Shown here piece by piece: positions 1 through 64,000 of a DNA stretch of 64,000 nucleotides. The DNA is taken from the NCBI RefSeq assembly GCF_002150005.2, contig NZ_MSPP01000001.1, forward strand, positions 620,001 through 684,000, in the 5' to 3' direction. Numbering within the stretch: the first letter of the stretch is position 1; each line of letters opens with the position of its first letter. Source of the stretch: Marivivens niveibacter. GTDB taxonomy: Bacteria; Pseudomonadota; Alphaproteobacteria; Rhodobacterales; Rhodobacteraceae. Below the pieces are notes generated by a model. That model was not told the origin of the DNA. It did no database searches and saw only the letters and a list, made by a program, of their open reading frames with translations. The translations under genes were made by a program, and so were the position numbers.

Positions 1-1045
1 GTTGGCGCAATTGACCGTTCCAAGCGCGGTAAGTTAGGGGGCGGCCCTTGAACCCTGCCAGTTCGAAATCATCCGACAGGATGTAGGCGCGCAAGGTGTC
101 GAAATCGCCCGAATTCGTGCGGGTGACAGCCTCGCCCACTGTGCGGACGGCGGCCCACGCGGCGTAGTCCACAGGGGCCATAGCGCGGTCATGGGCTTCG
201 GTGAAACGGCTTTGTAGTTGGGCCGCGCCCCATTGTTCGATCACAGGTGCCCAAGCGGTGGCTGTTAGCCCTTCGGATCCCGCGACTGGGCGCGGCTCCC
301 ATGTGTTATATAGAATATAGCGACCAAAATCGTGCACTTCATCCGCGACAACCATGACGTCATAGTCACCGAAATCTTGGGTAAATAGGGGCACCTCGGC
401 TGATGCGGCGCGGCGCATGTCGGCGTCAAAGGCCCATGTTTTTTCATCGCCCATCCGCATGCCAAATTTCCGAACCGAATTGCGCATCGCCTCGGCATAG
501 GCAGTGTCAGCGGGGTAGGTGCCCGCAATCATCACAATGTCATCCCAACGGCGGCTGACAAAAAGTTGTGCCAAGGCATCTGTTTCCATCGCATTTGATG
601 GAATTGTGTGCAGTAGGTTTGCGCGGCAGTCGGTGCTGCGCAGCGATTGATCTTGGGCCGACGCGTTGAAGAGCATGGCACCTTGGGCTGATGGTAGGTC
701 AGCAATTGCGATCAAAGCATCCATAGGTGCGTCGATCACAAGGTAAGGGGACGCAGCCAATAGATCCGCCGCCGCCGCCAAATAATCGCCGTCGATGTCG
801 ACTGCAGTTTGATTAAGGCTGTAGTTGTGGTTGAGAAAACGGCCTGTTGTTTGGTTGTCTTCAATGCCGGTGATGGCACCAGCAGACCCGAGGTTTTCAG
901 GTATTTCGTCCAGTCGAGACAGAGTCGGCGGCGGCGGCGTGATGACGGATAGATATCCGATAGTTACATCGACATCGGCCAAAACCGATGTGCCCCACAG
1001 CGCAGCAAAGATAGCGGCGCTAATATGTGTCCTCCCTTTCATCAT
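1..1045 (-). CDS. ABC substrate-binding protein of PQQ-alcohol dehydrogenase type (partial)
   Basis: The reading frame starts at two adjacent ATG codons (1045 or 1042) just behind a GGAGG and runs off the left edge with no stop, so about 348 codons are visible. The N-terminus is a Sec signal peptide (about residues 1-23, ending SVLA). The rest looks like the periplasmic branched-chain-amino-acid-type binding fold, and it resembles the binding protein that accompanies PQQ-dependent alcohol dehydrogenases. The family role is poorly known; a link to uptake or sensing for quinoprotein alcohol oxidation is inferred from the family and from the divergent pedF. The C-terminus and any partner ATPase or permease lie outside the window. 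Either ATG could be used. Confidence 0.75.
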   Translation of the reverse strand, partial: MMKGRTHISAAIFAALWGTSVLADVDVTIGYLSVITPPPPTLSRLDEIPENLGSAGAITGIEDNQTTGRFLNHNYSLNQTAVDIDGDYLAAAADLLAASPYLVIDAPMDALIAIADLPSAQGAMLFNASAQDQSLRSTDCRANLLHTIPSNAMETDALAQLFVSRRWDDIVMIAGTYPADTAYAEAMRNSVRKFGMRMGDEKTWAFDADMRRAASAEVPLFTQDFGDYDVMVVADEVHDFGRYILYNTWEPRPVAGSEGLTATAWAPVIEQWGAAQLQSRFTEAHDRAMAPVDYAAWAAVRTVGEAVTRTNSGDFDTLRAYILSDDFELAGFKGRPLTYRAWNGQLRQ

Positions 1046-1186
1046 GCCTCCACGCTAGATGATCGTTTCCCCTGATCCGTATTGGACATTGGTATCAGTT
1101 GTTGCGGTACCCCAACCAAAGTCGAATACCGTCCGGAAACCGCGTTGATGTAGGCATTGGAAAACCACATCTGGAGGAGACACCCG

Positions 1187-1885
1187 ATGACCACTCAAAT
1201 GCGTAGCCGCTTGATTGCAGCCGCCGCGTTTTCCATGCTGGCAGGTTTTGCCAATGCGCATGGTGACGTTGCGCCTCAGGCCGTTGATACCACTGGTTTG
1301 CCTGAAACGGGCGACGAATGGCTGATCGAAAACCCGTATCGCGCGGACAAAGTCGGCGAAGAAACATGGCTGCGCGCCATTCAAATCGGTTCGTCCGGTT
1401 ACAACCAGAACTGCGCACGCTGTCACGGGCTCGAGGTTGTTTCGGGCGGTCTGGCACCGGACCTGCGGTTCCTAGAAGCCGAAGAATACGGCGACGAATG
1501 GTACGTTGAACGTTTCCGTTTCGGTTACACGCAGAACGGCATCACCAAAATGCCTGGTTTTGGTGACTTGCTGGGCCAAGACGCGGCTTGGGCGATCCGT
1601 ACCTACATTGAAACCCGTCCAGATTCTTACGCGATGGAGGAATACGCAGACGAACTGAAAGCGCTGCGCGACCAGATGGCAGGTTATGGCGAAAACGCGG
1701 ATGGCGCAGACGCCGAAGCGATCAAAGCACGCCTATCGGAAATCGCTGCTGCGGTTCCAACGATGTCGGGCGCGCCGGTTGCTGACAGCATCGCATCGCG
1801 CGCTGTGGTTCAAATCGACGGTTCTGCCGAAGGTTACACCAAAGCGGCCGAGACTCTGACCATCGGTCTGTCGGCGGCGCACTAA
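1187..1885 (+). CDS. pedF: Cytochrome c-550 PedF
   Basis: A 232-residue periplasmic c-type cytochrome. A signal peptide (residues 1-24, ending FANA) is followed by the HGDVAPQAVDTTGLP segment that I associate with PedF. The haem motif CARCH is at 76-80, and M122 in KMPGF is a likely axial ligand. PedF-type cytochromes accept electrons from PQQ-dependent ethanol/alcohol dehydrogenases in the periplasm. I chose ATG 1187 over an upstream in-frame ATG at 1157 because GGAGGAG sits at the right distance and the signal peptide begins there. It is divergent from the PQQ-type ABC binding protein and two bases ahead of a MoxJ/XoxJ-like gene, which fits a quinoprotein alcohol-oxidation cluster. The dehydrogenase itself is not in the window. 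Confidence 0.88.
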   Translation: MTTQMRSRLIAAAAFSMLAGFANAHGDVAPQAVDTTGLPETGDEWLIENPYRADKVGEETWLRAIQIGSSGYNQNCARCHGLEVVSGGLAPDLRFLEAEEYGDEWYVERFRFGYTQNGITKMPGFGDLLGQDAAWAIRTYIETRPDSYAMEEYADELKALRDQMAGYGENADGADAEAIKARLSEIAAAVPTMSGAPVADSIASRAVVQIDGSAEGYTKAAETLTIGLSAAH

Positions 1886-1887
1886 AC

Positions 1888-2790
1888 ATGAAAGGGCGTC
1901 TAGGGAAATTCACCCTGGGCGTTCTGGGCCTGCTCTTTGCTGGGCAGGCCTATGCGGCCGACCCTTGTGCCGACTATGTGCCGCAAGAACGCCCCCAGAA
2001 TGTTGGCCGCGATATCGTGGGCCAAGAACTGGATACGATTATCGAACAGGGCAGCATGTTGTTTGCCGTGTACGAAGATTACCCGCCCTACAGTTGGGAA
2101 GAGGGCGGTCAGGCCAAAGGTGTTGATGTAGACATTGCACGTTTGATTGCCGAAGAATTGGGTGTCGAGGCCCATTTCAACTTTGTCCAAGCTGGCGAAA
2201 ACCTAGAGGCAGACCTGCGAAACAACATCTGGAAAGGCCCCATCGTAGGTGGGCGCGTATCCAATGTCATGATGCGCGTGCCTTATAATTCGTCGTTTAA
2301 GTGTCGCGTCGAACAGGTTGTATTTACAGGGCAATATGCCAGTGAATCGATCGCCATCGGTTTTGACAAAGACAGCTATCCAGACGAAAAACCGGTCCCT
2401 GCCTATTTCCGTTTCGATACAGTTGCCGTTCAAAACGACACGATTGCGGATTTCTATCTGTCCGCTTTTCCTGGCGGACAATTGGGCGGGAATATCCAAC
2501 GCTATGTCGATATGCGTCAGGCAATGGGCGCAATGGAGCGTGGGGATGCGATGGCCGTTATGGGGCCTTTGGGTCAGATCGAATATAGCCTGACGGATGC
2601 GTCGGGTGTGCATCAACCGCCTTTGCCTGGGTTTGCGGTTGGCGAATGGACGTTGGGAGTTGCCGTGAATTTCCGCTATCGCCCGTTGGCCTATGCCGTT
2701 GATGATGCGATTTATGCCGGCCTATCTGACGGACGCATTCACGGTATTTTCGAAAGCTATGGCCTGACGTTCCAGCCGCCAGAGCGCTAA
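1888..2790 (+). CDS. Quinoprotein-dehydrogenase-associated substrate-binding protein (MoxJ/XoxJ-like)
   Basis: A 300-residue periplasmic protein with a signal peptide (residues 1-23, ending QAYA). Its body resembles an extracellular solute-binding protein family 3 domain, with FAVYEDYPPYSW near residue 55 and GVDVDIARLIAEELG after it. Members beside PQQ alcohol or methanol dehydrogenases (MoxJ/XoxJ) are thought to help maturation of the enzyme rather than transport. The start is two bases after the pedF stop, so the two are probably co-transcribed and perhaps translationally coupled. It ends three bases before the convergent apbE. A normal amino-acid-binding protein is the alternative, but no permease or ATPase adjoins it. 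Confidence 0.8.
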   Translation: MKGRLGKFTLGVLGLLFAGQAYAADPCADYVPQERPQNVGRDIVGQELDTIIEQGSMLFAVYEDYPPYSWEEGGQAKGVDVDIARLIAEELGVEAHFNFVQAGENLEADLRNNIWKGPIVGGRVSNVMMRVPYNSSFKCRVEQVVFTGQYASESIAIGFDKDSYPDEKPVPAYFRFDTVAVQNDTIADFYLSAFPGGQLGGNIQRYVDMRQAMGAMERGDAMAVMGPLGQIEYSLTDASGVHQPPLPGFAVGEWTLGVAVNFRYRPLAYAVDDAIYAGLSDGRIHGIFESYGLTFQPPER

Positions 2791-2793
2791 TAA

Positions 2794-3660
2794 TCAGATC
2801 GTGGACAGATCGCCGTGTTTGTCCACGATCACTATACGGCGGATCGCAGGGTGCTGCGCAGCCGCGTTAATTTCATCCAAATTTGCCAAACACAGCGCTG
2901 TCGAAAATGCATCGGCAATGGTTGCTGCGTCAGCTTCGACCGAAATGGTTGACCACTTTGCCGTGCGGGCTGGATGCATGATATGCGTCTGCGCCCCCAC
3001 AAATAGGGCCGCCGGCGACGACGTTGCGATGGCCGCACCTGAGAGCTGCCGGCGGCCAATCACCCCGTGGCGCGGGTCACTAAGCCCGAGCTGAAACGGC
3101 CCGCCAAGCGCACGGTATTCGCCGATATTGACCAGCACGTCTTGTAGCCCAAACTTCTTCAATAGGTCTGTAATCCTGTCTGTAGCGTAGCCTTGGGCGA
3201 TGCCGTTGAGCGTGATGGATTGCGTGTCACCGATGGAAATTCGGGAAGGGTTGAAACGAACCTGATCCCAGCCCATTGATTGTAGACTAACGGGGCCACC
3301 CGACGCCATATCGCGCCACATTGCGCCAATCGTTGGATCGAACAATCCGCCCGTGTCACGATAAGCGCGATCAGCGTGGTCCATGAGGTCAACAAACATT
3401 TTATCGGGCGCGTTCAGGGCTTTGCTGCGATTGAGTTCGCGAATAGCGGATGTGCTGTCGAACAGGTTAAATTGCGCCTCTAACTTGCGGATTTCGGCAA
3501 TGGCGGCGCGCAATGCTGCGTCGGCGGTTTCATCTGGGGCATCCAGCCTGATCGACGTGTCAGCGCCAAAGGCATAGCCCGTCCATTCATGTGCTTGCGC
3601 CGTTCGGGGCAGCATAGATGCAGCGGCAATGGTGATGAAACGGCGGCGGGATAGTATCAT
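2794..3660 (-). CDS. apbE: FAD:protein FMN transferase (ApbE/NosX)
   Basis: A 288-residue ApbE-family protein. These periplasmic enzymes split FAD and attach FMN through a phosphoester to Thr or Ser of target proteins. The N-terminus SRRRFITIAA is a twin-arginine-type signal (residues 4-13). Family features include NGIAQGYATDRI, VNIGE and the C-terminal DAFSTALCLA segment. The ATG at 3660 overlaps the stop of the NosR-like gene (ATGA), and I prefer it to an upstream in-frame ATG at 3702 because the signal peptide starts there. Coupling to a flavoprotein with a flavinylation motif makes that neighbour the obvious substrate. In denitrifiers the equivalent gene is called nosX, but no nosZ is present here. 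Confidence 0.9.
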   Translation of the reverse strand: MILSRRRFITIAAASMLPRTAQAHEWTGYAFGADTSIRLDAPDETADAALRAAIAEIRKLEAQFNLFDSTSAIRELNRSKALNAPDKMFVDLMDHADRAYRDTGGLFDPTIGAMWRDMASGGPVSLQSMGWDQVRFNPSRISIGDTQSITLNGIAQGYATDRITDLLKKFGLQDVLVNIGEYRALGGPFQLGLSDPRHGVIGRRQLSGAAIATSSPAALFVGAQTHIMHPARTAKWSTISVEADAATIADAFSTALCLANLDEINAAAQHPAIRRIVIVDKHGDLSTI

Positions 3661-5717
3661 GGACGGGCCTGTTTTTTCGCCTGAAGGATCAAAGGAACAC
3701 ATTTCGTTGGATCGTCATGGATCGTCACGCAGTCGAGGCATTGAAAACATTCAGAATATTGGATCGATCCATCTTTGCGGATTGCATCATAGTTGCATTT
3801 GACGCGGCATAATTGGCAGGGCGATCCGCATTCAGCGCGTCGGGCAATCCACTCGCGTCCTCGGATCAGGCCGCCGATCGCCATAACAGCGCCTAAAGGG
3901 CAGACATATCGGCAGAATCCTTTGAACGTGACCATGGATAGGATCAACAATCCGGCAGCATAGACGACGTAGTACCATTCGCGGATGAAAAACGTTGTGA
4001 CGGCGGTTTTAAAGGGTTCAACTTCGATCGCGGTGTCCAGATGCGCGGGGGCTGACACAGCCATCACGACAAGCAACGCTAGAACGCCGTATTTGATCCA
4101 TTTCAGGCGGTCGTCCCATTTGCTGCTAGGGTTCCACGTTGGTAACCACAGAATGCGGCCCAGATGATGTGCAAATTCCTGCATCGCACCAAAGGGGCAC
4201 AGCCAGCCGCAAAACAGCCCACGACCCCACAGCGCAAATCCAAAAATCGCGATTGCCCAGATCAACAGGGAAAACGGATCGTACAGCAAGAAAGCAAAAC
4301 TGCCGCCCGATGTGGCCGTTCGAATGATAGCCAAAGGTGTTGCAATAGATAACTGTCCTTGGCCCCACCAGCCGATAAATCCCATGACAAAGGCAAGGAT
4401 GGTTAGCCGTATCGCCGTGAAATATTTGGCCCCGGCCAAGCGGTTCAGGTTCAAACCCAGCCCAGTGACGAGTGCCGCCAAAAACAGGCCAAGCACGACC
4501 AAATCAGCGCTGCGATCAAGAATCGCCTGTTCCCATGGGGCGCGTTGTTTCGGTGCGGTGGGTTTGATGTAAAACCGTTCGGGCGACTGCACAGTTGTTT
4601 CAAACGTGGTCGAACCGATTTCGGGTTGGAATACGCCGTGTTCGCGTAACGCTTTGATCTGTATTGTCCATTCAGTTGTGGGATCAAACCCCAGTCGTCG
4701 ATCCGTGCGCAGGATCAACGCGGGTGCATCTTGCAACGCGGCAGGCGCGTCATCCGACAGTCCGACCAAAATATCGGCATCCCGCAAAGCGATCGGAAAT
4801 CCAGATTGTTCTGCGCTGATCAGGTCCGGCGCGGTGTTGCGAATGAAATCATCGGTGATCAACCCATGGCGACCAGCGTCGATGACAAGGATCGGTTCGT
4901 CCATATCAGCAATGGCCATGAACGCCTGCAATTCGTCTAATGCGTTATCATCCAAAACGGCGCGGGCGACGGACGGTGGGCCAATGTCGATGACCCATAA
5001 ATCCAGATACAAATCGTCTGGGTTTGCGGTCGCAACAGGATCGTCGTTTTGCCATTTCGTGCCTTCAAATGCCTGATTTACCTCGGCGTTTGTGACCTGC
5101 AACCGATGCGCGATGCCGTCCAGATCATCCCAAGTCAGCGTTTCATCGATGGATGGATCGGGGTAGGCGGGCGGTCCTGCCGATACGCCCTGCATCTTTT
5201 CTCGGGCGACTTTGAGCGTGGCCGCCAATAGGCTTTCGTGTGCGATACGGATGGAGGCCGTGGCTTTGGTCACGCCGTCTAAATAAATCAATGCCGACCC
5301 GTCGGAGGCCCCCCCATAGGGCGTTCCCACCACCAAACTGTCCGAAATCGAAAGACCCCGATATTGTTCGAAAAATGCATGAAACGGCGCTTCGCCTAGG
5401 CCAGATACAAAAATAGGTTCGTTATGTGAAAGCAGACGCACATCCAAGAAACGCCCGTCCAAATCTAACACAACCAGCATATTGATTGGCGCGCCTGAAA
5501 AACCAGGTAGGGGGGCCATGTTTTGGGTTTCGAAAACATATCCCGCGACCGCGCCGCCCGAATTCAATAGCTCCCATACGCCATCTTCGGTCAATTGGTC
5601 GCCGATAGACATTGGCGGCGTCACATAAGGTTCCAAGGCTGATTTCGGCAAAGCGTCAGCCTGCAACAGCGTCGCAATGCTGATCAACGCCGCGCATAAA
5701 ATCCAAATAAGTTTCAT
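3657..5717 (-). CDS. NosR/NirI-like membrane flavo-iron-sulfur protein
   Basis: About 686 residues. An N-terminal signal/anchor leads a periplasmic FMN-binding domain with DGVTKAT (about residue 150), which fits the flavinylation pattern Dxx[S/T]xAT; the final Thr is the likely FMN site, although K replaces the usual G. A long periplasmic region follows, then several membrane segments from about residue 410. Two CxxxCP motifs (CGWLCP, CRYVCP) and a C-terminal cysteine-rich domain (CGSPCQLCRVKC, CFQCLDC) would bind iron-sulfur clusters. NosR-type proteins carry electrons across the membrane to periplasmic reductases. Either 5717 (weak GGACGA in front) or 5729 could be the start. It is transcribed with apbE and lies in a PQQ-oxidation neighbourhood, so a link to alcohol oxidation rather than N2O reduction is possible but inferred. 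Confidence 0.85.
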   Translation of the reverse strand: MKLIWILCAALISIATLLQADALPKSALEPYVTPPMSIGDQLTEDGVWELLNSGGAVAGYVFETQNMAPLPGFSGAPINMLVVLDLDGRFLDVRLLSHNEPIFVSGLGEAPFHAFFEQYRGLSISDSLVVGTPYGGASDGSALIYLDGVTKATASIRIAHESLLAATLKVAREKMQGVSAGPPAYPDPSIDETLTWDDLDGIAHRLQVTNAEVNQAFEGTKWQNDDPVATANPDDLYLDLWVIDIGPPSVARAVLDDNALDELQAFMAIADMDEPILVIDAGRHGLITDDFIRNTAPDLISAEQSGFPIALRDADILVGLSDDAPAALQDAPALILRTDRRLGFDPTTEWTIQIKALREHGVFQPEIGSTTFETTVQSPERFYIKPTAPKQRAPWEQAILDRSADLVVLGLFLAALVTGLGLNLNRLAGAKYFTAIRLTILAFVMGFIGWWGQGQLSIATPLAIIRTATSGGSFAFLLYDPFSLLIWAIAIFGFALWGRGLFCGWLCPFGAMQEFAHHLGRILWLPTWNPSSKWDDRLKWIKYGVLALLVVMAVSAPAHLDTAIEVEPFKTAVTTFFIREWYYVVYAAGLLILSMVTFKGFCRYVCPLGAVMAIGGLIRGREWIARRAECGSPCQLCRVKCNYDAIRKDGSIQYSECFQCLDCVTIHDDPTKCVPLILQAKKQARP

Positions 5718-5832
5718 TCGTCCGTACATGGTTGAAACACTATGGATCGATCGTGAATGTCCCTATGCGACTTAGGTCTTGGGCGGTGCGAAACGTTTTG
5801 GATCGCGCGGACAAATATGCGACCAATTTGCT

Positions 5833-6597
5833 ATGGCACAACCGTCTGACCCCAAATCCGTTCCCATTGTCCTGCTGTCTATTGCGGGGTTCATCGTGTT
5901 TTGGGCGCTGTTATCCATCGCAAAGGCTGATCCCATGGTATTGCCGTCACCTTTGGCCGTTGCGCAAATCATTGGGGATGAATGGACCAAAGGGGCGTTG
6001 CAAAAACACCTTTGGGCCACGTTGGTGCGTGTAGCGGCAGCCTTTGGTTTGGCAATGGTGCTGGGCACTGTGATTGGGATTGTCATGGGCGCCAGTAAAC
6101 AGGCAGACCGTTGGTTCGGGGCGTGGTTGGTTGTGTTTTTGAACATCCCTGCCTTGGTGGTGATTGTGCTGTGCTATCTATGGATCGGACTGAATGAAAC
6201 CGCGGCGATCACGGCAGTTGCGTTGAATAAAACCGCTATGGTTGCTGTCACAATCCGCGAAGGCACACGCGCGTTAGATCGCAGGTTGTGGGAAATGGCA
6301 CATGTGTTTCAAATGCCCCCAGTGCGGCGGTTTGTTCATGTGACCTTGCCTCAGTTATGGCCCTATATCGCATCGTCTATGCGCAACGGGATCGCAATCA
6401 TTTGGAAAATCGTGCTGGTCGTTGAATTTCTGGGCCGCAGTAGCGGGGTCGGATTCAAAATCCACCTGTATTTCCAGCTGTTCGAAATTGGTCATGTTCT
6501 GGCCTATTCCGTCAGTTTCGTCGCGGTCATGTTATTGATCGAATACACGGTTATTTCGTCCATCGAACGCCGCGCGACGCGGTGGCGCAGCCCATAG
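5833..6597 (+). CDS. Orphan ABC transporter permease (TauC/SsuC-like)
   Basis: A 254-residue polytopic protein of the taurine/nitrate/sulfonate permease type. After residue 15 come about six hydrophobic helices, with an EAA-like cytoplasmic loop around LWEMAHVFQMPPVRR that would contact an ATPase. No ATPase or binding protein adjoins it, so it must use distant partners or belong with one of the binding proteins nearby; this is inference. The start at 5833 is chosen because the upstream in-frame ATG at 5779 gives a charged, non-membrane extension; neither has a strong ribosome site. It is divergent from the NosR-like gene across about 115 bases that should hold both promoters. Confidence 0.8.
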   Translation: MAQPSDPKSVPIVLLSIAGFIVFWALLSIAKADPMVLPSPLAVAQIIGDEWTKGALQKHLWATLVRVAAAFGLAMVLGTVIGIVMGASKQADRWFGAWLVVFLNIPALVVIVLCYLWIGLNETAAITAVALNKTAMVAVTIREGTRALDRRLWEMAHVFQMPPVRRFVHVTLPQLWPYIASSMRNGIAIIWKIVLVVEFLGRSSGVGFKIHLYFQLFEIGHVLAYSVSFVAVMLLIEYTVISSIERRATRWRSP

Positions 6598-6681
6598 AGA
6601 CTAAGAGACTATGGTCGGATAGAGCGCACCATATCGCTACGATAGTGTCCCCAGCGGGAGATAAACCAAGGGGAGCTATCT

Positions 6682-7062
6682 ATGATCCGTACATTCGTAT
6701 TGGCTGGCGCATTGGCAACTGTTTCGTCTTTTGCACTCGCCGAAGGTGATGCCGAAATGGGCGAACGCGTATTCCGTAAATGCCAGTCCTGTCACCAAGT
6801 CGGTGAAGGCGCTGCAAATCGCACCGGTCCGACGCTGAACAACATCGTAGGAGCCCCGATGGGCGCTCATCCTGATTTCGGGTATTCGGATGCTTTGGCT
6901 GATATGGCTGCCGAAGGCGGCGTTTGGGATCTCGAAACACTGACCGCATTTCTGGCAAATCCGCGCAGCGCGATGCCGGGGACTCGTATGTCCTTTGCCG
7001 GTTTGCGCAAGGAACAGGAAATCGCGGATGTGATCGCGTATCTGGCGACATTCAGCGAATAA
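6682..7062 (+). CDS. Class I cytochrome c (small periplasmic)
   Basis: A 126-residue cytochrome. The signal peptide covers about residues 1-20 (ending FALA), CQSCH gives the covalent haem site at about residues 34-38, and the Met in PGTRMSF near residue 100 is the likely sixth ligand. The small mono-haem form is typical of soluble electron carriers (c2/c550) that pass electrons to a cytochrome oxidase or accept them from periplasmic dehydrogenases. A GGGGAG lies 8 bases before the ATG. It stands alone between the permease and a bidirectional terminator. A link to the PQQ/NosR genes upstream is plausible from position only. Confidence 0.9.
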   Translation: MIRTFVLAGALATVSSFALAEGDAEMGERVFRKCQSCHQVGEGAANRTGPTLNNIVGAPMGAHPDFGYSDALADMAAEGGVWDLETLTAFLANPRSAMPGTRMSFAGLRKEQEIADVIAYLATFSE

Positions 7063-7083
7063 GCTGAACAGGTTCTAAAATGA

Positions 7084-7110
7084 AAAGGCCCGCCAATTTG
7101 GCGGGCCTTT
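7084..7110. terminator. Bidirectional intrinsic terminator
   Basis: A perfect 11-bp stem AAAGGCCCGCC / GGCGGGCCTTT encloses the loop AATTT, with A and T runs at its two ends. It lies between the convergent cytochrome c and nhaA genes and can serve both. Confidence 0.9.
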
Positions 7111-7116
7111 GTGGTT

Positions 7117-8301
7117 TTATGCTTCTTTCGCTTTCGGCTCTTCTTTGGCGGGGGCGCTTTGCAGCACCAGATAGCCAGTGATTGCCGAAATGATCGAACC
7201 GCCCAGAACACCGATGCGGACTTCGTTCATTAGCGTACCTTCGCCAAAGCTAAGGCCACCGATGAACAGCGACATGGTAAAGCCGATGCCAGCCAGACAG
7301 CTGACGCCGTAGATATGCCGCCAAGTTACACCATACGGCAGCTGCGCCAGTCCCGATTTAACCAACAGCCATGTCGTTCCGAAAACACCAATCTTTTTGC
7401 CCAAGTACAGACCCAGTGCGATACCGATCGGAAGCGGAGCAAACACCTGATCCCAAGTGATACCAGCCAGAACCACACCTGCGTTCGAGAAAGCAAAGAT
7501 CGGTACGATCAGGAAAAACACATATGGGGATAGACCGTGTTCAATCGAATGTAGTGGGGATTTGCCGTATTTATCTTTGAGCGGGATAAAGAATGCGGTG
7601 ATCACACCAGCCAGCGTTGCGTGAACGCCAGACTTCAGGACAAAGAACCACAGGATAACGCCTAGCAAAATCGACGGCGCGATGCGGTGCAGACCATAGT
7701 AGTTGCGCAGCCACAGACCCGTCAGCGGGATAAGCGATAGCCACAGATAGTCGATTTTCAGATCAGCGGTGTAGAACAGCGCAATGATGACGATGGCACC
7801 CATGTCATCCAGAATAGCAAGCGTCAAAAGGAAGATTTTGATGCCTGATGGCGCTTTGGACCCGACCAGAGCCAAAACACCAATCGCAAATGCGATGTCG
7901 GTTGCCGCCGGAATGGCCCAGCCGTGGATTGTTTCTGTGTTGCCCCAGTTAAAGGCCACGAAAATCAGTGCTGGAACGACCATGCCGCCAACGGCTGCCA
8001 TACCTGGCAAAAACACGTCGCGAGGGTTCTTGAGTTTTCCCTCTAGCATCTCGCGTTTCAATTCGAGACCGATCAGGAAAAAGAACACAGCCATCAAACC
8101 GTCGTTGATCCACAAGATCAGCGGCTTTTGCAGGCCTTCACCACCGAATTGGACGGTGAAATAGGTGTTCAAGAAACCATGATAAGCATCGGTCAAGCCA
8201 GAGTTGGCAATGATCATTGCCAAAACCGCCGAAACCATCAATACGATACCACCAGCGGCATCGTGGCTAAAAAAACGGTCCAAAGCCCGCGCAAGTGACA
8301 T
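7117..8301 (-). CDS. nhaA: Na+/H+ antiporter NhaA
   Basis: A 394-residue inner-membrane antiporter that exchanges cytoplasmic Na+ (or Li+) for protons, used for pH and salt homeostasis. About 12 hydrophobic segments are visible. The ion-binding pair LAILDD is at D165-D166 (D163/D164 in E. coli), and ATDIAF carries D135 (D133 in E. coli). Length matches the family (about 390). The start at 8301 is preferred over 8313 because the GGGGA overlapping the upstream ATG then becomes a well-spaced ribosome site. It is a single gene, divergent from the TerB/DnaJ-domain gene. Confidence 0.95.
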   Translation of the reverse strand: MSLARALDRFFSHDAAGGIVLMVSAVLAMIIANSGLTDAYHGFLNTYFTVQFGGEGLQKPLILWINDGLMAVFFFLIGLELKREMLEGKLKNPRDVFLPGMAAVGGMVVPALIFVAFNWGNTETIHGWAIPAATDIAFAIGVLALVGSKAPSGIKIFLLTLAILDDMGAIVIIALFYTADLKIDYLWLSLIPLTGLWLRNYYGLHRIAPSILLGVILWFFVLKSGVHATLAGVITAFFIPLKDKYGKSPLHSIEHGLSPYVFFLIVPIFAFSNAGVVLAGITWDQVFAPLPIGIALGLYLGKKIGVFGTTWLLVKSGLAQLPYGVTWRHIYGVSCLAGIGFTMSLFIGGLSFGEGTLMNEVRIGVLGGSIISAITGYLVLQSAPAKEEPKAKEA

Positions 8302-8411
8302 ATCATTCCCCATAAATTTAGTGCATGCTAGCTAGGACTTAGTGGCTTTTTCGCCTGCATCAACGCGATACGGTCCAAAACCCGAGTAAAACGAAAGGAA
8401 TTTTGTCGCAT

Positions 8412-9092
8412 ATGTCGATTTGGTCACGAATTGCGGATGCTTTGGCAGCTTTGCGAAGCGGGGAAAGCCTGTCGACGGTGTTTGACCGGTTACGCACGCC
8501 GCCCGAAAAATCGGTCGGTTTTACCATTGCGGTGATCGCGCTGGGCGCAAAAATGGCCAAAGCGGACGGCCAAGTGACGCGCGATGAAGTTGCGGCCTTT
8601 CGTGAAATTTTCACCATTGCACCCAAAGACGAAGCGCAGGCAGGGCGTTTGTTCAATCTGGCCCGCCAGGATGTTGCCGGATACGAAGAATACGCCAAAC
8701 GCGTCGCCGCAATGTTTCGCGATGACATGGACCCGCTGTGCGACCTAATGGAAGGTCTGTTCCACATCGCTATGGCGGACGGCGTTTATCATGATGGCGA
8801 GGACGCGTATTTACAAAATGTTGCCGAAATTTTCGGGTTTGATGAGGCAAAGTTCAAAGCGATACGCGCGCGGTTTGTCCCTGATGCCGAACGGGATCCC
8901 TATGATGTATTAGGGGTGACACCAGACACGCCGATGGACGACATTCGCAAAGCTTGGCGTAATGCCGTACGTGCAACGCATCCAGATCAGATGATCGCCC
9001 GAGGTGTGCCAGAAGAGGCGGTTAAACTGGCTGAGGCGCGATTGATCGCCGTGAACAATGCTTGGGAAACCATCGTCGGGCAGGCGCGGTAA
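8412..9092 (+). CDS. TerB/DnaJ-domain protein (DjlA-like co-chaperone)
   Basis: A 226-residue protein with an N-terminal helical TerB-type domain (about residues 35-150, ALGAKMAKADGQVTRDEV) and a C-terminal J domain (about 162-226) carrying the HPD signature in ATHPDQMIARG, which would stimulate DnaK ATPase. E. coli DjlA joins the same two domains but also has a membrane anchor, which I do not see here. Start choice: ATG 8412 matches the MSIW N-terminus I expect for relatives, but its AAAGGAA is about 12 bases away; a TTG at 8403 in the same frame lies only 3-4 bases from it. The stop is immediately followed by the next start, so the pair is probably co-translated. Confidence 0.82.
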   Translation: MSIWSRIADALAALRSGESLSTVFDRLRTPPEKSVGFTIAVIALGAKMAKADGQVTRDEVAAFREIFTIAPKDEAQAGRLFNLARQDVAGYEEYAKRVAAMFRDDMDPLCDLMEGLFHIAMADGVYHDGEDAYLQNVAEIFGFDEAKFKAIRARFVPDAERDPYDVLGVTPDTPMDDIRKAWRNAVRATHPDQMIARGVPEEAVKLAEARLIAVNNAWETIVGQAR

Positions 9093-10106
9093 ATGCGGAT
9101 CGCGACCTATAACGTCGAATGGTTCAACAACCTGTTCAACAACCAAGGAACGCTGTTGCGCGACAGTGAATGGTCTGGGCGGTACAATGTGACACGCGGC
9201 GATCAGGCGGACGCTTTGGGCGCTGTTTTTGCAGCTATGGATGCCGATGCGATTATGGTGATCGAAGCGCCAGATGATAATCGCCGCAGGTCGGGTGTAA
9301 CTGCCCTGAAAAACTTTGCCGCCTTTTATGGTTTGCGGACAACCGAAGCGGTGATTGGGTTCTCCAATGACACCCAGCAAGAAATTTCATTGTTGTTCGA
9401 CCCAACATTGATGACCGTTCAGCACGATCCCATCGGGGACACCTCTGACCCCTATGCGCCCCGTTTCGACGGGCGGTTCATGTACGATCTGGATACGGAT
9501 GCCGCGCCGGAACCCGTGCACTGGTCGAAACCTCCGTTCGAGGCGCGGCTGGATACGGCATCGCAAGTAACGGTGCGGTTGATCGGTGTTCACGCCAAAT
9601 CCAAAGCGCCGCATGGGGCCCGCAATGCAGATGAGGCCATGCGCATTTCTATCGAAAATAGGCGCAAGCAGCTGGCGCAATGTGTTTGGTTGCGCCGGCG
9701 CGTAGATCATCACGTAGAGCAGGGGGATCATCTGATCGTATTGGGTGATTTCAATGATGGCCCCGGTTTGGATGAGTATGAAAAACTCTTTGGCCGGTCT
9801 GGGGTAGAGGTGGTCATGGGCGAAGGGAACAAACAGTGCCTGTATGATCCCCATGCGCGCATGGCCCTGTCGCAACGGGTAGGCGCGGCGCCGACCACAG
9901 CCCGATTTAGCGTAGGAAAAGATCAGCCCTATCTAAATGCGCTGTTGGACTACGTTATGGTGTCACCGACGTTGATGGACAAATCGCCCCGTTGGACGAT
10001 TTGGCACCCCTTCGATAACCCCAGGTGTTATGCAGACGTTCCACTGCGCGAGGCTTTGTTGGCGGCCTCGGATCATTTTCCGGTGACGTTGGATATTGAT
10101 CTTTAG
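9093..10106 (+). CDS. Endonuclease/exonuclease/phosphatase family protein
   Basis: A 337-residue member of the DNase I-like metal-dependent hydrolase superfamily. Visible family motifs are the N-terminal ATYNVEWFNN, a central IGVHAKSKA with its catalytic His, GDFNDGP near residue 210, and SDHFPV near the C-terminus. There is no signal peptide, so it is probably cytoplasmic. The superfamily includes nucleases, sphingomyelinases and inositol phosphatases; the sequence alone does not identify the substrate. The ATG directly follows the stop of the TerB/J-domain gene. Its stop overlaps the stop of convergent ppx. Confidence 0.85.
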   Translation: MRIATYNVEWFNNLFNNQGTLLRDSEWSGRYNVTRGDQADALGAVFAAMDADAIMVIEAPDDNRRRSGVTALKNFAAFYGLRTTEAVIGFSNDTQQEISLLFDPTLMTVQHDPIGDTSDPYAPRFDGRFMYDLDTDAAPEPVHWSKPPFEARLDTASQVTVRLIGVHAKSKAPHGARNADEAMRISIENRRKQLAQCVWLRRRVDHHVEQGDHLIVLGDFNDGPGLDEYEKLFGRSGVEVVMGEGNKQCLYDPHARMALSQRVGAAPTTARFSVGKDQPYLNALLDYVMVSPTLMDKSPRWTIWHPFDNPRCYADVPLREALLAASDHFPVTLDIDL

Positions 10107-11650
10107 TCTACGAATTCGATGTTTTTATCGATCGCCGACAAAGAATTTGCCAAGGAATTAAACCGCGATGCGGGCACTTCGCCCCATAAGGCGTGCGCAT
10201 GTTCCGTCAGGCGCAATTCCAATTCGCGTTTTTTGGGTTTCCAGACCAATTCACCCGGCAATTCGTCGTCTTTGAGCCAAAGCATTGCACCAAGCCGCAT
10301 GGCTTTACCCAAGATTTCGGCCTCTTTGATTTCTTGTTCTGTCAATAACCCGAACAATGGTTCAAAGCGCGACCCTTCGCGTTTGTTTTTATAGCGGTGA
10401 AACAACGACAGACCGACGAAAACGCGTTCGGAATGTTTCAGGCCGCCAAGGTTCGCGCGGGTGACGTTTTCAAAGGCAACTTCGTCGCGGTAATCAGGGT
10501 GCGCGCGCCAGCTAACATCGTGTAGCAGCGCGGCCGCTTTGATCAGGCGTTTTTTCTGCCAACTGACATTCGGGAATAGGGGGGTGACGAAATCATACAT
10601 CACCTTGCCAAATCCGGGCAGACGGGAATCTTTGGCTTCGGCATAGCGACAGGCTTCGATCAGCGGGTCGCGATCGCGCAGTTCCTGTGGCATTTGCTGA
10701 TACAGCAGGCCTTCGCGTATGCCGTAGGATGATACTGTGATGTCTTTGGGTTTAAAGGTTTTGACGACTTCGCGCAGAACCTGAACCGCGATTGGGACCA
10801 ATGCCATACGGTCCGATGAAATGCTGCAACGTCCGCGCAGATCATCCAGATTCGCCGCACCGATATAGTCTGCGGTGGTCGAAATGGCGCGGCTGGTCAT
10901 GCGGTATTCGTGCAGAACGGTCATCGGATAGCCGCGGCGTTCCATATCTACGCGGGCAATAGCGCGCCATGATCCACCCACCAGAAACAGACGTTTACCC
11001 GTTTCATTGCCCATCTGGTCATGCAGGCCTTTGACGATGGATTTGATGTGCTCTTTGAGCTGTTTCTTACCCTTGATGTCTCGCAATTTCAGCGGGCCCA
11101 GCGGCGATGTCAGGCGATTGCCTACCTTGCCTTCTGCGATCACAGCCAATTCCATCGACGACCCGCCGATGTCGCAGACCAGACCATATGATCCGGGCCA
11201 GCCTAGCAACACGCCTTGGGCGGATAGGCGGGCCTCTTCAGCGCCGTCGATGACGTGCAGTTTTACGCCCGTTTCGCGCAGGACTTCTTCTTGGAATTCG
11301 GGGCCATCTTCGGCCTCGCGCGCGGCGGCAGTGGCCACTGCGGTCAGTGGTAGGGCGCCCATGCTTTCGGCAAGCGCCGCAAAGCGTTTGATAGCAGACA
11401 GGGCGCGTTCGCGGCCTTTGGGGTTCAGGCGGCCCGTTTCAGATAGGCCAGCGCCCAAACCTGCCATTACCTTTTCGTTAAAGAAATAAGCTGGGCTGCG
11501 TGCGGCGCCATCAAATACGACCATACGGACAGAGTTGGACCCAACGTCCAAAACTGCGACCCGCGCCAATGCCTTGGCCAGATCTTTGTCGAACAGCGGA
11601 CGGCCAAAGGGCCCCCAATCGGTCACGTCATCTGTGGTCGTATCGGTCAT
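10103..11650 (-). CDS. ppx: Exopolyphosphatase Ppx/GppA family
   Basis: A 515-residue protein that would hydrolyse terminal phosphate from polyphosphate and/or convert pppGpp to ppGpp. The N-terminal actin-like ATPase fold shows VLDVGSNSVRMVVFDG (about residues 33-48) and the second phosphate loop DIGGSSMELAVI (about 160). The C-terminal half looks like the HD-type helical domain (LLHDVSWRAHPDYR near 375). A GGAGATC lies 3 bases before the ATG. It lies just downstream of ppk, so the maker and the degrader of polyphosphate form one probable operon. The stop codon overlaps that of the convergent gene by antiparallel TTAG. Confidence 0.92.
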   Translation of the reverse strand: MTDTTTDDVTDWGPFGRPLFDKDLAKALARVAVLDVGSNSVRMVVFDGAARSPAYFFNEKVMAGLGAGLSETGRLNPKGRERALSAIKRFAALAESMGALPLTAVATAAAREAEDGPEFQEEVLRETGVKLHVIDGAEEARLSAQGVLLGWPGSYGLVCDIGGSSMELAVIAEGKVGNRLTSPLGPLKLRDIKGKKQLKEHIKSIVKGLHDQMGNETGKRLFLVGGSWRAIARVDMERRGYPMTVLHEYRMTSRAISTTADYIGAANLDDLRGRCSISSDRMALVPIAVQVLREVVKTFKPKDITVSSYGIREGLLYQQMPQELRDRDPLIEACRYAEAKDSRLPGFGKVMYDFVTPLFPNVSWQKKRLIKAAALLHDVSWRAHPDYRDEVAFENVTRANLGGLKHSERVFVGLSLFHRYKNKREGSRFEPLFGLLTEQEIKEAEILGKAMRLGAMLWLKDDELPGELVWKPKKRELELRLTEHAHALWGEVPASRFNSLANSLSAIDKNIEFVD

Positions 11651-11696
11651 TTGATCTCCGGTCTTGTCAGAGGTTTGACCCGACCGGCCACTGGTG

Positions 11697-13862
11697 TCAA
11701 TCGTCGGCGTGGGTAAGTTTTACCACGTCAGACGCGCCAGCCGATCCGCGACCCGACAAAGACGGCGTTTCCATAAAGAATTTATGGCAATTAAACGCGA
11801 ATCCGTCTTCGGGAATTTTGGCACGAATGAATTTGCCATTCGGCTGCATTGTCCAGCTTTGGGCGATGTCGGCCATGTTGGCGGCCATGATCTGATCGAC
11901 GATCTGCGCCTTAACCGTTGGGTTCATCGCCTCGACCAGCGTTTCGACACGGCGGTTCAGGTTGCGGCTCATCCAGTCGGCAGAGCTAAAGAAAACGCGC
12001 GCCTTTTTACCGGGCAGGCCGCCGCCATTGCCGAAACATACAATGCGGCTGTGTTCCAGAAAACGACCCACAATGGATTTGACGCGGATGTTTTCGGACA
12101 GGCCTTTGATCCCTGGGCGAATGCCGCAGATACCGCGCACAACAAGGCTGATTTTCACGCCCTCTTGGCTGGCGCGGTATAGGGCGTTCATCACGTCCTC
12201 TTCGATCAGGCTGTTCATTTTTGCCCAGATGGTTGCAGGGCGCCCCGCGCGGGCATGTTCGATTTCAGCGTCGATCATTTCGATCAGGCGGGGTTTTAGG
12301 GATTTTGGCGAAATCGCCAAATTTTCCAGTCCCACAGGTTCGACATAGCCCGACAGATAGTTGAACACTTTGGTAGCATCCCGGCCCAATGCAGCGTCGC
12401 AGGTAAAGAATGACAGGTCGGTGTAAATCTTAGCCGTGATTGGGTGGTAGTTTCCCGTGCCATAGTGGGTATAGGTGACCAATTGGTCGCCTTCGCGGCG
12501 GACCACAGTGCTGATTTTGGCGTGGGTTTTGTACTGCGTGAACCCGTATACCACATGCGCGCCTGCGCGTTCCAAACGGCGCGATTGGCGGATGTTCGCG
12601 GCTTCGTCAAAGCGGGCTTTTAGTTCGACCAGCGCGGTGACCGATTTGCCGTCTTCGGCGGCTTCGCACAAGGCTTCGACGATCGGGGATTTTTTCGACG
12701 TGCGGTACAGCGTCTGTTTGATCGCCACGACATTCGGATCGGTCGCCGCCTGATTTAGAAACCGCACCACCATGTCAAAGGTTTCATAGGGGTGGTGCAG
12801 CAGCATGTCCTTTTGTTTGATGGCGGCAAACATATCGCCGTCATAGTCTTGAACGCGTTCGGGCACGCGCGGCGTGTAGTTGGGCCACAGCAGATCAGGG
12901 CGGCTGTCTAGAACCAGTTCGTTTAGGTCCGCCATGCCGATCAGGCCATCAACCTCGATCACTTCGGATTCATTGACGTGCAGTTCGTCCATGATCATCT
13001 TGCGCAAACCTTTGGGCGCGCCTGACGTCATTTTCATCCGCACAACTTCGCCGCGGCGGCGACGTTTCAGGGCGACTTCGAATTCGCGAACCAGATCTTC
13101 GGCTTCGTCTTCGACCTCTAGATCGCTGTCACGCAGCACGCGGAACGCACAGCTACCTGTCAGGCGATAACCGGGGAACAGCTGGTGAATTTGCATCAAC
13201 AGCAATTCTTCTAGCGGAAGGAACCGTTTTTCATCACCGGGTAGGCCAATGAAACGGTCAATCTGTGCAGGCACAGGCAGCAGGGCCCGCATAACGCGTT
13301 TGTCCGATGTGCGTTCTAATTCCAACGCCAGCGCAAAGCCCGTGTTTGGAATAAACGGGAACGGGTGTGCTGGGTCCACGGCCAATGGGGACAAAACCGG
13401 AAACACGTTATTCAGGAATACGTTTTCCAAATATCCTGTATCGCCATCGGCCAGTTCGTGACGGGTCAGGATGCTGATCTGTTCGGTTTTTAACAGTGCC
13501 TTTAGGTCGTTGAAAACAGCCTGCTGTTTAAACATCAACTGGCGGGCGTCTTCGTCGATCAGGGTCAATTGTTCCGATGGTGACAGACCATCCAAGGCGG
13601 GCGTCGTATTCCCCGCATGGGCCAATTCGCGCAGGCCCGCGACACGGACGGTATAGAATTCATCCAAATTCGTCGCCGAAATCGACAAAAACCGCAGCCG
13701 TTCCAATAGCGGGACACGCGGATTTTCGGATTCCTCTAGCACGCGCCAGTTGAACGATAGCCAGCTGAGTTCGCGGTTATAAAAACGCGCGGGGCTGTCC
13801 AGATCGAAATCTGGGTCTACGGGGGCGGGAAACGGGGCGTTTAGAAAATCAGCGGTGTTCAT
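11697..13862 (-). CDS. ppk: Polyphosphate kinase Ppk1
   Basis: A 721-residue enzyme that polymerises the ATP gamma-phosphate into polyphosphate. The four-domain PPK1 layout is recognisable: the N-terminal domain begins YNRELSWLSFNWRVLEE, and the two catalytic phospholipase-D-like domains carry the histidines in YKTHAKIS and YTHYGTGNYHP (equivalent to His435 and His454 in E. coli). The start at 13862 fits the family N-terminus, but no good ribosome-binding site is visible. It follows hdaA with a 40-base gap and precedes ppx by 46 bases. The polyphosphate pair may be co-regulated with the replication control gene upstream. Confidence 0.95.
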   Translation of the reverse strand: MNTADFLNAPFPAPVDPDFDLDSPARFYNRELSWLSFNWRVLEESENPRVPLLERLRFLSISATNLDEFYTVRVAGLRELAHAGNTTPALDGLSPSEQLTLIDEDARQLMFKQQAVFNDLKALLKTEQISILTRHELADGDTGYLENVFLNNVFPVLSPLAVDPAHPFPFIPNTGFALALELERTSDKRVMRALLPVPAQIDRFIGLPGDEKRFLPLEELLLMQIHQLFPGYRLTGSCAFRVLRDSDLEVEDEAEDLVREFEVALKRRRRGEVVRMKMTSGAPKGLRKMIMDELHVNESEVIEVDGLIGMADLNELVLDSRPDLLWPNYTPRVPERVQDYDGDMFAAIKQKDMLLHHPYETFDMVVRFLNQAATDPNVVAIKQTLYRTSKKSPIVEALCEAAEDGKSVTALVELKARFDEAANIRQSRRLERAGAHVVYGFTQYKTHAKISTVVRREGDQLVTYTHYGTGNYHPITAKIYTDLSFFTCDAALGRDATKVFNYLSGYVEPVGLENLAISPKSLKPRLIEMIDAEIEHARAGRPATIWAKMNSLIEEDVMNALYRASQEGVKISLVVRGICGIRPGIKGLSENIRVKSIVGRFLEHSRIVCFGNGGGLPGKKARVFFSSADWMSRNLNRRVETLVEAMNPTVKAQIVDQIMAANMADIAQSWTMQPNGKFIRAKIPEDGFAFNCHKFFMETPSLSGRGSAGASDVVKLTHADD

Positions 13863-13902
13863 GGGGTGCTTATGCTGCGGGATTGCAACGGATTGGTGAC
13901 GA

Positions 13903-14577
13903 TTATGCGTCGTGTTCGCCAGAAATGTCCAGAATAGCCCGCGCGAGGCTAACGGTAACCTTGGAACCTTTGGCCAATGCCTCTTTATCCAGCAGCGCGA
14001 CCACGTCGGCGGCGGATGTATAAGACCGCTCCATGTTCTTTAGCAGGTAGGCGATCACATTGGGTTTGGGGAACAACTGCCTGTCGGCAAAGAGTTTCAT
14101 CAGTACCGCCGACAATAGCCGGTCATCAGGGTTGCCGATGTCGACTGCGGGGGCAGCTTGCATGCGGCTGGCCAAATCGGGCAGGGCGATGTCCCAGCGG
14201 GCAGGCGCAGATTGCGCGGTCATCAGCAGTGGTTTGCGCCGCGCCCTTAGATGGTTGTGCAGGTGGAACATGTCCTCTTCTGCTGTGCGGGGCAGGGTTT
14301 CCATGTCTTCGACGACAATGGCCGTATCGGGCAGATCATCCATGTCCGCCAAATCGCTGGCCGTTAAAATCGCAGCGCCGGTGACATGCTGGAATACGCG
14401 GGCCAGATGGGATTTCCCGCTGCCTTTGGGGCCAACGACAACCAATTTACCTTCGGCCCAGCCGTCGGGCAGTGTCGCCATTGCATAGGCATGTGCATTC
14501 GCACCTGACACGAAATAATCGTCAGGGCCCAACGACACTTGTGCAGGCAGGTCAAAAGATAACTGTTTGGGGGTCAT
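13903..14577 (-). CDS. hdaA: DnaA-related replication regulator HdaA
   Basis: A 224-residue AAA+ ATPase related to domain III of DnaA but lacking the DNA-binding domain IV. Walker A is GPKGSGKSHL (about residues 49-58) and the Walker B-like acidic VVEDMETLP is near 90. In alphaproteobacteria HdaA works with the DNA clamp to switch off DnaA-ATP after initiation, and the N-terminal QLSFDL (residues 4-9) resembles the clamp-binding QL[S/D]LF-type motif. Start and stop overlap the upstream AI-2E gene by one base (TAATG), so translation is coupled. The order AI-2E, hdaA, ppk, ppx is one I associate with this group. Confidence 0.88.
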   Translation of the reverse strand: MTPKQLSFDLPAQVSLGPDDYFVSGANAHAYAMATLPDGWAEGKLVVVGPKGSGKSHLARVFQHVTGAAILTASDLADMDDLPDTAIVVEDMETLPRTAEEDMFHLHNHLRARRKPLLMTAQSAPARWDIALPDLASRMQAAPAVDIGNPDDRLLSAVLMKLFADRQLFPKPNVIAYLLKNMERSYTSAADVVALLDKEALAKGSKVTVSLARAILDISGEHDA

Positions 14578-15710
14578 TATTCGTCGGCGTCTTTTTCAGC
14601 AAAGCCTTTGTACAGGCGTCCGTCTTTGTAGCTGCGCACGGCATGACGTGCAACGACGCCGATCATTGCGGCGACAGGCACAGCAACCAACATGCCCACA
14701 AATCCGAACAACGTGCCGAACAAAGACAGCGCAAAGATCAGCCAAACAGGGTGCAGACCAACGGAACTGCCGACCAATTTCGGGGTCAGGAAATTCCCTT
14801 CTAGGAACTGGCCAATACCAAAAATGGCGGCAACGATACCGATGCGGATCCAATCAGGGTGGGTTGTTGTAATGTCGCCCGATGTGACCTCGACCCCGTT
14901 CCAGAACTGAAACAGCGCAAGACCGATAGACAGCAGGCCGCCAACCAAAGCGCCAACATAAGGAATAAACGTCAGCAGACCCGCGATCGCGCCTGCGACC
15001 AGTCCGAATTGCAGACCGACCAACATCAGGCCAAGGGCATAAAAGACGCCCAAAATCAGGCAAACGGTGCCTTGACCGCGAATGAACGATGCAAGCGTTT
15101 GGTCAATTTCTTTGGCAACGTCGCGGATTGTGCCCACGTGATCACGCGGTAGCAGGCGGTCGATTTCGGCCACCATGCGGTCCCAATCATACAGCAGGTA
15201 CACGGCAACGACCGGCACGATAACCAATAAAACAACGACGTTCAGGAGGCTCATCGCTGAGGTCAGGATGCCGTTCATCAGGTCGCCGCCTTTGGATTGA
15301 ACAGCCTCTGCTACAGTTTGTAATTGGCCCGATAGGGTGATGTCGTATTGCGCCAGCATCGGGAATGTCTGTGACAGCCATTCATCCAGATCCTGCAACA
15401 TGGATGGTGCACCATCGACAGATGTGCCGATGAATTCAAACAGCGATGCAGTTTGTTGCAGCAAAACCGGAATAATCAGCAGAACGCCCAAAACAAAAAT
15501 CAGGGTTCCGATAAAGGAAATGATTGCCACGGATGTTGCGCGGGAAAAGCCAGCGGCTTCGAACCTGTCAGCGACAGGGTCCAACATATAGGCTACCGCA
15601 CCGCCCAGCACGAATGGCAGGATTACGTCGCCGACGAAATACATCAAGAAAGCAAAGGCAGCCGCAGCAAAGCCCCAATATTTGACTTGATCCCTGACCG
15701 GCAAACCCAT
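14577..15710 (-). CDS. AI-2E family transporter (PerM/UPF0118)
   Basis: A 377-residue inner-membrane protein with about eight hydrophobic helices and the GQGTVCLILGVFYALGLMLVG and PYVGALVGG segments of the family once called UPF0118/DUF20. Members export diverse small molecules or act as Na+/H+ antiporters; the AI-2 label is historical, and the real substrate cannot be told here. I start at ATG 15710, preceded by AGGGA at 8 bases, rather than a TTG at 15740. It is the first gene of the hdaA/ppk/ppx transcription unit. Confidence 0.85.
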   Translation of the reverse strand: MGLPVRDQVKYWGFAAAAFAFLMYFVGDVILPFVLGGAVAYMLDPVADRFEAAGFSRATSVAIISFIGTLIFVLGVLLIIPVLLQQTASLFEFIGTSVDGAPSMLQDLDEWLSQTFPMLAQYDITLSGQLQTVAEAVQSKGGDLMNGILTSAMSLLNVVVLLVIVPVVAVYLLYDWDRMVAEIDRLLPRDHVGTIRDVAKEIDQTLASFIRGQGTVCLILGVFYALGLMLVGLQFGLVAGAIAGLLTFIPYVGALVGGLLSIGLALFQFWNGVEVTSGDITTTHPDWIRIGIVAAIFGIGQFLEGNFLTPKLVGSSVGLHPVWLIFALSLFGTLFGFVGMLVAVPVAAMIGVVARHAVRSYKDGRLYKGFAEKDADE

Positions 15711-15782
15711 GGCAGTGTCCCTAGAAATTAATTCGCGCAATACACAACGACTTAGGGGGCAAAGCCTATGCCTGCAAGTAAA

Positions 15783-17159
15783 TCAGGCTTTTTTCGCTTG
15801 ATCGGCTGAAAATTCGCCCTTGCGCCATGTGAACATGATGATCGCGCAGCCGCCGACATCATGCGATTTCAGGTCTTCGACCAATGTGCCCAATGCCACG
15901 TCGAAAATATGTTCGGATTTATGGGTCACATTCGCGCAAATGTGGCCTGTTGCATCGGCAGGCAGACCCGATTCCAGCAATTTGTCACGCAGCGCTGCCG
16001 CCTGAGACACCGCCATGTAGTAAATCATCCGGGTGCCAGGGTGAACGTGGTGATGCCACAATGGCGCGTCCGCGCCTTGGCGGCTATGGCCAGTTGTGAA
16101 CACAACGCTGTCGATTTCGCCGCGTTCCGTCAGGCTGCGGCCCATCGCGGCGGCAGCGGCGCTGGCGGCGGTGACACCGGGGATGATTTCAGTGGGGATG
16201 CCCAGTTCGCGGGCGGATTCCAATTCTTCGGTCGCGCGGCCAAAGATCGACGGATCACCCGATTTCAGGCGAACAACACGGCGGCCTTTGCGAGCTTCGT
16301 TTACGATCAGTTGGTTGATGTTGCTTTGCGGGATGGCATGAGCGCCCACGACTTTGCCAACATAGACGCGTTCGGCGTCGCGGCGGGCCAGTTCCAGCAC
16401 GTCAGGATCAACCAGACGGTCATAGAATATCACATCAGCCTCTTGCAGGCGTTCAACGGCTCGCAGGGTCAGTAGATCACGCGCACCGGGGCCTGCGCCA
16501 ACCAGAGAAATCTGACCTTCGGTCTGTTTAGCACCCGTTTCAATGGCGGTTTTCAGCAGCTCGGCTGCCTCGCGTTCTGCGCCGCGTTTGAATGCCTGCC
16601 AAGGCGCATCGTTAAACGCCCAACGCCAGAATTCGCGGCGGTTTTCACGGGCGACCTTTTGCGCGACGCTATCGCGCAAGCGACCCGCCAGCGCGACGTA
16701 ATTCCCCAAACGCGGGTCCAGCATTTTTTCGATCTGGGTTTTGATCGAACGGCCCATGACGGGCGCGTTGCCTTCGGTGCCGATGGCGATGACGACGGGG
16801 TCGCGGTCAACGATCGACGGCGTTGTCGCATCGCAAAGGGCTGGTTGGTCGACAACGTTGACCAAGGCGTTCACGGATTTCGCAATCGCATGGATCGAAG
16901 CGTCCACCGCAGGGCAGCCCGTGCCGATCAGAACCATCGCGACATCGCGGAATAGATCAGCGGTAATCGGGCCTGTGTGATGATCGGCGCGGCCTTTGTC
17001 GACCAGCGCCTGTAGTTCGTCATCCAGTTCGGGCGCAGCGATGGTGATCGCGGCATCCGTTTTCAGCATAAGACGCGATTTTTGCGCGGCTTGTTCGTCC
17101 CCTCCAACGATCACAACGCGGCGATCGGCCATTTTGATAAACATTGGAAAGGACTGCAT
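15783..17159 (-). CDS. cysG: Siroheme synthase CysG (bifunctional)
   Basis: A 458-residue fusion that makes siroheme from uroporphyrinogen III. The N-terminal part (about residues 1-200) is the NAD-dependent precorrin-2 dehydrogenase/ferrochelatase, with VVIVGGDEQAAQKSRLML as its nucleotide loop. The C-terminal part (from about 215) is the SAM uroporphyrinogen-III methyltransferase, with VGAGPGARDLLTLRAVERL and VVRLKSGDPSIFGRATEE. Siroheme is needed by NirB at the same locus, so this is the last gene of the nitrate operon in functional terms. The start at 17159 has AGGAG 8 bases in front and lies 11 bases after the TrpD2-like stop; the longer frame start at 17204 would overlap that gene. Confidence 0.95.
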   Translation of the reverse strand: MQSFPMFIKMADRRVVIVGGDEQAAQKSRLMLKTDAAITIAAPELDDELQALVDKGRADHHTGPITADLFRDVAMVLIGTGCPAVDASIHAIAKSVNALVNVVDQPALCDATTPSIVDRDPVVIAIGTEGNAPVMGRSIKTQIEKMLDPRLGNYVALAGRLRDSVAQKVARENRREFWRWAFNDAPWQAFKRGAEREAAELLKTAIETGAKQTEGQISLVGAGPGARDLLTLRAVERLQEADVIFYDRLVDPDVLELARRDAERVYVGKVVGAHAIPQSNINQLIVNEARKGRRVVRLKSGDPSIFGRATEELESARELGIPTEIIPGVTAASAAAAAMGRSLTERGEIDSVVFTTGHSRQGADAPLWHHHVHPGTRMIYYMAVSQAAALRDKLLESGLPADATGHICANVTHKSEHIFDVALGTLVEDLKSHDVGGCAIIMFTWRKGEFSADQAKKA

Positions 17160-17170
17160 TGGGATGGCTC

Positions 17171-18130
17171 CTAGTTGGCTATGCGGCGATTGCGCGCCGC
17201 CCATAGATCAGCGGCCGTTTCAGACGCGCCAATCGTTTGCAGCGCCAGATCCGCCGTGCCCAGCACGACCGACAGCGCGAAATCATCGGTTAATTCCCCT
17301 GTCCACAGCGCAGGCAGCGCGGCAGGGTTGGTGTTTTCTGTCCCTTCGGCTAGGCGAACGTGGTCGGCGTTAATCACGGGGGCGTCTGCCTCCCACGCTT
17401 TGCCGCCCCGCAGGCCGAATAGGGCGACGCCTTTGGATGGGTTGCGTTCAAATTCGCCACCGCCGCCTTTTAGGACTGTCATGGATTGCTGGCCCAGAAT
17501 GACGCCTGCATCCATCTGCAATTCGCGATAGGGCGGGTGGAATACGCCCTGAACGGACGCAGGGGCGGATGCTGGGTTCAAAACGCGCAGCACAGTGTTC
17601 ACGCAGGACCGCAGGTTGAACACATCGCGCAGGCGCAGCAGGTCGAACATGATCGGCGACAGGGTTTCCAGCGGCAGATAGCCGATGTTGCCGTCCAATT
17701 TGTCGAATGTGGCCGATGCCAGCGTCGGGATGCCAATGCCGTCCAACGCGCCGCGCACGGATGCAACGGGGTTCTGGTGGCTGTTCCAGCCGTGCATCAA
17801 AACAGGATACCCAGCCGAGGCAACCAATTTCGCCGACAACAGGAACCACGGCAAACCGCGTGTACGGCCCGCCGCATATGACGGCCAATCTAACGCGACA
17901 TTGCCGACGGCAGGTGCCACAACGCGTGCAGCGCGCACGAACCCCGCGATTTCCTGTGCCTCTTCGCCCTTCATCCGCATGAGCATCAGCATGGCGCCTA
18001 CCGCTTCGGGGGCTGCTTCTCCGCGCAAGACGATTTCCATCGCCTCTTGGGATTCCTCGAGCGTCATGGAACGGGACAGGTTGGCCCCACGTCCTAAAAT
18101 GCGGACATAGGGGGCAAGGGCGGTTTTCAT
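17171..18130 (-). CDS. TrpD2-like (YbiB) glycosyl-transferase-fold protein
   Basis: A 319-residue relative of anthranilate phosphoribosyltransferase (class III glycosyltransferase fold), with an N-terminal helical domain (to about residue 70) and an alpha/beta domain. The glycine-rich phosphoribosyl-binding loop of true TrpD is not clear, and VLKGGGGEFERNPSK near residue 220 is the best match to the family's second loop. Its E. coli relative YbiB binds nucleic acid, and no enzyme activity is established. The ATG overlaps the nasA stop (ATGA), so it is translationally tied to nitrate reductase. Its presence in a nitrate operon suggests an accessory or regulatory role, which is inference. Confidence 0.75.
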   Translation of the reverse strand: MKTALAPYVRILGRGANLSRSMTLEESQEAMEIVLRGEAAPEAVGAMLMLMRMKGEEAQEIAGFVRAARVVAPAVGNVALDWPSYAAGRTRGLPWFLLSAKLVASAGYPVLMHGWNSHQNPVASVRGALDGIGIPTLASATFDKLDGNIGYLPLETLSPIMFDLLRLRDVFNLRSCVNTVLRVLNPASAPASVQGVFHPPYRELQMDAGVILGQQSMTVLKGGGGEFERNPSKGVALFGLRGGKAWEADAPVINADHVRLAEGTENTNPAALPALWTGELTDDFALSVVLGTADLALQTIGASETAADLWAARNRRIAN

Positions 18131-20724
18131 TCGGCGGCCTCTTTGACGGTGCATTTCGCAATCAGCGCCGCCAGTTCAGGTTTACACGAACCACAGTTCG
18201 TTCCCGCAGAAAGTGCAGCGCCAATAGCGTCTACAGTCATCAGCCCGTCCGCTTCAATAGCGTGCAGAATGGAATTCACCCCGACCGAGAAACAAGAACA
18301 CACAATCGGCCCCGGATCAGGGCGATCGCCACCCGGACGGCCCGCCAATACATCGGCATAATCGCCGCCCAGCAGACCCGCCAAATGTTCGCGCGATACG
18401 GCGACAGGTTCGCGGCCCGCGAAAAGCGCGCCGATCAGACGTCCGCCACTGACCACCGCCACACGAGCGATCCCGCGGGCAGGGTCAATGACGGACACGG
18501 TTTCGCCGTCCCCAAACAGCGATTTGGCGTATGCGTCCCAATCTGTCGGAGCTGTGCCAGCCAGCTCCATACGCCAACCGTTTTCAACCCGCGCTTTTGC
18601 CCAATAGGTGCTGTCGGGTGTAATTTCCTGCGCCGAAACCGCGAAGGCATAAAATTCAGGATCAAATGGCGCAACAGCGACAGTCGATGCTTTGCTTTCT
18701 GGTTGGCCCGATACGGGGTCAACATATCCTGTGACCAAAGCATCAACGCGGCCCGTAGGGGCTGTTTCGCCTGTCCAGTGGATCGGCACGAATACCTCGC
18801 GACGGCGCACGCGGTCGGTGACCAGCGCGCGAACAATCGCGGTGCCATGATCCGACGTCAGTTTTACAAGATGCGCAGGTTTGATGCCCAAACGGCTGGC
18901 GGTATCTGGGTGGATTTCAACGAATGGTTCGGCCAAATGTTGCGACAAACGTGGGCTGCGCGCAGTACGGGTCATTGTATGCCAATGGTCACGCACGCGG
19001 CCCGTGTTCAGGCGGAATGGACGGTCGGTCGTGATCGCCGATTTCGGTGCGCGCGATTTCAAGGGCAGCATTTTTGCCTTTTTATCAGCGTGATAGAAGC
19101 CACCGTTTTCAAAGAAACGTTCAGTGCCCCAGCGGCGCGGGAACATGGCGTTGTAATCGTCGGTCCAGTCCGAGATGTCGAAATCGCGTTCAAATTTTGT
19201 GGCGATCCCCGATAGGGCGGCGTATTCGCGGAACACGTCTTCGGGCGTGGCATAGTCGAATGCGTCTTTCCAGCCCATACGCCGACCAACATCTGCCATG
19301 ATGTCCCAGTCGTTGCGGGCCATTCCCGGTTTGGGCAGGAACGGACGTTGGCGGCTGACGGTGCGGTCCGAATTGGTGACCGTGCCGTCTTTTTCGCCCC
19401 AGCCCGTGGCGGGCAGCAGGACATCGGCGCATTTCGCGGTATCGGTGGTGGCGAACATTTCGGACACAACGACAAAATCGCAATCCAGTAGCGCCTGACG
19501 AACTTTGTCCGCCTCTGGCAGTGACACAACAGGGTTGGTGCACATGATCCAGATCGCTTTGATCGTGCCATCAGCGACGGCGTCGAACATATCGACAGCC
19601 TTTTTACCAGCTTGCGTTGGCATCGTTGGGCTGTCCCAGAACGTGCGCACAGCATTGCGGTGTTCAGCGTTTTCGATGTCCAAATGGCAGGCCAGCATGT
19701 TAGCTAGGCCGCCAACTTCGCGGCCGCCCATAGCATTTGGCTGACCCGTGACGGAAAACGGCCCCATGCCAGTGCGACCGATACGGCCCGTGGCAAGGTG
19801 ACAGTTGATGATCGAGTTGACCTTGTCGGCACCCGAGGTGGATTGGTTAACGCCTTGGCTGAATACCGTGACGACCTTTTCTGTCGAACACCACATATCC
19901 AGAAACGCCATCAGATCAGCGTCGCAGATATCCAACGTTTCGGTTACATCGGCATGGGCTGCGGCGACGGCATCGTCAAATCCGTTCACGTGCTGCGCAA
20001 CGTAGTCGGCGTCAACCAGACCGCGGTCGACGATTTCAACCAGAAGGCGGTTAAACAGGGCAACGTCTGATCCCGGCGCGATGGACATATGCAAGTCTGC
20101 CAGATCGCTGGTCGCAGTGCGGCGCGGGTCGACGTTGATGATCCGCATGTTCTGGTTCGCGTCCTTTGCGGCCGAAATGCGTTGGTACAGAACTGGGTGA
20201 CACCACGCCAGATTGGACCCTACCAGAACGATCAGATCGGCTTGTTCCAGATCGGTATAATTGCCCGGCACGGTATCGGTGCCAAAGGCGCGTTTATGCC
20301 CCGCAACGGTCGAGGCCATGCACAAACGCGAATTTGTGTCGATATTCGCGGTGCCCATGTAGCCTTTGATCAATTTGTTGGCGACATAGTAGTCTTCGGT
20401 CAGCAATTGGCCGGACACATATAGCGCAACGCTATCGGGGCCGTGCTGTTCGATGGTGGATTTGAAACGTTCGGCGACCAGCGACAGGGCCGTATCCCAA
20501 TCAGTGTCCTGATCCCCGATCCGAGGGGCAAGCAAACGCCCGTCGGTCGAAACTGTTTGGCCCAGTTGCGATCCTTTGGAACACAGGCGGCCAAGGTTGG
20601 CGGGGTGGTGTGGGTCTCCTTTGACCGTCACACCGCCATTGCCGTCTGGCGTCGCGATGACGCCGCAACCGACCCCGCAATAGGCACACGTGGTCCGCAC
20701 CGTTTTTACAGGGTCGTTTGTCAT
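18127..20724 (-). CDS. nasA: Assimilatory nitrate reductase catalytic subunit NasA
   Basis: An 865-residue cytoplasmic molybdenum bis-MGD enzyme that reduces nitrate to nitrite. The N-terminus holds the [4Fe-4S] motif CAYCGVGC...LCSKG (about residues 14-50), then the molybdopterin oxidoreductase domain (to about 520) and the molydopterin-binding domain (about 580-690). A C-terminal BFD-type [2Fe-2S] domain is visible as CSC...CGSCKPEL (about 805-850), so an electron-input domain is built in and no separate NasB is present. The start overlaps the nirD stop (TAATG). It sits after nirBD, consistent with the whole nitrate-to-ammonium path in one operon. Confidence 0.95.
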   Translation of the reverse strand: MTNDPVKTVRTTCAYCGVGCGVIATPDGNGGVTVKGDPHHPANLGRLCSKGSQLGQTVSTDGRLLAPRIGDQDTDWDTALSLVAERFKSTIEQHGPDSVALYVSGQLLTEDYYVANKLIKGYMGTANIDTNSRLCMASTVAGHKRAFGTDTVPGNYTDLEQADLIVLVGSNLAWCHPVLYQRISAAKDANQNMRIINVDPRRTATSDLADLHMSIAPGSDVALFNRLLVEIVDRGLVDADYVAQHVNGFDDAVAAAHADVTETLDICDADLMAFLDMWCSTEKVVTVFSQGVNQSTSGADKVNSIINCHLATGRIGRTGMGPFSVTGQPNAMGGREVGGLANMLACHLDIENAEHRNAVRTFWDSPTMPTQAGKKAVDMFDAVADGTIKAIWIMCTNPVVSLPEADKVRQALLDCDFVVVSEMFATTDTAKCADVLLPATGWGEKDGTVTNSDRTVSRQRPFLPKPGMARNDWDIMADVGRRMGWKDAFDYATPEDVFREYAALSGIATKFERDFDISDWTDDYNAMFPRRWGTERFFENGGFYHADKKAKMLPLKSRAPKSAITTDRPFRLNTGRVRDHWHTMTRTARSPRLSQHLAEPFVEIHPDTASRLGIKPAHLVKLTSDHGTAIVRALVTDRVRRREVFVPIHWTGETAPTGRVDALVTGYVDPVSGQPESKASTVAVAPFDPEFYAFAVSAQEITPDSTYWAKARVENGWRMELAGTAPTDWDAYAKSLFGDGETVSVIDPARGIARVAVVSGGRLIGALFAGREPVAVSREHLAGLLGGDYADVLAGRPGGDRPDPGPIVCSCFSVGVNSILHAIEADGLMTVDAIGAALSAGTNCGSCKPELAALIAKCTVKEAAE

Positions 20725-21059
20725 TATGCTGCGCTCCGTGCCATGATCAGTTCGATATCCAGCAGGATACGGCCGTTTTCGACCTTGGCTGGATAGGTGG
20801 GAACGGAACCTTCATCGTTGCCCTGAGCCTCGCCCGTGTTCATGTCGAACACCCAGTTGTGCAGGGGGCAGGTGACTTTGCTACCGTGAACGATGCCTTC
20901 GGACAGGGGGCCGTTTTTATGTGGGCAGCGATCCTCTAATGCGAAAACGTCGTCGTTCAGCGTGCGGAATACCGCAACGCAGCCTGACTGAGTTTTCACA
21001 ACCCGCGCGCCTTGGCGCGGGATGTCGTTTAGGGCGCCGATATCGATCCAGTTGCTCAT
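20724..21059 (-). CDS. nirD: Nitrite reductase small subunit NirD (Rieske-type)
   Basis: A 111-residue partner of NirB with a Rieske-like [2Fe-2S] fold: CPHKNGPLSEG and CPLHNWVFD supply the Cys-His ligands (about residues 44-66). The NirD subfamily often lacks the cluster ligands, but here both pairs are present, so a real cluster is expected. The ATG at 21059 overlaps the nirB stop (ATGA), giving equimolar coupling. A longer frame start at 21131 lies inside nirB and is rejected. Confidence 0.9.
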   Translation of the reverse strand: MSNWIDIGALNDIPRQGARVVKTQSGCVAVFRTLNDDVFALEDRCPHKNGPLSEGIVHGSKVTCPLHNWVFDMNTGEAQGNDEGSVPTYPAKVENGRILLDIELIMARSAA

Positions 21060-23494
21060 TCTGCTGCCTCCAGTGCGAGGTTGGCGATAGGGGTATAACG
21101 CGCCTTTTCTTTTTCGACGTGTTCGGCCCATGGGTCTTTTTGGTAAACAGTCTGCGAAATCGCGAAACGTTCGTTCAGCGCCTTGCGGTTTGCCTCATCG
21201 GTGACCTGTTCGGTGACCCATTCCAGACCAACCTTGGCGACCCATTTGTAGATGCGGTCCAGATATTTCGCATTTTCGCGATACAGCTGCATTACCGCCT
21301 GAACGTATTCCAGAACTTCCTCTTCCGAGGTCGCTTTGTGCAGGAATTCCGTTTCTTTCACGTCCATGCCTGCGGCGCCTGCGATGCTTACTTCGTAGCC
21401 AGAGTCGACGCAGACAACGCCGATGTCTTTACAGGTGGCTTCGGCGCAGTTGCGTGGGCAGCCGGTCACGGCCAGTTTCACCTTGTGCGGTGTCCACGAA
21501 CCCCACAGGGCCTTTTCCAGTTTGATACCCAAACCGGTCGAGTCCTGAGTGCCGAAACGGCAGTGATCTTTGCCGACGCAAGTTTTCACCGTACGCAGAC
21601 CTTTGGAATAGGCGTGACCCGATACCATGCCAGCGGCGTTCAGATCGGCCCAGATCGCGGGCAAATCTTCGCCTTTGGCACCCAAAAGGTCGATACGCTG
21701 GCCGCCCGTGACGTGCAGGGTCGGGATCGCGTATTTTTCCGCCACATCCGCAATTGCACGCAGTTCGTCAGGCGTGGTCATGCCGCCAAACATCCGAGGC
21801 ACAACCGAGAAGGTGCCGTCTTTTTGGATGTTGGCGTGTTTACGTTCGTTGATGAAACGCGACTGAGGGTCGTCCTGATATTCCAGCGGCCAATCGGCCA
21901 GCAGGTAATAGTTCAATGCAGGGCGGCAAACGTGGCAGCCATCAACCGTTTTCCATGCCAGTTCTTGGAACACAGCAGGCATGGATTTCAGTTCTTGGGC
22001 TTTGATCAAACGGCGCACGTCTTCGTGGGTGTGATCGGTACATTTGCACATTGCGGCAGCGGCTGGGATGACGAAATCGTCGCCCAAGGTCGATGCCAGA
22101 ACTTGTTCTACAAGACCCGAACAGGTCCCGCAGGAAGCAGATGCTTTGGTCGTCGCGCGGATATCGTCCAGTGTGCTTGCGCCATTGTTAATGGCCTGAA
22201 CGATTTGACCTTTGCATACTCCGTTGCAACCACAGATTTCCGCGTCATCCGGTAAGGCTGCAACGGCTGCTAAAGGGTCTGCGGCTCCGCCACCCTGATA
22301 CGCCGGTCCAAAGATTAAGGTGTCACGCATTTCGGTGACGTCGGTGCCGTCTTTGATGTGGCTATAGAACCAAGCCCCATCAGCGGTATCGCCGTACATC
22401 ACAGCGCCGATGACTTTGTTGCCCTGTAGGATCAGGCGTTTGTAAACGCCGCGGGCAGGGTCACGGAATACGATGTCTTCGCGGTCTTCGCCTTCGGCAA
22501 AGTCGCCCGCGCTGAACAGATCGCAACCTGTGACTTTCAGTTTGGTAGATACCTCTTTGTTAACAAAGGCATCTTCGATCCCCATTAAGGTGTTGGCCAG
22601 AACGTTTGCCTGATCATACAGCGGGGCCACCAGACCAAAGATCGCGCCGTTGTGTTCTACGCATTCACCCAAGGCCAGAATGTTTTCGTCGCTGGTGACC
22701 ATCTGGTCGTCAACGTGGACACCTTTGCCAACAGCCAGACCAGCGTCTGCCGCAAGTTTGGTGTTCGGACGGATGCCGACCGCCATCACAAGAAGGTCGC
22801 AAGGGATTTCGGTCCCATCATCCAACAGCAGCGCGCGCGCCCGTCCGTTCTCATCTGCCAGGATCTCTTTCGAGTTCGCTTGGCACATGACCTTGATACC
22901 CTTTTCGGTCAGCGATTTACGCAGCAGGTAACCCGCCGCTTCGTCCAGCTGACGTTCCATCAGGTGACCCATGATGTGGATGACAGTTACGTCCACACCG
23001 CGGGCTGCCATGCCCGCTGCGGCCTCTAGGCCCAGCAGACCGCCGCCGATAACCACGGCTTTGGCGTCTGGTTTGTTGCCCAGATCCATCATCTCTTGGG
23101 TGTCTTCCAGATCACGATATGGGATAACGCCCTCGAGATCGTGTCCGGGCAGCGGGATGATGAATGGGTTCGAACCTGTGCCGATGACCAGTTTGTCATA
23201 AGCAACTTCGCCTTTTTCACCGACTACGACTTTGCGTTCGCGGTCGATCGACACGACCTTTTCGCCAAAGCGGCAGTTGACGTTGTGTTCGGCGTACCAT
23301 GCGTCATCGTGGGTTACGATTTCTTCGTATGTTTTTTCGCCAGATAGAACGGGCGACAACATCAAACGGTTGTAGTTGCCGCGCGGTTCTGCGTTGAACA
23401 GTGTGACTTCGAAATCGGCGTTAGCATCGAATAGTTTTTCGAGCATCCGCCCCGAGGCCATCCCAGCCCCGATAACGACGAGTTTCTGTGTCAT
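21056..23494 (-). CDS. nirB: NAD(P)H-dependent nitrite reductase large subunit NirB
   Basis: An 812-residue cytoplasmic siroheme enzyme that reduces nitrite to ammonium using NADH. In order: FAD/NADH pyridine-nucleotide oxidoreductase (residues 1-290, VVIGAGMASGRMLEKL and AVVIGGGLLGLEAAAG); a BFD-type [2Fe-2S] domain (CGCNGVCKGQ...CGTCSGLV near 420-460); a second short cysteine segment (CKCTDH); and the nitrite/sulfite reductase half with siroheme-[4Fe-4S] ligands in TGCPRNCAEATCKD (about 680). Start 23494 overlaps the globin stop (ATGA). A frame start at 23566 falls inside the globin gene and is rejected. Confidence 0.95.
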   Translation of the reverse strand: MTQKLVVIGAGMASGRMLEKLFDANADFEVTLFNAEPRGNYNRLMLSPVLSGEKTYEEIVTHDDAWYAEHNVNCRFGEKVVSIDRERKVVVGEKGEVAYDKLVIGTGSNPFIIPLPGHDLEGVIPYRDLEDTQEMMDLGNKPDAKAVVIGGGLLGLEAAAGMAARGVDVTVIHIMGHLMERQLDEAAGYLLRKSLTEKGIKVMCQANSKEILADENGRARALLLDDGTEIPCDLLVMAVGIRPNTKLAADAGLAVGKGVHVDDQMVTSDENILALGECVEHNGAIFGLVAPLYDQANVLANTLMGIEDAFVNKEVSTKLKVTGCDLFSAGDFAEGEDREDIVFRDPARGVYKRLILQGNKVIGAVMYGDTADGAWFYSHIKDGTDVTEMRDTLIFGPAYQGGGAADPLAAVAALPDDAEICGCNGVCKGQIVQAINNGASTLDDIRATTKASASCGTCSGLVEQVLASTLGDDFVIPAAAAMCKCTDHTHEDVRRLIKAQELKSMPAVFQELAWKTVDGCHVCRPALNYYLLADWPLEYQDDPQSRFINERKHANIQKDGTFSVVPRMFGGMTTPDELRAIADVAEKYAIPTLHVTGGQRIDLLGAKGEDLPAIWADLNAAGMVSGHAYSKGLRTVKTCVGKDHCRFGTQDSTGLGIKLEKALWGSWTPHKVKLAVTGCPRNCAEATCKDIGVVCVDSGYEVSIAGAAGMDVKETEFLHKATSEEEVLEYVQAVMQLYRENAKYLDRIYKWVAKVGLEWVTEQVTDEANRKALNERFAISQTVYQKDPWAEHVEKEKARYTPIANLALEAAE

Positions 23495-23916
23495 TGTGCA
23501 GCTTCCTCTGTAGGGTAGGCAGCGTCGATCATGACGCCTGACAATGTTGTGTATGCAGTGACCCAAGCGTCTTTCGTCTCGGGTGTGAAATCGTCGCCCA
23601 GACCTTTTTCCAATGTGTCCAAAAGGGCCTGGCCGACTGGTGCGTAGTGTTCGGCCGTCACGCCGTAATCGACGTGTTTGACGGCCAATTGCTGCGCAAC
23701 GGGAACAATTTTGGGAAGATCGCGCAGGCTGTTCACGACAACGCCCAAAGTCGTCATCAGCTTTTTGCCTTGATCAGCCATGTCGCCTTTGAACATGGGC
23801 TGCACCTCTGGTGCGATTTCAAATAGGCGTGCGTAGAACAGTTCTGCTGCAGTGTCTGCAATCGGAACGACTTTGGCGAAGCTGGATTGAACGAGGTCTA
23901 TCTGGCGATCTTCCAT
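23491..23916 (-). CDS. Single-domain globin in the nitrate operon
   Basis: A 141-residue haem protein of the single-domain globin / flavohaemoglobin N-domain type. The proximal His lies in LAVKHVDYGV (about residue 80), and the distal-pocket region FYARLFEIAPEVQPMFK (about 27-43) is typical. Such globins bind O2 or NO. Lying between the importer and nirB with coupled overlap, it could protect NirB or NasA from NO made as a by-product of nitrite reduction; this is inferred from context. It lacks the FAD/NAD reductase half of flavohaemoglobin, so any NO dioxygenase activity would need a separate reductase. Confidence 0.88.
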   Translation of the reverse strand: MEDRQIDLVQSSFAKVVPIADTAAELFYARLFEIAPEVQPMFKGDMADQGKKLMTTLGVVVNSLRDLPKIVPVAQQLAVKHVDYGVTAEHYAPVGQALLDTLEKGLGDDFTPETKDAWVTAYTTLSGVMIDAAYPTEEAAQ

Positions 23917-23921
23917 TTGAA

Positions 23922-25607
23922 TTACTCCGCTGCGATGGCTTTGGTGGGTTTCGACTTTGGTTTTGGTTTTGCGCCGTGTTCGTATTCCTCTAGGAAATCC
24001 AGAACCTCTTGGCGGTAGTGGTAGTAATCTGGGTGTTCCAACAGCGCCTTGCGGGTGCGTGGGCGCGGCAAGTCTACTTCGGTGATTTTACCAATGGTCG
24101 CCTGAGGGCCGTTGGTCATCATCACAACGCGGTCCGCCAGCAGGATCGCTTCGTCCACGTCGTGGGTGACGCAGATGGCGGTCACTTTGGTGCGCGACCA
24201 GACTTCCATCAGCACTTCTTGCAATTCCCAGCGGGTCAAACTGTCCAACATGCCGAACGGTTCATCCAGCAGCAGCAGTTTCGGCGACAGGGCGAACGCA
24301 CGGGCGATACCGACGCGCTGCTTCATGCCGTTAGACATGGAGTGAGCAGGGCGGTCCATCGCATCTGCCAGACCCACACGTTCCAGATAGTATTCCACAA
24401 CATCCTGACGTTCAGCCTGCGACGCTTTGGGGTATACTTTGTCCACACCGATCGAAACGTTCTCTTTGGCGGACAGCCACGGGAACAGGTTCGGCGATTG
24501 GAACACCACAGCGCGTTCTGGGTCGGCGCCTTCAACGTGGCGACCGTCCAGTTTGATCGCGCCTTTGGAAATCGGGTTCAGACCCGCAGCCATCGTCAAA
24601 ACGGTGGATTTGCCGCAGCCAGAGTGACCGATCAGGCTGATGAATTCGCCACGGTTCACCTTCAGGTTAAAATCTTCGACCACGGTCAGCGGACCCTTAG
24701 GCGTTGGGTAGATTTTGTGCAGTTGGCTGAAGTCTAGGAAACGTTCTTCGATCAGGCCTTCTTGGGCGGCTTTGACCGCTGCAGGAACGCCGTGGATCGG
24801 GGTGACTTCTGGCAGGGTGCGGGTTTCTTCGACCTTGGCCTGAACGCCCACGTCCATCAGATAGTTGGTTACCTGAGCGCGCAGTTTATGGAACCCTTCG
24901 TCTGTGTTCATCGCCATACGGTCACGCGGACGCGGGATGGTGACGGTGACAGGGTCGCCCAAGGTGCCATCAGGGTTCAGCGGGATGATGCGGTCGGCCA
25001 GTAGGATGGCTTCGTCCACGTCGTTTGTGATCAGGATACAGGTCTTTTTGTCCTGTTCCCAGATGTGCAGGATTTCGTCTGCCAGATTTGCGCGGGTCAA
25101 TGCGTCCAGCGCCGACAGAGGTTCGTCCAGCAGCAGCATTTCAGGCGACATTGCCAGTGCGCGGGCAACCGACACACGTTGGCGCATACCGCCCGACAGT
25201 TCGGCAGGGCGACGGCCAGCCGCGTGCGACAGGCCAACCATTTTGATGTAGTGGTCTGCTTTTTCGTCTTTTTCCTTGGCGGAAAGTTTTGGGAAAACAG
25301 AGTCGATGGCGACCATGATGTTTCCCTTAACCGTCAGCCACGGCATCAACGAATAGCTTTGGAAAATCAGGCCGCGTTCTGGGCCAGGGCCGGTGATTGG
25401 CGCGCCTTTGAATGTGACCGAACCGGTGTCTGGCATTTCCAGACCTGCGATCAGGTTCATCAGGGTCGATTTACCAGTGCCGGAGAAGCCGAGGATCGCG
25501 ATGAATTCGCCTTCTTCGATGTCGACGTTGATGTTTTTCAGGACCTCGGTGCGGGCTGTGCCCTCACCGAAACCTTTGTTGACGTCTTTGAAACTCAGAA
25601 TAGCCAT
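23922..25607 (-). CDS. Nitrate ABC transporter ATPase, fused double NBD (NrtC/NrtD-like)
   Basis: A 561-residue protein with two complete ABC ATPase domains in tandem. Domain 1 (about residues 1-250) has Walker A GFSGTGKST, signature LSGGMRQR and Walker B LLLDEP. Domain 2 (about 295-530) has GHSGCGKST, a changed signature MSNGMKQR, then LLLDEPFG. Cyanobacterial systems use separate NrtC and NrtD proteins; here both halves are one chain, with no NrtA-like regulatory domain on the end. The substrate is nitrate (perhaps nitrite or cyanate), judged from flanking nrtB and nrtA and the operon. The start lies 6 bases past nrtB. Confidence 0.93.
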   Translation of the reverse strand: MAILSFKDVNKGFGEGTARTEVLKNINVDIEEGEFIAILGFSGTGKSTLMNLIAGLEMPDTGSVTFKGAPITGPGPERGLIFQSYSLMPWLTVKGNIMVAIDSVFPKLSAKEKDEKADHYIKMVGLSHAAGRRPAELSGGMRQRVSVARALAMSPEMLLLDEPLSALDALTRANLADEILHIWEQDKKTCILITNDVDEAILLADRIIPLNPDGTLGDPVTVTIPRPRDRMAMNTDEGFHKLRAQVTNYLMDVGVQAKVEETRTLPEVTPIHGVPAAVKAAQEGLIEERFLDFSQLHKIYPTPKGPLTVVEDFNLKVNRGEFISLIGHSGCGKSTVLTMAAGLNPISKGAIKLDGRHVEGADPERAVVFQSPNLFPWLSAKENVSIGVDKVYPKASQAERQDVVEYYLERVGLADAMDRPAHSMSNGMKQRVGIARAFALSPKLLLLDEPFGMLDSLTRWELQEVLMEVWSRTKVTAICVTHDVDEAILLADRVVMMTNGPQATIGKITEVDLPRPRTRKALLEHPDYYHYRQEVLDFLEEYEHGAKPKPKSKPTKAIAAE

Positions 25608-25613
25608 GTGCGA

Positions 25614-26693
25614 TTACCGGTTTGCAGAGAAGGTGAAGAAGGATTGGATGGCGTACATAACGCGGTCCAGCAAGAAGCCGATGATACCGATGGTGAATAC
25701 AGCAACCATGATGCGTGCCAGCGATTGGGAGGAACCGTTCTGGAATTCATCCCAGACGAACTTGCCCAGACCAGGGTTTTGCGCCAGCATTTCAGCTGCG
25801 ATCAGAACCATCCAGCCCACACCCAGCGACAGACGCAGGCCGGTAAAGATCAGTGGCAGCGCCGAAGGCAGAACCAGTTTGGTGATCTTTTTCCAAGTCG
25901 ACATTTTCAGAACCTTGGAAACGGACACCAGATCTTTGTCGATGGATGCAACGCCCAATGCGGTGTTGATCAGGGTTGGCCATAGCGAACACAGGGTCAC
26001 GGTGATCGCGGACACAAGGAACGATTTGGCGAACAGGCCGTCGTTTTGAACAGTTGCCGAAATGATCATGGTCACGATCGGCAACCAAGCCAACGGCGAC
26101 ACTGGTTTAAAGATTTGAACCAGCGGGTTGATCGCAGCGTTCGCAATCGGCGACAGGCCAGCGATGATGCCCAGCGGGATCGCAACCGCAGCTGCGATGA
26201 TAAAGCCAAAGAACACGGTGCGGATCGATGTGCCGATTTGGTCGTAATAGGATGGCGCGCCAGTGTAGGTCATGACTTTGACCTCGTCCGCGCGGCCAGC
26301 TTCGATCAGGCGTTCGTTGCGCATTTCGACGCGTTCATAGAAAACGGCCTCTTTTTCGGCCTTTTCAAGAGCGTCCTGATGCAGATCAACCGCGCTGGAC
26401 CAGACTTGCGCTGGACCGGGGATCGCACCCAAGGACGTTTGCACTTTGGGGGCTAAGAAGCCCCACAGCGCGATAAAACATAGGATCGCCAGCACAGGTA
26501 CACCCAGTAGGCGCCAGACTTCTTTCATCTGGGCGCGTGGGTTGTCGCCCAATGCGGCCTTTAGCAGAGGTGTAATCCAAGCCAGACCCAACACGGTGAA
26601 CCATGCGTCGGCTTTGTTGATGCGGGTGAAAAGACGGGCGCGGCGAGCTTCGCGTTCAGCGTCTTTCTGGAAATTGGTGTCAGCGGTGGTCAT
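25614..26693 (-). CDS. nrtB: Nitrate ABC transporter permease NrtB
   Basis: A 359-residue inner-membrane permease. It is longer than the usual 270-300 because of an N-terminal cytoplasmic extension, an early TM (about residue 65), and a polar insertion near residues 90-150 before the BPD_transp_1 core (about 155-355). The EAA loop is near SVSKVLKMSTWKKITKLVLP. The ATG at 26693 has GAGGA in front; an ATG four codons upstream at 26705 is less well placed. It pairs with the double ATPase downstream and NrtA upstream to import nitrate. Confidence 0.93.
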   Translation of the reverse strand: MTTADTNFQKDAEREARRARLFTRINKADAWFTVLGLAWITPLLKAALGDNPRAQMKEVWRLLGVPVLAILCFIALWGFLAPKVQTSLGAIPGPAQVWSSAVDLHQDALEKAEKEAVFYERVEMRNERLIEAGRADEVKVMTYTGAPSYYDQIGTSIRTVFFGFIIAAAVAIPLGIIAGLSPIANAAINPLVQIFKPVSPLAWLPIVTMIISATVQNDGLFAKSFLVSAITVTLCSLWPTLINTALGVASIDKDLVSVSKVLKMSTWKKITKLVLPSALPLIFTGLRLSLGVGWMVLIAAEMLAQNPGLGKFVWDEFQNGSSQSLARIMVAVFTIGIIGFLLDRVMYAIQSFFTFSANR

Positions 26694-26751
26694 GGCGGTC
26701 CTCAAAAGGGGCTGATGTGGGCGACCCTAAGGTCGCCCAGCAAGTGTTTGA

Positions 26752-28119
26752 TTAACCTTGGATTTCGTTTCCAACGACAGTCTGGCCAGACTTTAGGCCG
26801 ATTGGCAGGCTGTCGATGTAAGCGTTCGGTGTGCGGCCGTCGTATGGAACACCATCGATGATGTCGGCAGCAGGGGTTGGTTCACGGTAGCCGTCGCTGT
26901 CCCATGGGAAATCAGCTTCGGATGCCAGGCCTTCGTCCACCAGCATACGGGCGGCTTCTAGGTAGATTTCTGGCTTGTAAACCGACTTTGCGACTTCGTC
27001 GTACCAGCTATCAGGCTGATCTTCGGCGATCTGGCCCCAACGGCGCATCTGGGTCAGGTACCAAACAGCGTCCGAATAGTATGGGTAGTTCGCGTAGTAA
27101 CGGAAGAACACGTTGAAGTCAGGAACGTCACGAACGTCACCTGGTTCGTATTCGAACGTACCAGTCATCGAGTTGTCGATAACGTCAGCGTCTGCACCTA
27201 CGTACTCAGGCTTGGACAGGATGTTTACAGCTTCAACGCGGTTTGCGTTGTCGTTTTCATCCAGCCACATTGCCGCGCGGATCAGCGCTTTGGTCACTGC
27301 CAGCGTGGTGTTTGGGTTTGCTTCTGCGAATTCAGCCGAGATGCCGAATACTTTCTCTGGGTTGTTTTTCCAGATTTCGTAGTCGGTGATCACAGGAACG
27401 CCGATGCCTTTGATAACGGCCTGCTGGTTCCATGGCTCACCCACGCAGTAACCGTTGATGGTGCCTGCTTCCAGCGTTGCTGGCATCTGAGGAGGAGGGG
27501 TAACCGACAGGAATACGTCTGCAGCGATCTGGCCAGTCACGTCTTCTGGCGAATAGTAACCTGGGTTGATGCCGCCCGACGCCAACCAGTAGCGCAGTTC
27601 GTAGTTGTGGGTGGATACAGGGAAAACCATACCCATGTTGAATGGTTTGCCGTCAGCGTTGAACTGTTCGATCACAGGCTGCAGCGCTTCTGCGGAAATT
27701 GGGTGCTGTGGGCGACCGTCATCCATCGAAGGGATGTGAGGGCGCATCATGTCCCAAACTTCGTTCGATACGGTGATGCCGTTGCCGTTCAAGTCCATCG
27801 AGAATGGAGTCACAATGTGCGCTTCGGTGCCGTAGCCGATGGTTGCAGCCAGTGGCTGACCTGCCAGCATGTGCGCACCGTCCAATGTGCCGTCGATCAC
27901 GCCGTCCAGCAGAACCTTCCAGTTTGCTTGCGCTTCCAGCGTTACGAAAAGGCCTTCGTCAAAGAAGTAGCCTTGTTCATAGGCAACGGCCAAAGGGGCC
28001 ATGTCGGTCAGTTTAATAAAACCGAAAGTCAATTCGTCTTTTTCCAGTTCCAGCATTTCGGCAAAGGCCGGAGTGGTCAGCAGCGTTGTCGCTGTAAGAA
28101 TGGCAGATAGCCGTTTCAT
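26752..28119 (-). CDS. nrtA: Nitrate ABC transporter substrate-binding protein NrtA
   Basis: A 455-residue periplasmic nitrate-binding protein of the NrtA/CmpA type. The signal peptide is about residues 1-21 (ending PAFA). Family landmarks are [35 protein letters not shown] and VGEPWNQQA. The first 52 codons of the longer open frame (start 28275) lie in the leader and terminator, so the start is set at 28119, with AGGGAT just in front. It is the first structural gene after the regulated leader, and hence the first target of NasT antitermination. Confidence 0.93.
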
Positions 28120-28382
28120 ATCCCTGTCGTTCCTTTGTTTGTGCCCCATTTTTGGGGTTTTAAGACGCAAAAAGCCGCTGACCGTACACTGCGAGGGAGG
28201 AGGTTCGCAGCAGGTCGAGCGGCTTTGCTCTATCTCCCTAGACACTGGGAGAAGTCGGATTTTGGGTGGCGCCATTGCTACCCTGAGTCGACGTTGACCT
28301 ATACTTTTGACGCTGTCGATTGGTTAAAGGTCGTTAATGCTGCTTTGCGGCAATCGGGCCCGCCAATGTGCCTGTTTTTTAA
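28120..28382 (-). promoter_or_regulatory. nas operon leader with ANTAR-type (NasT) antitermination elements
   Basis: The leader RNA runs from high to low coordinates. Stem-loop P1 (28252-28233) pairs TCTCCC with GGGAGA around an 8-base loop beginning AGTG, with A at 1 and G at 4. Two bases later, stem-loop P2 (28230-28217) pairs GAGC with GCTC around the six-base loop AAAGCC, again A at 1 and G at 4. P2 overlaps the 5' arm of the terminator at 28226-28169, so the two folds exclude each other. Paired A..G hexaloops are the recognised target of ANTAR proteins, and NasT is encoded just upstream. NasT binding P1/P2 would block the terminator when nitrate frees it from NasS. A further hairpin CCCC/GGGG lies at 28144-28157. 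Confidence 0.75.
28169..28226 (-). terminator. Intrinsic terminator in nas leader
   Basis: The 5' arm AAAGCCGCT-C-GACC pairs with GGTC-AGCGGCTTT (one bulged C). An inner helix CTGCGA/TCGCAG closes the loop, and TTTTT ends the 3' arm. The first bases of its 5' arm are also the loop and 3' arm of the ANTAR-type stem P2. Confidence 0.85.
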
Positions 28383-29558
28383 TCAGTCGACCGTTTCGGG
28401 GTCAAAAAAGCGGCGGTCGAAAAACGCACCTGGCTCTAAGTACAGCTTGCCTGATTCCGATGACACGGGTGTGCGGCTGTCCAAAAGGCCTTCGACTTTG
28501 GATGATGCAGACGGCAAATCGGCAGCCAGCCCAGCAAGCGCAGCGCGATATAGGTCACTACGGAAAATCATGCGCGTGCTGGATCCAACCGTTTTGCGGT
28601 CTAACCCCAGTCGAGACGCCAATTGGGACGCGATCCACGCACTTTGCGATGCCCAAGGAAACCCTGCCGCGCCACGGTGGAAGACAACAAAATCGTCGCG
28701 ATGCCGTTCTTCGCCGCGGCCGTTGATAACGATCTGACCAGATAGGGCGCGATCGATAACCTCTGCGGGGACATTTACATACTGTGGACGCGCAAGGATT
28801 TCGGATGCGGTCATGTGGTTTTCGGGTTGGTCCAGCCAACGCCCCGCGCGCCAAACGGCACGTATTAGGCGTTTGGACAGTTCTGGTTCGGATTCGACCC
28901 AATCGTGACGCGCGGCCAAAACCTTTTCAGGGGCAAACCCCCAGATGGCGGCGCCTGGGATCAACAGTTCACCAACGCCATTGTTGACGGCAATTGATCC
29001 CCAAGGTTCGCCGACGCAGAACGCATCAATGTCACCATTCGCAATGGCTTCGGCCATGAGCGCAGGTGGGACGGTATGAATTTCGACCGATTGCGGTGCA
29101 GGCAGGCCCAACGCGTTCAGCCAATAATACAGAAGTTCTGCGTGCATCGAAAAAGGAAACGGAACGCCCAAACGCAATTTACCCGTCGCAGCCGCAATTA
29201 ATGCGCGACCTGCATTTTCCGCATCGGTGAAGTCGAACGTGTATCCGCTGTCACGCATACGTTGTGCAAGGTCGGTAGAGACGCCAATGACAGTACCGTT
29301 CACTGACAATACTGACAGCGCATCGAATTTGATGCCGCTGCTTAGCCCCATCGACGTGGCAATGGGCACAGGGGCCAGCATATGCGCAGCCTCAATCCTG
29401 CCTAGCGCCAGCATATCGCGCAGGGTGGACCATGACGGCGCTTTTTCTAGGGTCAGGTTTAACCCTTCTTGTTTTGCAAACCCCAGTTCCTGCGCAACGA
29501 TAACCGGTGCGCTGTCGACCAGCGCCATAAAGCCGATGTTCAGATCAATTCCGTTCAT
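28383..29558 (-). CDS. nasS: Nitrate/nitrite sensor NasS
   Basis: A 391-residue NrtA/CmpA-family binding protein with no signal peptide (starts MNGIDLNIGFMALVD), so it is cytoplasmic. HMLAPVPIATSMGLSSG and CVGEPWGSIAVNNG mark the ligand pocket. In Paracoccus-type systems NasS binds NasT and releases it when it binds nitrate or nitrite. Its ATG overlaps the nasT stop (ATGA), giving coupled expression of sensor and antiterminator. The next thing downstream is the regulated leader. Confidence 0.92.
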   Translation of the reverse strand: MNGIDLNIGFMALVDSAPVIVAQELGFAKQEGLNLTLEKAPSWSTLRDMLALGRIEAAHMLAPVPIATSMGLSSGIKFDALSVLSVNGTVIGVSTDLAQRMRDSGYTFDFTDAENAGRALIAAATGKLRLGVPFPFSMHAELLYYWLNALGLPAPQSVEIHTVPPALMAEAIANGDIDAFCVGEPWGSIAVNNGVGELLIPGAAIWGFAPEKVLAARHDWVESEPELSKRLIRAVWRAGRWLDQPENHMTASEILARPQYVNVPAEVIDRALSGQIVINGRGEERHRDDFVVFHRGAAGFPWASQSAWIASQLASRLGLDRKTVGSSTRMIFRSDLYRAALAGLAADLPSASSKVEGLLDSRTPVSSESGKLYLEPGAFFDRRFFDPETVD

Positions 29559-30139
29559 GACAGCAGCCCCGCAGTCGTAACAAGTGCTTGGGCCACATCC
29601 ACGACCTTGCGGCCTTGGTCCATTGCTGTTTTGCGCAGCAACGCATAGGCGGCGTCTTCGTCCAGACCTCGGGCTTTCATTAAGATGCCTTTCGCGCGGT
29701 CAATGAGTTTGCGTTCTTCCAACGCCTTTTTGGTGGCTTCCAGTTCCTTGCGCATGCTTTGGAACATATGAAACCGCGTGATCGCCGCATCCAGCACGGG
29801 TTTTAGGCGATCCGCACGTAGGCCGTTCACTACATAGGCGCTTAGCCCTGCTTCGATGGCTGCTTTGGTCAGACCATCGTCGCTTTGGTCGACGAACATT
29901 GCGACGGGGCGATCCATTGGGCCCGACGCCAATGCCAATTCCTCTAGCGCGTCACGTGACGGGCTGGCGACGTCGATCAGCACGACATCGGGGTTGTATT
30001 CGGCAATGGTGCGGGCAACTCGGCTGGATTCAGCTACGATGTGGATATTGTAGTCGCCCGCATGATCAAGGCTCGCGGCGATAAGTTCGGCGCGGTCGCG
30101 ATCAGGTTCAACAACAACGATAGATAGGCGGTCTGTCAT
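29555..30139 (-). CDS. nasT: ANTAR antitermination regulator NasT
   Basis: A 194-residue RNA-binding regulator. The N-terminal receiver-like domain (about residues 1-120) has acidic VVVEPDRD and VLIDVASP with D56 at the usual acceptor position. A coiled helix leads into the C-terminal ANTAR domain (about 130-190, KLIDRAKGILMKARGLDEDAAYALLRK). It acts by binding paired hexaloop hairpins in leader RNA, here likely those at 28217-28252. The start is preceded by a short AT-rich intergenic stretch of 122 bases where I see no clear promoter box. Confidence 0.93.
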   Translation of the reverse strand: MTDRLSIVVVEPDRDRAELIAASLDHAGDYNIHIVAESSRVARTIAEYNPDVVLIDVASPSRDALEELALASGPMDRPVAMFVDQSDDGLTKAAIEAGLSAYVVNGLRADRLKPVLDAAITRFHMFQSMRKELEATKKALEERKLIDRAKGILMKARGLDEDAAYALLRKTAMDQGRKVVDVAQALVTTAGLLS

Positions 30140-30261
30140 AGCGCCTGTCTGCGCTTAGATCTGACTTATTTCTATCGCGCGTGCGTGAGAGTAGTTTGTT
30201 TTCACACTTGTTTTGTGCGGTGTGGTTAAAAAATGTGCGAACTGTCCGATATTTGGGCGAT

Positions 30262-30921
30262 TTAGTTTATCACCCCGTTGAGCGCGGTTCGGAACCGTTC
30301 GCCCGCGACCTCGATTTGTTGGCGTAGCAGGGCGGTGGTTCTGTCGGTATTGCCTGACACGGCTGCATCTGCGATGGCTTTGCACGCGTCGATAGTGGAT
30401 GCGCTGGGCGGCAAACCTGCCTTGCGTGCCATACGGCGATAGCGATCATTCTGGTTCGTCAATATCCGCCAAAATCCAATCAATGTGGGCATTTGGCAGC
30501 CTTGAACCAAGGTTTCCAAAAACGCCAAATAGGCGCGGTCCCAATCGTTTTTGTCCTGCTCTGCTGATCGTCTAAGTCTGTGAAAGGCTGCCAAAATGTT
30601 GCTTTCCCATTCCAGATCGTTGTGGGTCATCGCGTGGGATACGGCCAGCGTCGATATTGATGCGACCAGCGATGTGATCTCGGCAAGGTTGGCGGCGGAT
30701 ACGGGCGCAATGCGATAGCCGCGCTGGTCCTCGAACGTAATCAGCCCTTCGTTGACCAAACGTGACATGGCTTCGCGCATGGGGGACAGCGATACACCAA
30801 AAACATGGCGTGCTTCTTCCAAGTTGATTTTTGACCCCGGTTCAAAGTCCCCGCGCAAAATCGCCTCTTTCAAATCTTGCGATACGCGGCTGGCGCGCGT
30901 CAATTTGGTGCTGTCTTGCAT
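30262..30921 (-). CDS. GntR-family regulator with FCD domain
   Basis: A 219-residue one-component regulator: an N-terminal winged helix (about residues 10-75, LKEAILRGDFEPGSKINLEE...LSPMREAMSRLVNEGL) and an all-helical FCD ligand domain (about 85-212). FCD regulators usually bind organic acids through metal and repress adjacent catabolic genes. It is divergent from the N-carbamoyl amidohydrolase gene with a 298-base gap, so control of the pyrimidine/hydantoin genes is the likely role. It lies upstream of nasT on the same strand with a 122-base gap, and a link to nitrate control is not supported. Confidence 0.85.
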   Translation of the reverse strand: MQDSTKLTRASRVSQDLKEAILRGDFEPGSKINLEEARHVFGVSLSPMREAMSRLVNEGLITFEDQRGYRIAPVSAANLAEITSLVASISTLAVSHAMTHNDLEWESNILAAFHRLRRSAEQDKNDWDRAYLAFLETLVQGCQMPTLIGFWRILTNQNDRYRRMARKAGLPPSASTIDACKAIADAAVSGNTDRTTALLRQQIEVAGERFRTALNGVIN

Positions 30922-31219
30922 GTGGGGTCCAAAAAACGGTCTGTCCTGTGTTCTTCTTTGTCATTGTTGGGGTGGTGCCGCAACTAAATCGGGTTTTTAC
31001 GCCGTCTGGGGTTGGGTTCGTTGGTCATGAGACCGAAAACAAATGTTGCGCGATCGCATAGTTTTTGTGCAACCTGATCAAATAATGACGCAGTTTGCTG
31101 AACCAATTAGCGATTGAAACGAATTTAGGCGCATTCCTTTGACCGCAGATGCGGGCGCAGTAGCGTTAATTTGATCCTTTGGTCAAACAATCAATAGCAC
31201 GTCCTAATAGGAGATATGT
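30922..31219. promoter_or_regulatory. Divergent regulatory region, GntR to amidohydrolase
   Basis: This 298-base gene-free stretch should hold both divergent promoters. Near the amidohydrolase end is an imperfect inverted repeat TTTGATCC-TT-TGGTCAAA (31170-31187), a possible GntR operator. A strong AGGAGAT ribosome site lies at 31209-31215. I see no RNA gene or small ORF I would support. Confidence 0.4.
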
Positions 31220-32473
31220 ATGCCAGCCCTTAGCGCGAATTTGACGATCAATTCGGACCGTCTGTGGGACAGCCTGATGGAAATGGCCAAAATTGGGCCT
31301 GGTATCGCAGGCGGCTGTAATCGCCAGACTCTAACGGACGAAGATGCCGAAGGTCGCGAATTGTTCCAAAAATGGTGCGAAGACGCAGGTATGACCATGG
31401 GCGTAGATACCATGGGCAATATGTTCATGACCCGCGCAGGTACGGACCCTGATGCATTGCCTATCTATGTCGGTTCGCATTTGGACACCCAGCCGACGGG
31501 CGGTAAATACGACGGCGTACTGGGCGTGCTCGGCGCGTTAGAGGCTGTGCGCACCATGAACGACATGGATATCAAAACCAAACATCCCATCGTGGTCGTC
31601 AACTGGACCAATGAGGAGGGCGCGCGTTTTGCCCCAGCTATGTTAGCCTCGGGCGTGTTTGCGGGCGTTCTGGATCAGGATTACGCCTATGACCGCACCG
31701 ATCTGGACGGCAAACGGTTCGGTGATGAATTGGTACGCATCGGCTGGAAAGGCGAAGAAGAAGTCGGCGCGCGTAAGATGCACGCCTATTACGAATTGCA
31801 CATCGAACAGGGCCCGATCCTAGAGGCAGAGGGCAAAGACATTGGTGTTGTCACCCACTGTCAGGGCCTGTGGTGGCTCGAATTTACTCTGACAGGGAAA
31901 GAGGCGCACACAGGGTCCACCCCAATGCCTTTGCGTGTAAACGCGGGCCTTGCCACTGCACGGATCATGGAGATGGTCCAAGAGGTCGCCATGAAAAACG
32001 CCCCGGACGCTGTGGGCGGTGTGGGGCAGATGAAATTCAGCCCCAATTCGCGCAACGTTCTGCCCGGCACAGTGGTGTTCACGGTCGATATTCGGTCCCC
32101 CAACCAGGACAAACTAGACGATATGCGGGCCGAAATTGAAAAACGCGCTGCGGAAATCTGCGCCGAAATCGGTGTCGGCTGTTCGGTCGAGGCTGTGGGC
32201 CATTTTGACCCTGTCACCTTTACCCCCGAACTGGTCGCTAATGTCCGCAATGCCGCCGAACGTCTGGGCTATAGCCATATGAACCTGGTCTCTGGCGCTG
32301 GGCACGACGCCTGTTGGGCGGCCAAGGTCGCGCCTGCAACGATGGTGATGTGCCCTTGCGTCGATGGTCTGTCCCATAACGAGGCCGAAGAGATCAGTCA
32401 GGACTGGGCCAAAGCAGGAACCGATGTTCTACTACATGCCGTGTTAGAAAGCGCCCAGATTGTCGAAGGTTAA
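31220..32473 (+). CDS. Zn-dependent N-carbamoyl amidohydrolase (beta-ureidopropionase/HyuC type)
   Basis: A 417-residue M20/M28-type amidohydrolase that cleaves N-carbamoyl compounds such as N-carbamoyl-beta-alanine to the amino acid, CO2 and NH3. Metal and catalytic motifs: GSHLDTQPTGGKYDG (H87, D98), TNEEGARF (E132, E133), ELHIEQGPILE and the C-terminal DGLSHNEAEE. It is encoded with a hydantoinase, so it fits the last step of reductive pyrimidine or hydantoin breakdown. It has no signal peptide and is cytoplasmic. Allantoate amidohydrolase is a close alternative within the family. Confidence 0.9.
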   Translation: MPALSANLTINSDRLWDSLMEMAKIGPGIAGGCNRQTLTDEDAEGRELFQKWCEDAGMTMGVDTMGNMFMTRAGTDPDALPIYVGSHLDTQPTGGKYDGVLGVLGALEAVRTMNDMDIKTKHPIVVVNWTNEEGARFAPAMLASGVFAGVLDQDYAYDRTDLDGKRFGDELVRIGWKGEEEVGARKMHAYYELHIEQGPILEAEGKDIGVVTHCQGLWWLEFTLTGKEAHTGSTPMPLRVNAGLATARIMEMVQEVAMKNAPDAVGGVGQMKFSPNSRNVLPGTVVFTVDIRSPNQDKLDDMRAEIEKRAAEICAEIGVGCSVEAVGHFDPVTFTPELVANVRNAAERLGYSHMNLVSGAGHDACWAAKVAPATMVMCPCVDGLSHNEAEEISQDWAKAGTDVLLHAVLESAQIVEG

Positions 32474-32628
32474 CGCGCATATGGCGGGTTCTGAACGAAC
32501 AGGGACAATGCAAAGTCGTTTTGCATTTTTGGGCCTACGTTTGGAATATTTCGCATCCTACATTGCAATTGTGCAGCGGGCATCCGGCCCGTTTGCGCAA
32601 GACGCAAATGATTATGGGGGGCAAAATT

Positions 32629-33024
32629 ATGCCGCTATTGAACTTTCACATCACCGAAGGCAGCCGCAACGACGAAGAGCTGCAACTGTTTCTGGACATC
32701 GCCCACGAAGCGGTGGTCGAAGCCTTTGGTGTGCCGCAGCGCGACCGCTATCAGATCGTGAACGAGCACAAGAAAGGCCACATGATTTTGCAGGATACGG
32801 GGCTGGGGTTCGAACGGGACGACAGCGCGGTTTTGGTGCATATCTTTACCAGCAACCGGCCCGAGGAACAGAAACACAAATTCTACGACATTCTGTCGTC
32901 GAAACTTCAGGCTGCGACGGGGCTGGACCCCAAAAACCTGATGATTGCGCTGTTCGAAAATACCCAAGCGGACTGGAGCTTTGGTTTCGGTCGCGCCCAG
33001 TACATCACCGGCGAATTGGGCTAA
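32629..33024 (+). CDS. Tautomerase-family protein
   Basis: A 131-residue protein starting MPLLNFHITEG. After Met removal, Pro would be N-terminal, which is the catalytic base in 4-oxalocrotonate-tautomerase enzymes. The size fits the longer tautomerase_2-like group with two beta-alpha-beta units. ATG 32629 with GGGGGG in front is preferred over an upstream in-frame ATG at 32521 because it exposes the Pro. It sits between the two ureide hydrolases, suggesting it interconverts tautomers of a pathway intermediate or acts as a racemase-like helper. The substrate is unknown. Confidence 0.85.
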   Translation: MPLLNFHITEGSRNDEELQLFLDIAHEAVVEAFGVPQRDRYQIVNEHKKGHMILQDTGLGFERDDSAVLVHIFTSNRPEEQKHKFYDILSSKLQAATGLDPKNLMIALFENTQADWSFGFGRAQYITGELG

Positions 33025-33052
33025 CCAGCCCGACACAACCGAACACATTTTT

Positions 33053-33096
33053 AGCCGCCCACGCGCCTGACCAGATGTCAGCGCGGGCGGCTTTTT
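33053..33096 (+). terminator. Strong intrinsic terminator inside the ureide operon
   Basis: The long stem AGCCGCCC...CTGAC / GTCAG...GGGCGGCT is followed by CTTTTT. It lies between the tautomerase and the hydantoinase, both on the plus strand, so it could split or attenuate the operon. Confidence 0.85.
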
Positions 33097-33127
33097 CTAT
33101 TTCAAATACCCCAAAGGAGACCACGCC

Positions 33128-34582
33128 ATGACCACCGTGATCAAAGGCGGCACCATTGTAACCGCCGACCTGACATACAAAGCCGATGTTTTGATCGAAA
33201 ATGGCGTCATCACCGAAATCGGGCCGAACCTGTCGGGCGATGAAACGCTGGATGCGACGGGCTGTTATGTGATGCCCGGCGGGATTGATCCGCACACCCA
33301 TTTGGAAATGCCGTTTATGGGCACCTATTCGGCCGATGATTTTGAATCGGGCACGCGGGCGGCACTGGCAGGCGGGACCACAATGGTCGTCGATTTCGCG
33401 CTGCCCAGCCCCGGTCAGGGCCTTCATGACGCGCTGCAAATGTGGGACAACAAATCCACCCGCGCCAACTGTGATTATTCGTTCCACATGGCTGTGACGT
33501 GGTGGGGCGAACAGGTGTTTAACGAAATGGAATCCGTGGTGCGTGATCGCGGGATCAATACGTTCAAACATTTTATGGCCTACAAAGGCGCGTTGATGGT
33601 GAACGACGATGAAATGTATGCGTCTTTCCAACGTCTGGCCGAATTGGGCGGCATCGCGATGGTGCACGCAGAAAACGGCGATGTGGTGGCCGAATTGTCC
33701 GCCAAACTGCTGGCCGAAGGCAACACAGGCCCCGAAGCGCACGCCTACTCCCGCCCATCCCAAGTCGAAGGCGAAGCCACCAACCGCGCGATCATGATTG
33801 CCGACATGGCTGGCGTGCCTCTGTACGTGGTGCATACCTCCTGCGAAGAGGCGCACGAGGCGATCCGCCGCGCACGTCAGAACGGCAAACGCGTGTGGGG
33901 CGAACCGTTGATCCAGCACCTGACGCTGGACGAAAGCGAATATTTCAACGCCGATTGGGACCATGCCGCGCGGCGCGTTATGTCGCCGCCTTTCCGTAAC
34001 AAAAAACATCAGGACAGCCTGTGGGCGGGTCTGATGTCGGGGTCGTTGTCGGTTGTTGCGACGGACCACTGCGCGTTCACCACTGATCAAAAACGATATG
34101 GCGTTGGCGATTTCACGAAAATCCCGAACGGCACTGGCGGGCTAGAGGATCGTATGCCGATGCTATGGACGCATGGCGTTGAAACGGGGCGCATTACACC
34201 GAATGAATTTGTCGCGGTAACCTCAACCAATATCGCGAAAATTTTGAATTGCTACCCACGCAAAGGCGCGGTTCTGGTGGGCGCTGATGCTGATCTGGTT
34301 GTGCTGGACCCGAACAAGGAAAAAACCATCTCGGCTGCGACGCAGCAGTCGGCGATTGATTACAACGTGTTCGAAGGCCACAAGGTCAAAGGCCTGCCAC
34401 GCTTTACCCTGACACGCGGCCAAGTCGCCATTTACGACGGCGAAATCCGCACCCAAGAAGGCCATGGTAAATTCGTCAAACGCGAACCAAACACGGCTGT
34501 GAATAAGGCTCTGTCGACGTGGAAGGAACTGACCTCTCCGCGTCCTGTCGAACGCACAGGCATTCCTGCGACGGGTGTGTAA
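33128..34582 (+). CDS. hydA: Dihydropyrimidinase / D-hydantoinase
   Basis: A 484-residue cyclic amidohydrolase opening dihydropyrimidine or hydantoin rings to N-carbamoyl amino acids. The binuclear zinc site is complete: GGIDPHTHLE (H56, H58), carbamylated lysine in FKHFMAYKGALM (K153), VHAENGD (H180), VVHTSCEE (H236) and ATDHCAF (D313). AAAGGAG lies 8 bases before the ATG. The product is the substrate of the N-carbamoyl amidohydrolase upstream. The ABC ATPase begins directly after its stop, so import and ring opening look co-transcribed. Uracil/thymine-derived dihydropyrimidines are the likely natural substrates. Confidence 0.95.
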   Translation: MTTVIKGGTIVTADLTYKADVLIENGVITEIGPNLSGDETLDATGCYVMPGGIDPHTHLEMPFMGTYSADDFESGTRAALAGGTTMVVDFALPSPGQGLHDALQMWDNKSTRANCDYSFHMAVTWWGEQVFNEMESVVRDRGINTFKHFMAYKGALMVNDDEMYASFQRLAELGGIAMVHAENGDVVAELSAKLLAEGNTGPEAHAYSRPSQVEGEATNRAIMIADMAGVPLYVVHTSCEEAHEAIRRARQNGKRVWGEPLIQHLTLDESEYFNADWDHAARRVMSPPFRNKKHQDSLWAGLMSGSLSVVATDHCAFTTDQKRYGVGDFTKIPNGTGGLEDRMPMLWTHGVETGRITPNEFVAVTSTNIAKILNCYPRKGAVLVGADADLVVLDPNKEKTISAATQQSAIDYNVFEGHKVKGLPRFTLTRGQVAIYDGEIRTQEGHGKFVKREPNTAVNKALSTWKELTSPRPVERTGIPATGV

Positions 34583-35356
34583 ATGACGGTCATACAGGCC
34601 CAAGGGCTCGATCTGACATTCCAAACCAACGATGGTCCGGTTCAGGCGTTGCGCGATGTGAACCTGACCATCGATAAGGGCGATTTTGTGTCGTTCATCG
34701 GCCCGTCGGGCTGCGGCAAGACGACGTTCTTGCGCTGCATCGCTGGGCTGGAAACACCGACGGGCGGCACGCTGACCGTGAATGGAATGACACCGGACGA
34801 GGCGCGAAAATCCCGCGCCTATGGATACGTATTTCAGGCCGCTGGCCTGTATCCGTGGCGCACGATTGGCGGCAATATCAGGCTGCCGCTGGAAATCATG
34901 GGGTTCAGCAAAGAGGAACAAGCCAAACGCGTGGCAAAAACGCTGGATCTGGTGGATCTGTCAGGGTTTGAAAAGAAATTCCCATGGCAATTGTCAGGCG
35001 GCATGCAGCAACGGGCATCCATCGCGCGGGCGCTGTCGTTTGATGCGGATATTCTGCTGATGGACGAACCCTTTGGCGCGCTGGATGAAATCGTCCGCGA
35101 CAAACTGAACGAAGAGTTGCTGAAGCTGTGGGATCGCACGGGCAAAACCATCGGCTTTGTCACCCATTCCATCCCAGAGGCCGTGTACCTATCGACCAAA
35201 ATCGTGGTCATGTCGCCGCGTCCTGGTCGGATCACGGACGTGATCGAATCGACCCTGCCGCGCGAACGCCCGCTGGATATCCGCGATAGCGCCGAATTCA
35301 TCGAAATTGCCCATCGCGTCCGCGAAGGCCTGCGTGCGGGGCATTTAGATGACTAA
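34583..35356 (+). CDS. ABC transporter ATPase (TauB/SsuB-like) of pyrimidine-type importer
   Basis: A 257-residue ATPase with Walker A GPSGCGKTT (about residues 40-48), Q-loop, signature LSGGMQQR (about 138), Walker B LLMDEPFGALD and switch His in TKTIGF-VTHSIPEA. The ATG directly abuts the hydantoinase stop. Its C-terminus overlaps the next small gene by 8 bases. Together with two permeases and an NMT1/THI5-type binding protein it forms an importer; the co-operonic hydantoinase suggests uracil, thymine, a dihydropyrimidine or hydantoin as cargo, an inference from context. Confidence 0.92.
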   Translation: MTVIQAQGLDLTFQTNDGPVQALRDVNLTIDKGDFVSFIGPSGCGKTTFLRCIAGLETPTGGTLTVNGMTPDEARKSRAYGYVFQAAGLYPWRTIGGNIRLPLEIMGFSKEEQAKRVAKTLDLVDLSGFEKKFPWQLSGGMQQRASIARALSFDADILLMDEPFGALDEIVRDKLNEELLKLWDRTGKTIGFVTHSIPEAVYLSTKIVVMSPRPGRITDVIESTLPRERPLDIRDSAEFIEIAHRVREGLRAGHLDD

Positions 35357-35600
35357 CGATCCAGCCATCCGTTTTGCGCAACAAGCGACCCGCAAAGAGG
35401 CGAAAAACGCCGACAGACGCGCCCGATCTCAAAAGAACTCTCCGACATGGAGCCTAATCGCTGCCGTTTTGTCCGTTGGGTTGTGTGTATACTGGGCGAC
35501 GTCGCAGCAATGGCTACTTGCCGCAATTTGGTTCATCGTCGCGATTGTGCATATGCGGGAATTTGTCCGCGTGCGTGCGCAGGGAAGGGGCGCTGCATGA
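35349..35600 (+). CDS. Small two-helix membrane protein in importer operon
   Basis: An 83-residue protein I do not recognise. A highly charged N-terminus (residues 1-30, rich in K, R and A) is followed by two hydrophobic helices (about 33-49 and 54-70) and a basic tail. It overlaps the ATPase gene by 8 bases and the next permease by ATGA, so it is clearly a translated link in the operon. It may be an accessory subunit of the permease complex. No homologue is claimed. Confidence 0.75.
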   Translation: MTNDPAIRFAQQATRKEAKNADRRARSQKNSPTWSLIAAVLSVGLCVYWATSQQWLLAAIWFIVAIVHMREFVRVRAQGRGAA

Positions 35601-36547
35601 AACAGCGGATTGTTCCCATATTAACAGTCGTTTGCGCGATCTTTGCCTTTTGGTACGTGGCCTGCATTCCGATGAACGTGCAGGAAACGTTGACGGCGGC
35701 GGAACGGGCAGGGGCCGTTGTCACCCCCGACAACGCACGCGATCGGGCCGAGGTTGGGCGTTTTGCGCTGATGGTCCAGAACTTGGACACTTTGGGCGGC
35801 AGTTGGTCCGTGGATCGCGCCCGTCTACCCGCACCACATCAGGTCGCGGTGGAACTGTGGGACAGCACATGGAACGAAGAGGTTCATGGCCGCCGCGGAA
35901 TCGTGAAATCCGGCAGCCTGTCGAACAGGTCCTTGATCTATCACGGCGGGGTCACCTTGGGGGCGACTGTCGTTGGTTTTCTGATCGGGTCGGGGCTGGG
36001 CGTATTGCTAGCCATCGGGATTGTGCATAGCCGGACGATGGATATGTCTGTGATGCCTTGGGCCATTGTTAGCCAGACCATTCCGATTGTTGCGCTGGCC
36101 CCGATGATCATCGTTGTGCTGTATTCCATCGGCGTACAGGGCCTGATCCCAAAGGCCGTGATCAGCGCCTATCTGTCATTCTTTCCTGTCGTCGTCGGCA
36201 TGGTCAAAGGCCTGCGCAGCCCCGATGCGATGCAAACCGACCTGCTGCGGACCTATAACGCCAGCAAATCCGACGCGTTCTGGAAACTACGTTTGCCGTC
36301 GTCCGTGCCGTACCTGTTTACATCGCTCAAGGTCGGGATCGCGGCGTCGCTGGTCGGCGCAATTGTGGGCGAATTGCCTGTGCAGCGCGGCGGATTAGGC
36401 GCGCGGATGTTGGGCGGATCGTACTATGGTCAGACCGACCAAATCTGGGCAGCCCTATTTTTCGCGGCTGCATTGGCGGCAATTTTAGTCGCCATCATCG
36501 GCTGGATCGAGGCACGCACGTTAAAACGCATGGGGGTACAGCAATGA
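35597..36547 (+). CDS. ABC transporter permease 1 (ureide/pyrimidine importer)
   Basis: A 316-residue permease of the TauC/SsuC type. It has an N-terminal TM helix, a long periplasmic segment (about residues 25-105), then about five TM helices with the EAA loop DLLRTYNASKSDAFWKLRLPSS (split in this note: residues about 215-236). The start is fixed by the ATGA overlap with the small membrane protein; a longer frame from 35447 lies inside other genes. It differs in sequence from permease 2, so the importer is a heterodimer. Confidence 0.9.
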   Translation: MKQRIVPILTVVCAIFAFWYVACIPMNVQETLTAAERAGAVVTPDNARDRAEVGRFALMVQNLDTLGGSWSVDRARLPAPHQVAVELWDSTWNEEVHGRRGIVKSGSLSNRSLIYHGGVTLGATVVGFLIGSGLGVLLAIGIVHSRTMDMSVMPWAIVSQTIPIVALAPMIIVVLYSIGVQGLIPKAVISAYLSFFPVVVGMVKGLRSPDAMQTDLLRTYNASKSDAFWKLRLPSSVPYLFTSLKVGIAASLVGAIVGELPVQRGGLGARMLGGSYYGQTDQIWAALFFAAALAAILVAIIGWIEARTLKRMGVQQ

Positions 36548-37386
36548 CCCTGATTTTCGTTTTGATCGTGTGGGCCGCAGGCTGGGGCCTGAATGTTATG
36601 ATCGCACGGTCCAAAGGCGCAAATACCGCCGCCGCTCGGTTTGCTGTGCCTGTCATTTTTGGCGTCACCGTTTTGGCGATCTGGGAAATACTGGTGCGGG
36701 GTTATGATATCTCGGCCGTTATTCTGCCCGCGCCTTCGGCCATTTGGACGACGTTGACCAGCACGACGGACGTGCTGTGGGGCGATTTTGTTCAGACGTT
36801 CCTAAAGGGCGCGTTGTCGGGGTATATCATTGGCTGCGCATCGGCTGTTATCATGGCGGTGATCGTGGACCGCTATGATTTCCTCCGCCGCGGGCTACTG
36901 CCTGTCGGGAATTTCGTGGCGGCGCTGCCCATCGTCGGCACTGCGCCGATTTTGGTGATGTGGTTCGGGTTTGACTGGCATTCCAAGGCGGCGGTGGTCG
37001 TGGTCATGGTGTTTTTCCCGATGCTGGTGAACACTGTTGCAGGACTGCGCGACACATCGGTGATGCAGCGCGATTTGATGCGCACCTATGGGGCGTCTTA
37101 CATGCAAACCCTGTTCAAATTGCGCCTGCCTGCGGCGTTGCCGTTTATGTTCAACGGTCTGAAAATCGCGACCACCTTGGCGTTGATCGGTGCCATTGTG
37201 GCCGAATTTTTCGGTTCGCCCGTGCGCGGAATGGGATTTCGAATTTCGACCTCGGTCGGGCAATTGGCGCTGGACATGGTCTGGGCCGAGATCGTGGTCG
37301 CTGCCATCGCGGGCAGCCTGTTTTACGGGCTGATCGCAACTGTCGAAAAGGGCCTAACCTTTTGGCATCCAAGTCAACGAAAATAA
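36544..37386 (+). CDS. ABC transporter permease 2 (ureide/pyrimidine importer)
   Basis: A 280-residue permease of the same family with about six TM helices and an EAA loop around DLMRTYGASYMQTLFKLRLP. The ATG overlaps the stop of permease 1 (ATGA). Its C-terminus ends just 20 bases before the binding-protein start, so the order ATPase, small protein, permease 1, permease 2, binding protein is one transcription unit behind hydA. It is the second half of the membrane channel. Confidence 0.92.
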   Translation: MTLIFVLIVWAAGWGLNVMIARSKGANTAAARFAVPVIFGVTVLAIWEILVRGYDISAVILPAPSAIWTTLTSTTDVLWGDFVQTFLKGALSGYIIGCASAVIMAVIVDRYDFLRRGLLPVGNFVAALPIVGTAPILVMWFGFDWHSKAAVVVVMVFFPMLVNTVAGLRDTSVMQRDLMRTYGASYMQTLFKLRLPAALPFMFNGLKIATTLALIGAIVAEFFGSPVRGMGFRISTSVGQLALDMVWAEIVVAAIAGSLFYGLIATVEKGLTFWHPSQRK

Positions 37387-37406
37387 TTACCAACAAGGAG
37401 ATACCA

Positions 37407-38390
37407 ATGAAAACATATATGATGGCCGCTGCTGCGGCGCTGACAACTGCGACGTCTGCTTTTGCGGCGGATGACGTGACACTGCAGCTGAAATGGGTGA
37501 CCCAAGCACAATTCGCGGGTTACTATGTCGCGCTGGAACAAGGGTTCTACGAAGCCGAGGATCTAAACGTTGAAATTCTGGCTGGCGGTCCTGACATCGC
37601 ACCAGGTCAGGTGCTGGCTGGTGGTGGCGCTGACGTGATGATCGACTGGATGCCTTCGGCGCTGGCAGCGCGTGAAAAGGGCCTGCCGATCGTGAACATT
37701 GCGCAGCCTTATAAATCGTCGGGCCTGATGCTGACCTGCTGGAAAGACAGCGGTATCACTGGACCGGAGGATTTCGTTGGAAAAACCATCGGCGTCTGGT
37801 TCTTTGGTAACGAATATCCGTTCCTGTCGTGGATGAGCCAAGAAGGCATTTCGACCGCTGGCGGTGAAGACGGCGTAACCGTTCTGAAACAAGGCTTTAA
37901 CGTTGACCCGCTGCTCCAGCGTCAGGCTGAATGCATCTCCACCATGACCTACAACGAATACGGTCAGGTGCTAGAGGCAGGCGTTTCCCCTGACGAACTG
38001 GTTACCTTTAAATACGAAGACGAAGGCGTATCCACGCTAGAGGATGGTCTGTACGTGCTAGAGGAAAATCTGGCCGATCCAGAGTTCGCAGACAAAATGG
38101 TTCGTTTCGTCCGCGCATCGATGGAAGGCTGGAAATGGGCCGAAGAAAACCCAGAAGAAGCAGCCATGATCGTTCTGGACTACGACGAAACCGGCGCCCA
38201 GACCGAAGAGCACCAGATCTATATGATGGGCGAGGTTGCCAAACTGACCGCGGGTTCGGACGGCACTCTGGACGTCGCGGACTATGAACGCACGGTTGCC
38301 ACGCTGCTGGCAGGCGGTTCGGACCCAGTGATCACCATGGAGCCTGAAGGCGCATGGACCCACGCGATCACTGACGCTGCACTGCAGTAA
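37407..38390 (+). CDS. ABC substrate-binding protein, NMT1/THI5-like
   Basis: A 327-residue periplasmic protein. The signal peptide is about residues 1-20 (ending SAFA), and the start at 37407 has AAGGAG 7 bases before it. The motif LQLKWVTQAQFAGYYVALEQ (about 25-44) is the hallmark of the NMT1/THI5 group that binds pyrimidine-like or riboflavin-like ligands in relatives. As the last gene of the hydantoinase importer operon it probably gives the system its specificity. No single ligand can be fixed from sequence. Confidence 0.9.
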   Translation: MKTYMMAAAAALTTATSAFAADDVTLQLKWVTQAQFAGYYVALEQGFYEAEDLNVEILAGGPDIAPGQVLAGGGADVMIDWMPSALAAREKGLPIVNIAQPYKSSGLMLTCWKDSGITGPEDFVGKTIGVWFFGNEYPFLSWMSQEGISTAGGEDGVTVLKQGFNVDPLLQRQAECISTMTYNEYGQVLEAGVSPDELVTFKYEDEGVSTLEDGLYVLEENLADPEFADKMVRFVRASMEGWKWAEENPEEAAMIVLDYDETGAQTEEHQIYMMGEVAKLTAGSDGTLDVADYERTVATLLAGGSDPVITMEPEGAWTHAITDAALQ

Positions 38391-38397
38391 ACATATC

Positions 38398-38426
38398 TCG
38401 GGGGGCGGATTACGTCCCCCGATTTC
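38398..38426 (+). terminator. Possible terminator after importer operon
   Basis: The stem TCGGGGG / CCCCCGA has an 11-base loop and a weak T-rich tail (ATTTCGCTT). It sits just after the binding-protein stop. Confidence 0.55.
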
Positions 38427-38484
38427 GCTTGCGCCTATGGGTTGCAAATGCACATGATGACATCGCCAAATAAAGGTGGTTGTT

Positions 38485-38976
38485 ATGTACAGCAGTTTCC
38501 CTGTGGACGGGTCAAACGCCCGTATCCTTGCCCCTCAATCCGAACTTTCATTCTATTGCCCGCAGTCCGTCGATGTGCCGCGCGATATCACGCCGTTGCA
38601 GGTTTGGAATCTGATGATGGCAAAACCTTTGCCGTTTTTGAAAACGGCGTTTTTAATCCGCGATAAGGTGTCCGCGCTATTTGGTGTGAAACAGATCGGC
38701 GGGTTTGAACGCCGCGCGGTTGATCAGGTTGAGGTGGGCGAAAAGCTCGATTTCTTTTTGGTTGAATATATCGATGATCAGGTGATGTTGCTGACAGAAC
38801 GGGACAAACATCTGGATGTGATGACCTGTATTTCGGTTCAGGATCGGCAGCTGACGATCACGTCGTCCGTGCGGACGCACAATGCGTTCGGTCGTTTATA
38901 TATGATCCCCGTCGCGCCTGCGCATAAATTGATTGTGCGAACTATGCTGAACCGTCTGCAAAAGGCGATGGCCTAA
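38485..38976 (+). CDS. DUF2867-like protein
   Basis: A 163-residue protein that looks like the DUF2867 family (function unknown). Only the general pattern of a small alpha/beta protein is clear: a core around KLDFFLVEYIDDQVMLLTER and a basic C-terminal helix. No signal peptide or TM helix is seen. ATG 38485 with AAAGGTGG in front is preferred to a GTG nine bases upstream. It stands alone between the importer operon and the convergent OmdA/YdeI-like gene, with which its stop overlaps by 4 bases. Confidence 0.65.
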   Translation: MYSSFPVDGSNARILAPQSELSFYCPQSVDVPRDITPLQVWNLMMAKPLPFLKTAFLIRDKVSALFGVKQIGGFERRAVDQVEVGEKLDFFLVEYIDDQVMLLTERDKHLDVMTCISVQDRQLTITSSVRTHNAFGRLYMIPVAPAHKLIVRTMLNRLQKAMA

Positions 38977-39557
38977 CGTTCGTTCAGGCCTTTGCCTGTG
39001 ATAATGGCTGGGCGGGCCTTTTCGATGCGGTTGAAACGGGTTTGCACCTGTTTAGCGCCCGCGACATGCAAAAACCAACTGCGCTGACGGCCTGGGGTTA
39101 GGGCGTGGAAAGCCTCGGCCAATTCGGGGTCGGCGTCCAAAGCCTCGGCCAGTTCTTCGGGCATTTCGCGTTCGGGCGCGGGGGGCAGGGGAATTGCGGC
39201 GCGTTCGACGCGCACAGCCTCGGCCATGAGTGCGGCGATGGCATCGGCGTTGGCAATCAGATCATCCATCGACGACAGCTTCACAACGCGGCCCGCGTGC
39301 CCGTTTTCGCCCTGTTTGACCAGCAAACCGTTGGGGTCATCCATGATGATCCCTTTGAAAAAATTCACTGTGGCGAAATCTTTGAACGCGCTGATGATGA
39401 ACGTGTTTTTGCCATCAACGGCATAGCACGGCTGCCACCACTTTTTCTCTTCTGTGACTTCCAATTCCAGCGCCATCGCCCGCAGGCGGCGGTGAATGTC
39501 CTGCCACGGGCCGGTTTTGTCGAAATAGAAATCTAGGTCAGGGTTCGGTTGCGCCAT
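38973..39557 (-). CDS. YdeI/OmdA-like protein
   Basis: A 194-residue protein. The N-terminal part (about residues 10-105, KKWWQPCYAVDGKNTFIISAFKD as one stretch) resembles the DUF1801-type fold. The C-terminal part (about 130-190, LDADPELAEAFHALTPGRQRSWF) resembles the YdeI/OmdA helical domain. Homologues have been linked to membrane-protein or peptide stress, but function is not established. A single gene, convergent with the DUF2867-like gene. Confidence 0.75.
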   Translation of the reverse strand: MAQPNPDLDFYFDKTGPWQDIHRRLRAMALELEVTEEKKWWQPCYAVDGKNTFIISAFKDFATVNFFKGIIMDDPNGLLVKQGENGHAGRVVKLSSMDDLIANADAIAALMAEAVRVERAAIPLPPAPEREMPEELAEALDADPELAEAFHALTPGRQRSWFLHVAGAKQVQTRFNRIEKARPAIITGKGLNER

Positions 39558-39571
39558 GGGTCACCATACGA

Positions 39572-39598
39572 AAAAGGGCGGGGAAAGTCCCCGCCCAA
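39572..39598 (-). terminator. Intrinsic terminator of isocitrate dehydrogenase gene
   Basis: On the minus strand GGGCGGGGA / TCCCCGCCC with a 3-base loop is followed by TTTTT. It lies 20 bases past the icd stop. Confidence 0.88.
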
Positions 39599-39618
39599 AT
39601 TCATGAATGTCAAACTGA

Positions 39619-41811
39619 TTAGCCGATGATTGCGTTCAGCGTCGCCGATGGGCGCATCACTGCTGCAACTTTGGCTGGGTCCGCGTGGTAGTAGCCGCCC
39701 AGATCAACTGGTTTGCCTTCGCCAGCGGCCAGTTCGGCCAGAATGGTTTCTTCTTTGTCAGCCAGTTCTTTGGCGATTGGCGCAAAGTGAGCCGCCAGAT
39801 CAGCGTCTTTACCTTGTGCTGCCAGTGCCTCTGCCCAGTAACGTGCGAACCAGTAGTGCGAAGTACGGTTGTCGTTCTGGCCAACTTTACGTTCAGGCGA
39901 ATTGCCGTTCAGCAGAACCTTTTGGGTCGCGTCTTCGATTGCGTCGCCGAATACGCCAGCCTTTGCCATGCCTTTATCAGCAAGGAAGTTGAAGGATTCA
40001 CCCAGCGCACAGAATTCGCCAAGGCTGTCCCAACGCAGGTGGTTTTCTTCGACCAGCTGCTGAACGTGTTTCGGAGCCGAACCACCAGCGCCGGTTTCGA
40101 ACAGACCGCCGCCCTGCATCAGGGACACGATCGACAGCATCTTCGCCGAGGTGCCCAGTTCCAGAATTGGGAACAGGTCGGTCAGGTAGTCGCGCAGAAC
40201 GTTACCGGTGATGGTGACAACGTCTTTGCCCTGAACCATGTTTTCCAGTGTGAAACGGGTTGCTTTTTCTGGGGACAGGATAGGGATGTCCAGGCCTGCT
40301 TCTTTCAGGGCTGGTTCAACGTATTTGATCAGTTCGGCGTCGTGGGCGCGGTTTGCGTTCAGCCAGAATGCCGACGTGCCGGTTGCCTTGTGACGGCGGA
40401 TCGCCAGTTTGATCCAGTCTTCGATCGGAGCCTGTTTTACAGTTGCCGAACGCCAGATATCGCCTTTGCCTACGGTCAGTTCGTGCAGAACGTCGCCGTT
40501 GTCCAGAACGATGCGGACGGTGCCCGCTGCTGGCATTTCAAAGGTGGTTGGGTGCGAACCATATTCTTCGGCTTTTTGTGCCATCAGACCGACGTTGGAA
40601 ACCGCGCCACAGGTGGTCACGTCCAGTTTGCCGTTCTCTTTGAAGTAGTTGATGGTTTCCGCATAAACACCTGCATAGGAATTATCAGGGATACAGCATT
40701 TGGTGTCTGCTGGTTTGCCGTCTGGACCCCAACCGATGCCGCCTGCGCGGATCACTGCAGGCATGGATGCGTCAATGATAACGTCCGATGGTACGTGCAG
40801 GTTGGTGATGCCTTTGTCGCTGTCTACCATGTACATTGGCGGACGTGCGTCCAGTGCGGCTTTCAGGTCTGCTTTCAGCGCGTCGTCGCCAGCAATCAGT
40901 TTTTCCAGATCGCCGATGCCGCCGTTCGGGTTGAAACCCAGCTCAGCCAGTTTTTCGCCGTGTTTCGCGATGAAGTCTTCAAGGTAGACCGATACAAAGT
41001 GACCAAAGATGATCGGGTCCGAAACCTTCATCATCGTGGCTTTCATGTGGACCGAGAACAGAACGCCTGGTTCCATGCTGTCGATTTCTGCTTTGATGAA
41101 ATCGCGCAGGGTCGCAACGGACATGTAGGTCGCGTCAACGATGGTGCCTTCTTCGTATTTCAGGCCGTCCTTTAGAACGGTTTCGGTGCCGTCTTCAGCG
41201 GTGAAGGTGATTTTGGCGCCGCCAGCTTGGGCTGCGGTGATGGTTGCCGATACTTCGTTCGCAAAGAAATCGTTGCCTGGCATAGACGCAACGCAGGTTT
41301 TGCTGTCGGCGGTCCATTCACCCATCGAATGCGGGTTCGCTTTTGCGTATTCTTTAACAGCTTTGGCCGAACGACGGTCAGAGTTGCCTTCGCGCAGAAC
41401 AGGGTTCACGGCCGAACCTTTGATCGCGTCGTAACGTGCGCGGATGTCTTTTTCTTCGTCGGTTTTTGGTTCCGACGGATAGTCTGGCAGGGCGTAGCCT
41501 TGGGACTGCAGTTCAGCGATCGCTGCGTTCAGCTGAGGAACCGAAGCCGAAATGTTCGGCAGTTTGATTACGTTGGCTTCTGGTGTTTTTACCAGCTCGC
41601 CCAGTTCCGCCAGATCGTCGGAAATGCGTTGTTCTTCGGTCAGGTAATCAGGGAAAGCCGACAGGATGCGGGCTGCAACCGAAATGTTGCGGGTGTCTAC
41701 GGAGATGTCCGCAGCACTTGCAAAAGAACGGATGATCGGCAGCAGGGACCCGCTGGCCAATTCTGGGGCTTCGTCAACAATGGTGTAAATAATATCAGGC
41801 GTCTTTGCCAT
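39619..41811 (-). CDS. icd: Monomeric NADP-dependent isocitrate dehydrogenase
   Basis: A 730-residue enzyme of the large monomeric IDH type, which oxidatively decarboxylates isocitrate to 2-oxoglutarate with NADP+. It is about twice the length of the dimeric E. coli enzyme and unrelated in layout. Recognisable stretches include [19 protein letters not shown] near 100, [11 protein letters not shown] near 135 and [14 protein letters not shown] near 480. The ATG at 41811 is chosen because the upstream in-frame ATG (41850) lacks a ribosome site. It feeds 2-oxoglutarate for ammonium assimilation, so it is metabolically linked to the nitrate operon though distant. It ends at an intrinsic terminator. 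Confidence 0.95.
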
Positions 41812-41951
41812 GGGTCGCTTCTCCGCTTTAGTCGCTGGCGCGATGGGCATTTAGCATAGAACGCCAACCGTCCTATACCGTTGCGCACGGGATAAATGGC
41901 CCCCGCGCTCAAGTCAATGTGTGCAATTGTATACCGAGAGGTTTTGCGACG

Positions 41952-41963
41952 ATTTGTACAAAT
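41952..41963. promoter_or_regulatory. Perfect 12-bp palindrome ATTTGTACAAAT
   Basis: ATTTGTACAAAT is its own reverse complement and lies in the 191-base gap between the divergent icd and arsR. It looks like a dimeric repressor site, but the protein is unknown; ArsR or an icd regulator are candidates. Confidence 0.4.
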
Positions 41964-41991
41964 ATGGGTTGATGTTTTCTATATTTCCAGA

Positions 41992-42004
41992 ATAATTGAA
42001 TTAT
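41992..42004. promoter_or_regulatory. Candidate ArsR operator overlapping the arsR start
   Basis: The perfect inverted repeat ATAATT-G-AATTAT spans the first two bases of the arsR start codon. A dimeric winged-helix repressor bound here would block the arsR/arsH transcript, fitting autoregulation. Confidence 0.5.
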
Positions 42005-42305
42005 GGAAAAGAATGAAGCATTGGCAGCTTTGTCTGCATTGGGCCAAGAAACGCGATTGGATGTGTTCCGATTGCTGGTCGTCGCTGGCGAAGAAGGCTT
42101 GTTGGCAGGTCAAATCAGCGACGCATTGGACCTGCGCGCGAATACTTTGTCCGCCAATCTAACAATTTTGCTGAACGCGGGGCTTGTACACAACAAACGC
42201 GAGGGCAGGGCGATCCGCTATTTTTCCAACATGCAGGGGATGCGCGGATTGCTGGATTACCTAACCAAAGATTGTTGCGGCGGTGCGCCTGACGGATGCC
42301 TGTAA
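42003..42305 (+). CDS. ArsR-family repressor
   Basis: A 100-residue winged-helix metalloregulator: HTH around SDALDLRANTLSANLTILLNAGLV (given here as residues about 39-62), wing REGRAIRYF, and a C-terminal cysteine cluster DCCGGAPDGC (about 90-99) that likely binds As(III). Release from DNA upon binding arsenite would switch on arsH. The ATG overlaps a perfect palindrome that is a likely operator. The gap to arsH is 44 bases, so they form a two-gene unit. No arsB, acr3 or arsC is seen in the window. Confidence 0.88.
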   Translation: MEKNEALAALSALGQETRLDVFRLLVVAGEEGLLAGQISDALDLRANTLSANLTILLNAGLVHNKREGRAIRYFSNMQGMRGLLDYLTKDCCGGAPDGCL

Positions 42306-42349
42306 CCGCAACGAAATTTACCAACTACCCAACGAAATAGGATTATACC

Positions 42350-43048
42350 GTGGCCGACCCGATAGACACGTGTCTCAACCCAATTGACCCGACTGCGTTG
42401 TTCCCAACTGAACAGAGCACCCACGCGCCGCGGATTTTGATCCTGTACGGATCCCTGCGCGAACGCAGCTTTTCGCGCCTATCGGCCGAAGAAGCCGCCC
42501 GCATTCTGGAACGGTTTGGGGCAGAGGTGAAAATCTACAACCCATCCGGTCTGCCTTTGGTCGATGATGGCGTGGACGCGTCCCACCCAAAGGTGCAGGA
42601 ACTGCGCGAACTGGTGAAATGGTCCGAAGGCATGGTCTGGTCGTCGCCCGAACGTCATGGCGCGATGACGGGATTGATGAAAACTCAGATCGATTGGATT
42701 CCGCTGTCAGATGGCGCGGTACGACCGACCCAAGGCAAAACGCTGGCGGTAATGCAGGTTAGCGGTGGCAGTCAGTCGTTCAATGCTGTCAATCAGATGC
42801 GCATTTTGGGCCGCTGGATGCGGTGCCTGACCATTCCGAACCAGTCTTCGGTCGCTAAGGCGTGGAAAGAATTCGACGACGATGATCGGATGAAACCATC
42901 CGCCTATTACGACCGCATCGTGGACGTGATGGAGGAGCTGGTGAAATTCACGCTACTCACTCGCGATATCAAGGACCATCTGGTTGATCGCTATTCCGAA
43001 CGCGTTGAAACCGCTGAACAGTTGATGAACCGCGTCAACAATACCTAA
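42350..43048 (+). CDS. arsH: NADPH-dependent FMN reductase ArsH
   Basis: A 232-residue flavodoxin-fold enzyme that oxidises organoarsenicals and gives arsenic tolerance. The FMN phosphate loop is [22 protein letters not shown] (about residues 27-48), and [11 protein letters not shown] is the second conserved stretch. The start codon is GTG at 42350 with AGGATT in front. It is transcribed after arsR. Its stop overlaps that of the convergent RNA methyltransferase gene by 4 bases. Confidence 0.93.
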
Positions 43049-44151
43049 GGCAGCGGCCCCGTTTGCCACAGCTGAATGCGCAGCCCGCCGTGTGAAATCG
43101 GCGGGTTTTCTGGCTCAAACGGTAGGCCCGTTGTTTTCGCCAGTGCGGGCTCTGACGTGATGATCCCCACGCGCCATCCCGAAAACCGATCCAGCAGGGT
43201 TTTGCCCAGTGCGCCGTAAACCGCGTACAGCAGTTTTTTGTTACCGATCCGTGCGCCGTAGGGCGGGTTGACGATCACGATGCCTGGCGCTCCGTCAGGG
43301 CGGGGCAGGTCGCTAACCGCGTGGTGTTCGAACGTTACCCAGTCATCTACACCCGCGCGGGCGGCATTTTCGCGCGCGCCTTTGATCGCGCCAGCATCGC
43401 GGTCGGATCCGTAAAACACCTGCGTTGGCGTGCCATTTGTTGCGCCGCTGCGGATTTTGTCGAACGCCGCCTGATCAAAAGACGCAAATTTTTCAAAAGC
43501 AAAGCTGCGGTCGCGGCCCGGCCATAGGTTTGCGGCGATCTGCGCAGCCTCGATCGCAAAAGTGCCGGACCCGCACATTGGATCGACTATCGATTGCGTC
43601 CCATCATAGCCCATCTGTTCCAAAAACAGCGCCGCCATATTTTCACGCATCGGCGCCTTGCCCACGAATGATTTGTGGCCACGTTTGTGTAGGCTTTCAC
43701 CTGAGCTATCTAGCGATATTGTGCATAGATCATCCTCAATCCGCACCTTGAGCGTGATGTCGGCTTTGTCCGACAGCGTCGCGCCAAAGCTTTCGGTTAG
43801 CGCGGTTTCGATACGCTGTTTGGCGGCTTTGGCATGGTAGATTTTTGATTTGCGGCAGGTGACATCGACCTTGATCGGGACATCTTTGCGCAGAGTGTCG
43901 CCCCACGGGAATTTGCGCGCGCGTTTGTCCAGCTGCGCCAGATGCATCACGCGGAACGATCCGATCCGAACCAAAACGCGGGCGGCGCCGCGCAGCACCA
44001 AATTGGCGCGCCACACGTCAGGCCAGTCGCCGTTTACGGTCACGCCGCCTGTGGATGTGCCTTGTACGGAAAACCCCGCCCGGGCAGCTTCGGCAGCTAG
44101 CGCGTTTTCAAAACCGGGGGCGACAGAAAGGAATAGTTCTAGATCAGACAT
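43045..44151 (-). CDS. RlmL-like 23S rRNA guanine-N2 methyltransferase (THUMP + MTase)
   Basis: A 368-residue RNA methyltransferase. The N-terminal ferredoxin-like/THUMP RNA-binding part (about residues 1-155) precedes a Rossmann methyltransferase (about 165-368) with the SAM loop [15 protein letters not shown] and catalytic NPPYGARIG typical of N2-guanine enzymes. E. coli RlmL (residue G2445) carries an extra RlmK half, missing here, so this is the single-module form. ATG 44151 is chosen over a long upstream frame from 44418 that overlaps the manC start region on the other strand. Confidence 0.88.
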
Positions 44152-44291
44152 GCGCCTACCTACCGCGAAACGCATCCCTGCGCCATATTGGGAAACGTTA
44201 ATAAAGTTGAAATGTTTGATAGGCTTTATTATCAAAACATGAACGCGTATCGGATTGTTTTTTCGATATTTCTTTGGGGTAGGGCGACGAT

Positions 44292-45728
44292 ATGGCCATC
44301 CATCCGGTGATTTTATGTGGCGGGTCGGGCACGCGGTTGTGGCCGCTGTCGCGACAATCATATCCCAAACAATTCGTTCCATTGGTCGGCGAAGAAACGT
44401 TGTTTCAGGCATCTGCACGACGTTTATCCGGCCGCGATTTTGCCGCGCCTTTGATCCTGACGGGATCTGATTTTAGATTTATCGTCGTCGAACAGCTGCA
44501 ATCTATCGGAATTGATCCGGGTGCTATTCTCATCGAACCCGAAGGCCGCAATACAGCCCCCGCGATTTTGGCGGCTGCGATGTATCTGGCTAAATCTGAT
44601 CCAGATGCTGTCATGCTAGTCGCCCCTTCAGATCATGTGTTGCCCGATACCGAAGCATTCCATGATGCCGTGCAACAGGGTTTGGCTGCGGTAGAGCAGG
44701 GGCGATTGGTGACATTCGGCATCCACCCAGCAGGACCGAACACGGGCTATGGATATCTGGAATTGGCAGCGGAACCCGATGGAACGGGGGCTGCGGTCGC
44801 GCTGAAATCCTTTGTTGAAAAGCCTTGCATTGATACCGCAAAAACGATGGTGGACGCAGGAAATTTCCTGTGGAATGCAGGAATTTTCTTGTTCAGGGTT
44901 GGTGATGTTCTGGATGCCTTTAACCAACTGGCGGCTGATCTGGTTGCGCCAGTGCAGGGCGCGGTGGACGGCGCGAAACCCGATCTGGGTTTTCTGCGGT
45001 TGTCCCCTGAACCATGGCAGAATTGCCCCGATATTTCTGTCGACTATGCCGTGATGGAAAAGGCGACCAACCTATCGGTTGTGCCATATAGCGGGGGCTG
45101 GTCCGATTTGGGCGGTTGGGATGCCGTATGGTCAGAATCGCAGCCGACCGACCGCGGCGTTGTACTAAGTGGCAGCGCAACGTCGATTGACTGTGCTAAT
45201 TCGTTGCTGCGATCAGACAGCGAAAATTTGGAATTGGTTGGCATCGGACTCGAGAACATTATCGCCGTGGCAATGAATGATGCAGTGCTGGTGGCCGATA
45301 AATCACGAGCGCAGGATGTGAAATTGGCGGTTTCGGCGCTTAAGTCGAAAAACGCACCGCAAGCCACTGATTTTCCAAAGGATCACCGCCCTTGGGGCTG
45401 GTTCGAAAGTTTGGTTAGCGGCAGCCGGTTTCAGGTCAAACGCATTCACGTACACCCAGGTGCATCACTCAGCTTACAAAGCCATTTTCACCGATCAGAA
45501 CATTGGGTTGTTGTTCAAGGCACAGCGCGTGTCACCTTGAATGATGCATCGAAATTGGTGACGGAAAATGAATCCGTCTATATTCCTGTCGGATCGGTTC
45601 ACCGTTTGGAAAACCCGGGCAAAGTGCCGTTGGTCGTCATCGAAGTGCAAACAGGCACCTTTATGGGCGAAGACGATATCACGCGCTACGACGACAAATA
45701 CGCGCGCGGCGAAGGCGCAAAGGGGTAG
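44292..45728 (+). CDS. manC: Mannose-1-phosphate guanylyltransferase / mannose-6-phosphate isomerase
   Basis: A 478-residue bifunctional type II enzyme that makes GDP-mannose for surface polysaccharide. The N-terminal nucleotidyltransferase has GGSGTRLWPLSRQSYPKQF (about residues 10-28). The C-terminal cupin isomerase (about 350-470) shows HVHPGASLSLQSHFHRSEHW. Directly ahead of manB with only 3 bases between, so GDP-mannose synthesis is co-transcribed. The ribosome site is GGGG 10 bases before the ATG. Confidence 0.93.
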   Translation: MAIHPVILCGGSGTRLWPLSRQSYPKQFVPLVGEETLFQASARRLSGRDFAAPLILTGSDFRFIVVEQLQSIGIDPGAILIEPEGRNTAPAILAAAMYLAKSDPDAVMLVAPSDHVLPDTEAFHDAVQQGLAAVEQGRLVTFGIHPAGPNTGYGYLELAAEPDGTGAAVALKSFVEKPCIDTAKTMVDAGNFLWNAGIFLFRVGDVLDAFNQLAADLVAPVQGAVDGAKPDLGFLRLSPEPWQNCPDISVDYAVMEKATNLSVVPYSGGWSDLGGWDAVWSESQPTDRGVVLSGSATSIDCANSLLRSDSENLELVGIGLENIIAVAMNDAVLVADKSRAQDVKLAVSALKSKNAPQATDFPKDHRPWGWFESLVSGSRFQVKRIHVHPGASLSLQSHFHRSEHWVVVQGTARVTLNDASKLVTENESVYIPVGSVHRLENPGKVPLVVIEVQTGTFMGEDDITRYDDKYARGEGAKG

Positions 45729-45731
45729 GGG

Positions 45732-47102
45732 ATGGCGCCTGCCTTTGGCACCAGCGGTTTGCGCGGATTGGTTTCGGATTTAACCGATGAACTGGTGCGC
45801 GACTATGTGCGTGCTTTTCTGACGACCGTAACCGTGACAGCGGTTTATGTAGGTCGTGATTTGCGGGAATCGTCGCCGCGTATTTCGCAGGCCGTCATAT
45901 CAGCTGTTAGGGAGGCGGGCTTGATCGCGGTTGATTGCCGCGCGGTCCCGACGCCTGCATTGGCCTGCGCAAGCCTACAAAATCAAGCCGCTGCCATCAT
46001 GGTCACAGGAAGCCATATTCCCGCGGATCGTAACGGCCTAAAATTCTACACCCCGCTCGGTGAAATTACGAAAAGGGACGAGGCGACGATTAACGCAGCT
46101 TTGGGTGCCGTGTTTGTTGCCGATGACGGGCGCGTTGAAGCAGCAGAGGTTTTGGGCTCATTCGCCAAACGCTATGTCGATGCGTTCGGTGCCAACGCGC
46201 TGAAAGGGTTGCGGGTCGGGGTGTACCAGCACAGTTCGGTCGCGCGTGATCTGTTGGTTGATGTGATTGCTCAACTTGGTGCGATTGCCGTTCCATTGGG
46301 GCGTTCGGAAAATTTTGTTCCCGTTGATACCGAAGCTGTCGATCCTGATACGCGACAATTGCTGGCCCAGTGGTGCCAAGACCATGAATTGGATGCAATT
46401 GTATCGACAGACGGTGATGCCGATCGCCCCATGGTCGCGGATGCAACAGGGCAAGTGATTGCTGGCGATGTTTTGGGTGTTCTGACCGCCTTGGATTTGG
46501 GTGCCGAGGCTGTGGTCACCCCCATTAACGCCAATTCAATGGTCGAAAAGGTCGGCTTTGCCGAAGTTCGTTTCACCCGCATCGGTTCGCCATATGTCAT
46601 CGCAGGCATGGATGAATATCGTGGGCGGCAGGTCGTGGGGTTTGAACCCAACGGTGGTTTCTTGCTTGGCTTTGACGCATATGGCGGTGCGACGAAGGCT
46701 TTGCCCACCCGTGACTGCATGCTGCCGATATTGGCGCCTTTGTGCATGGCTGCAAGGCGCGGGGTTAAAATCGCTGAACTGGTCGCCGAATTGCCGCAGA
46801 TATTTACGGCGGCTGATCGTTTGAAGGATATTCCGACACCGCAATCCAAAGCGTTCACTTAGCAGATTGTGGGCGATCCGCAGTCTACGTTCTTTCGTCA
46901 GTTTGGTAAAACGGACTACATCGACATGACAGATGGGGTTCGGGCAATGTTTGAAAACGGGGACGTTCTGCATCTGAGGCCGTCCGGAAACGCGCCAGAA
47001 TTTCGCATTTATGCACAGTCCACATCGCGCGAATTGGCGAATGATCTGCTGCTGCGTGGTTTGTCGGCTGTTCGGGCTGCATTGATCGACACTGTCGCAT
47101 AA
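45732..47102 (+). pseudogene. manB: Phosphomannomutase ManB interrupted by an in-frame amber codon
   Basis: The frame opens at 45732 (GGGGTAGGGG overlapping the manC stop) and runs 376 codons to TAG at 46860-46862. The same frame then continues without a break to TAA at 47102. Together they give 456 residues, the usual length. Upstream are the phosphoserine loop VTGSHIPADR (S94) and the metal loop DGDADR (227-232). Downstream lies the phosphate-binding loop RPSGNAPE (about 416-423), needed for catalysis. The sequence around the stop reads KAFT-stop-QIVGD, and CAG (Gln) to TAG is a single change. It is a recent nonsense mutation, readthrough, or a sequencing error. Confidence 0.85.
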
Positions 47103-47210
47103 TTACTATGCCAGCGTGCAAAGCCCGATGTTTTGAACGGTCGATTGTTGCGCTTGGCCCTTATTCGCCCAACAAAGCAACGTAATAGATAGCTGATAAA
47201 AGGGTTTTCC

Positions 47211-48221
47211 ATGCCTACCGCCTTAGTCACCGGCGCTGCCGGATTTATCGGATCGTTCGTTTGCCGTACCTTGCTAGAGGAAGGTTGGCGCGTGATCGGG
47301 CTGGATTGCATGTCGGATTACTATGACGTCAGCCTGAAAGAACGCCGCGAAGACATCTTACGCGCTTACGACAATTATCGGTCGGTCCATGACAAGGTGG
47401 AAACACCTAACCTATTGATGTCGCTGTTTGAACAGGAACGCCCCGATGCGGTGATCCACCTCGCAGCCCAAGCTGGCGTGCGCTATTCCATCGACAATCC
47501 GCGCGCATATCTAGAAAGCAACATCGTCGGCACCTTTGAACTGCTAGAGGCCGCCCGCGCGTTCCCGCCCAAACACATGCTGCTGGCGTCCACGTCGTCG
47601 GCCTATGGCGCGAACACCGAAATGCCATACGTCGAAACGCACAAGGCCGACCACCAGATGTCATTCTATGCGGCGACCAAAAAATCGACCGAAAGCATGG
47701 CGCATTCCTACGCGCATCTGTTCGACCTGCCGATTACGATGTTCCGCTTTTTTACGGTCTATGGCCCGTGGGGTCGCCCCGATATGGCGCTGTTCAAATT
47801 CACCAAAGCGATTTTGGAAGGCAAGCCAATCGACGTCTATAACTATGGCGATATGAAGCGCGACTTTACCTATGTCGAAGATCTGGTTCACGCGATCCGC
47901 CTGCTGATCGACGCGGTGCCCGTACGTCCAGCCGATGGTGTGGTGCCCGAAGGCGACAGCCTGTCCCCCGTCGCCCCGTTCCGCGTTGTGAACATCGGCA
48001 ACAACGACGCCGTCCAACTGACCGATTTTATCGAAGCGATCGAGGCCGCGACCGGCCAAACCGCCGAACGTAACCTAATGCCAATGCAAGCGGGCGATGT
48101 GCCTGCGACTTGGGCCGACGCCGACCTGCTGAAATCCCTGACGGGCTACGCCCCCAAAACATCCGTGCGCGACGGCGTTGCGAATTTCGTCAGGTGGTAT
48201 CGCCAGTTCTATCAGGTCTAA
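47211..48221 (+). CDS. NAD-dependent epimerase, UDP-glucuronate 4-epimerase-like
   Basis: A 336-residue short-chain-dehydrogenase-type sugar-nucleotide epimerase. NAD loop GAAGFIG (residues 8-14), ASTSSAYG with the catalytic Ser/Thr region and YAATKKSTE (Tyr-x-x-x-Lys, about residues 154-158). The FFTVYGPWGRPDMALFKFTK stretch is typical of UDP-glucuronate 4-epimerases making UDP-galacturonate. It follows manB by 108 bases, so the unit belongs to capsule or exopolysaccharide sugar supply. UDP-glucose 4-epimerase is the less likely alternative. Confidence 0.9.
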   Translation: MPTALVTGAAGFIGSFVCRTLLEEGWRVIGLDCMSDYYDVSLKERREDILRAYDNYRSVHDKVETPNLLMSLFEQERPDAVIHLAAQAGVRYSIDNPRAYLESNIVGTFELLEAARAFPPKHMLLASTSSAYGANTEMPYVETHKADHQMSFYAATKKSTESMAHSYAHLFDLPITMFRFFTVYGPWGRPDMALFKFTKAILEGKPIDVYNYGDMKRDFTYVEDLVHAIRLLIDAVPVRPADGVVPEGDSLSPVAPFRVVNIGNNDAVQLTDFIEAIEAATGQTAERNLMPMQAGDVPATWADADLLKSLTGYAPKTSVRDGVANFVRWYRQFYQV

Positions 48222-48224
48222 TGC

Positions 48225-48249
48225 AAAACGCCGGCCACTGGGCCGGCGT
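48225..48249. terminator. Terminator between epimerase and acyl-CoA synthetase genes
   Basis: The stem ACGCCGGCC / GGCCGGCGT with loop ACTG has an A-run (AAAA) on its left, giving TTTT on the minus strand. It therefore best serves the minus-strand synthetase and may also serve the epimerase. Confidence 0.8.
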
Positions 48250-48254
48250 CTCTA

Positions 48255-49883
48255 CTATGCCTCTCGGGCGCGATCGCGCAGGATGAATTTTTGAATTTTA
48301 CCCGTCGATGTTTTGGGTAGGGGCCCAAAAATAACGGTCTTGGGGGCTTTGAACCGTGCCATGTGATCGCGGCAAAACGCGATGATGTCCGCGTCGGTGA
48401 CGTCTTGGCCTGGTTTTAGATCAACGAAAGCGCAGGGCGTTTCACCCCATTTTTCGTCTGGCTTTGCGACGACTGCGGCCTCCATCACGGCGGGGTGACG
48501 GTACAGGACGTCCTCAACCTCGATCGACGAAATGTTTTCACCGCCGGAAATGATGATGTCTTTGGATCGGTCTTTGAGTTCGATGTAACCGTCAGGATGC
48601 ATGACGCCCAAATCACCCGAGGCGAACCATCCGCCTTTGAACGACTCTTCGGTTGCTGACGGGTTTTTCAAGTACCCTTTCATCACAACGTTTCCGCGCA
48701 TGAAAATTTCGCCCATAGTCTGTCCGTCAGATGGAACAGGGGCCAATGTATCTGGGTTCGCGACCATTAGATCATCCAGCGCAACGTTTTTCACACCTTG
48801 GCGGGATTTCTTTACGGCTTTGTCGTCCCCGTCTAAATCGTCCCAAGTTTCTTTCCACGCGCAGACAACCGAAGGGCCGTATGTTTCGGTCAGGCCATAG
48901 ACGTGGGTTACCTCAACGCCCATCGCTTCCATCTTTGCAATAACGGCTGCGGGCGGAGAGGCGCCTGCGGTCATCACTTTCACCTGATGGGAAAAATCCT
49001 TTAGCTCATCTGGCGCATTTGCAAGCATGTTCAGAACGATAGGCGCGCCGCAGAAATGAGTGACCTGTTGATCGCGGATCAATTGGAAAATCGGTTCGGC
49101 ACGTACGGCACGCAAACACACGCAGACACCCGCATTCGCCGCGATGGTCCAAGGGAAACACCATCCATTGCAATGGAACATTGGCAGGGTCCACAAGTAC
49201 CTAGAATGCTGCTGCATGCCCCATGTAACGATATTCGACATGGCGTTCAGGTGAGCGCCGCGATGGTGATAAACGACGCCTTTGGGATTGCCTGTGGTGC
49301 CTGATGTGTAATTCAGCGAAATGGCGTCCCATTCATTGGCGGGCCCAGACCAGTCAAAATCGGTATCACCTTCGGCAATCAATTCATCATAAGTCATCGA
49401 CCCGATTTTGCGCCCGCCGTCGAATGTGTCATCGATGATATCAACGACCAAAGCATCCGTCAGGCCCGCCATGTGAATAGCGCGGTCTACTACGTCTGAA
49501 AATTCGGGATCGACGATGATAACTTTGGCTTCGGCGTGGGATAGAATAAAGGAAATCGCTTCGGCATCTAGGCGCGTATTGACAGTGTTTAATACAGCGC
49601 CTGACATGGGTACTGCGAAATGCGCTTCGAACATTTCAGGAATGTTGGCCGCAATGATTGAAACCGTTTCGCCTTTTTTGATGCCCCGCTTAACCAAAGC
49701 CGAGGCCGCGCGTTTCATTCGATCATAGGTTTCCCCCCATGTCTGACGGCGGTCGCCGTACACGATGGCAGGATATTCTGGATAAATGTGCGCGGTTCGT
49801 TTTGCGAACGAAAGGGGCGTTAAGGCCTCATAATTTGCGGGGTTTGCGTCTAAACTGACGTCATAGATACTTTGATGTTTCAT
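48255..49883 (-). CDS. AMP-dependent acyl-CoA synthetase (DmdB-like)
   Basis: A 542-residue adenylate-forming ligase that activates a carboxylic acid with ATP and CoA. Phosphate loop YTSGTTGNPKGV (about residues 180-191), YGLTETYGPSV (about 320), GDLGVMHPDGYIELKDRSKD and C-terminal Lys in TGKIQK. The GGGAGGAAT before ATG 49883 fixes the start against longer frames. It resembles medium-chain and 3-methylmercaptopropionyl-CoA ligases (DmdB) common in marine roseobacters, but the substrate is not certain. A single gene with its own terminator. Confidence 0.9.
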   Translation of the reverse strand: MKHQSIYDVSLDANPANYEALTPLSFAKRTAHIYPEYPAIVYGDRRQTWGETYDRMKRAASALVKRGIKKGETVSIIAANIPEMFEAHFAVPMSGAVLNTVNTRLDAEAISFILSHAEAKVIIVDPEFSDVVDRAIHMAGLTDALVVDIIDDTFDGGRKIGSMTYDELIAEGDTDFDWSGPANEWDAISLNYTSGTTGNPKGVVYHHRGAHLNAMSNIVTWGMQQHSRYLWTLPMFHCNGWCFPWTIAANAGVCVCLRAVRAEPIFQLIRDQQVTHFCGAPIVLNMLANAPDELKDFSHQVKVMTAGASPPAAVIAKMEAMGVEVTHVYGLTETYGPSVVCAWKETWDDLDGDDKAVKKSRQGVKNVALDDLMVANPDTLAPVPSDGQTMGEIFMRGNVVMKGYLKNPSATEESFKGGWFASGDLGVMHPDGYIELKDRSKDIIISGGENISSIEVEDVLYRHPAVMEAAVVAKPDEKWGETPCAFVDLKPGQDVTDADIIAFCRDHMARFKAPKTVIFGPLPKTSTGKIQKFILRDRAREA

Positions 49884-50048
49884 ATTCCTCCCTCCACCAA
49901 TGTGCATCAGTCTCCTCACTGTGCGCATGGCGCCTGTTATCAGGTCGTTATCAGATTGGCGGATCAACCCATTCGAGTAAATGGGGGTGGGCGTCTTTCT
50001 GAAAACGAGAAGGGTGCGTTAAAGTGTAACAGGCCAAAGCGCCTAATC

Positions 50049-50070
50049 GCGTCGCCCGATTGGGCGACGC
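50049..50070 (-). terminator. Perfect 9-bp hairpin at the end of the spike-like gene pair
   Basis: The stem GCGTCGCCC / GGGCGACGC with loop GATT lies 6-27 bases beyond the stop at 50076. There is no T-run, so it may be a processing or mRNA-stabilising hairpin rather than a terminator. Confidence 0.55.
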
Positions 50071-50075
50071 CGTGT

Positions 50076-50990
50076 TTAGGCCGGATATGCAATCATAGAT
50101 CGGACGCAGTGCTGTGATAATGCAGGCCAATATCCATCACCGATTACCTGTGATGGGATCGTTTCAGTTGAACCATCCCCATACGTCACCAGCAGATCGA
50201 AAACGCCTGATATCCCGCGCACGGTTGCAATATCGGCAGGGCGCGTATGTTCGGCGCCGTCTGTTGGAATATAGGATGTCGGCACAGTTCCCTTTTCCAA
50301 CTGCATGCCCAGAATGACGATATCATTCCCTGCTGTAACGCTATGGGGACCTGCCCCAATCGAATGCAATTTGGTCGCGCTGGGCACGAATGACAATCTA
50401 ACGCGTAATGTCCCATCGGAATGCCGATGCTGATCAATGAATTCGAGCGCCCCTGCAGTATTCGTGCTGACCTTTGCGTCTGCGAATGTTCCGCTCAACG
50501 TGGTGCTATTGCCGTCTGATGTTCGGAACGTGACCCTGTAGGTTTCAGATGTCGATGGACGCAACCACAGCGACAGGCAATAGGTTTCGCCTTGCTCTAA
50601 CTCCACAGAGGGATGGATCAGACGGTGGAATGACGCACCGTTTGATGCACAAAGCACGCCGTCAAATTGCCCTAATGCGTTCAGGGACAATTGCGAAACC
50701 GTCGCTGATGACACGGCCCAAGTGTCAACAGATGCACGTGAGTGGATTAACATATTGGTTCGGGCAGGCTCGATCAAAGTTCCGATAACCGCCCCTGTGG
50801 TTGGGTCATGGTCCAGCCGCGGAATATCAGTACCGTTCGCAGTCATTATCCCGTCAGCTGCTAGGGAATAACCTGTTCCCGAACGATTAAATTGGACGTT
50901 GTTCGTTGGGCCGTTAGGTGTGATCAGGCTTATACCCCGACGTTCTGATGATCGGCTCGTGGCCCAGCAATTCGTTGCGAATCCCAGCAT
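50076..50990 (-). CDS. Phage/GTA-type spike fibre protein (carbohydrate-binding-like)
   Basis: A 304-residue protein with no TM helix. The N-terminal LGFATNCWATSRSSERRG and the TLIEPARTNMLIHSRA block (about residues 73-88) followed by a beta-rich domain (about 90-240), then LGMQLEKGTVPTSYIPTDGA (about 232-251) resemble the jelly-roll sugar-binding domains of phage tail or head fibres. In Rhodobacter capsulatus the GTA head-spike genes (GhsA/GhsB) lie outside the main GTA cluster and have this layout; this may be GhsB-like. The ATG overlaps the stop of the small gene upstream (TGATG). No capsid, terminase or other GTA genes are in the window. Confidence 0.6.
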   Translation of the reverse strand: MLGFATNCWATSRSSERRGISLITPNGPTNNVQFNRSGTGYSLAADGIMTANGTDIPRLDHDPTTGAVIGTLIEPARTNMLIHSRASVDTWAVSSATVSQLSLNALGQFDGVLCASNGASFHRLIHPSVELEQGETYCLSLWLRPSTSETYRVTFRTSDGNSTTLSGTFADAKVSTNTAGALEFIDQHRHSDGTLRVRLSFVPSATKLHSIGAGPHSVTAGNDIVILGMQLEKGTVPTSYIPTDGAEHTRPADIATVRGISGVFDLLVTYGDGSTETIPSQVIGDGYWPALSQHCVRSMIAYPA

Positions 50991-51256
50991 CAATTCACCG
51001 TCAACGCATGAATGCCCGAAGCGGTCGTGCCCATATTCAAAACGCGCGTTGCGCCTACCGGTAAAATCGTGAAATCCGCGACCTGAATGTTGCGGGTTTC
51101 GCCTGTGACTGTGACGAAGGACAAGTTGCCACCCGTTTCAATATACAGTGCGACTGCGACCTTGCTCAAATCCACGGTGTCGGATGGCGTTACAGGCAAC
51201 ATATCCGTGGCTGGGCCAGACAACGACGGGCTACGATTTGCGAATGGGTTGTTCAT
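50990..51256 (-). CDS. Small spike-base-like protein (RcGTA Rcc01079-like)
   Basis: An 88-residue beta-rich protein starting MNNPFANRSPSLSGPATDM. The pattern SLSGPA...VTPSDTVDL...ALYIETGGNLSFVTVTG...ILPVGATRVL...TTASGI matches what I recall for the R. capsulatus GTA spike-base protein family. AGGAG 6 bases before 51256 decides the start over 51271. Coupled by overlap to the fibre-like gene, as base and fibre would be. If real, it would build head spikes that bind capsule on recipient cells. Confidence 0.6.
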   Translation of the reverse strand: MNNPFANRSPSLSGPATDMLPVTPSDTVDLSKVAVALYIETGGNLSFVTVTGETRNIQVADFTILPVGATRVLNMGTTASGIHALTVN

Positions 51257-51406
51257 GTCTATCTCCTGCATGGTTCTGAAAAGGCAAAGAACTTTGCCAA
51301 ACAGAATGTGATCGAAGACAGATATAGGAACCGCTGGTTAATGCGTGATTTTCTAACCGTTCGCTAAATAGCGCAACGTACTGATTAGTATTTTGGGAAA
51401 ACCCAG

Positions 51407-51480
51407 TGGAGGCGAGTACCGGAATCGAACCGGTGTACACGGATTTGCAATCCGCTGCGTCACCACTCCGCCAACTCGCC
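51407..51480 (-). tRNA. tRNA-Cys(GCA)
   Basis: A 74-base tRNA including the encoded CCA (minus strand, 5' end at 51480). The 7-bp acceptor GGCGAGT / ACTCGCC, discriminator T, T-arm ACCGGTTCGATTCCGGT and anticodon loop TTGCAAA with GCA between stem bases GGAT/ATCC all fit. Nearest neighbour 3' is the spike-like pair. Confidence 0.95.
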
Positions 51481-51620
51481 GCCAGTGGTGAGCCGTTCTC
51501 TATACTGCTTTTTCTGGGGGTGCAAGCGGTTGAAAAAGACATTCTTTGGCTTTCCGCCATTGCAGGAAATGGGTAAGTATGGTTAGACGCAAACTGGAAC
51601 TGAACGAAAGAGTTTAGATC

Positions 51621-52274
51621 GTGGCAGATTATTCCACCCGCCGGACCATGATGGTCGACACGCAAATCCGTCCTTCGGACGTGACCAAATTTCCGATTAT
51701 CGACGCGATGCTGTCGGTCCCGCGCGAGGCTTATGTGCCGGATGATCAGCGCGAAGCGGCCTATGTAGGTGAAAACCTGCCTTTGTCCGCTGGCCGTGTT
51801 GTGCTGGAACCGCGCACGCTGGCAAAAATGCTGGACGCGCTGGACCTGCAAGCGAACGAAGTCGTTTTGGATATCGCTTGTGGCCTAGGCTATTCGACCG
51901 CTGTTCTGGCACATATGGTCGATTTCGTTGCCGCAGTCGAAGACGACGAAACCCGCGCAGAAGAAGCACAATCGATTCTGTCCGAACAAGGCGTCGATAA
52001 TGCGGCTGTTATTGCGGGCCCACTGACCGAAGGTGCTGCAAAGTCTGGCCCTTATGATGTCATCATCTTGCAAGGCGCGGTCGAGGTTCTACCTGATGCG
52101 CTGTTAAGCCAGTTGAAAGAAGGTGGTCGTATCGCTGCATTGTTCGCCGAAGGCGAATTGGGCACCGTTCGCGTCGGATATAAACTGGATGGCCGTATAA
52201 ACTGGCGTATGGCGTTTAATGCCAATGCTCCGGTTCTACCGGGTTTTGAACAAAAGGCGTCCTTCGCCCTGTAA
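51621..52274 (+). CDS. Protein-L-isoaspartate O-methyltransferase-like
   Basis: A 217-residue Rossmann methyltransferase of the PCMT family; enzymes of this family methylate damaged isoaspartyl residues using SAM. MMVDTQIRPSDV is the N-terminal family motif, and VLDIACGLGYSTAVLA (about residues 78-93) is the SAM loop, with ACG replacing the more common GTG. The start is a GTG at 51621 with a weak AGAG in front. It is followed 53 bases later by a TolC-type gene, an order I associate with roseobacters. True substrate unproven. Confidence 0.85.
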   Translation: MADYSTRRTMMVDTQIRPSDVTKFPIIDAMLSVPREAYVPDDQREAAYVGENLPLSAGRVVLEPRTLAKMLDALDLQANEVVLDIACGLGYSTAVLAHMVDFVAAVEDDETRAEEAQSILSEQGVDNAAVIAGPLTEGAAKSGPYDVIILQGAVEVLPDALLSQLKEGGRIAALFAEGELGTVRVGYKLDGRINWRMAFNANAPVLPGFEQKASFAL

Positions 52275-52327
52275 GACAACAATGTCAGGGGCGGTGGCAG
52301 CATGAATACGAAAGAAAAGGACCTTTC

Positions 52328-53683
52328 ATGTTTCGTAAGTCTATCGTCGCAGCGACTGCTGTAATCGCCCTTGTCACAACGACGTCGGCCGCTTGGTCCG
52401 AAACATTGGGGGATGCATTGGTATCCGCCTATAATTCCAGCGGCCTTCTTGATCAAAACCGCGCAGTTTTGCGTGCCGCCGACGAAGATGTCGCTAGTGC
52501 TGTTGCCGCGCTGCGCCCAACGCTAAGCTATAGCGCATCAGCATCCATCAATGACGCCACCGAAGTCTGGAGCGAAACCTACGCTTTGGTCGCTGGTTTG
52601 ACGTTGTATGATGGCGGTGCAAACCGCATGGCTGTTGATGCAGCCAAAGAGGCAGTGCTGGGCACTCGTCAAGAATTGCTAAGCGCAGAGCAAGATGTCC
52701 TACTAACAGCCATTCAGGCCTATTTAGACGTCCAAACCGCCCGTGAATTTGTAAACCTGCGTCAAAGCAACGTACGCGTTCTGACCCAAGAATTGCGCGC
52801 GGCCCGCGATCGTTTCGATGTGGGCGAGGTGACTCGTACCGACGTATCGTTAGCCGAGGCAGAGTTGGCATCCGCTCGTTCGCTATTGGCTGTGGCTCAG
52901 GGCAACCTGATTACAGCAGAAGAGTCTTATCGCGTGGCCGTTGGTCATGCGCCAGGATCTTTGGCAACAGCACCAAACGCAAATATCGGTATGTCAGTGG
53001 CCCAAGCCCGCGATTTTGCTGTACGCAATCATCCCGCGATCCGTTCGTTACAGCATTCGATTGCAGCAGCAGAATTGGCGATCCAAATTGCAGAATCGGC
53101 CGCTGGTCCATCGGTCAGCGCTCAGGCCCAGATGGGGGCAGGTCGGTCTGATTTCAGCGAATTCAGCGTGGCACGACAGTTTAGCTTGTCGATGTCAGGT
53201 CCGATTTATGCAGGTGGCGCGCAATCCAGCGCAGTCCGTTCTGCACAAGCGACCCGTGACCGTCTGCGCGCGGCACTGCATGTTGCAACTCTATCCGTTG
53301 AACAAGCTGTCACTAGCGCGTTTGCCAGCTATCAGGCTGCCGTTGCCGCTAGCGAGGCCTATCGTCAGGGCGTGACCGCGTCGCAACTGGCGTTTGACGG
53401 TGTCCGCGAAGAGGCGAACGCAGGTTCACGCACCACAATCGACGTGCTGAATGCCGAACAAACGCTGCTTGATGCGCGTGCGAACCTAGTTGATGCGCGC
53501 GCGGCCGTGGTCGAAGCGACATATGGCATTCTTTATGCAGTTGGATTGCTAAACGTTGATCATTTGGACCTACCTGTCCAAACTTATGACGTAATTGGCC
53601 ACTATAATATGGTCGAAAGCGCGCCAATTCGCATTTCGCCTCAAGGTCAGGCAATCGAACGTGTGCTCGAGGCAATTCGCTAA
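52328..53683 (+). CDS. TolC-family outer-membrane channel
   Basis: A 451-residue outer-membrane efflux/type I secretion channel. The signal peptide covers about residues 1-22 (ending SAAWS). Two repeats of long coiled-coil helices with alternating ADEDVASAVAALRPTLSYSA-like and DRLRAALHVATLSVEQAVTS-like segments give the TolC/OEP pattern. ATG at 52328 is preceded by AAGGACC. No inner-membrane pump or adaptor is beside it, so it would serve a distant system. The isoaspartate-methyltransferase gene upstream is probably co-transcribed. Confidence 0.92.
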   Translation: MFRKSIVAATAVIALVTTTSAAWSETLGDALVSAYNSSGLLDQNRAVLRAADEDVASAVAALRPTLSYSASASINDATEVWSETYALVAGLTLYDGGANRMAVDAAKEAVLGTRQELLSAEQDVLLTAIQAYLDVQTAREFVNLRQSNVRVLTQELRAARDRFDVGEVTRTDVSLAEAELASARSLLAVAQGNLITAEESYRVAVGHAPGSLATAPNANIGMSVAQARDFAVRNHPAIRSLQHSIAAAELAIQIAESAAGPSVSAQAQMGAGRSDFSEFSVARQFSLSMSGPIYAGGAQSSAVRSAQATRDRLRAALHVATLSVEQAVTSAFASYQAAVAASEAYRQGVTASQLAFDGVREEANAGSRTTIDVLNAEQTLLDARANLVDARAAVVEATYGILYAVGLLNVDHLDLPVQTYDVIGHYNMVESAPIRISPQGQAIERVLEAIR

Positions 53684-53687
53684 GAGT

Positions 53688-53701
53688 TTAACCATCGTTA
53701 A
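53688..53701 (+). promoter_or_regulatory. CtrA-like box upstream of PopZ-like gene
   Basis: TTAACCAT followed by TTAA (TTAACCATCGTTAA) lies about 67 bases before the ATG at 53768. TTAACCAT is the well-known half site of the cell-cycle regulator CtrA; the gap between TTAA halves is 6 here instead of 7. Confidence 0.55.
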
Positions 53702-53767
53702 TGTGGTGTCGGTTGTGTGGTTGGTGTGCTTTGGGTAAACTCTAACCCCAACGAGCAGGGAAATGAC

Positions 53768-54484
53768 ATGTCCGATCCACAGACGAATGTTGAAATCGAA
53801 GACGTTCTGACATCGATCCGCAGGCTTGTGTCTGAGAGCGAATGGACACGCCCTGCGGCACCGTTGCAGCAGCAAAATAAGGCGTCCGAGCCTGTCGCCG
53901 AGGCGACACAAAGCGAGCCTGCTGATAAATTCGTCCTGACACCTGCGTTGCGCGTTGTTGAAGATACGCCAACCGAATCGACCGAATCTGTATCCGAAGA
54001 CGTCGATGAAAATGCGACCGATCTAGAGCGTATGATCGCAGAACTAGAGGCCGCAGTTCATACCGAACAGACCAGTTTCGAACCCGAAGGCGACGAAATC
54101 GAAGATTTGGCCGCGACACCGCTCAGCTTTGCATCGGTGGATATGGCTGAAGTCCCTGACGCCGATTTAGTGGAAACCGTTGTTGAACAACAGCTTGCTG
54201 CACCAGTCGCCGAAATGGTGGCCGAAGCAATGGCCGAAGAATTCAACACTGATGACGAACATGATGTCGAAAGCGATGACCCCGATCTGGGTGAATTGGA
54301 TGAAAACATCGACGACTATCTGACCGCGACGCCGCAGTTCGATGAAACGATGCTGCGCGAATTGGTTACAGATATCGTGCGGTCCGAATTGCAAGGCGCG
54401 CTGGGTGAACGGATCACCCGCAACGTCCGCAAATTGGTGCGCCGCGAAATTTATCGCGCCCTGTCGTCAAAGACTTACGAATAA
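53768..54484 (+). CDS. Acidic PopZ-like (DUF2497-related) protein
   Basis: A 238-residue very acidic protein. The N-terminal [17 protein letters not shown] (about residues 7-23) resembles the short helix that begins PopZ. A long acidic, low-complexity middle (about 40-185) is followed by a conserved basic-acidic helical C-terminus (about 190-235, [20 protein letters not shown]). PopZ condenses at the cell pole and scaffolds polarity factors in Caulobacter, with the same three-part layout. Identity is inferred; it is more a remote match than a certain one. Preceded by a CtrA-like box. Its 3' end overlaps convergent cobQ by 10 bases. Confidence 0.6.
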
Positions 54485-55932
54485 TCGACCGTTTCAGCGA
54501 GCGACGCGATCAAATCGACATCCAGATGGGTTTCGATGTGTTGTGCTAATGCGTCCAATGCGTTCTCAACTGTGTCGCCATAGGCCGTTTTTGATGACCC
54601 GCCCAAGTCACGCAAAAATGCCGCCCGAAAGGCGTCTGACGCAAACAATCCGTGGATATAGCACCCCATGATCCGTCCATCGGATGATGTTGCGCCTTCG
54701 GGATTGCCATCAATCGTCAGCCATGGCCGCGCTGTGTCAGGCCCAGTGGTATCGCCCAAATGGATTTCATAGCCTGACACCGCGCAGCCTGACACAATGT
54801 GCTGTGCATTCGTTATTTTAACGCGCTTTTGCGACTGCATGTGTGTCGTGGTGTTTAAGTGCCCTAGACCTTCTATTACCGACGGCGGACCCTCTAACCC
54901 CTGATCATCGTGGATCATTTGTCCCAGCATCTGATAGCCGCCGCAGATACCCAAGACCAGGCCGCCGCGTCTGATGTGGGCTTTTAGGTCGATGTCCCAC
55001 CCCTGCGCGCGGAAATAGGCTGTGTCAGCAACGGTGGATTTGGTCCCCGGAATAAGCACTAGATCAGCATCCGCAGTTAGTGGGTGACCGTGTTCAATGA
55101 TCTCAACCGTTACGTCCGGTTCTGCGGACAGTGGATCCAGATCATCAAAATTGGCAATCCGCGATAATTTTGGAACTGCGATTTTAATATGCCCACCTGG
55201 GCGACCATGCAGATCCAATACGTCTTCGGCTGGTAGGCGCCAAGCTTCCATGAACCACGGCAGAATACCGACGGCAGGCCATCCGGTGTGGTCTGTAATC
55301 GCTGTCATGCCATCCGCAAACAACGATGTGTCGCCGCGAAATTTGTTGATGCCAAAAGCGCGGATGTGGGCGCGATCTGCGGCTGGTAGGACAACATGAG
55401 TCCCAACAAGCTGCGCGATGACGCCGCCGCGATCAATGTCGCCGAATAAGATGACCGGAACCCCTGCAGCCTCGGCAAAGCCCATATTGGCGATGTCGCC
55501 TTTACGCAGGTTTACCTCGGCGGGGGACCCAGCGCCCTCGACGATGATCAGGTCATGGGCGCGGGCCAAACGATGAAAGCTGTCCAAGACCGGCCCGATC
55601 AAGGTTTCTTTCTTTTTGCCATAGGCGTGCGCCTCTTGGGTGTCGATGCGTTTGCCCTGAACGATGACCTGTGCGCCCGTTTCCGATTCTGGTTTCAGCA
55701 AAACGGGGTTCATGTCGACGTGTGGGGGCAGGCCGCAGGCCAAAGCCTGTAATGCTTGTGCGCGGCCAATTTCGCCACCATCTGGGGTGACGGCTGCGTT
55801 GTTCGACATGTTTTGCGGTTTGAACGGGGCAACCGATAATCCGCGCCGTTTGAAGGCGCGGCACAATCCAGCCACCAACATAGATTTGCCGACGTTCGAA
55901 CCGGCGCCTTGAATCATAATCGCTTTGGTCAT
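54475..55932 (-). CDS. cobQ: Cobyric acid synthase CobQ
   Basis: A 485-residue amidotransferase that adds four amide groups to adenosylcobyrinic acid a,c-diamide using glutamine and ATP. The N-terminal synthetase has the ATP loop [19 protein letters not shown] (about residues 5-23). The C-terminal class I glutaminase has catalytic Cys in [11 protein letters not shown] (about 330) and His in [10 protein letters not shown] 55932 is chosen over a longer frame from 56019 because it begins at the P-loop as in homologues. A single gene of B12 synthesis; the rest of the cob pathway is not in the window. Confidence 0.95.
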
Positions 55933-55980
55933 GGCGAATGTGTAGGCGCCGCAGACGGCAATGGATAGCCCCAGAATCAG

Positions 55981-56009
55981 AAACGCGGCCCGAGCAGAGG
56001 ACCGCGTTT
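55981..56009 (-). terminator. Probable terminator after small conserved gene
   Basis: On the minus strand AAACGCGG and CCGCGTTT pair around a 13-base loop, with only a short T-rich end. It lies about 50 bases beyond the stop at 56058. Confidence 0.6.
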
Positions 56010-56057
56010 CCGAAACCAAACGGGCAGGAGGGTGCCCGCGAATATTACAGCGATAGT

Positions 56058-56381
56058 TTATGCAGCTTCGTCAACTGCAGCAGCGGCGTTGCGACGTTCG
56101 GATTCTTCGCGCGACAGCGCGACAGAGGTACGAACACCCTTTGCAACAAATTCCATCAGACCCGACACAACACGTTCGTTCGGATCAATGCCCGCACAGG
56201 ACAATACTTCGCGACCATCGCGCGAACGTGCCCAGCGAGCGATCTGTTCAGGACCGTTGCCGTATTTTTTATCGTCGGCAATTGCATCGTCCAACGCGGC
56301 CAAAACAACAGCAGCAAACAGTTTGCGTGCGCGGTTGCCTTGCTCGTTGTTGAATGCGGTGCCATCAACGAAATCAGCCAT
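56058..56381 (-). CDS. Small conserved protein (possibly DUF6280)
   Basis: A 107-residue all-helical protein I recognise only as a conserved roseobacter protein, perhaps DUF6280. Charged helices around [20 protein letters not shown] (about residues 15-34) and [19 protein letters not shown] (about 54-72), ending in an Ala-rich tail. It has no signal peptide or TM segment. It is divergent from efp with a 226-base gap and has a probable terminator. Function unknown. Confidence 0.7.
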
Positions 56382-56607
56382 TTCGTATCCTTTGTTGTTT
56401 TTGCTCTTGTGATTACGGCGTGAAGCGCAATATGCCTATTTTGAACCGATTCTGGGGTTCTCTTTTGGAATGTCTGCTATGCAATTTGTGCATAGGTAAT
56501 TTGCCAGACTTCGCATATTTAGCTCCGGAACGCCCGTCACAACCATCGATATAGGTGGGAGTGCCGTAAAAACAACCAAACTGACACAAAACTGAGACAA
56601 AACACCG

Positions 56608-57171
56608 ATGCCAAAAATCAACGGTAATGAAATTAAGCCAGGTAACATCCTTGAACATGACGGCGGTTTGTGGGCTGCGGTCAAAGTTGGCCACGTCAAA
56701 CCAGGTAAAGGCGGTGCTTTTGCTCAGGTCGAAATGAAAAACCTGCGTGATGGCCGGAAACTGAACGAACGTTTCCGTTCGGACGACAAGGTTGAAAAGG
56801 TCCGTCTGGAACAAAAAGATCAGCAATTCCTGTACGAAGACGACGGCATGTTGATTTTCATGGATTCGGAAACGTTCGAGCAGACCCAGATCGACGCTGA
56901 ACTGCTGGGTGAACGCCGCCCGTTCCTGCAAGACGGCATGATCGCTACTGTTGAATACTATGAAGAAGAGGCACTGAACGTGTCCCTGCCGCAGAAAGTC
57001 ACCTGCACTGTTGAAGACACAGAGCCTGTCGTCAAAGGCCAGACCGCTGCGAACAGCTACAAACCAGCGGTTCTGGATAACGGCGTTCGTATCACTGTGC
57101 CTCCGTTCATCGCGACGGGTGAGGCGATCATCGTGAACACCGACACAATGACCTATTCGGAACGCGCATAA
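56608..57171 (+). CDS. efp: Elongation factor P
   Basis: A 187-residue translation factor that rescues ribosomes stalled on polyproline. Three beta-barrel domains are expected; the tip of domain I is VKPGKGGAF with K34 as the residue that is beta-lysylated in E. coli. The ribosome site is weak. It is a single gene closing at a strong terminator. The divergent small gene shares its promoter region. Confidence 0.96.
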
Positions 57172-57195
57172 TTTTAAGCGAATCCGTGAATTGAA

Positions 57196-57224
57196 AAGGC
57201 GCCCAATCGGGCGCCTTTTTTTTT
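57196..57224 (+). terminator. Intrinsic terminator of efp
   Basis: The stem GGCGCCC / GGGCGCC with loop AATC is preceded by AAAA and followed by nine T. The T-run reaches the stop of the convergent aminotransferase gene, so the hairpin also ends that transcript. Confidence 0.93.
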
Positions 57225-58404
57225 ACGCTTTGGCGATGACTTGGGTCGCGGCTTCTAACGCGCCAGGGCCGTGGGGGATGCCCAAAGCTGTTAGCCCAGA
57301 TTGGACGACGGCCAGAACACCCAACGTCATATGTGCATTTACGTGGCCCATATGCGCGATGCGGAACCAGTCAGAGGTGGGCGCGCGGCCCAAACCGATG
57401 CCCAGCGTCACACCTGCCTGATGTTCACACCAATGCCGCAGGCGATCGCCGTCGCCATTGCCTAGGTAGATCGACGTGACCGAACGTCCGCGCATGTCGG
57501 GATCGGCCACATTCAACCGCATGTCGCCAACGGTGCCCCACGCATCAACGGCGGCCCAAACAGCGCGGGCCAGTGTTTCATGGCGCGCCCAGACGTTCTC
57601 CAGGCCTTCTTCTTTGATCATGTCCAGTGCGGTGCGTAGCGGATAAATTAGGTGGGTGGGCGCAGTCCCATTAAAGTGTTGGTAGAACAGTTCAGGTTTG
57701 ACCCGCGGTTTCCAATCCCAATAGGGCGTTGCCAGATCGGCAGTTTCGCGGGCTGCTGCGGCGCGGTCGTTGAACCAGACAAATGATAAACCTGGGGGTG
57801 TCATCAGACCCTTTTGACTGGCCGCAAGCGTCACATCTGCGCCCCATGCGTCCATTTCGAACTGATCGCAGCCCATGGTCGCGATGCAATCCACTTGCAG
57901 CAGCGCAGGGTGGTTCGCGTCGTCCATCGCACGGCGCAGCGCTGGAATGTCTGTTTTGACACCCGTTGACGTGTCCACATGGACCGCAAGCACCGATTTG
58001 ATCTTATGATCTTTGTCCTGAGACAGTATTTCCGCCACGCGTTCGATATCGACGGTTTTGTCTTGGCCGAAATCTTCGACCACGACATCTAATTGCAGTC
58101 CTCGCGCGGCTTCGGACCAGCCATGGCCAAAGCGGCCCGTGGTCAATGCCAGAACGCGGTCACCGCGTGAATGCGTGTTGGACAGCGCGGCTTCCCATGC
58201 GCCATGCCCGTTTGAAATATAGATAGCCACTTTGCCTTTGGTGCGGGCGATGTCGCGTAAATCTGGAATGATCGTCTCTACGGTTTGCGATAATTCGCCT
58301 TCGTAGATATTGGCCGAGGGGCGAACCATCGCCTGAATAACACGGTCGGGCAGAGGCGACGGGCCGGGAATGGCCAGATAGGGGCGGCCGTTGGCAAGTG
58401 ACAT
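57223..58404 (-). CDS. Class V PLP aminotransferase (serine/alanine-glyoxylate type)
   Basis: A 393-residue PLP enzyme that resembles serine-glyoxylate or alanine-glyoxylate aminotransferases. Catalytic Lys is in AASQKGLM (K198). The N-terminal NGRPYLAIPGPSPLPDRV and ISNGHGAWEAAL are the usual glyoxylate-type landmarks. It would return C2 units to serine or glycine in the serine cycle or photorespiration-like recycling. Its stop codon overlaps the T-run of the efp terminator. Confidence 0.88.
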   Translation of the reverse strand: MSLANGRPYLAIPGPSPLPDRVIQAMVRPSANIYEGELSQTVETIIPDLRDIARTKGKVAIYISNGHGAWEAALSNTHSRGDRVLALTTGRFGHGWSEAARGLQLDVVVEDFGQDKTVDIERVAEILSQDKDHKIKSVLAVHVDTSTGVKTDIPALRRAMDDANHPALLQVDCIATMGCDQFEMDAWGADVTLAASQKGLMTPPGLSFVWFNDRAAAARETADLATPYWDWKPRVKPELFYQHFNGTAPTHLIYPLRTALDMIKEEGLENVWARHETLARAVWAAVDAWGTVGDMRLNVADPDMRGRSVTSIYLGNGDGDRLRHWCEHQAGVTLGIGLGRAPTSDWFRIAHMGHVNAHMTLGVLAVVQSGLTALGIPHGPGALEAATQVIAKA

Positions 58405-58531
58405 TATTGACTACCTATTCAAAATTCTGACCAGACGATAACGCAGGCTTTCGCAGCGTCAATCGGCGATGGGTTTCCATCGGGCGGGTTTGTCGGTATC
58501 CGATAGGGACGTGAACACAAAAGGTGCAGCC

Positions 58532-60280
58532 GTGGCTGATAAAAATACCTCCGTCGCAAAGTTGTTAAAATGGCTTTGGTCTGGATATCTGAAATTCCAA
58601 TGGTCAGGTCTGGCGGTTGCCATGCTGTTCATGATGATCGAAGGGTCAATGCTGGGCCTTTTGTCCATGGTCATTCGGCCGATGTTCGATTCCGTTTTTA
58701 TCGAAGGACAAAGCGGCGCAATCTGGATGGTCGGGTTGGCTGTGATGGGCATTTTCACCGTGCGCGCAATCAGTTCGGTTGTGCAAAAGGTCATGATCAA
58801 AAGGGTCAGCGAAAAAACCAACGCATCCATGCGTATGGATATGCTGCGACATTTGATGTGGTTGGATACATCGTTTCACCAAAATCACCCGCCCGGTCAC
58901 CTGATTGAACGGGTACAAGGCGATGTAAACGCCATCGGACAGGTATGGACCGGTATCGTCACCAGCCTATCGCGTGATCTGATTTCTGTAATCTGGCTGT
59001 TTGGCGTTGCGATTTCGATCGATCTGAAATGGACCGCTGTGGCGTTGGTCGGAATCCCTGTGTTGGTTTTGCCGTCTTTGATGGTTCAAGGCTACGTGCG
59101 CCGTAAATCCAAAGCGGCGCGCGAAATTGCAGGTCGGATGTCGACCCAGCTGGACGAAGTGTTCCACGGCATCAACCCGATCAAACTGAACACGTTGGAA
59201 ACCTACCAGTCGGATCGTTACGCCACCCTAGCCGATACTCGCGTAAGGGCTGAGGTGAAAGCCACATTAGGCATGTCATCAATTCCAGCGTTAATCGATA
59301 TCATGACAGGCATCGGATTCACCTTCGTTCTGTTTTTTGGCGGCACTGAAATCATTGCAGGCGAAAAAACGGTTGGTGAATTCATGGGGTTTTTCACGGC
59401 CATGGCATTGGCATTTGAACCGCTGCGCAAATTGGGCGCGGTATCAGGGCAAGTCCAGAATGCTGCGGCCAGCGTGGAACGGGTGCAAAAGATTTTGCAA
59501 ACGCAGCCAACCTTAGTATCGCCCGCATTGCCGAAACCTCTGCCAACAACGGCCCCAGATATCACCTTGGATGATGTTGAGCTGGCCTATGGTGACTTGC
59601 CTGTTCTACGCGGCACTAGTTTCGTAGCTGAGGCTGGAAAAACAACGGCTTTGGTTGGGGCTTCTGGCGCGGGTAAATCCACTGTTTTCAATATATTGAC
59701 GCGTTTGGTTGAACCGCAATCGGGCCGCGTCATGGTTGGGGATGTCGCCACGAATGAGGCCGATTTGGCAGACCTGCGGTCGTTATTTTCCGTGGTCAGC
59801 CAAGACGCGGCGCTGTTCGATGAAACCATTCGCGAAAACATTGTGTTAGGCCGCGATGTGGATCCAGACCATCTGGATCAAGTGTTAAAGGCTGCGCATG
59901 TCGCAGATTTCCTGCCGCGCATGCCCGATGGTTTGAACAGCCCAGCAGGTCCGCGCGGCATGAATTTGTCAGGCGGTCAGCGTCAGCGCGTGGCCATCGC
60001 GCGGGCACTCCTGCGGAACACGCCAGCGCTGTTGCTTGATGAGGCAACCTCGGCCTTGGATACAAAAAGCGAAAAGATTGTTCAGGATGCGTTAGAAACC
60101 CTGTCCAAGGGGCGCACCACGTTGGTCATTGCGCACCGTCTGTCGACTGTGCGGAATGCCGACAAAATCGTCGTTATGGACAAAGGCCGCGTGATGGATC
60201 AGGGCACCCATGATGAATTGATAGAGCGGGGCGGTATTTACGCAGATTTGTACCGCCTACAGTTCCAGTCCGAAGATTAA
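58532..60280 (+). CDS. ABC exporter, MsbA/LmrA-like half-transporter
   Basis: A 582-residue fused permease-ATPase. Six TM helices (about residues 15-300) are followed by the NBD with Walker A VGASGAGKST (about 370), signature LSGGQRQRVAIARA (about 480), Walker B LLLDEATSALD and H-loop AHRLSTV. It works as a homodimer, exporting lipid, lipid A precursor or drugs; the cargo is not fixed. I choose GTG 58532 (AAAGGTG in front) over ATG 58469 and GTG 58511, but this is uncertain. It precedes ygfZ by 36 bases. Confidence 0.88.
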   Translation: MADKNTSVAKLLKWLWSGYLKFQWSGLAVAMLFMMIEGSMLGLLSMVIRPMFDSVFIEGQSGAIWMVGLAVMGIFTVRAISSVVQKVMIKRVSEKTNASMRMDMLRHLMWLDTSFHQNHPPGHLIERVQGDVNAIGQVWTGIVTSLSRDLISVIWLFGVAISIDLKWTAVALVGIPVLVLPSLMVQGYVRRKSKAAREIAGRMSTQLDEVFHGINPIKLNTLETYQSDRYATLADTRVRAEVKATLGMSSIPALIDIMTGIGFTFVLFFGGTEIIAGEKTVGEFMGFFTAMALAFEPLRKLGAVSGQVQNAAASVERVQKILQTQPTLVSPALPKPLPTTAPDITLDDVELAYGDLPVLRGTSFVAEAGKTTALVGASGAGKSTVFNILTRLVEPQSGRVMVGDVATNEADLADLRSLFSVVSQDAALFDETIRENIVLGRDVDPDHLDQVLKAAHVADFLPRMPDGLNSPAGPRGMNLSGGQRQRVAIARALLRNTPALLLDEATSALDTKSEKIVQDALETLSKGRTTLVIAHRLSTVRNADKIVVMDKGRVMDQGTHDELIERGGIYADLYRLQFQSED

Positions 60281-60316
60281 GACCTATATCGGCTAAAGCA
60301 GATTAAAGGATACGAC

Positions 60317-61045
60317 ATGACCAATCGCCAAATTTTGGAAATTACAGGAAATGACCGCGTCAAATTCCTGCAAGGTTTGGTCACCAATGACGTGAACAAA
60401 GCGGCTGGTGGGATCATCTATGCGGCGCTGTTGACGCCTCAGGGTAAATATCTGGCCGATTTCTTTATCATCGGCGAACCTGACCGCATTTTGATCGATG
60501 TCGATGCGTCTCTTGCGGCTGGTCTGGCGCAACGGTTGTCTATGTACAAACTTCGTGCCGACGTCGTGATCAGTCCCATTGATATGTCCGTGTCTTGCGG
60601 TGCGGGTGATGTGCCTGATGGGGCCTATTTGGACCCCCGTAGCGCCGATTTGGGCTGGCGACTGTATGGTGTTGATGTGCCTTCGGATGTGGATTTCGAC
60701 GCGCTGCGGGTAGCGAATGCTGTTCCCGCGACTGGCATCGAATTGGGTCCAGACAGTTACATTCTGGAAATGGGGTTCGAGCGTTTGAACGGCGTTGACT
60801 TCAAAAAAGGCTGCTATGTCGGCCAAGAGGTCACCGCGCGTATGAAACACAAAACCGAACTGAAAAAAGGTCTGGCTCAAGTCGCAGTCTCTGGCTCCGT
60901 CGCGCCGGGCACGACGATCATGGCGGGCGAAAAAGAGGCTGGGACGATCCACACTGTTTCAGGCGACCGCGCGTTGGCCTATTTGCGGTTTGACCGTGCG
61001 GACGGTGAAATGACAGCGGGCGACGCTGTCGTCACACGTATCTAA
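60317..61045 (+). CDS. ygfZ: YgfZ/GcvT-like folate-binding iron-sulfur repair factor
   Basis: A 242-residue folate-binding protein of the COG0354 family that helps maintain [Fe-S] enzymes. The hallmark KKGCYVGQEVTARMKHKTEL (about residues 165-184) is complete, with its redox-active Cys. Earlier landmarks are FLQGLVTNDV and LLTPQGKYLADF. It is close behind the ABC exporter on the same strand, and convergent with the MFS gene, with which its stop overlaps by 4 bases. Confidence 0.93.
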   Translation: MTNRQILEITGNDRVKFLQGLVTNDVNKAAGGIIYAALLTPQGKYLADFFIIGEPDRILIDVDASLAAGLAQRLSMYKLRADVVISPIDMSVSCGAGDVPDGAYLDPRSADLGWRLYGVDVPSDVDFDALRVANAVPATGIELGPDSYILEMGFERLNGVDFKKGCYVGQEVTARMKHKTELKKGLAQVAVSGSVAPGTTIMAGEKEAGTIHTVSGDRALAYLRFDRADGEMTAGDAVVTRI

Positions 61046-62244
61046 AGCCGCAACAGGTCGCGCGGCATCAGCAAAACCAATGCAATCGCGCCCATTTTTA
61101 AAACGCAAGGTAGCAGCGCGTATGCTGCTGCCAATGTGGTCAGGGCCGTTTCATCATTGGCTTGCCCTGCAACAAATCCAGCCCAACCCAAGGCGGGCAG
61201 AACGATCAGCGCGGCACAGGCCAACGAAGCCTTGGTCGCAAAAGACCACAGGCCGAATGCCGCGCCGCCCGCAATATTATTCCTCGCCAGCAGCGCCGTG
61301 AACAGCGTTGGCAATAAAACCAGATCGGCGCCGATCACAAAACCGGACGCGGTGCAAATGATCGCAAATCCTGTCGCATCGCCTGTGTTCAGGTAAAATG
61401 CACCGACAAAGGCGGGGATCGACAGGCACTGCGCCGTTAGCAATATCCTTTTAGCGCCGAACTGCGCGGCAAGGCGGCTCCAGATCGGGATGGCGATGCC
61501 TGATGCGATAAAGAACAGGATCAAATAGGGGCCAGCCAACTCTGGCAATGCCAGACGGTCCTCGACATAGAATAAGAAAAGTGTCGAACTGATCGCCACG
61601 GGTAGGCTGTTCACCAAAGCGAGCGCGATGAGCCAAACCGCGCCGCTGTGGCGCAACGCCTGCAACGTGATCGGCGTATCTGGCGGAGCAGGCTGCCTCC
61701 ACAGTGGGGCCGCACAAATGGCAGCGATGATCGCAATGGCAGCGATCCCCCAACCAAATGCGCGGTAATCGCCTAAAACACTGGGGGCAGCGGCAGCGAC
61801 TATGACGCCCACCAACAATCCAGTTTCACGAAAAATCGACAAGCGCAGCTGCCTTTTGTCGCCGATGGCTCGGCTTTGGCCGTACATTAGGATTGTGCCC
61901 AGCGAATAGCCTGTGAAAACAACCATCAGCGATAGCAATAGCCACGCTGTGACGGGAATTGGGGCAGGGACGGAAAACACCATGGCAAACCCGCCACCTA
62001 ATAAGATCATCGCAGCCCACCCGAAGGCAACGCGCCATTGCGGGTAACGGTCGATCATGCGGCCTAGCAACGGGTCCTGTACCAGATCAAACAGGCGGAT
62101 CGCCATCAGCAGGGCGCCCAGTGTTGTCAGCGGCACGCCTAGGTCCGCCGCCGCATAACGGGGCAGGTGGATGTAGATTGGGATGCCTGCGGCAGCAAGG
62201 GCCAGCGCGAAAACGCCAACCCGCCAGAAACTGGGTTGGGTCAT
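61042..62244 (-). CDS. MFS transporter (GPH/MelB-like)
   Basis: A 400-residue membrane transporter with about 12 hydrophobic helices. GRMIDRYPQWRVAF (about residues 58-71) is the GPH/MFS loop 2-3 signature, and GTILMYGQSRAIGDK is the N-domain loop. This layout fits the glycoside-pentoside-hexuronide group that uses Na+ or H+ symport, but the cargo is not evident. A single gene; the neighbouring valS ends at a terminator 38 bases away. Confidence 0.85.
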   Translation of the reverse strand: MTQPSFWRVGVFALALAAAGIPIYIHLPRYAAADLGVPLTTLGALLMAIRLFDLVQDPLLGRMIDRYPQWRVAFGWAAMILLGGGFAMVFSVPAPIPVTAWLLLSLMVVFTGYSLGTILMYGQSRAIGDKRQLRLSIFRETGLLVGVIVAAAAPSVLGDYRAFGWGIAAIAIIAAICAAPLWRQPAPPDTPITLQALRHSGAVWLIALALVNSLPVAISSTLFLFYVEDRLALPELAGPYLILFFIASGIAIPIWSRLAAQFGAKRILLTAQCLSIPAFVGAFYLNTGDATGFAIICTASGFVIGADLVLLPTLFTALLARNNIAGGAAFGLWSFATKASLACAALIVLPALGWAGFVAGQANDETALTTLAAAYALLPCVLKMGAIALVLLMPRDLLRL

Positions 62245-62281
62245 GCATTAAGTACGTAGTGCAAACCGCGACAGATCAAAG

Positions 62282-62303
62282 AAAAGGGCGCCAATTGGCG
62301 CCC
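62282..62303 (-). terminator. Intrinsic terminator of valS
   Basis: On the minus strand GGGCGCC / GGCGCCC with loop AATT is followed by TTTT, 8 bases past the valS stop. Confidence 0.9.
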
Positions 62304-62310
62304 CGTTCCG

Positions 62311-64000
62311 TTATCCGATTTCTGCCAGTCGGGCCAATGCGGCCTTTAGCTGGGCGTCTTCTTCCTCGCGTAGGGCAAGGTTCGCTTTGGATTCTTCGAT
62401 GACTTCCTCTGGCGCGCTTTCGACGAATTTAGGGTTGTTCAAACGCCCCTTTAGGCCGCCGATTTCTTTGGCCAGTTTGCCGATCGCTTTTTCGATGCGG
62501 GCCTTTTCTTTGTCCACGTCGATGATGTCCGCCAATGGTAGAGCAAAGGTCGCGCCAGTTGTGGTGATGGTGATCGACCCCTTTGGCGCCTCGGCGGCTT
62601 CGGTGATGTCACCAACGCGGGCCAGACGTTTGATCAGGGTTTCGTTGTTCGCCAGCGCCGATTTTGCATTTGCATCAGCGTCCTGCATCACAACAGGGAC
62701 GTACAGACCAACAGGCACGTTCATCTGCGCGCGGGCCGAACGGATGCCTTCGATCATCGAAATCGCCCAGTTCATTTCCTGATCTGCCGATGCGTCAACC
62801 AGTTCCGCCGCCGTGTAGGTTGGCCAATCGGTCAGTGCCAGCATGTCAGAACGGTCGCCCAGCGTGTCCCACAGCTCTTCGGTGATGAATGGCATAATCG
62901 GGTGCAACAGGATCAAACATTGGTCGATGACCCAGCCCATTACCTTTTGGGTTTCGGCTTTGACATCGTCCGCGCCGTCCATCAGCAATGGTTTCGAAAA
63001 TTCGACGTACCAGTCGCAAACCTTGCCCCAGACAAACCCGTACAGAGCTGATGCCGCATCGTTAAAACGATAGGCAGCGATGGCTGCGTCTACCTCTTCG
63101 CGGACGCGAGCGGTTTCGCCGATGATCCATTTGTTCACCGTTGCGGTCGCCGCAGGGATACCATCGTGACCATGCACTGCGCCATTCATTTCGGCAAAGC
63201 GGGACGCGTTCCACAGTTTGGTGGAGAAGTTGCGGTAACCTTTGATGCGGTCTTCGGACAGTTTCAGAACGCCGCCGATCGCCGCCATGGACGCGTTGGT
63301 GAAACGCAGGGCGTCTGCACCGTATTCGTCGATGATCACCAGCGGATCGATCACGTTGCCGGTGGTTTTCGACATTTTCTTGCCCTTTTCGTCGCGGACA
63401 AGCTGGTGCAGATAAACCGTGTGGAACGGAATTTCGTCCACGACAGCCAGCTGCATCATGATCATGCGCGCAACCCAGAAGAACAGGATGTCAAAGCCGG
63501 TGACCAGAACGTCGGTCGGGAAATACTTTTGCATTTCCGCGGTGTCCTCCGGCCAGCCCAGCGTGCCGATCGGCCACAGGCCCGAGCTGAACCACGTATC
63601 CAGAACGTCGGGGTCGCGTTTCAGCGTTTTGCCGCCAGATTGTTCGATGGCTTCGGCTTCGGTCGGGGCGCAATAGGCGTTGCCTTCGTCGTCGTACCAA
63701 ACAGGGATCTGGTGACCCCACCACAGCTGACGCGAAATACACCAAGGTTCGATGTTTTCCAGCCAGTGGTAATAGGTCTTTTCGCCCGATTCAGGCATGA
63801 TTTTGATGTCGCCGTTGCGGACCGCGTCCAGCGCAGGCCCAACTATTTTCGACGTTTCAACAAACCATTGGTCGGTCAGCATCGGTTCGATGACAACCTT
63901 GGAACGGTCGCCGAACGGCTGCATGATTTTCTTGGCTTCGACCAGCGGGACGTCGGTGACCTCTGGGGCTTCTTCGCCCTTTTTCAGCTTTGGCTGAGGG
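62311..64000 (-). CDS. valS: Valyl-tRNA synthetase (partial, 5' end beyond window)
   Basis: The last about 562 codons of ValS; the frame is open to the right edge, so the N-terminal catalytic HIGH region is not visible. Seen in order: the end of the editing/catalytic core ([17 protein letters not shown]), [12 protein letters not shown] (ATP-binding motif), the anticodon-binding domain, and the C-terminal coiled coil [20 protein letters not shown] that contacts the tRNA. It charges tRNA-Val. It ends at an intrinsic terminator. Confidence 0.96.

Follow-up and report, generated by a model that had tools for sequence, protein, structure and literature searches.

The leader between nasS and nrtA of Marivivens niveibacter raises the question of which of its hairpins would be read by the antiterminator NasT, and how they could decide whether the nitrate genes behind them are transcribed. 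Descriptions of ANTAR antitermination have two hairpins joined by a short linker, and the G at the fourth position of the hairpin loop (G4) is the base contacted by EutV. The first-pass annotation of this DNA placed such a pair in two adjacent hairpins, at 28252-28233 and 28230-28217, the second of them overlapping a terminator. The sequence examined here was a stretch of 64,000 nt, referred to as the window (NZ_MSPP01000001.1, positions 620,001-684,000), and all the features of its leader lay on the minus strand. Papers are cited for the portions of their text that were available.

Gene context of the leader

The nasT gene (29555..30139, minus strand) encodes an ANTAR antiterminator with a receiver-like domain (PF03861, 80.9 bits), the receiver part scoring 29.3 bits against Response_reg, marginally below the Pfam cut-off of 30.2. 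NasT was the sole ANTAR match in its own genome. The protein matched the PDB chains of EutV, Rv1626, and NasR, and in the chain comparison R143, K144, E161, Y165, and M173 of NasT fell on the positions of the EutV residues that contact RNA according to the available text of PMC8934654, the numbering of the PDB chain presumably being that of the paper.

The next gene, nasS (28383..29558, minus strand; PF13379, 220.6 bits), encodes the nitrate-binding partner of NasT. It is separated by 260 nt from nrtA (26752..28122, minus strand, with the ATG at 28122; PF13379, 309.5 bits), the first gene past the switch, which is followed by nrtB, nrtC, a globin gene, nirB, nirD, and nasA. Against NCBIfam, the operon proteins scored below the cut-off of TIGR01183 and above those of TIGR01184 and TIGR02374. 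The molybdopterin oxidoreductase, whose protein was below the NCBIfam cut-offs, was taken as nasA, while nirD was named from gene order and translation only and cysG from gene order only. The placement of nasT and nasS directly upstream of the leader and of nitrate genes downstream was as first annotated, and a receiver-ANTAR protein with an adjacent binding-protein-like sensor before nitrate genes is the arrangement of a NasS-NasT system.

The conserved first hairpin

For comparison, 295 genomes of the same family were searched, and a NasT match at E<=0.001 was found in 237, many of which had distant response regulators only. At E<=1e-28 there were 119 NasT places beyond that of the window; five were left out (three too near the contig end and two partial) and 114 loci were used. 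The nasS gene followed nasT directly in 113 of these 114, and in 89 of the 113 the leader, counted to the next binding-protein gene and with its start codon, measured 235-290 nt. A few loci had another gene or a distant nrtA paralogue at the downstream end of the leader.

Most family leaders carried, overlapping the terminator, a P2 hairpin of the sequence GAGC-AAAGCC-GCUC or close to it, and a second hexaloop with A at position 1 and G at position 4 (A1/G4). This second hexaloop did not adjoin P2 and stood about 45-54 nt upstream of it, loop to loop. Its counterpart in the window is the hairpin GGGUAGC-AAUGGC-GCCACCC (28264..28283, minus strand), identified as the true P1 by folds, by the covariance model R2 described below, and by covariation in relatives; it has an A1/G4 hexaloop and one A.C mismatch, because of which it was missed by the strict search. 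The hairpin at 28252-28233, which the first-pass annotation had called P1, is not the P1 conserved in the 113 family leaders.

From these 113 leaders, 63 were chosen by A1/G4 loops and a good P1 stem. Alignment A1 consisted of 53 of the 63 and the window, and alignment A3 of 45 of the 53; loop and pairing counts on both are biased upward by the row choice, and alignment A2 was fitted to the model. Alignment A5 was blind to P1 and to the middle hairpin. Its 90 rows were the window and the 89 leaders in which an A1/G4 P2 with a T-rich tail preceded the start codon by 65-140 nt, 24 leaders being dropped. The P1 loop kept A1 and G4 in 86 of the 90 A5 rows, where loop counts are inflated by the tendency of MAFFT to align identical letters, and in 103 of the 107 relatives selected by the model. 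AAUGGC was the commonest P1 loop (30/107), and a C:G pair closed the loop in 106 of 107 relatives and in the window. The covariation score of P1 in A5 was 0.349, compared with 0.171 in shuffles and no more than 0.163 when the partners were slid, and pairing was found in 97.4% of cells at the inner pairs and in 61-74% at the outer ones. Alignments A1, A3, and A2 also gave strong P1 covariation, but their rows had been selected for or fitted to the P1 structure.

Rfam, as searched here, held no ANTAR covariance model, and our own models were built; at the gathering score Rfam returned tRNA only across the whole window and no family at the leader. Model R2, which was trained on 45 relatives with the window excluded, matched the window at 28285-28216 with 46.5 bits (E=3.1e-11), the runner-up scoring 12.8 bits (E=0.043). 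The models built here took the place of the ANTAR covariance model that the first-pass annotation had proposed to run as a check. With model R1, leader matches were obtained in 107 of the 114 family loci at E<=0.1 and in 103 at E<=1e-3 (including 53 rows used for training), and seven loci had none. Among 80 named relatives, R2 had a match at E<=1e-5 in 59, in one case on the opposite strand, and several of these genomes had already been in the earlier set. The nearest tested leader, that of P. denitrificans DSM 413, gave no R2 match at E<=0.1. When further NasT targets were sought in the window's own genome with R1, the next match had an E-value of only 0.37. Across the class, 35 of 385 genomes had an R1 match at E<=0.01, about four being expected by chance on rough E-values; two of the 35 belonged to the own family, and the matches in G400 and G553 lay beside a nasT. 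In Pseudooceanicola onchidii the NasT-leader motif occurred twice on the strand opposite nasT (L067, 135-203 and 3687-3744; L308, 4135-4203 and 7687-7744) and was not found after nasS; the opposite-strand copies are possible other NasT targets.

P2 and the terminator

P2 of the window (GAGC-AAAGCC-GCUC; 28217..28230, minus strand) is a hairpin of 4 bp with an A1/G4 hexaloop, recognized by folding and by R2. It overlaps the intrinsic terminator AAAGCCGCU-c-GACC ... GGUC-AGCGGCUUUUU (28169..28226, minus strand, with the U-run at 28173-28169), whose 5' arm is made of the P2 loop and the P2 3' stem, as the first-pass annotation said. The A1/G4 hexaloop of P2 was present in 102 of the 107 model-selected relatives and its C:G closing pair in 104. 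None of 200 dinucleotide shuffles was as stable as the 72-nt terminator segment (z -4.6) or the 94-nt segment (z -4.7), while the 45-nt two-hairpin segment alone was weaker (z -2.3, with 5 of 200 shuffles as stable). The terminator at 28169-28226 was not listed by a simple terminator scan, probably owing to the 3-8-base loop limit of that scan.

Folding of the growing transcript gave P1, the middle hairpin, and P2 first, and P2 was replaced once the 3' arm of the terminator emerged. The folding energy of the leader was -51.6 kcal/mol when free, -44.0 kcal/mol with P2 held, and -42.1 kcal/mol with all three hairpins held. Folding with and without the hairpin constraint, which had been suggested as a check, showed that P2 and the terminator are mutually exclusive. 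The window leader has two A1/G4 hexaloops, C:G closing pairs, and a second hairpin that excludes the terminator. In the portions of the literature available, the targets of EutV and NasR likewise have two A1/G4 hexaloop hairpins with C:G closing pairs, the second overlapping a terminator (PMC3369931, PMC8934654, PMC7496416), and a C:G pair closing the loop is part of the SELEX motif of NasR (PMC7496416).

Between the U-run and the ribosome site of nrtA there is a further small hairpin, CCCC-AAAAAU-GGGG (CCCCA/UGGGG; 28144..28157, minus strand). In 86 of 98 leaders the hairpin at this place folded better than the mean of the shuffles. CCUCC was found in this region in 22 of the 98 leaders (11.3 expected), in 19 of them in the loop, and is absent in the window.

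The middle hairpin and the long linker

Between P1 and P2 lies the hairpin UCUCCC-AGUGUCUA-GGGAGA (28233..28252, minus strand), which has 6 bp and an 8-base loop bearing A1 and G4 and is separated from P1 by 11 nt and from P2 by 2 nt. The positions and A1/G4 loops of the two hairpins paired in the first-pass annotation were borne out, and the naming of this one as P1 was wrong; the hairpin upstream at 28283-28264 and the character of the terminator loop had escaped that annotation. The A1 and G4 noted in the loop of the middle hairpin proved to be a conserved trait, 80 of the 90 A5 rows having a purine at the first loop position and 78 having G at the fourth, counts subject to the same inflation by MAFFT. 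The 8-base loop, regarded earlier as an oddity, is explained by a middle hairpin whose loop varies between 5 and 9 nt among relatives, the true P1 lying upstream. Two-sided changes were seen at four of its four pairs in A5, yet pairing occurred in only 72.2% of cells, a figure lowered in part by register shifts from the loops of 5-9 bases; A2, fitted to the model, gave 82.1%. The P1-P2 linkers folded better than the mean of their own shuffles in 94 of 108 leaders. That a conserved third hairpin stands between P1 and P2 is well supported, and the arrangement of the leader is conserved in the family.

The distance between P1 and P2 was 33 nt in the window, and over 107 relatives the median was 33 with 93 at 28-40, on a script scale that counts one base too many. 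In the available text on E. faecalis, the eut linkers are 5-12 nt long, induction fell drastically with a linker of 3 or 14 nt, and antitermination by EutV in vitro was lost when the linker was extended by 20 nt (PMC3369931, PMC8934654); a curated actinobacterial set of ANTAR targets has linkers of 2-25 nt in the part of the paper at hand (PMC8164766). Unlike the eut leaders of E. faecalis, this leader combines a 33-nt linker with a conserved third hairpin. Because its linker is 33 nt and not short, it is a variant rather than a plain member of the ANTAR target RNAs.

Since 33 nt exceeds the tolerance of EutV, the middle hairpin would be either a spacer or a third NasT contact. As a passive spacer it would fold up and shorten the linker, so that P1 and P2, the only hairpins used by NasT, could be reached by one NasT dimer. 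This is a serious possibility, falling somewhat short of an even chance: P1 and P2 have the canonical six-base loops and the strongest conservation, the stem and loop length of the middle hairpin are variable, and several relatives outside the family have a linker of 2-10 nt without a middle hairpin. A spacer, however, needs no conserved loop, yet the purine and the G4 of the middle loop are kept as frequently as stated above, and at L193 and L210 the middle loop, read from the linker sequence, is a perfect A1/G4 hexaloop. The role of third NasT contact is favored because G4, the base that EutV contacts, is conserved in the middle loop. A decisive pair made up of the middle hairpin and P2, with P1 as an accessory, which was the view of the first-pass annotation, is distinctly unlikely. 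The two adjoin with a gap of only 2 nt and the middle loop of the window has A1 and G4, but the canonical conserved hexaloop is that of P1, the middle loop has 5-9 bases in relatives and eight in the window, and a gap of 2 nt falls short of the eut range of 5-12 nt, 3 nt having already failed in EutV according to the accessible portion of PMC3369931.

A scan of the class loci outside the family yielded a candidate leader in 16 of 35 and none in 19. Compact leaders (linker 2-10 nt) were found at L194, L197, L203, L206, L208, L211, L213, and L218, and long linkers at L188, L192, L193, L196, and L210. At L211, which is of the same class, three A1/G4 hexaloop hairpins stand close together before a T-run (oriented positions 1370-1440), between nasT and a nasS-like gene.

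In P. denitrificans, according to the available text, nitrate splits NasS-NasT, NasT binds the nasA leader, and free NasT was estimated at about six monomers (PMC3795266); the hairpin HI precedes nasA by 137 bp and HII by 91 bp, a spacing of 46 bp, HI being essential in vivo, with its mutation severely lowering expression, and HII contributing to attenuation (PMC5424462). This leader is like that of the window in having nasT-nasS upstream and an intergenic leader with hairpins, and is unlike it in that two hairpins are described, the middle hairpin being unmentioned in the portions available, and in its downstream genes nasABGHC (PMC3795266, PMC5424462). By eye, three purine-1/G4 loops stand in a row before the ATG taken as the nasA start in P. 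denitrificans DSM 413 (L293), and the mapping of HI onto P1 is a guess because R2 had no match there. A literature search of mostly open-access texts, seen in part, found no three-hairpin NasT leader, which is weak evidence of absence.

Proposed antitermination mechanism

What was directly observed of the attenuator, namely its sequence, folds, conservation, covariation, and mutual exclusion of P2 and terminator, points to a mechanism controlled by NasT. Without nitrate, NasT would be held by NasS, the nascent leader would fold P1, the middle hairpin, and P2, and the 3' arm of the terminator would take over the loop and 3' stem of P2, stopping transcription before nrtA. Nitrate would release NasT, which would grip P1 (28283-28264) and P2 (28230-28217) and probably also the middle hairpin (28252-28233), and with P2 persisting the polymerase would read through into nrtA and beyond. 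This explanation, a NasT-controlled attenuator of the nitrate assimilation operon, is in our judgment very probable as a whole; NasT binding, the response to nitrate, readthrough, and what the middle hairpin does are its inferred parts. The NasT antitermination proposed in the first-pass annotation is well supported by comparison of sequences (gene order, conserved leader, and exclusion between P2 and terminator), apart from its choice of P1. The mechanism itself is known, and the departures from it are the third hairpin and the cuckoo-type terminator loop. A family-wide leader with 33 nt and a third hairpin is a natural counter-example to the two-hairpin, short-linker rule, and with it the stoichiometry of ANTAR recognition can be put to a direct test.

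It is very improbable that the terminator merely ends the nasTS transcript while nrtA has its own promoter behind it and no antitermination takes place. The terminator is indeed placed between nasS and nrtA, but only 46 nt separate its U-run from the nrtA ATG, and a plain terminator would have no need of the conservation and covariation seen in P1, the middle hairpin, and P2. A scan of 28000-30400 for sigma-70-like promoters found none, and sigma-70-like and sigma-54-like scans revealed no promoter conserved upstream of P1. A sigma-54-like site upstream of P1 was rejected as not conserved, being present in 1 of 108 leaders (the window itself) as against 3 of 108 in shuffled sequence. A coding leader, with the nrtA start at 28275 or a leader peptide, is scarcely credible and was rejected: the longest nrtA ORF (507 aa) does start at 28275, inside the P1 loop, with the frame open through the leader (28275-28123), but this is not conserved in relatives: of the 36 among 108 leaders with an ATG in the P1 loop only 8, counting the window, have it in an open frame with nrtA, compared with about 5 of 36 expected by chance from a frame open over this stretch in 44 of 108, and the similarity of NrtA starts at query residue 1-3 in most loci listed.

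The terminator loop

The apical loop of the terminator, ACCUCCUCCC on the stem CUGCGA/UCGCAG (28195..28204, minus strand; from sequence and folding), is the motif of the alphaproteobacterial ar14/"cuckoo" sRNAs. In the 107 leaders with a model match and the window (108 in all), CCUCCUCCC was found between the terminator arms in 15, compared with a mean of 0.10 and a maximum of 2 in 300 shuffles. CCUCCC was found there in 31 (mean 3.6, maximum 11) and CCUCC in 39 (mean 10.8, maximum 19), and in 35 of these 39 terminators CCUCC was in or at the loop, while GGAGG was found in 3. The 9-mer CCTCCTCCC lay within 50 bases after P2 in 9 of 58 among the 80 named relatives, whose genomes overlap the family set. 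Maritimibacter alkaliphilus HTCC2654 (L277), a roseobacter, combines the full CCUCCUCCC loop with a P1 loop AACGAU and a P2 loop AAAGCC. The cuckoo-type loop in nas terminators is real and recurrent. On the tree of NasT and NasS, CCUCCUCCC was scattered with 13 changes, at least nine of them forced by starred branches; the scatter was no different from that of shuffled labels (82 of 500 as low), and gain and loss were indistinguishable. No clear link was seen between the loop motif and the strength of the nrtA Shine-Dalgarno sequence.

In the window's own genome, CCTCCTCCC occurred 13 times: nine in a tandem array, one in the leader, and three elsewhere, two of which fold as hairpins. Outside the array it was found 4 times as against 9 for the backward control, so that the 9-mer is not enriched by plain count. 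Since the plain count shows nothing, the case for the loop motif rests on its loop position and recurrence. With a T-run in reach, CCTCCTCCC occurred at two places of this genome, the array end and this leader, and the backward control at none. In 50 family genomes there were 66 such places in 42 genomes, of which 7 were nas leaders, and 15 raw matches of the backward control, so the CCUCCUCCC loop is not a general feature of the terminators of these genomes.

A permissive Rfam search of 27700-28700 gave five sub-threshold matches, and it was ar14 (16.7 bits, gathering score 58.8) and CcsR1 (13.5 bits, gathering score 65.3) among them that pointed to the loop motif. In the parts of the literature available, ar14/NfeR1, CcsR, and the cuckoo hairpins share the CCUCCUCCC loop with the terminator on stems of unrelated sequence (PMC10746234, PMC10253847), and NfeR1 is an RNA of the anti-Shine-Dalgarno type tied to nitrogen control in rhizobia (PMC10746234). 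Unlike these sRNAs, which have several hairpins, the window element has CCUCCUCCC in the loop of one hairpin that is also the terminator of a protein-controlled attenuator, and its Rfam scores are far below the gathering scores. A search of mostly open-access texts, partly available, found no CCUCCUCCC loop in a nas leader, again weak evidence of absence.

In folding, the apical hairpin was compatible both with P2 intact and with the terminator formed, and the loop could be displayed by both RNA states. An sRNA role of the terminator loop is speculative. The joint reading, in which a NasT oligomer reads three tandem hairpins and the RNA terminated in the absence of nitrate is an anti-Shine-Dalgarno sRNA of the cuckoo type, its CCUCCUCCC loop repressing other mRNAs, is doubtful. 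If it were true, a single decision would turn on the operon and shut down a regulator acting in trans; were the CCUCCUCCC loop to act in trans, an anti-Shine-Dalgarno RNA would likewise come under the control of the nitrate switch.

The array in the window's own genome (L155, 924-1530; contig 7, about 215540-216150) consists of a DUF1127 gene (PF06568, 49.2 bits) and then nine tandem CCUCCUCCC hairpins, the last with a U-run. It is large and cuckoo/CcsR-like, and its layout recalls that of CcaF1-CcsR in Rhodobacter sphaeroides, as given in the available text of PMC10253847. Two more CCUCCUCCC hairpins were found in the same genome. One lies between a phasin-like ORF and a phaR-like ORF, both named by eye (L333, about 2010-2045; contig 6), the latter with GGGAGGA ahead of it, and the other lies between or within ORFs (L334, about 2535-2570; contig 8).
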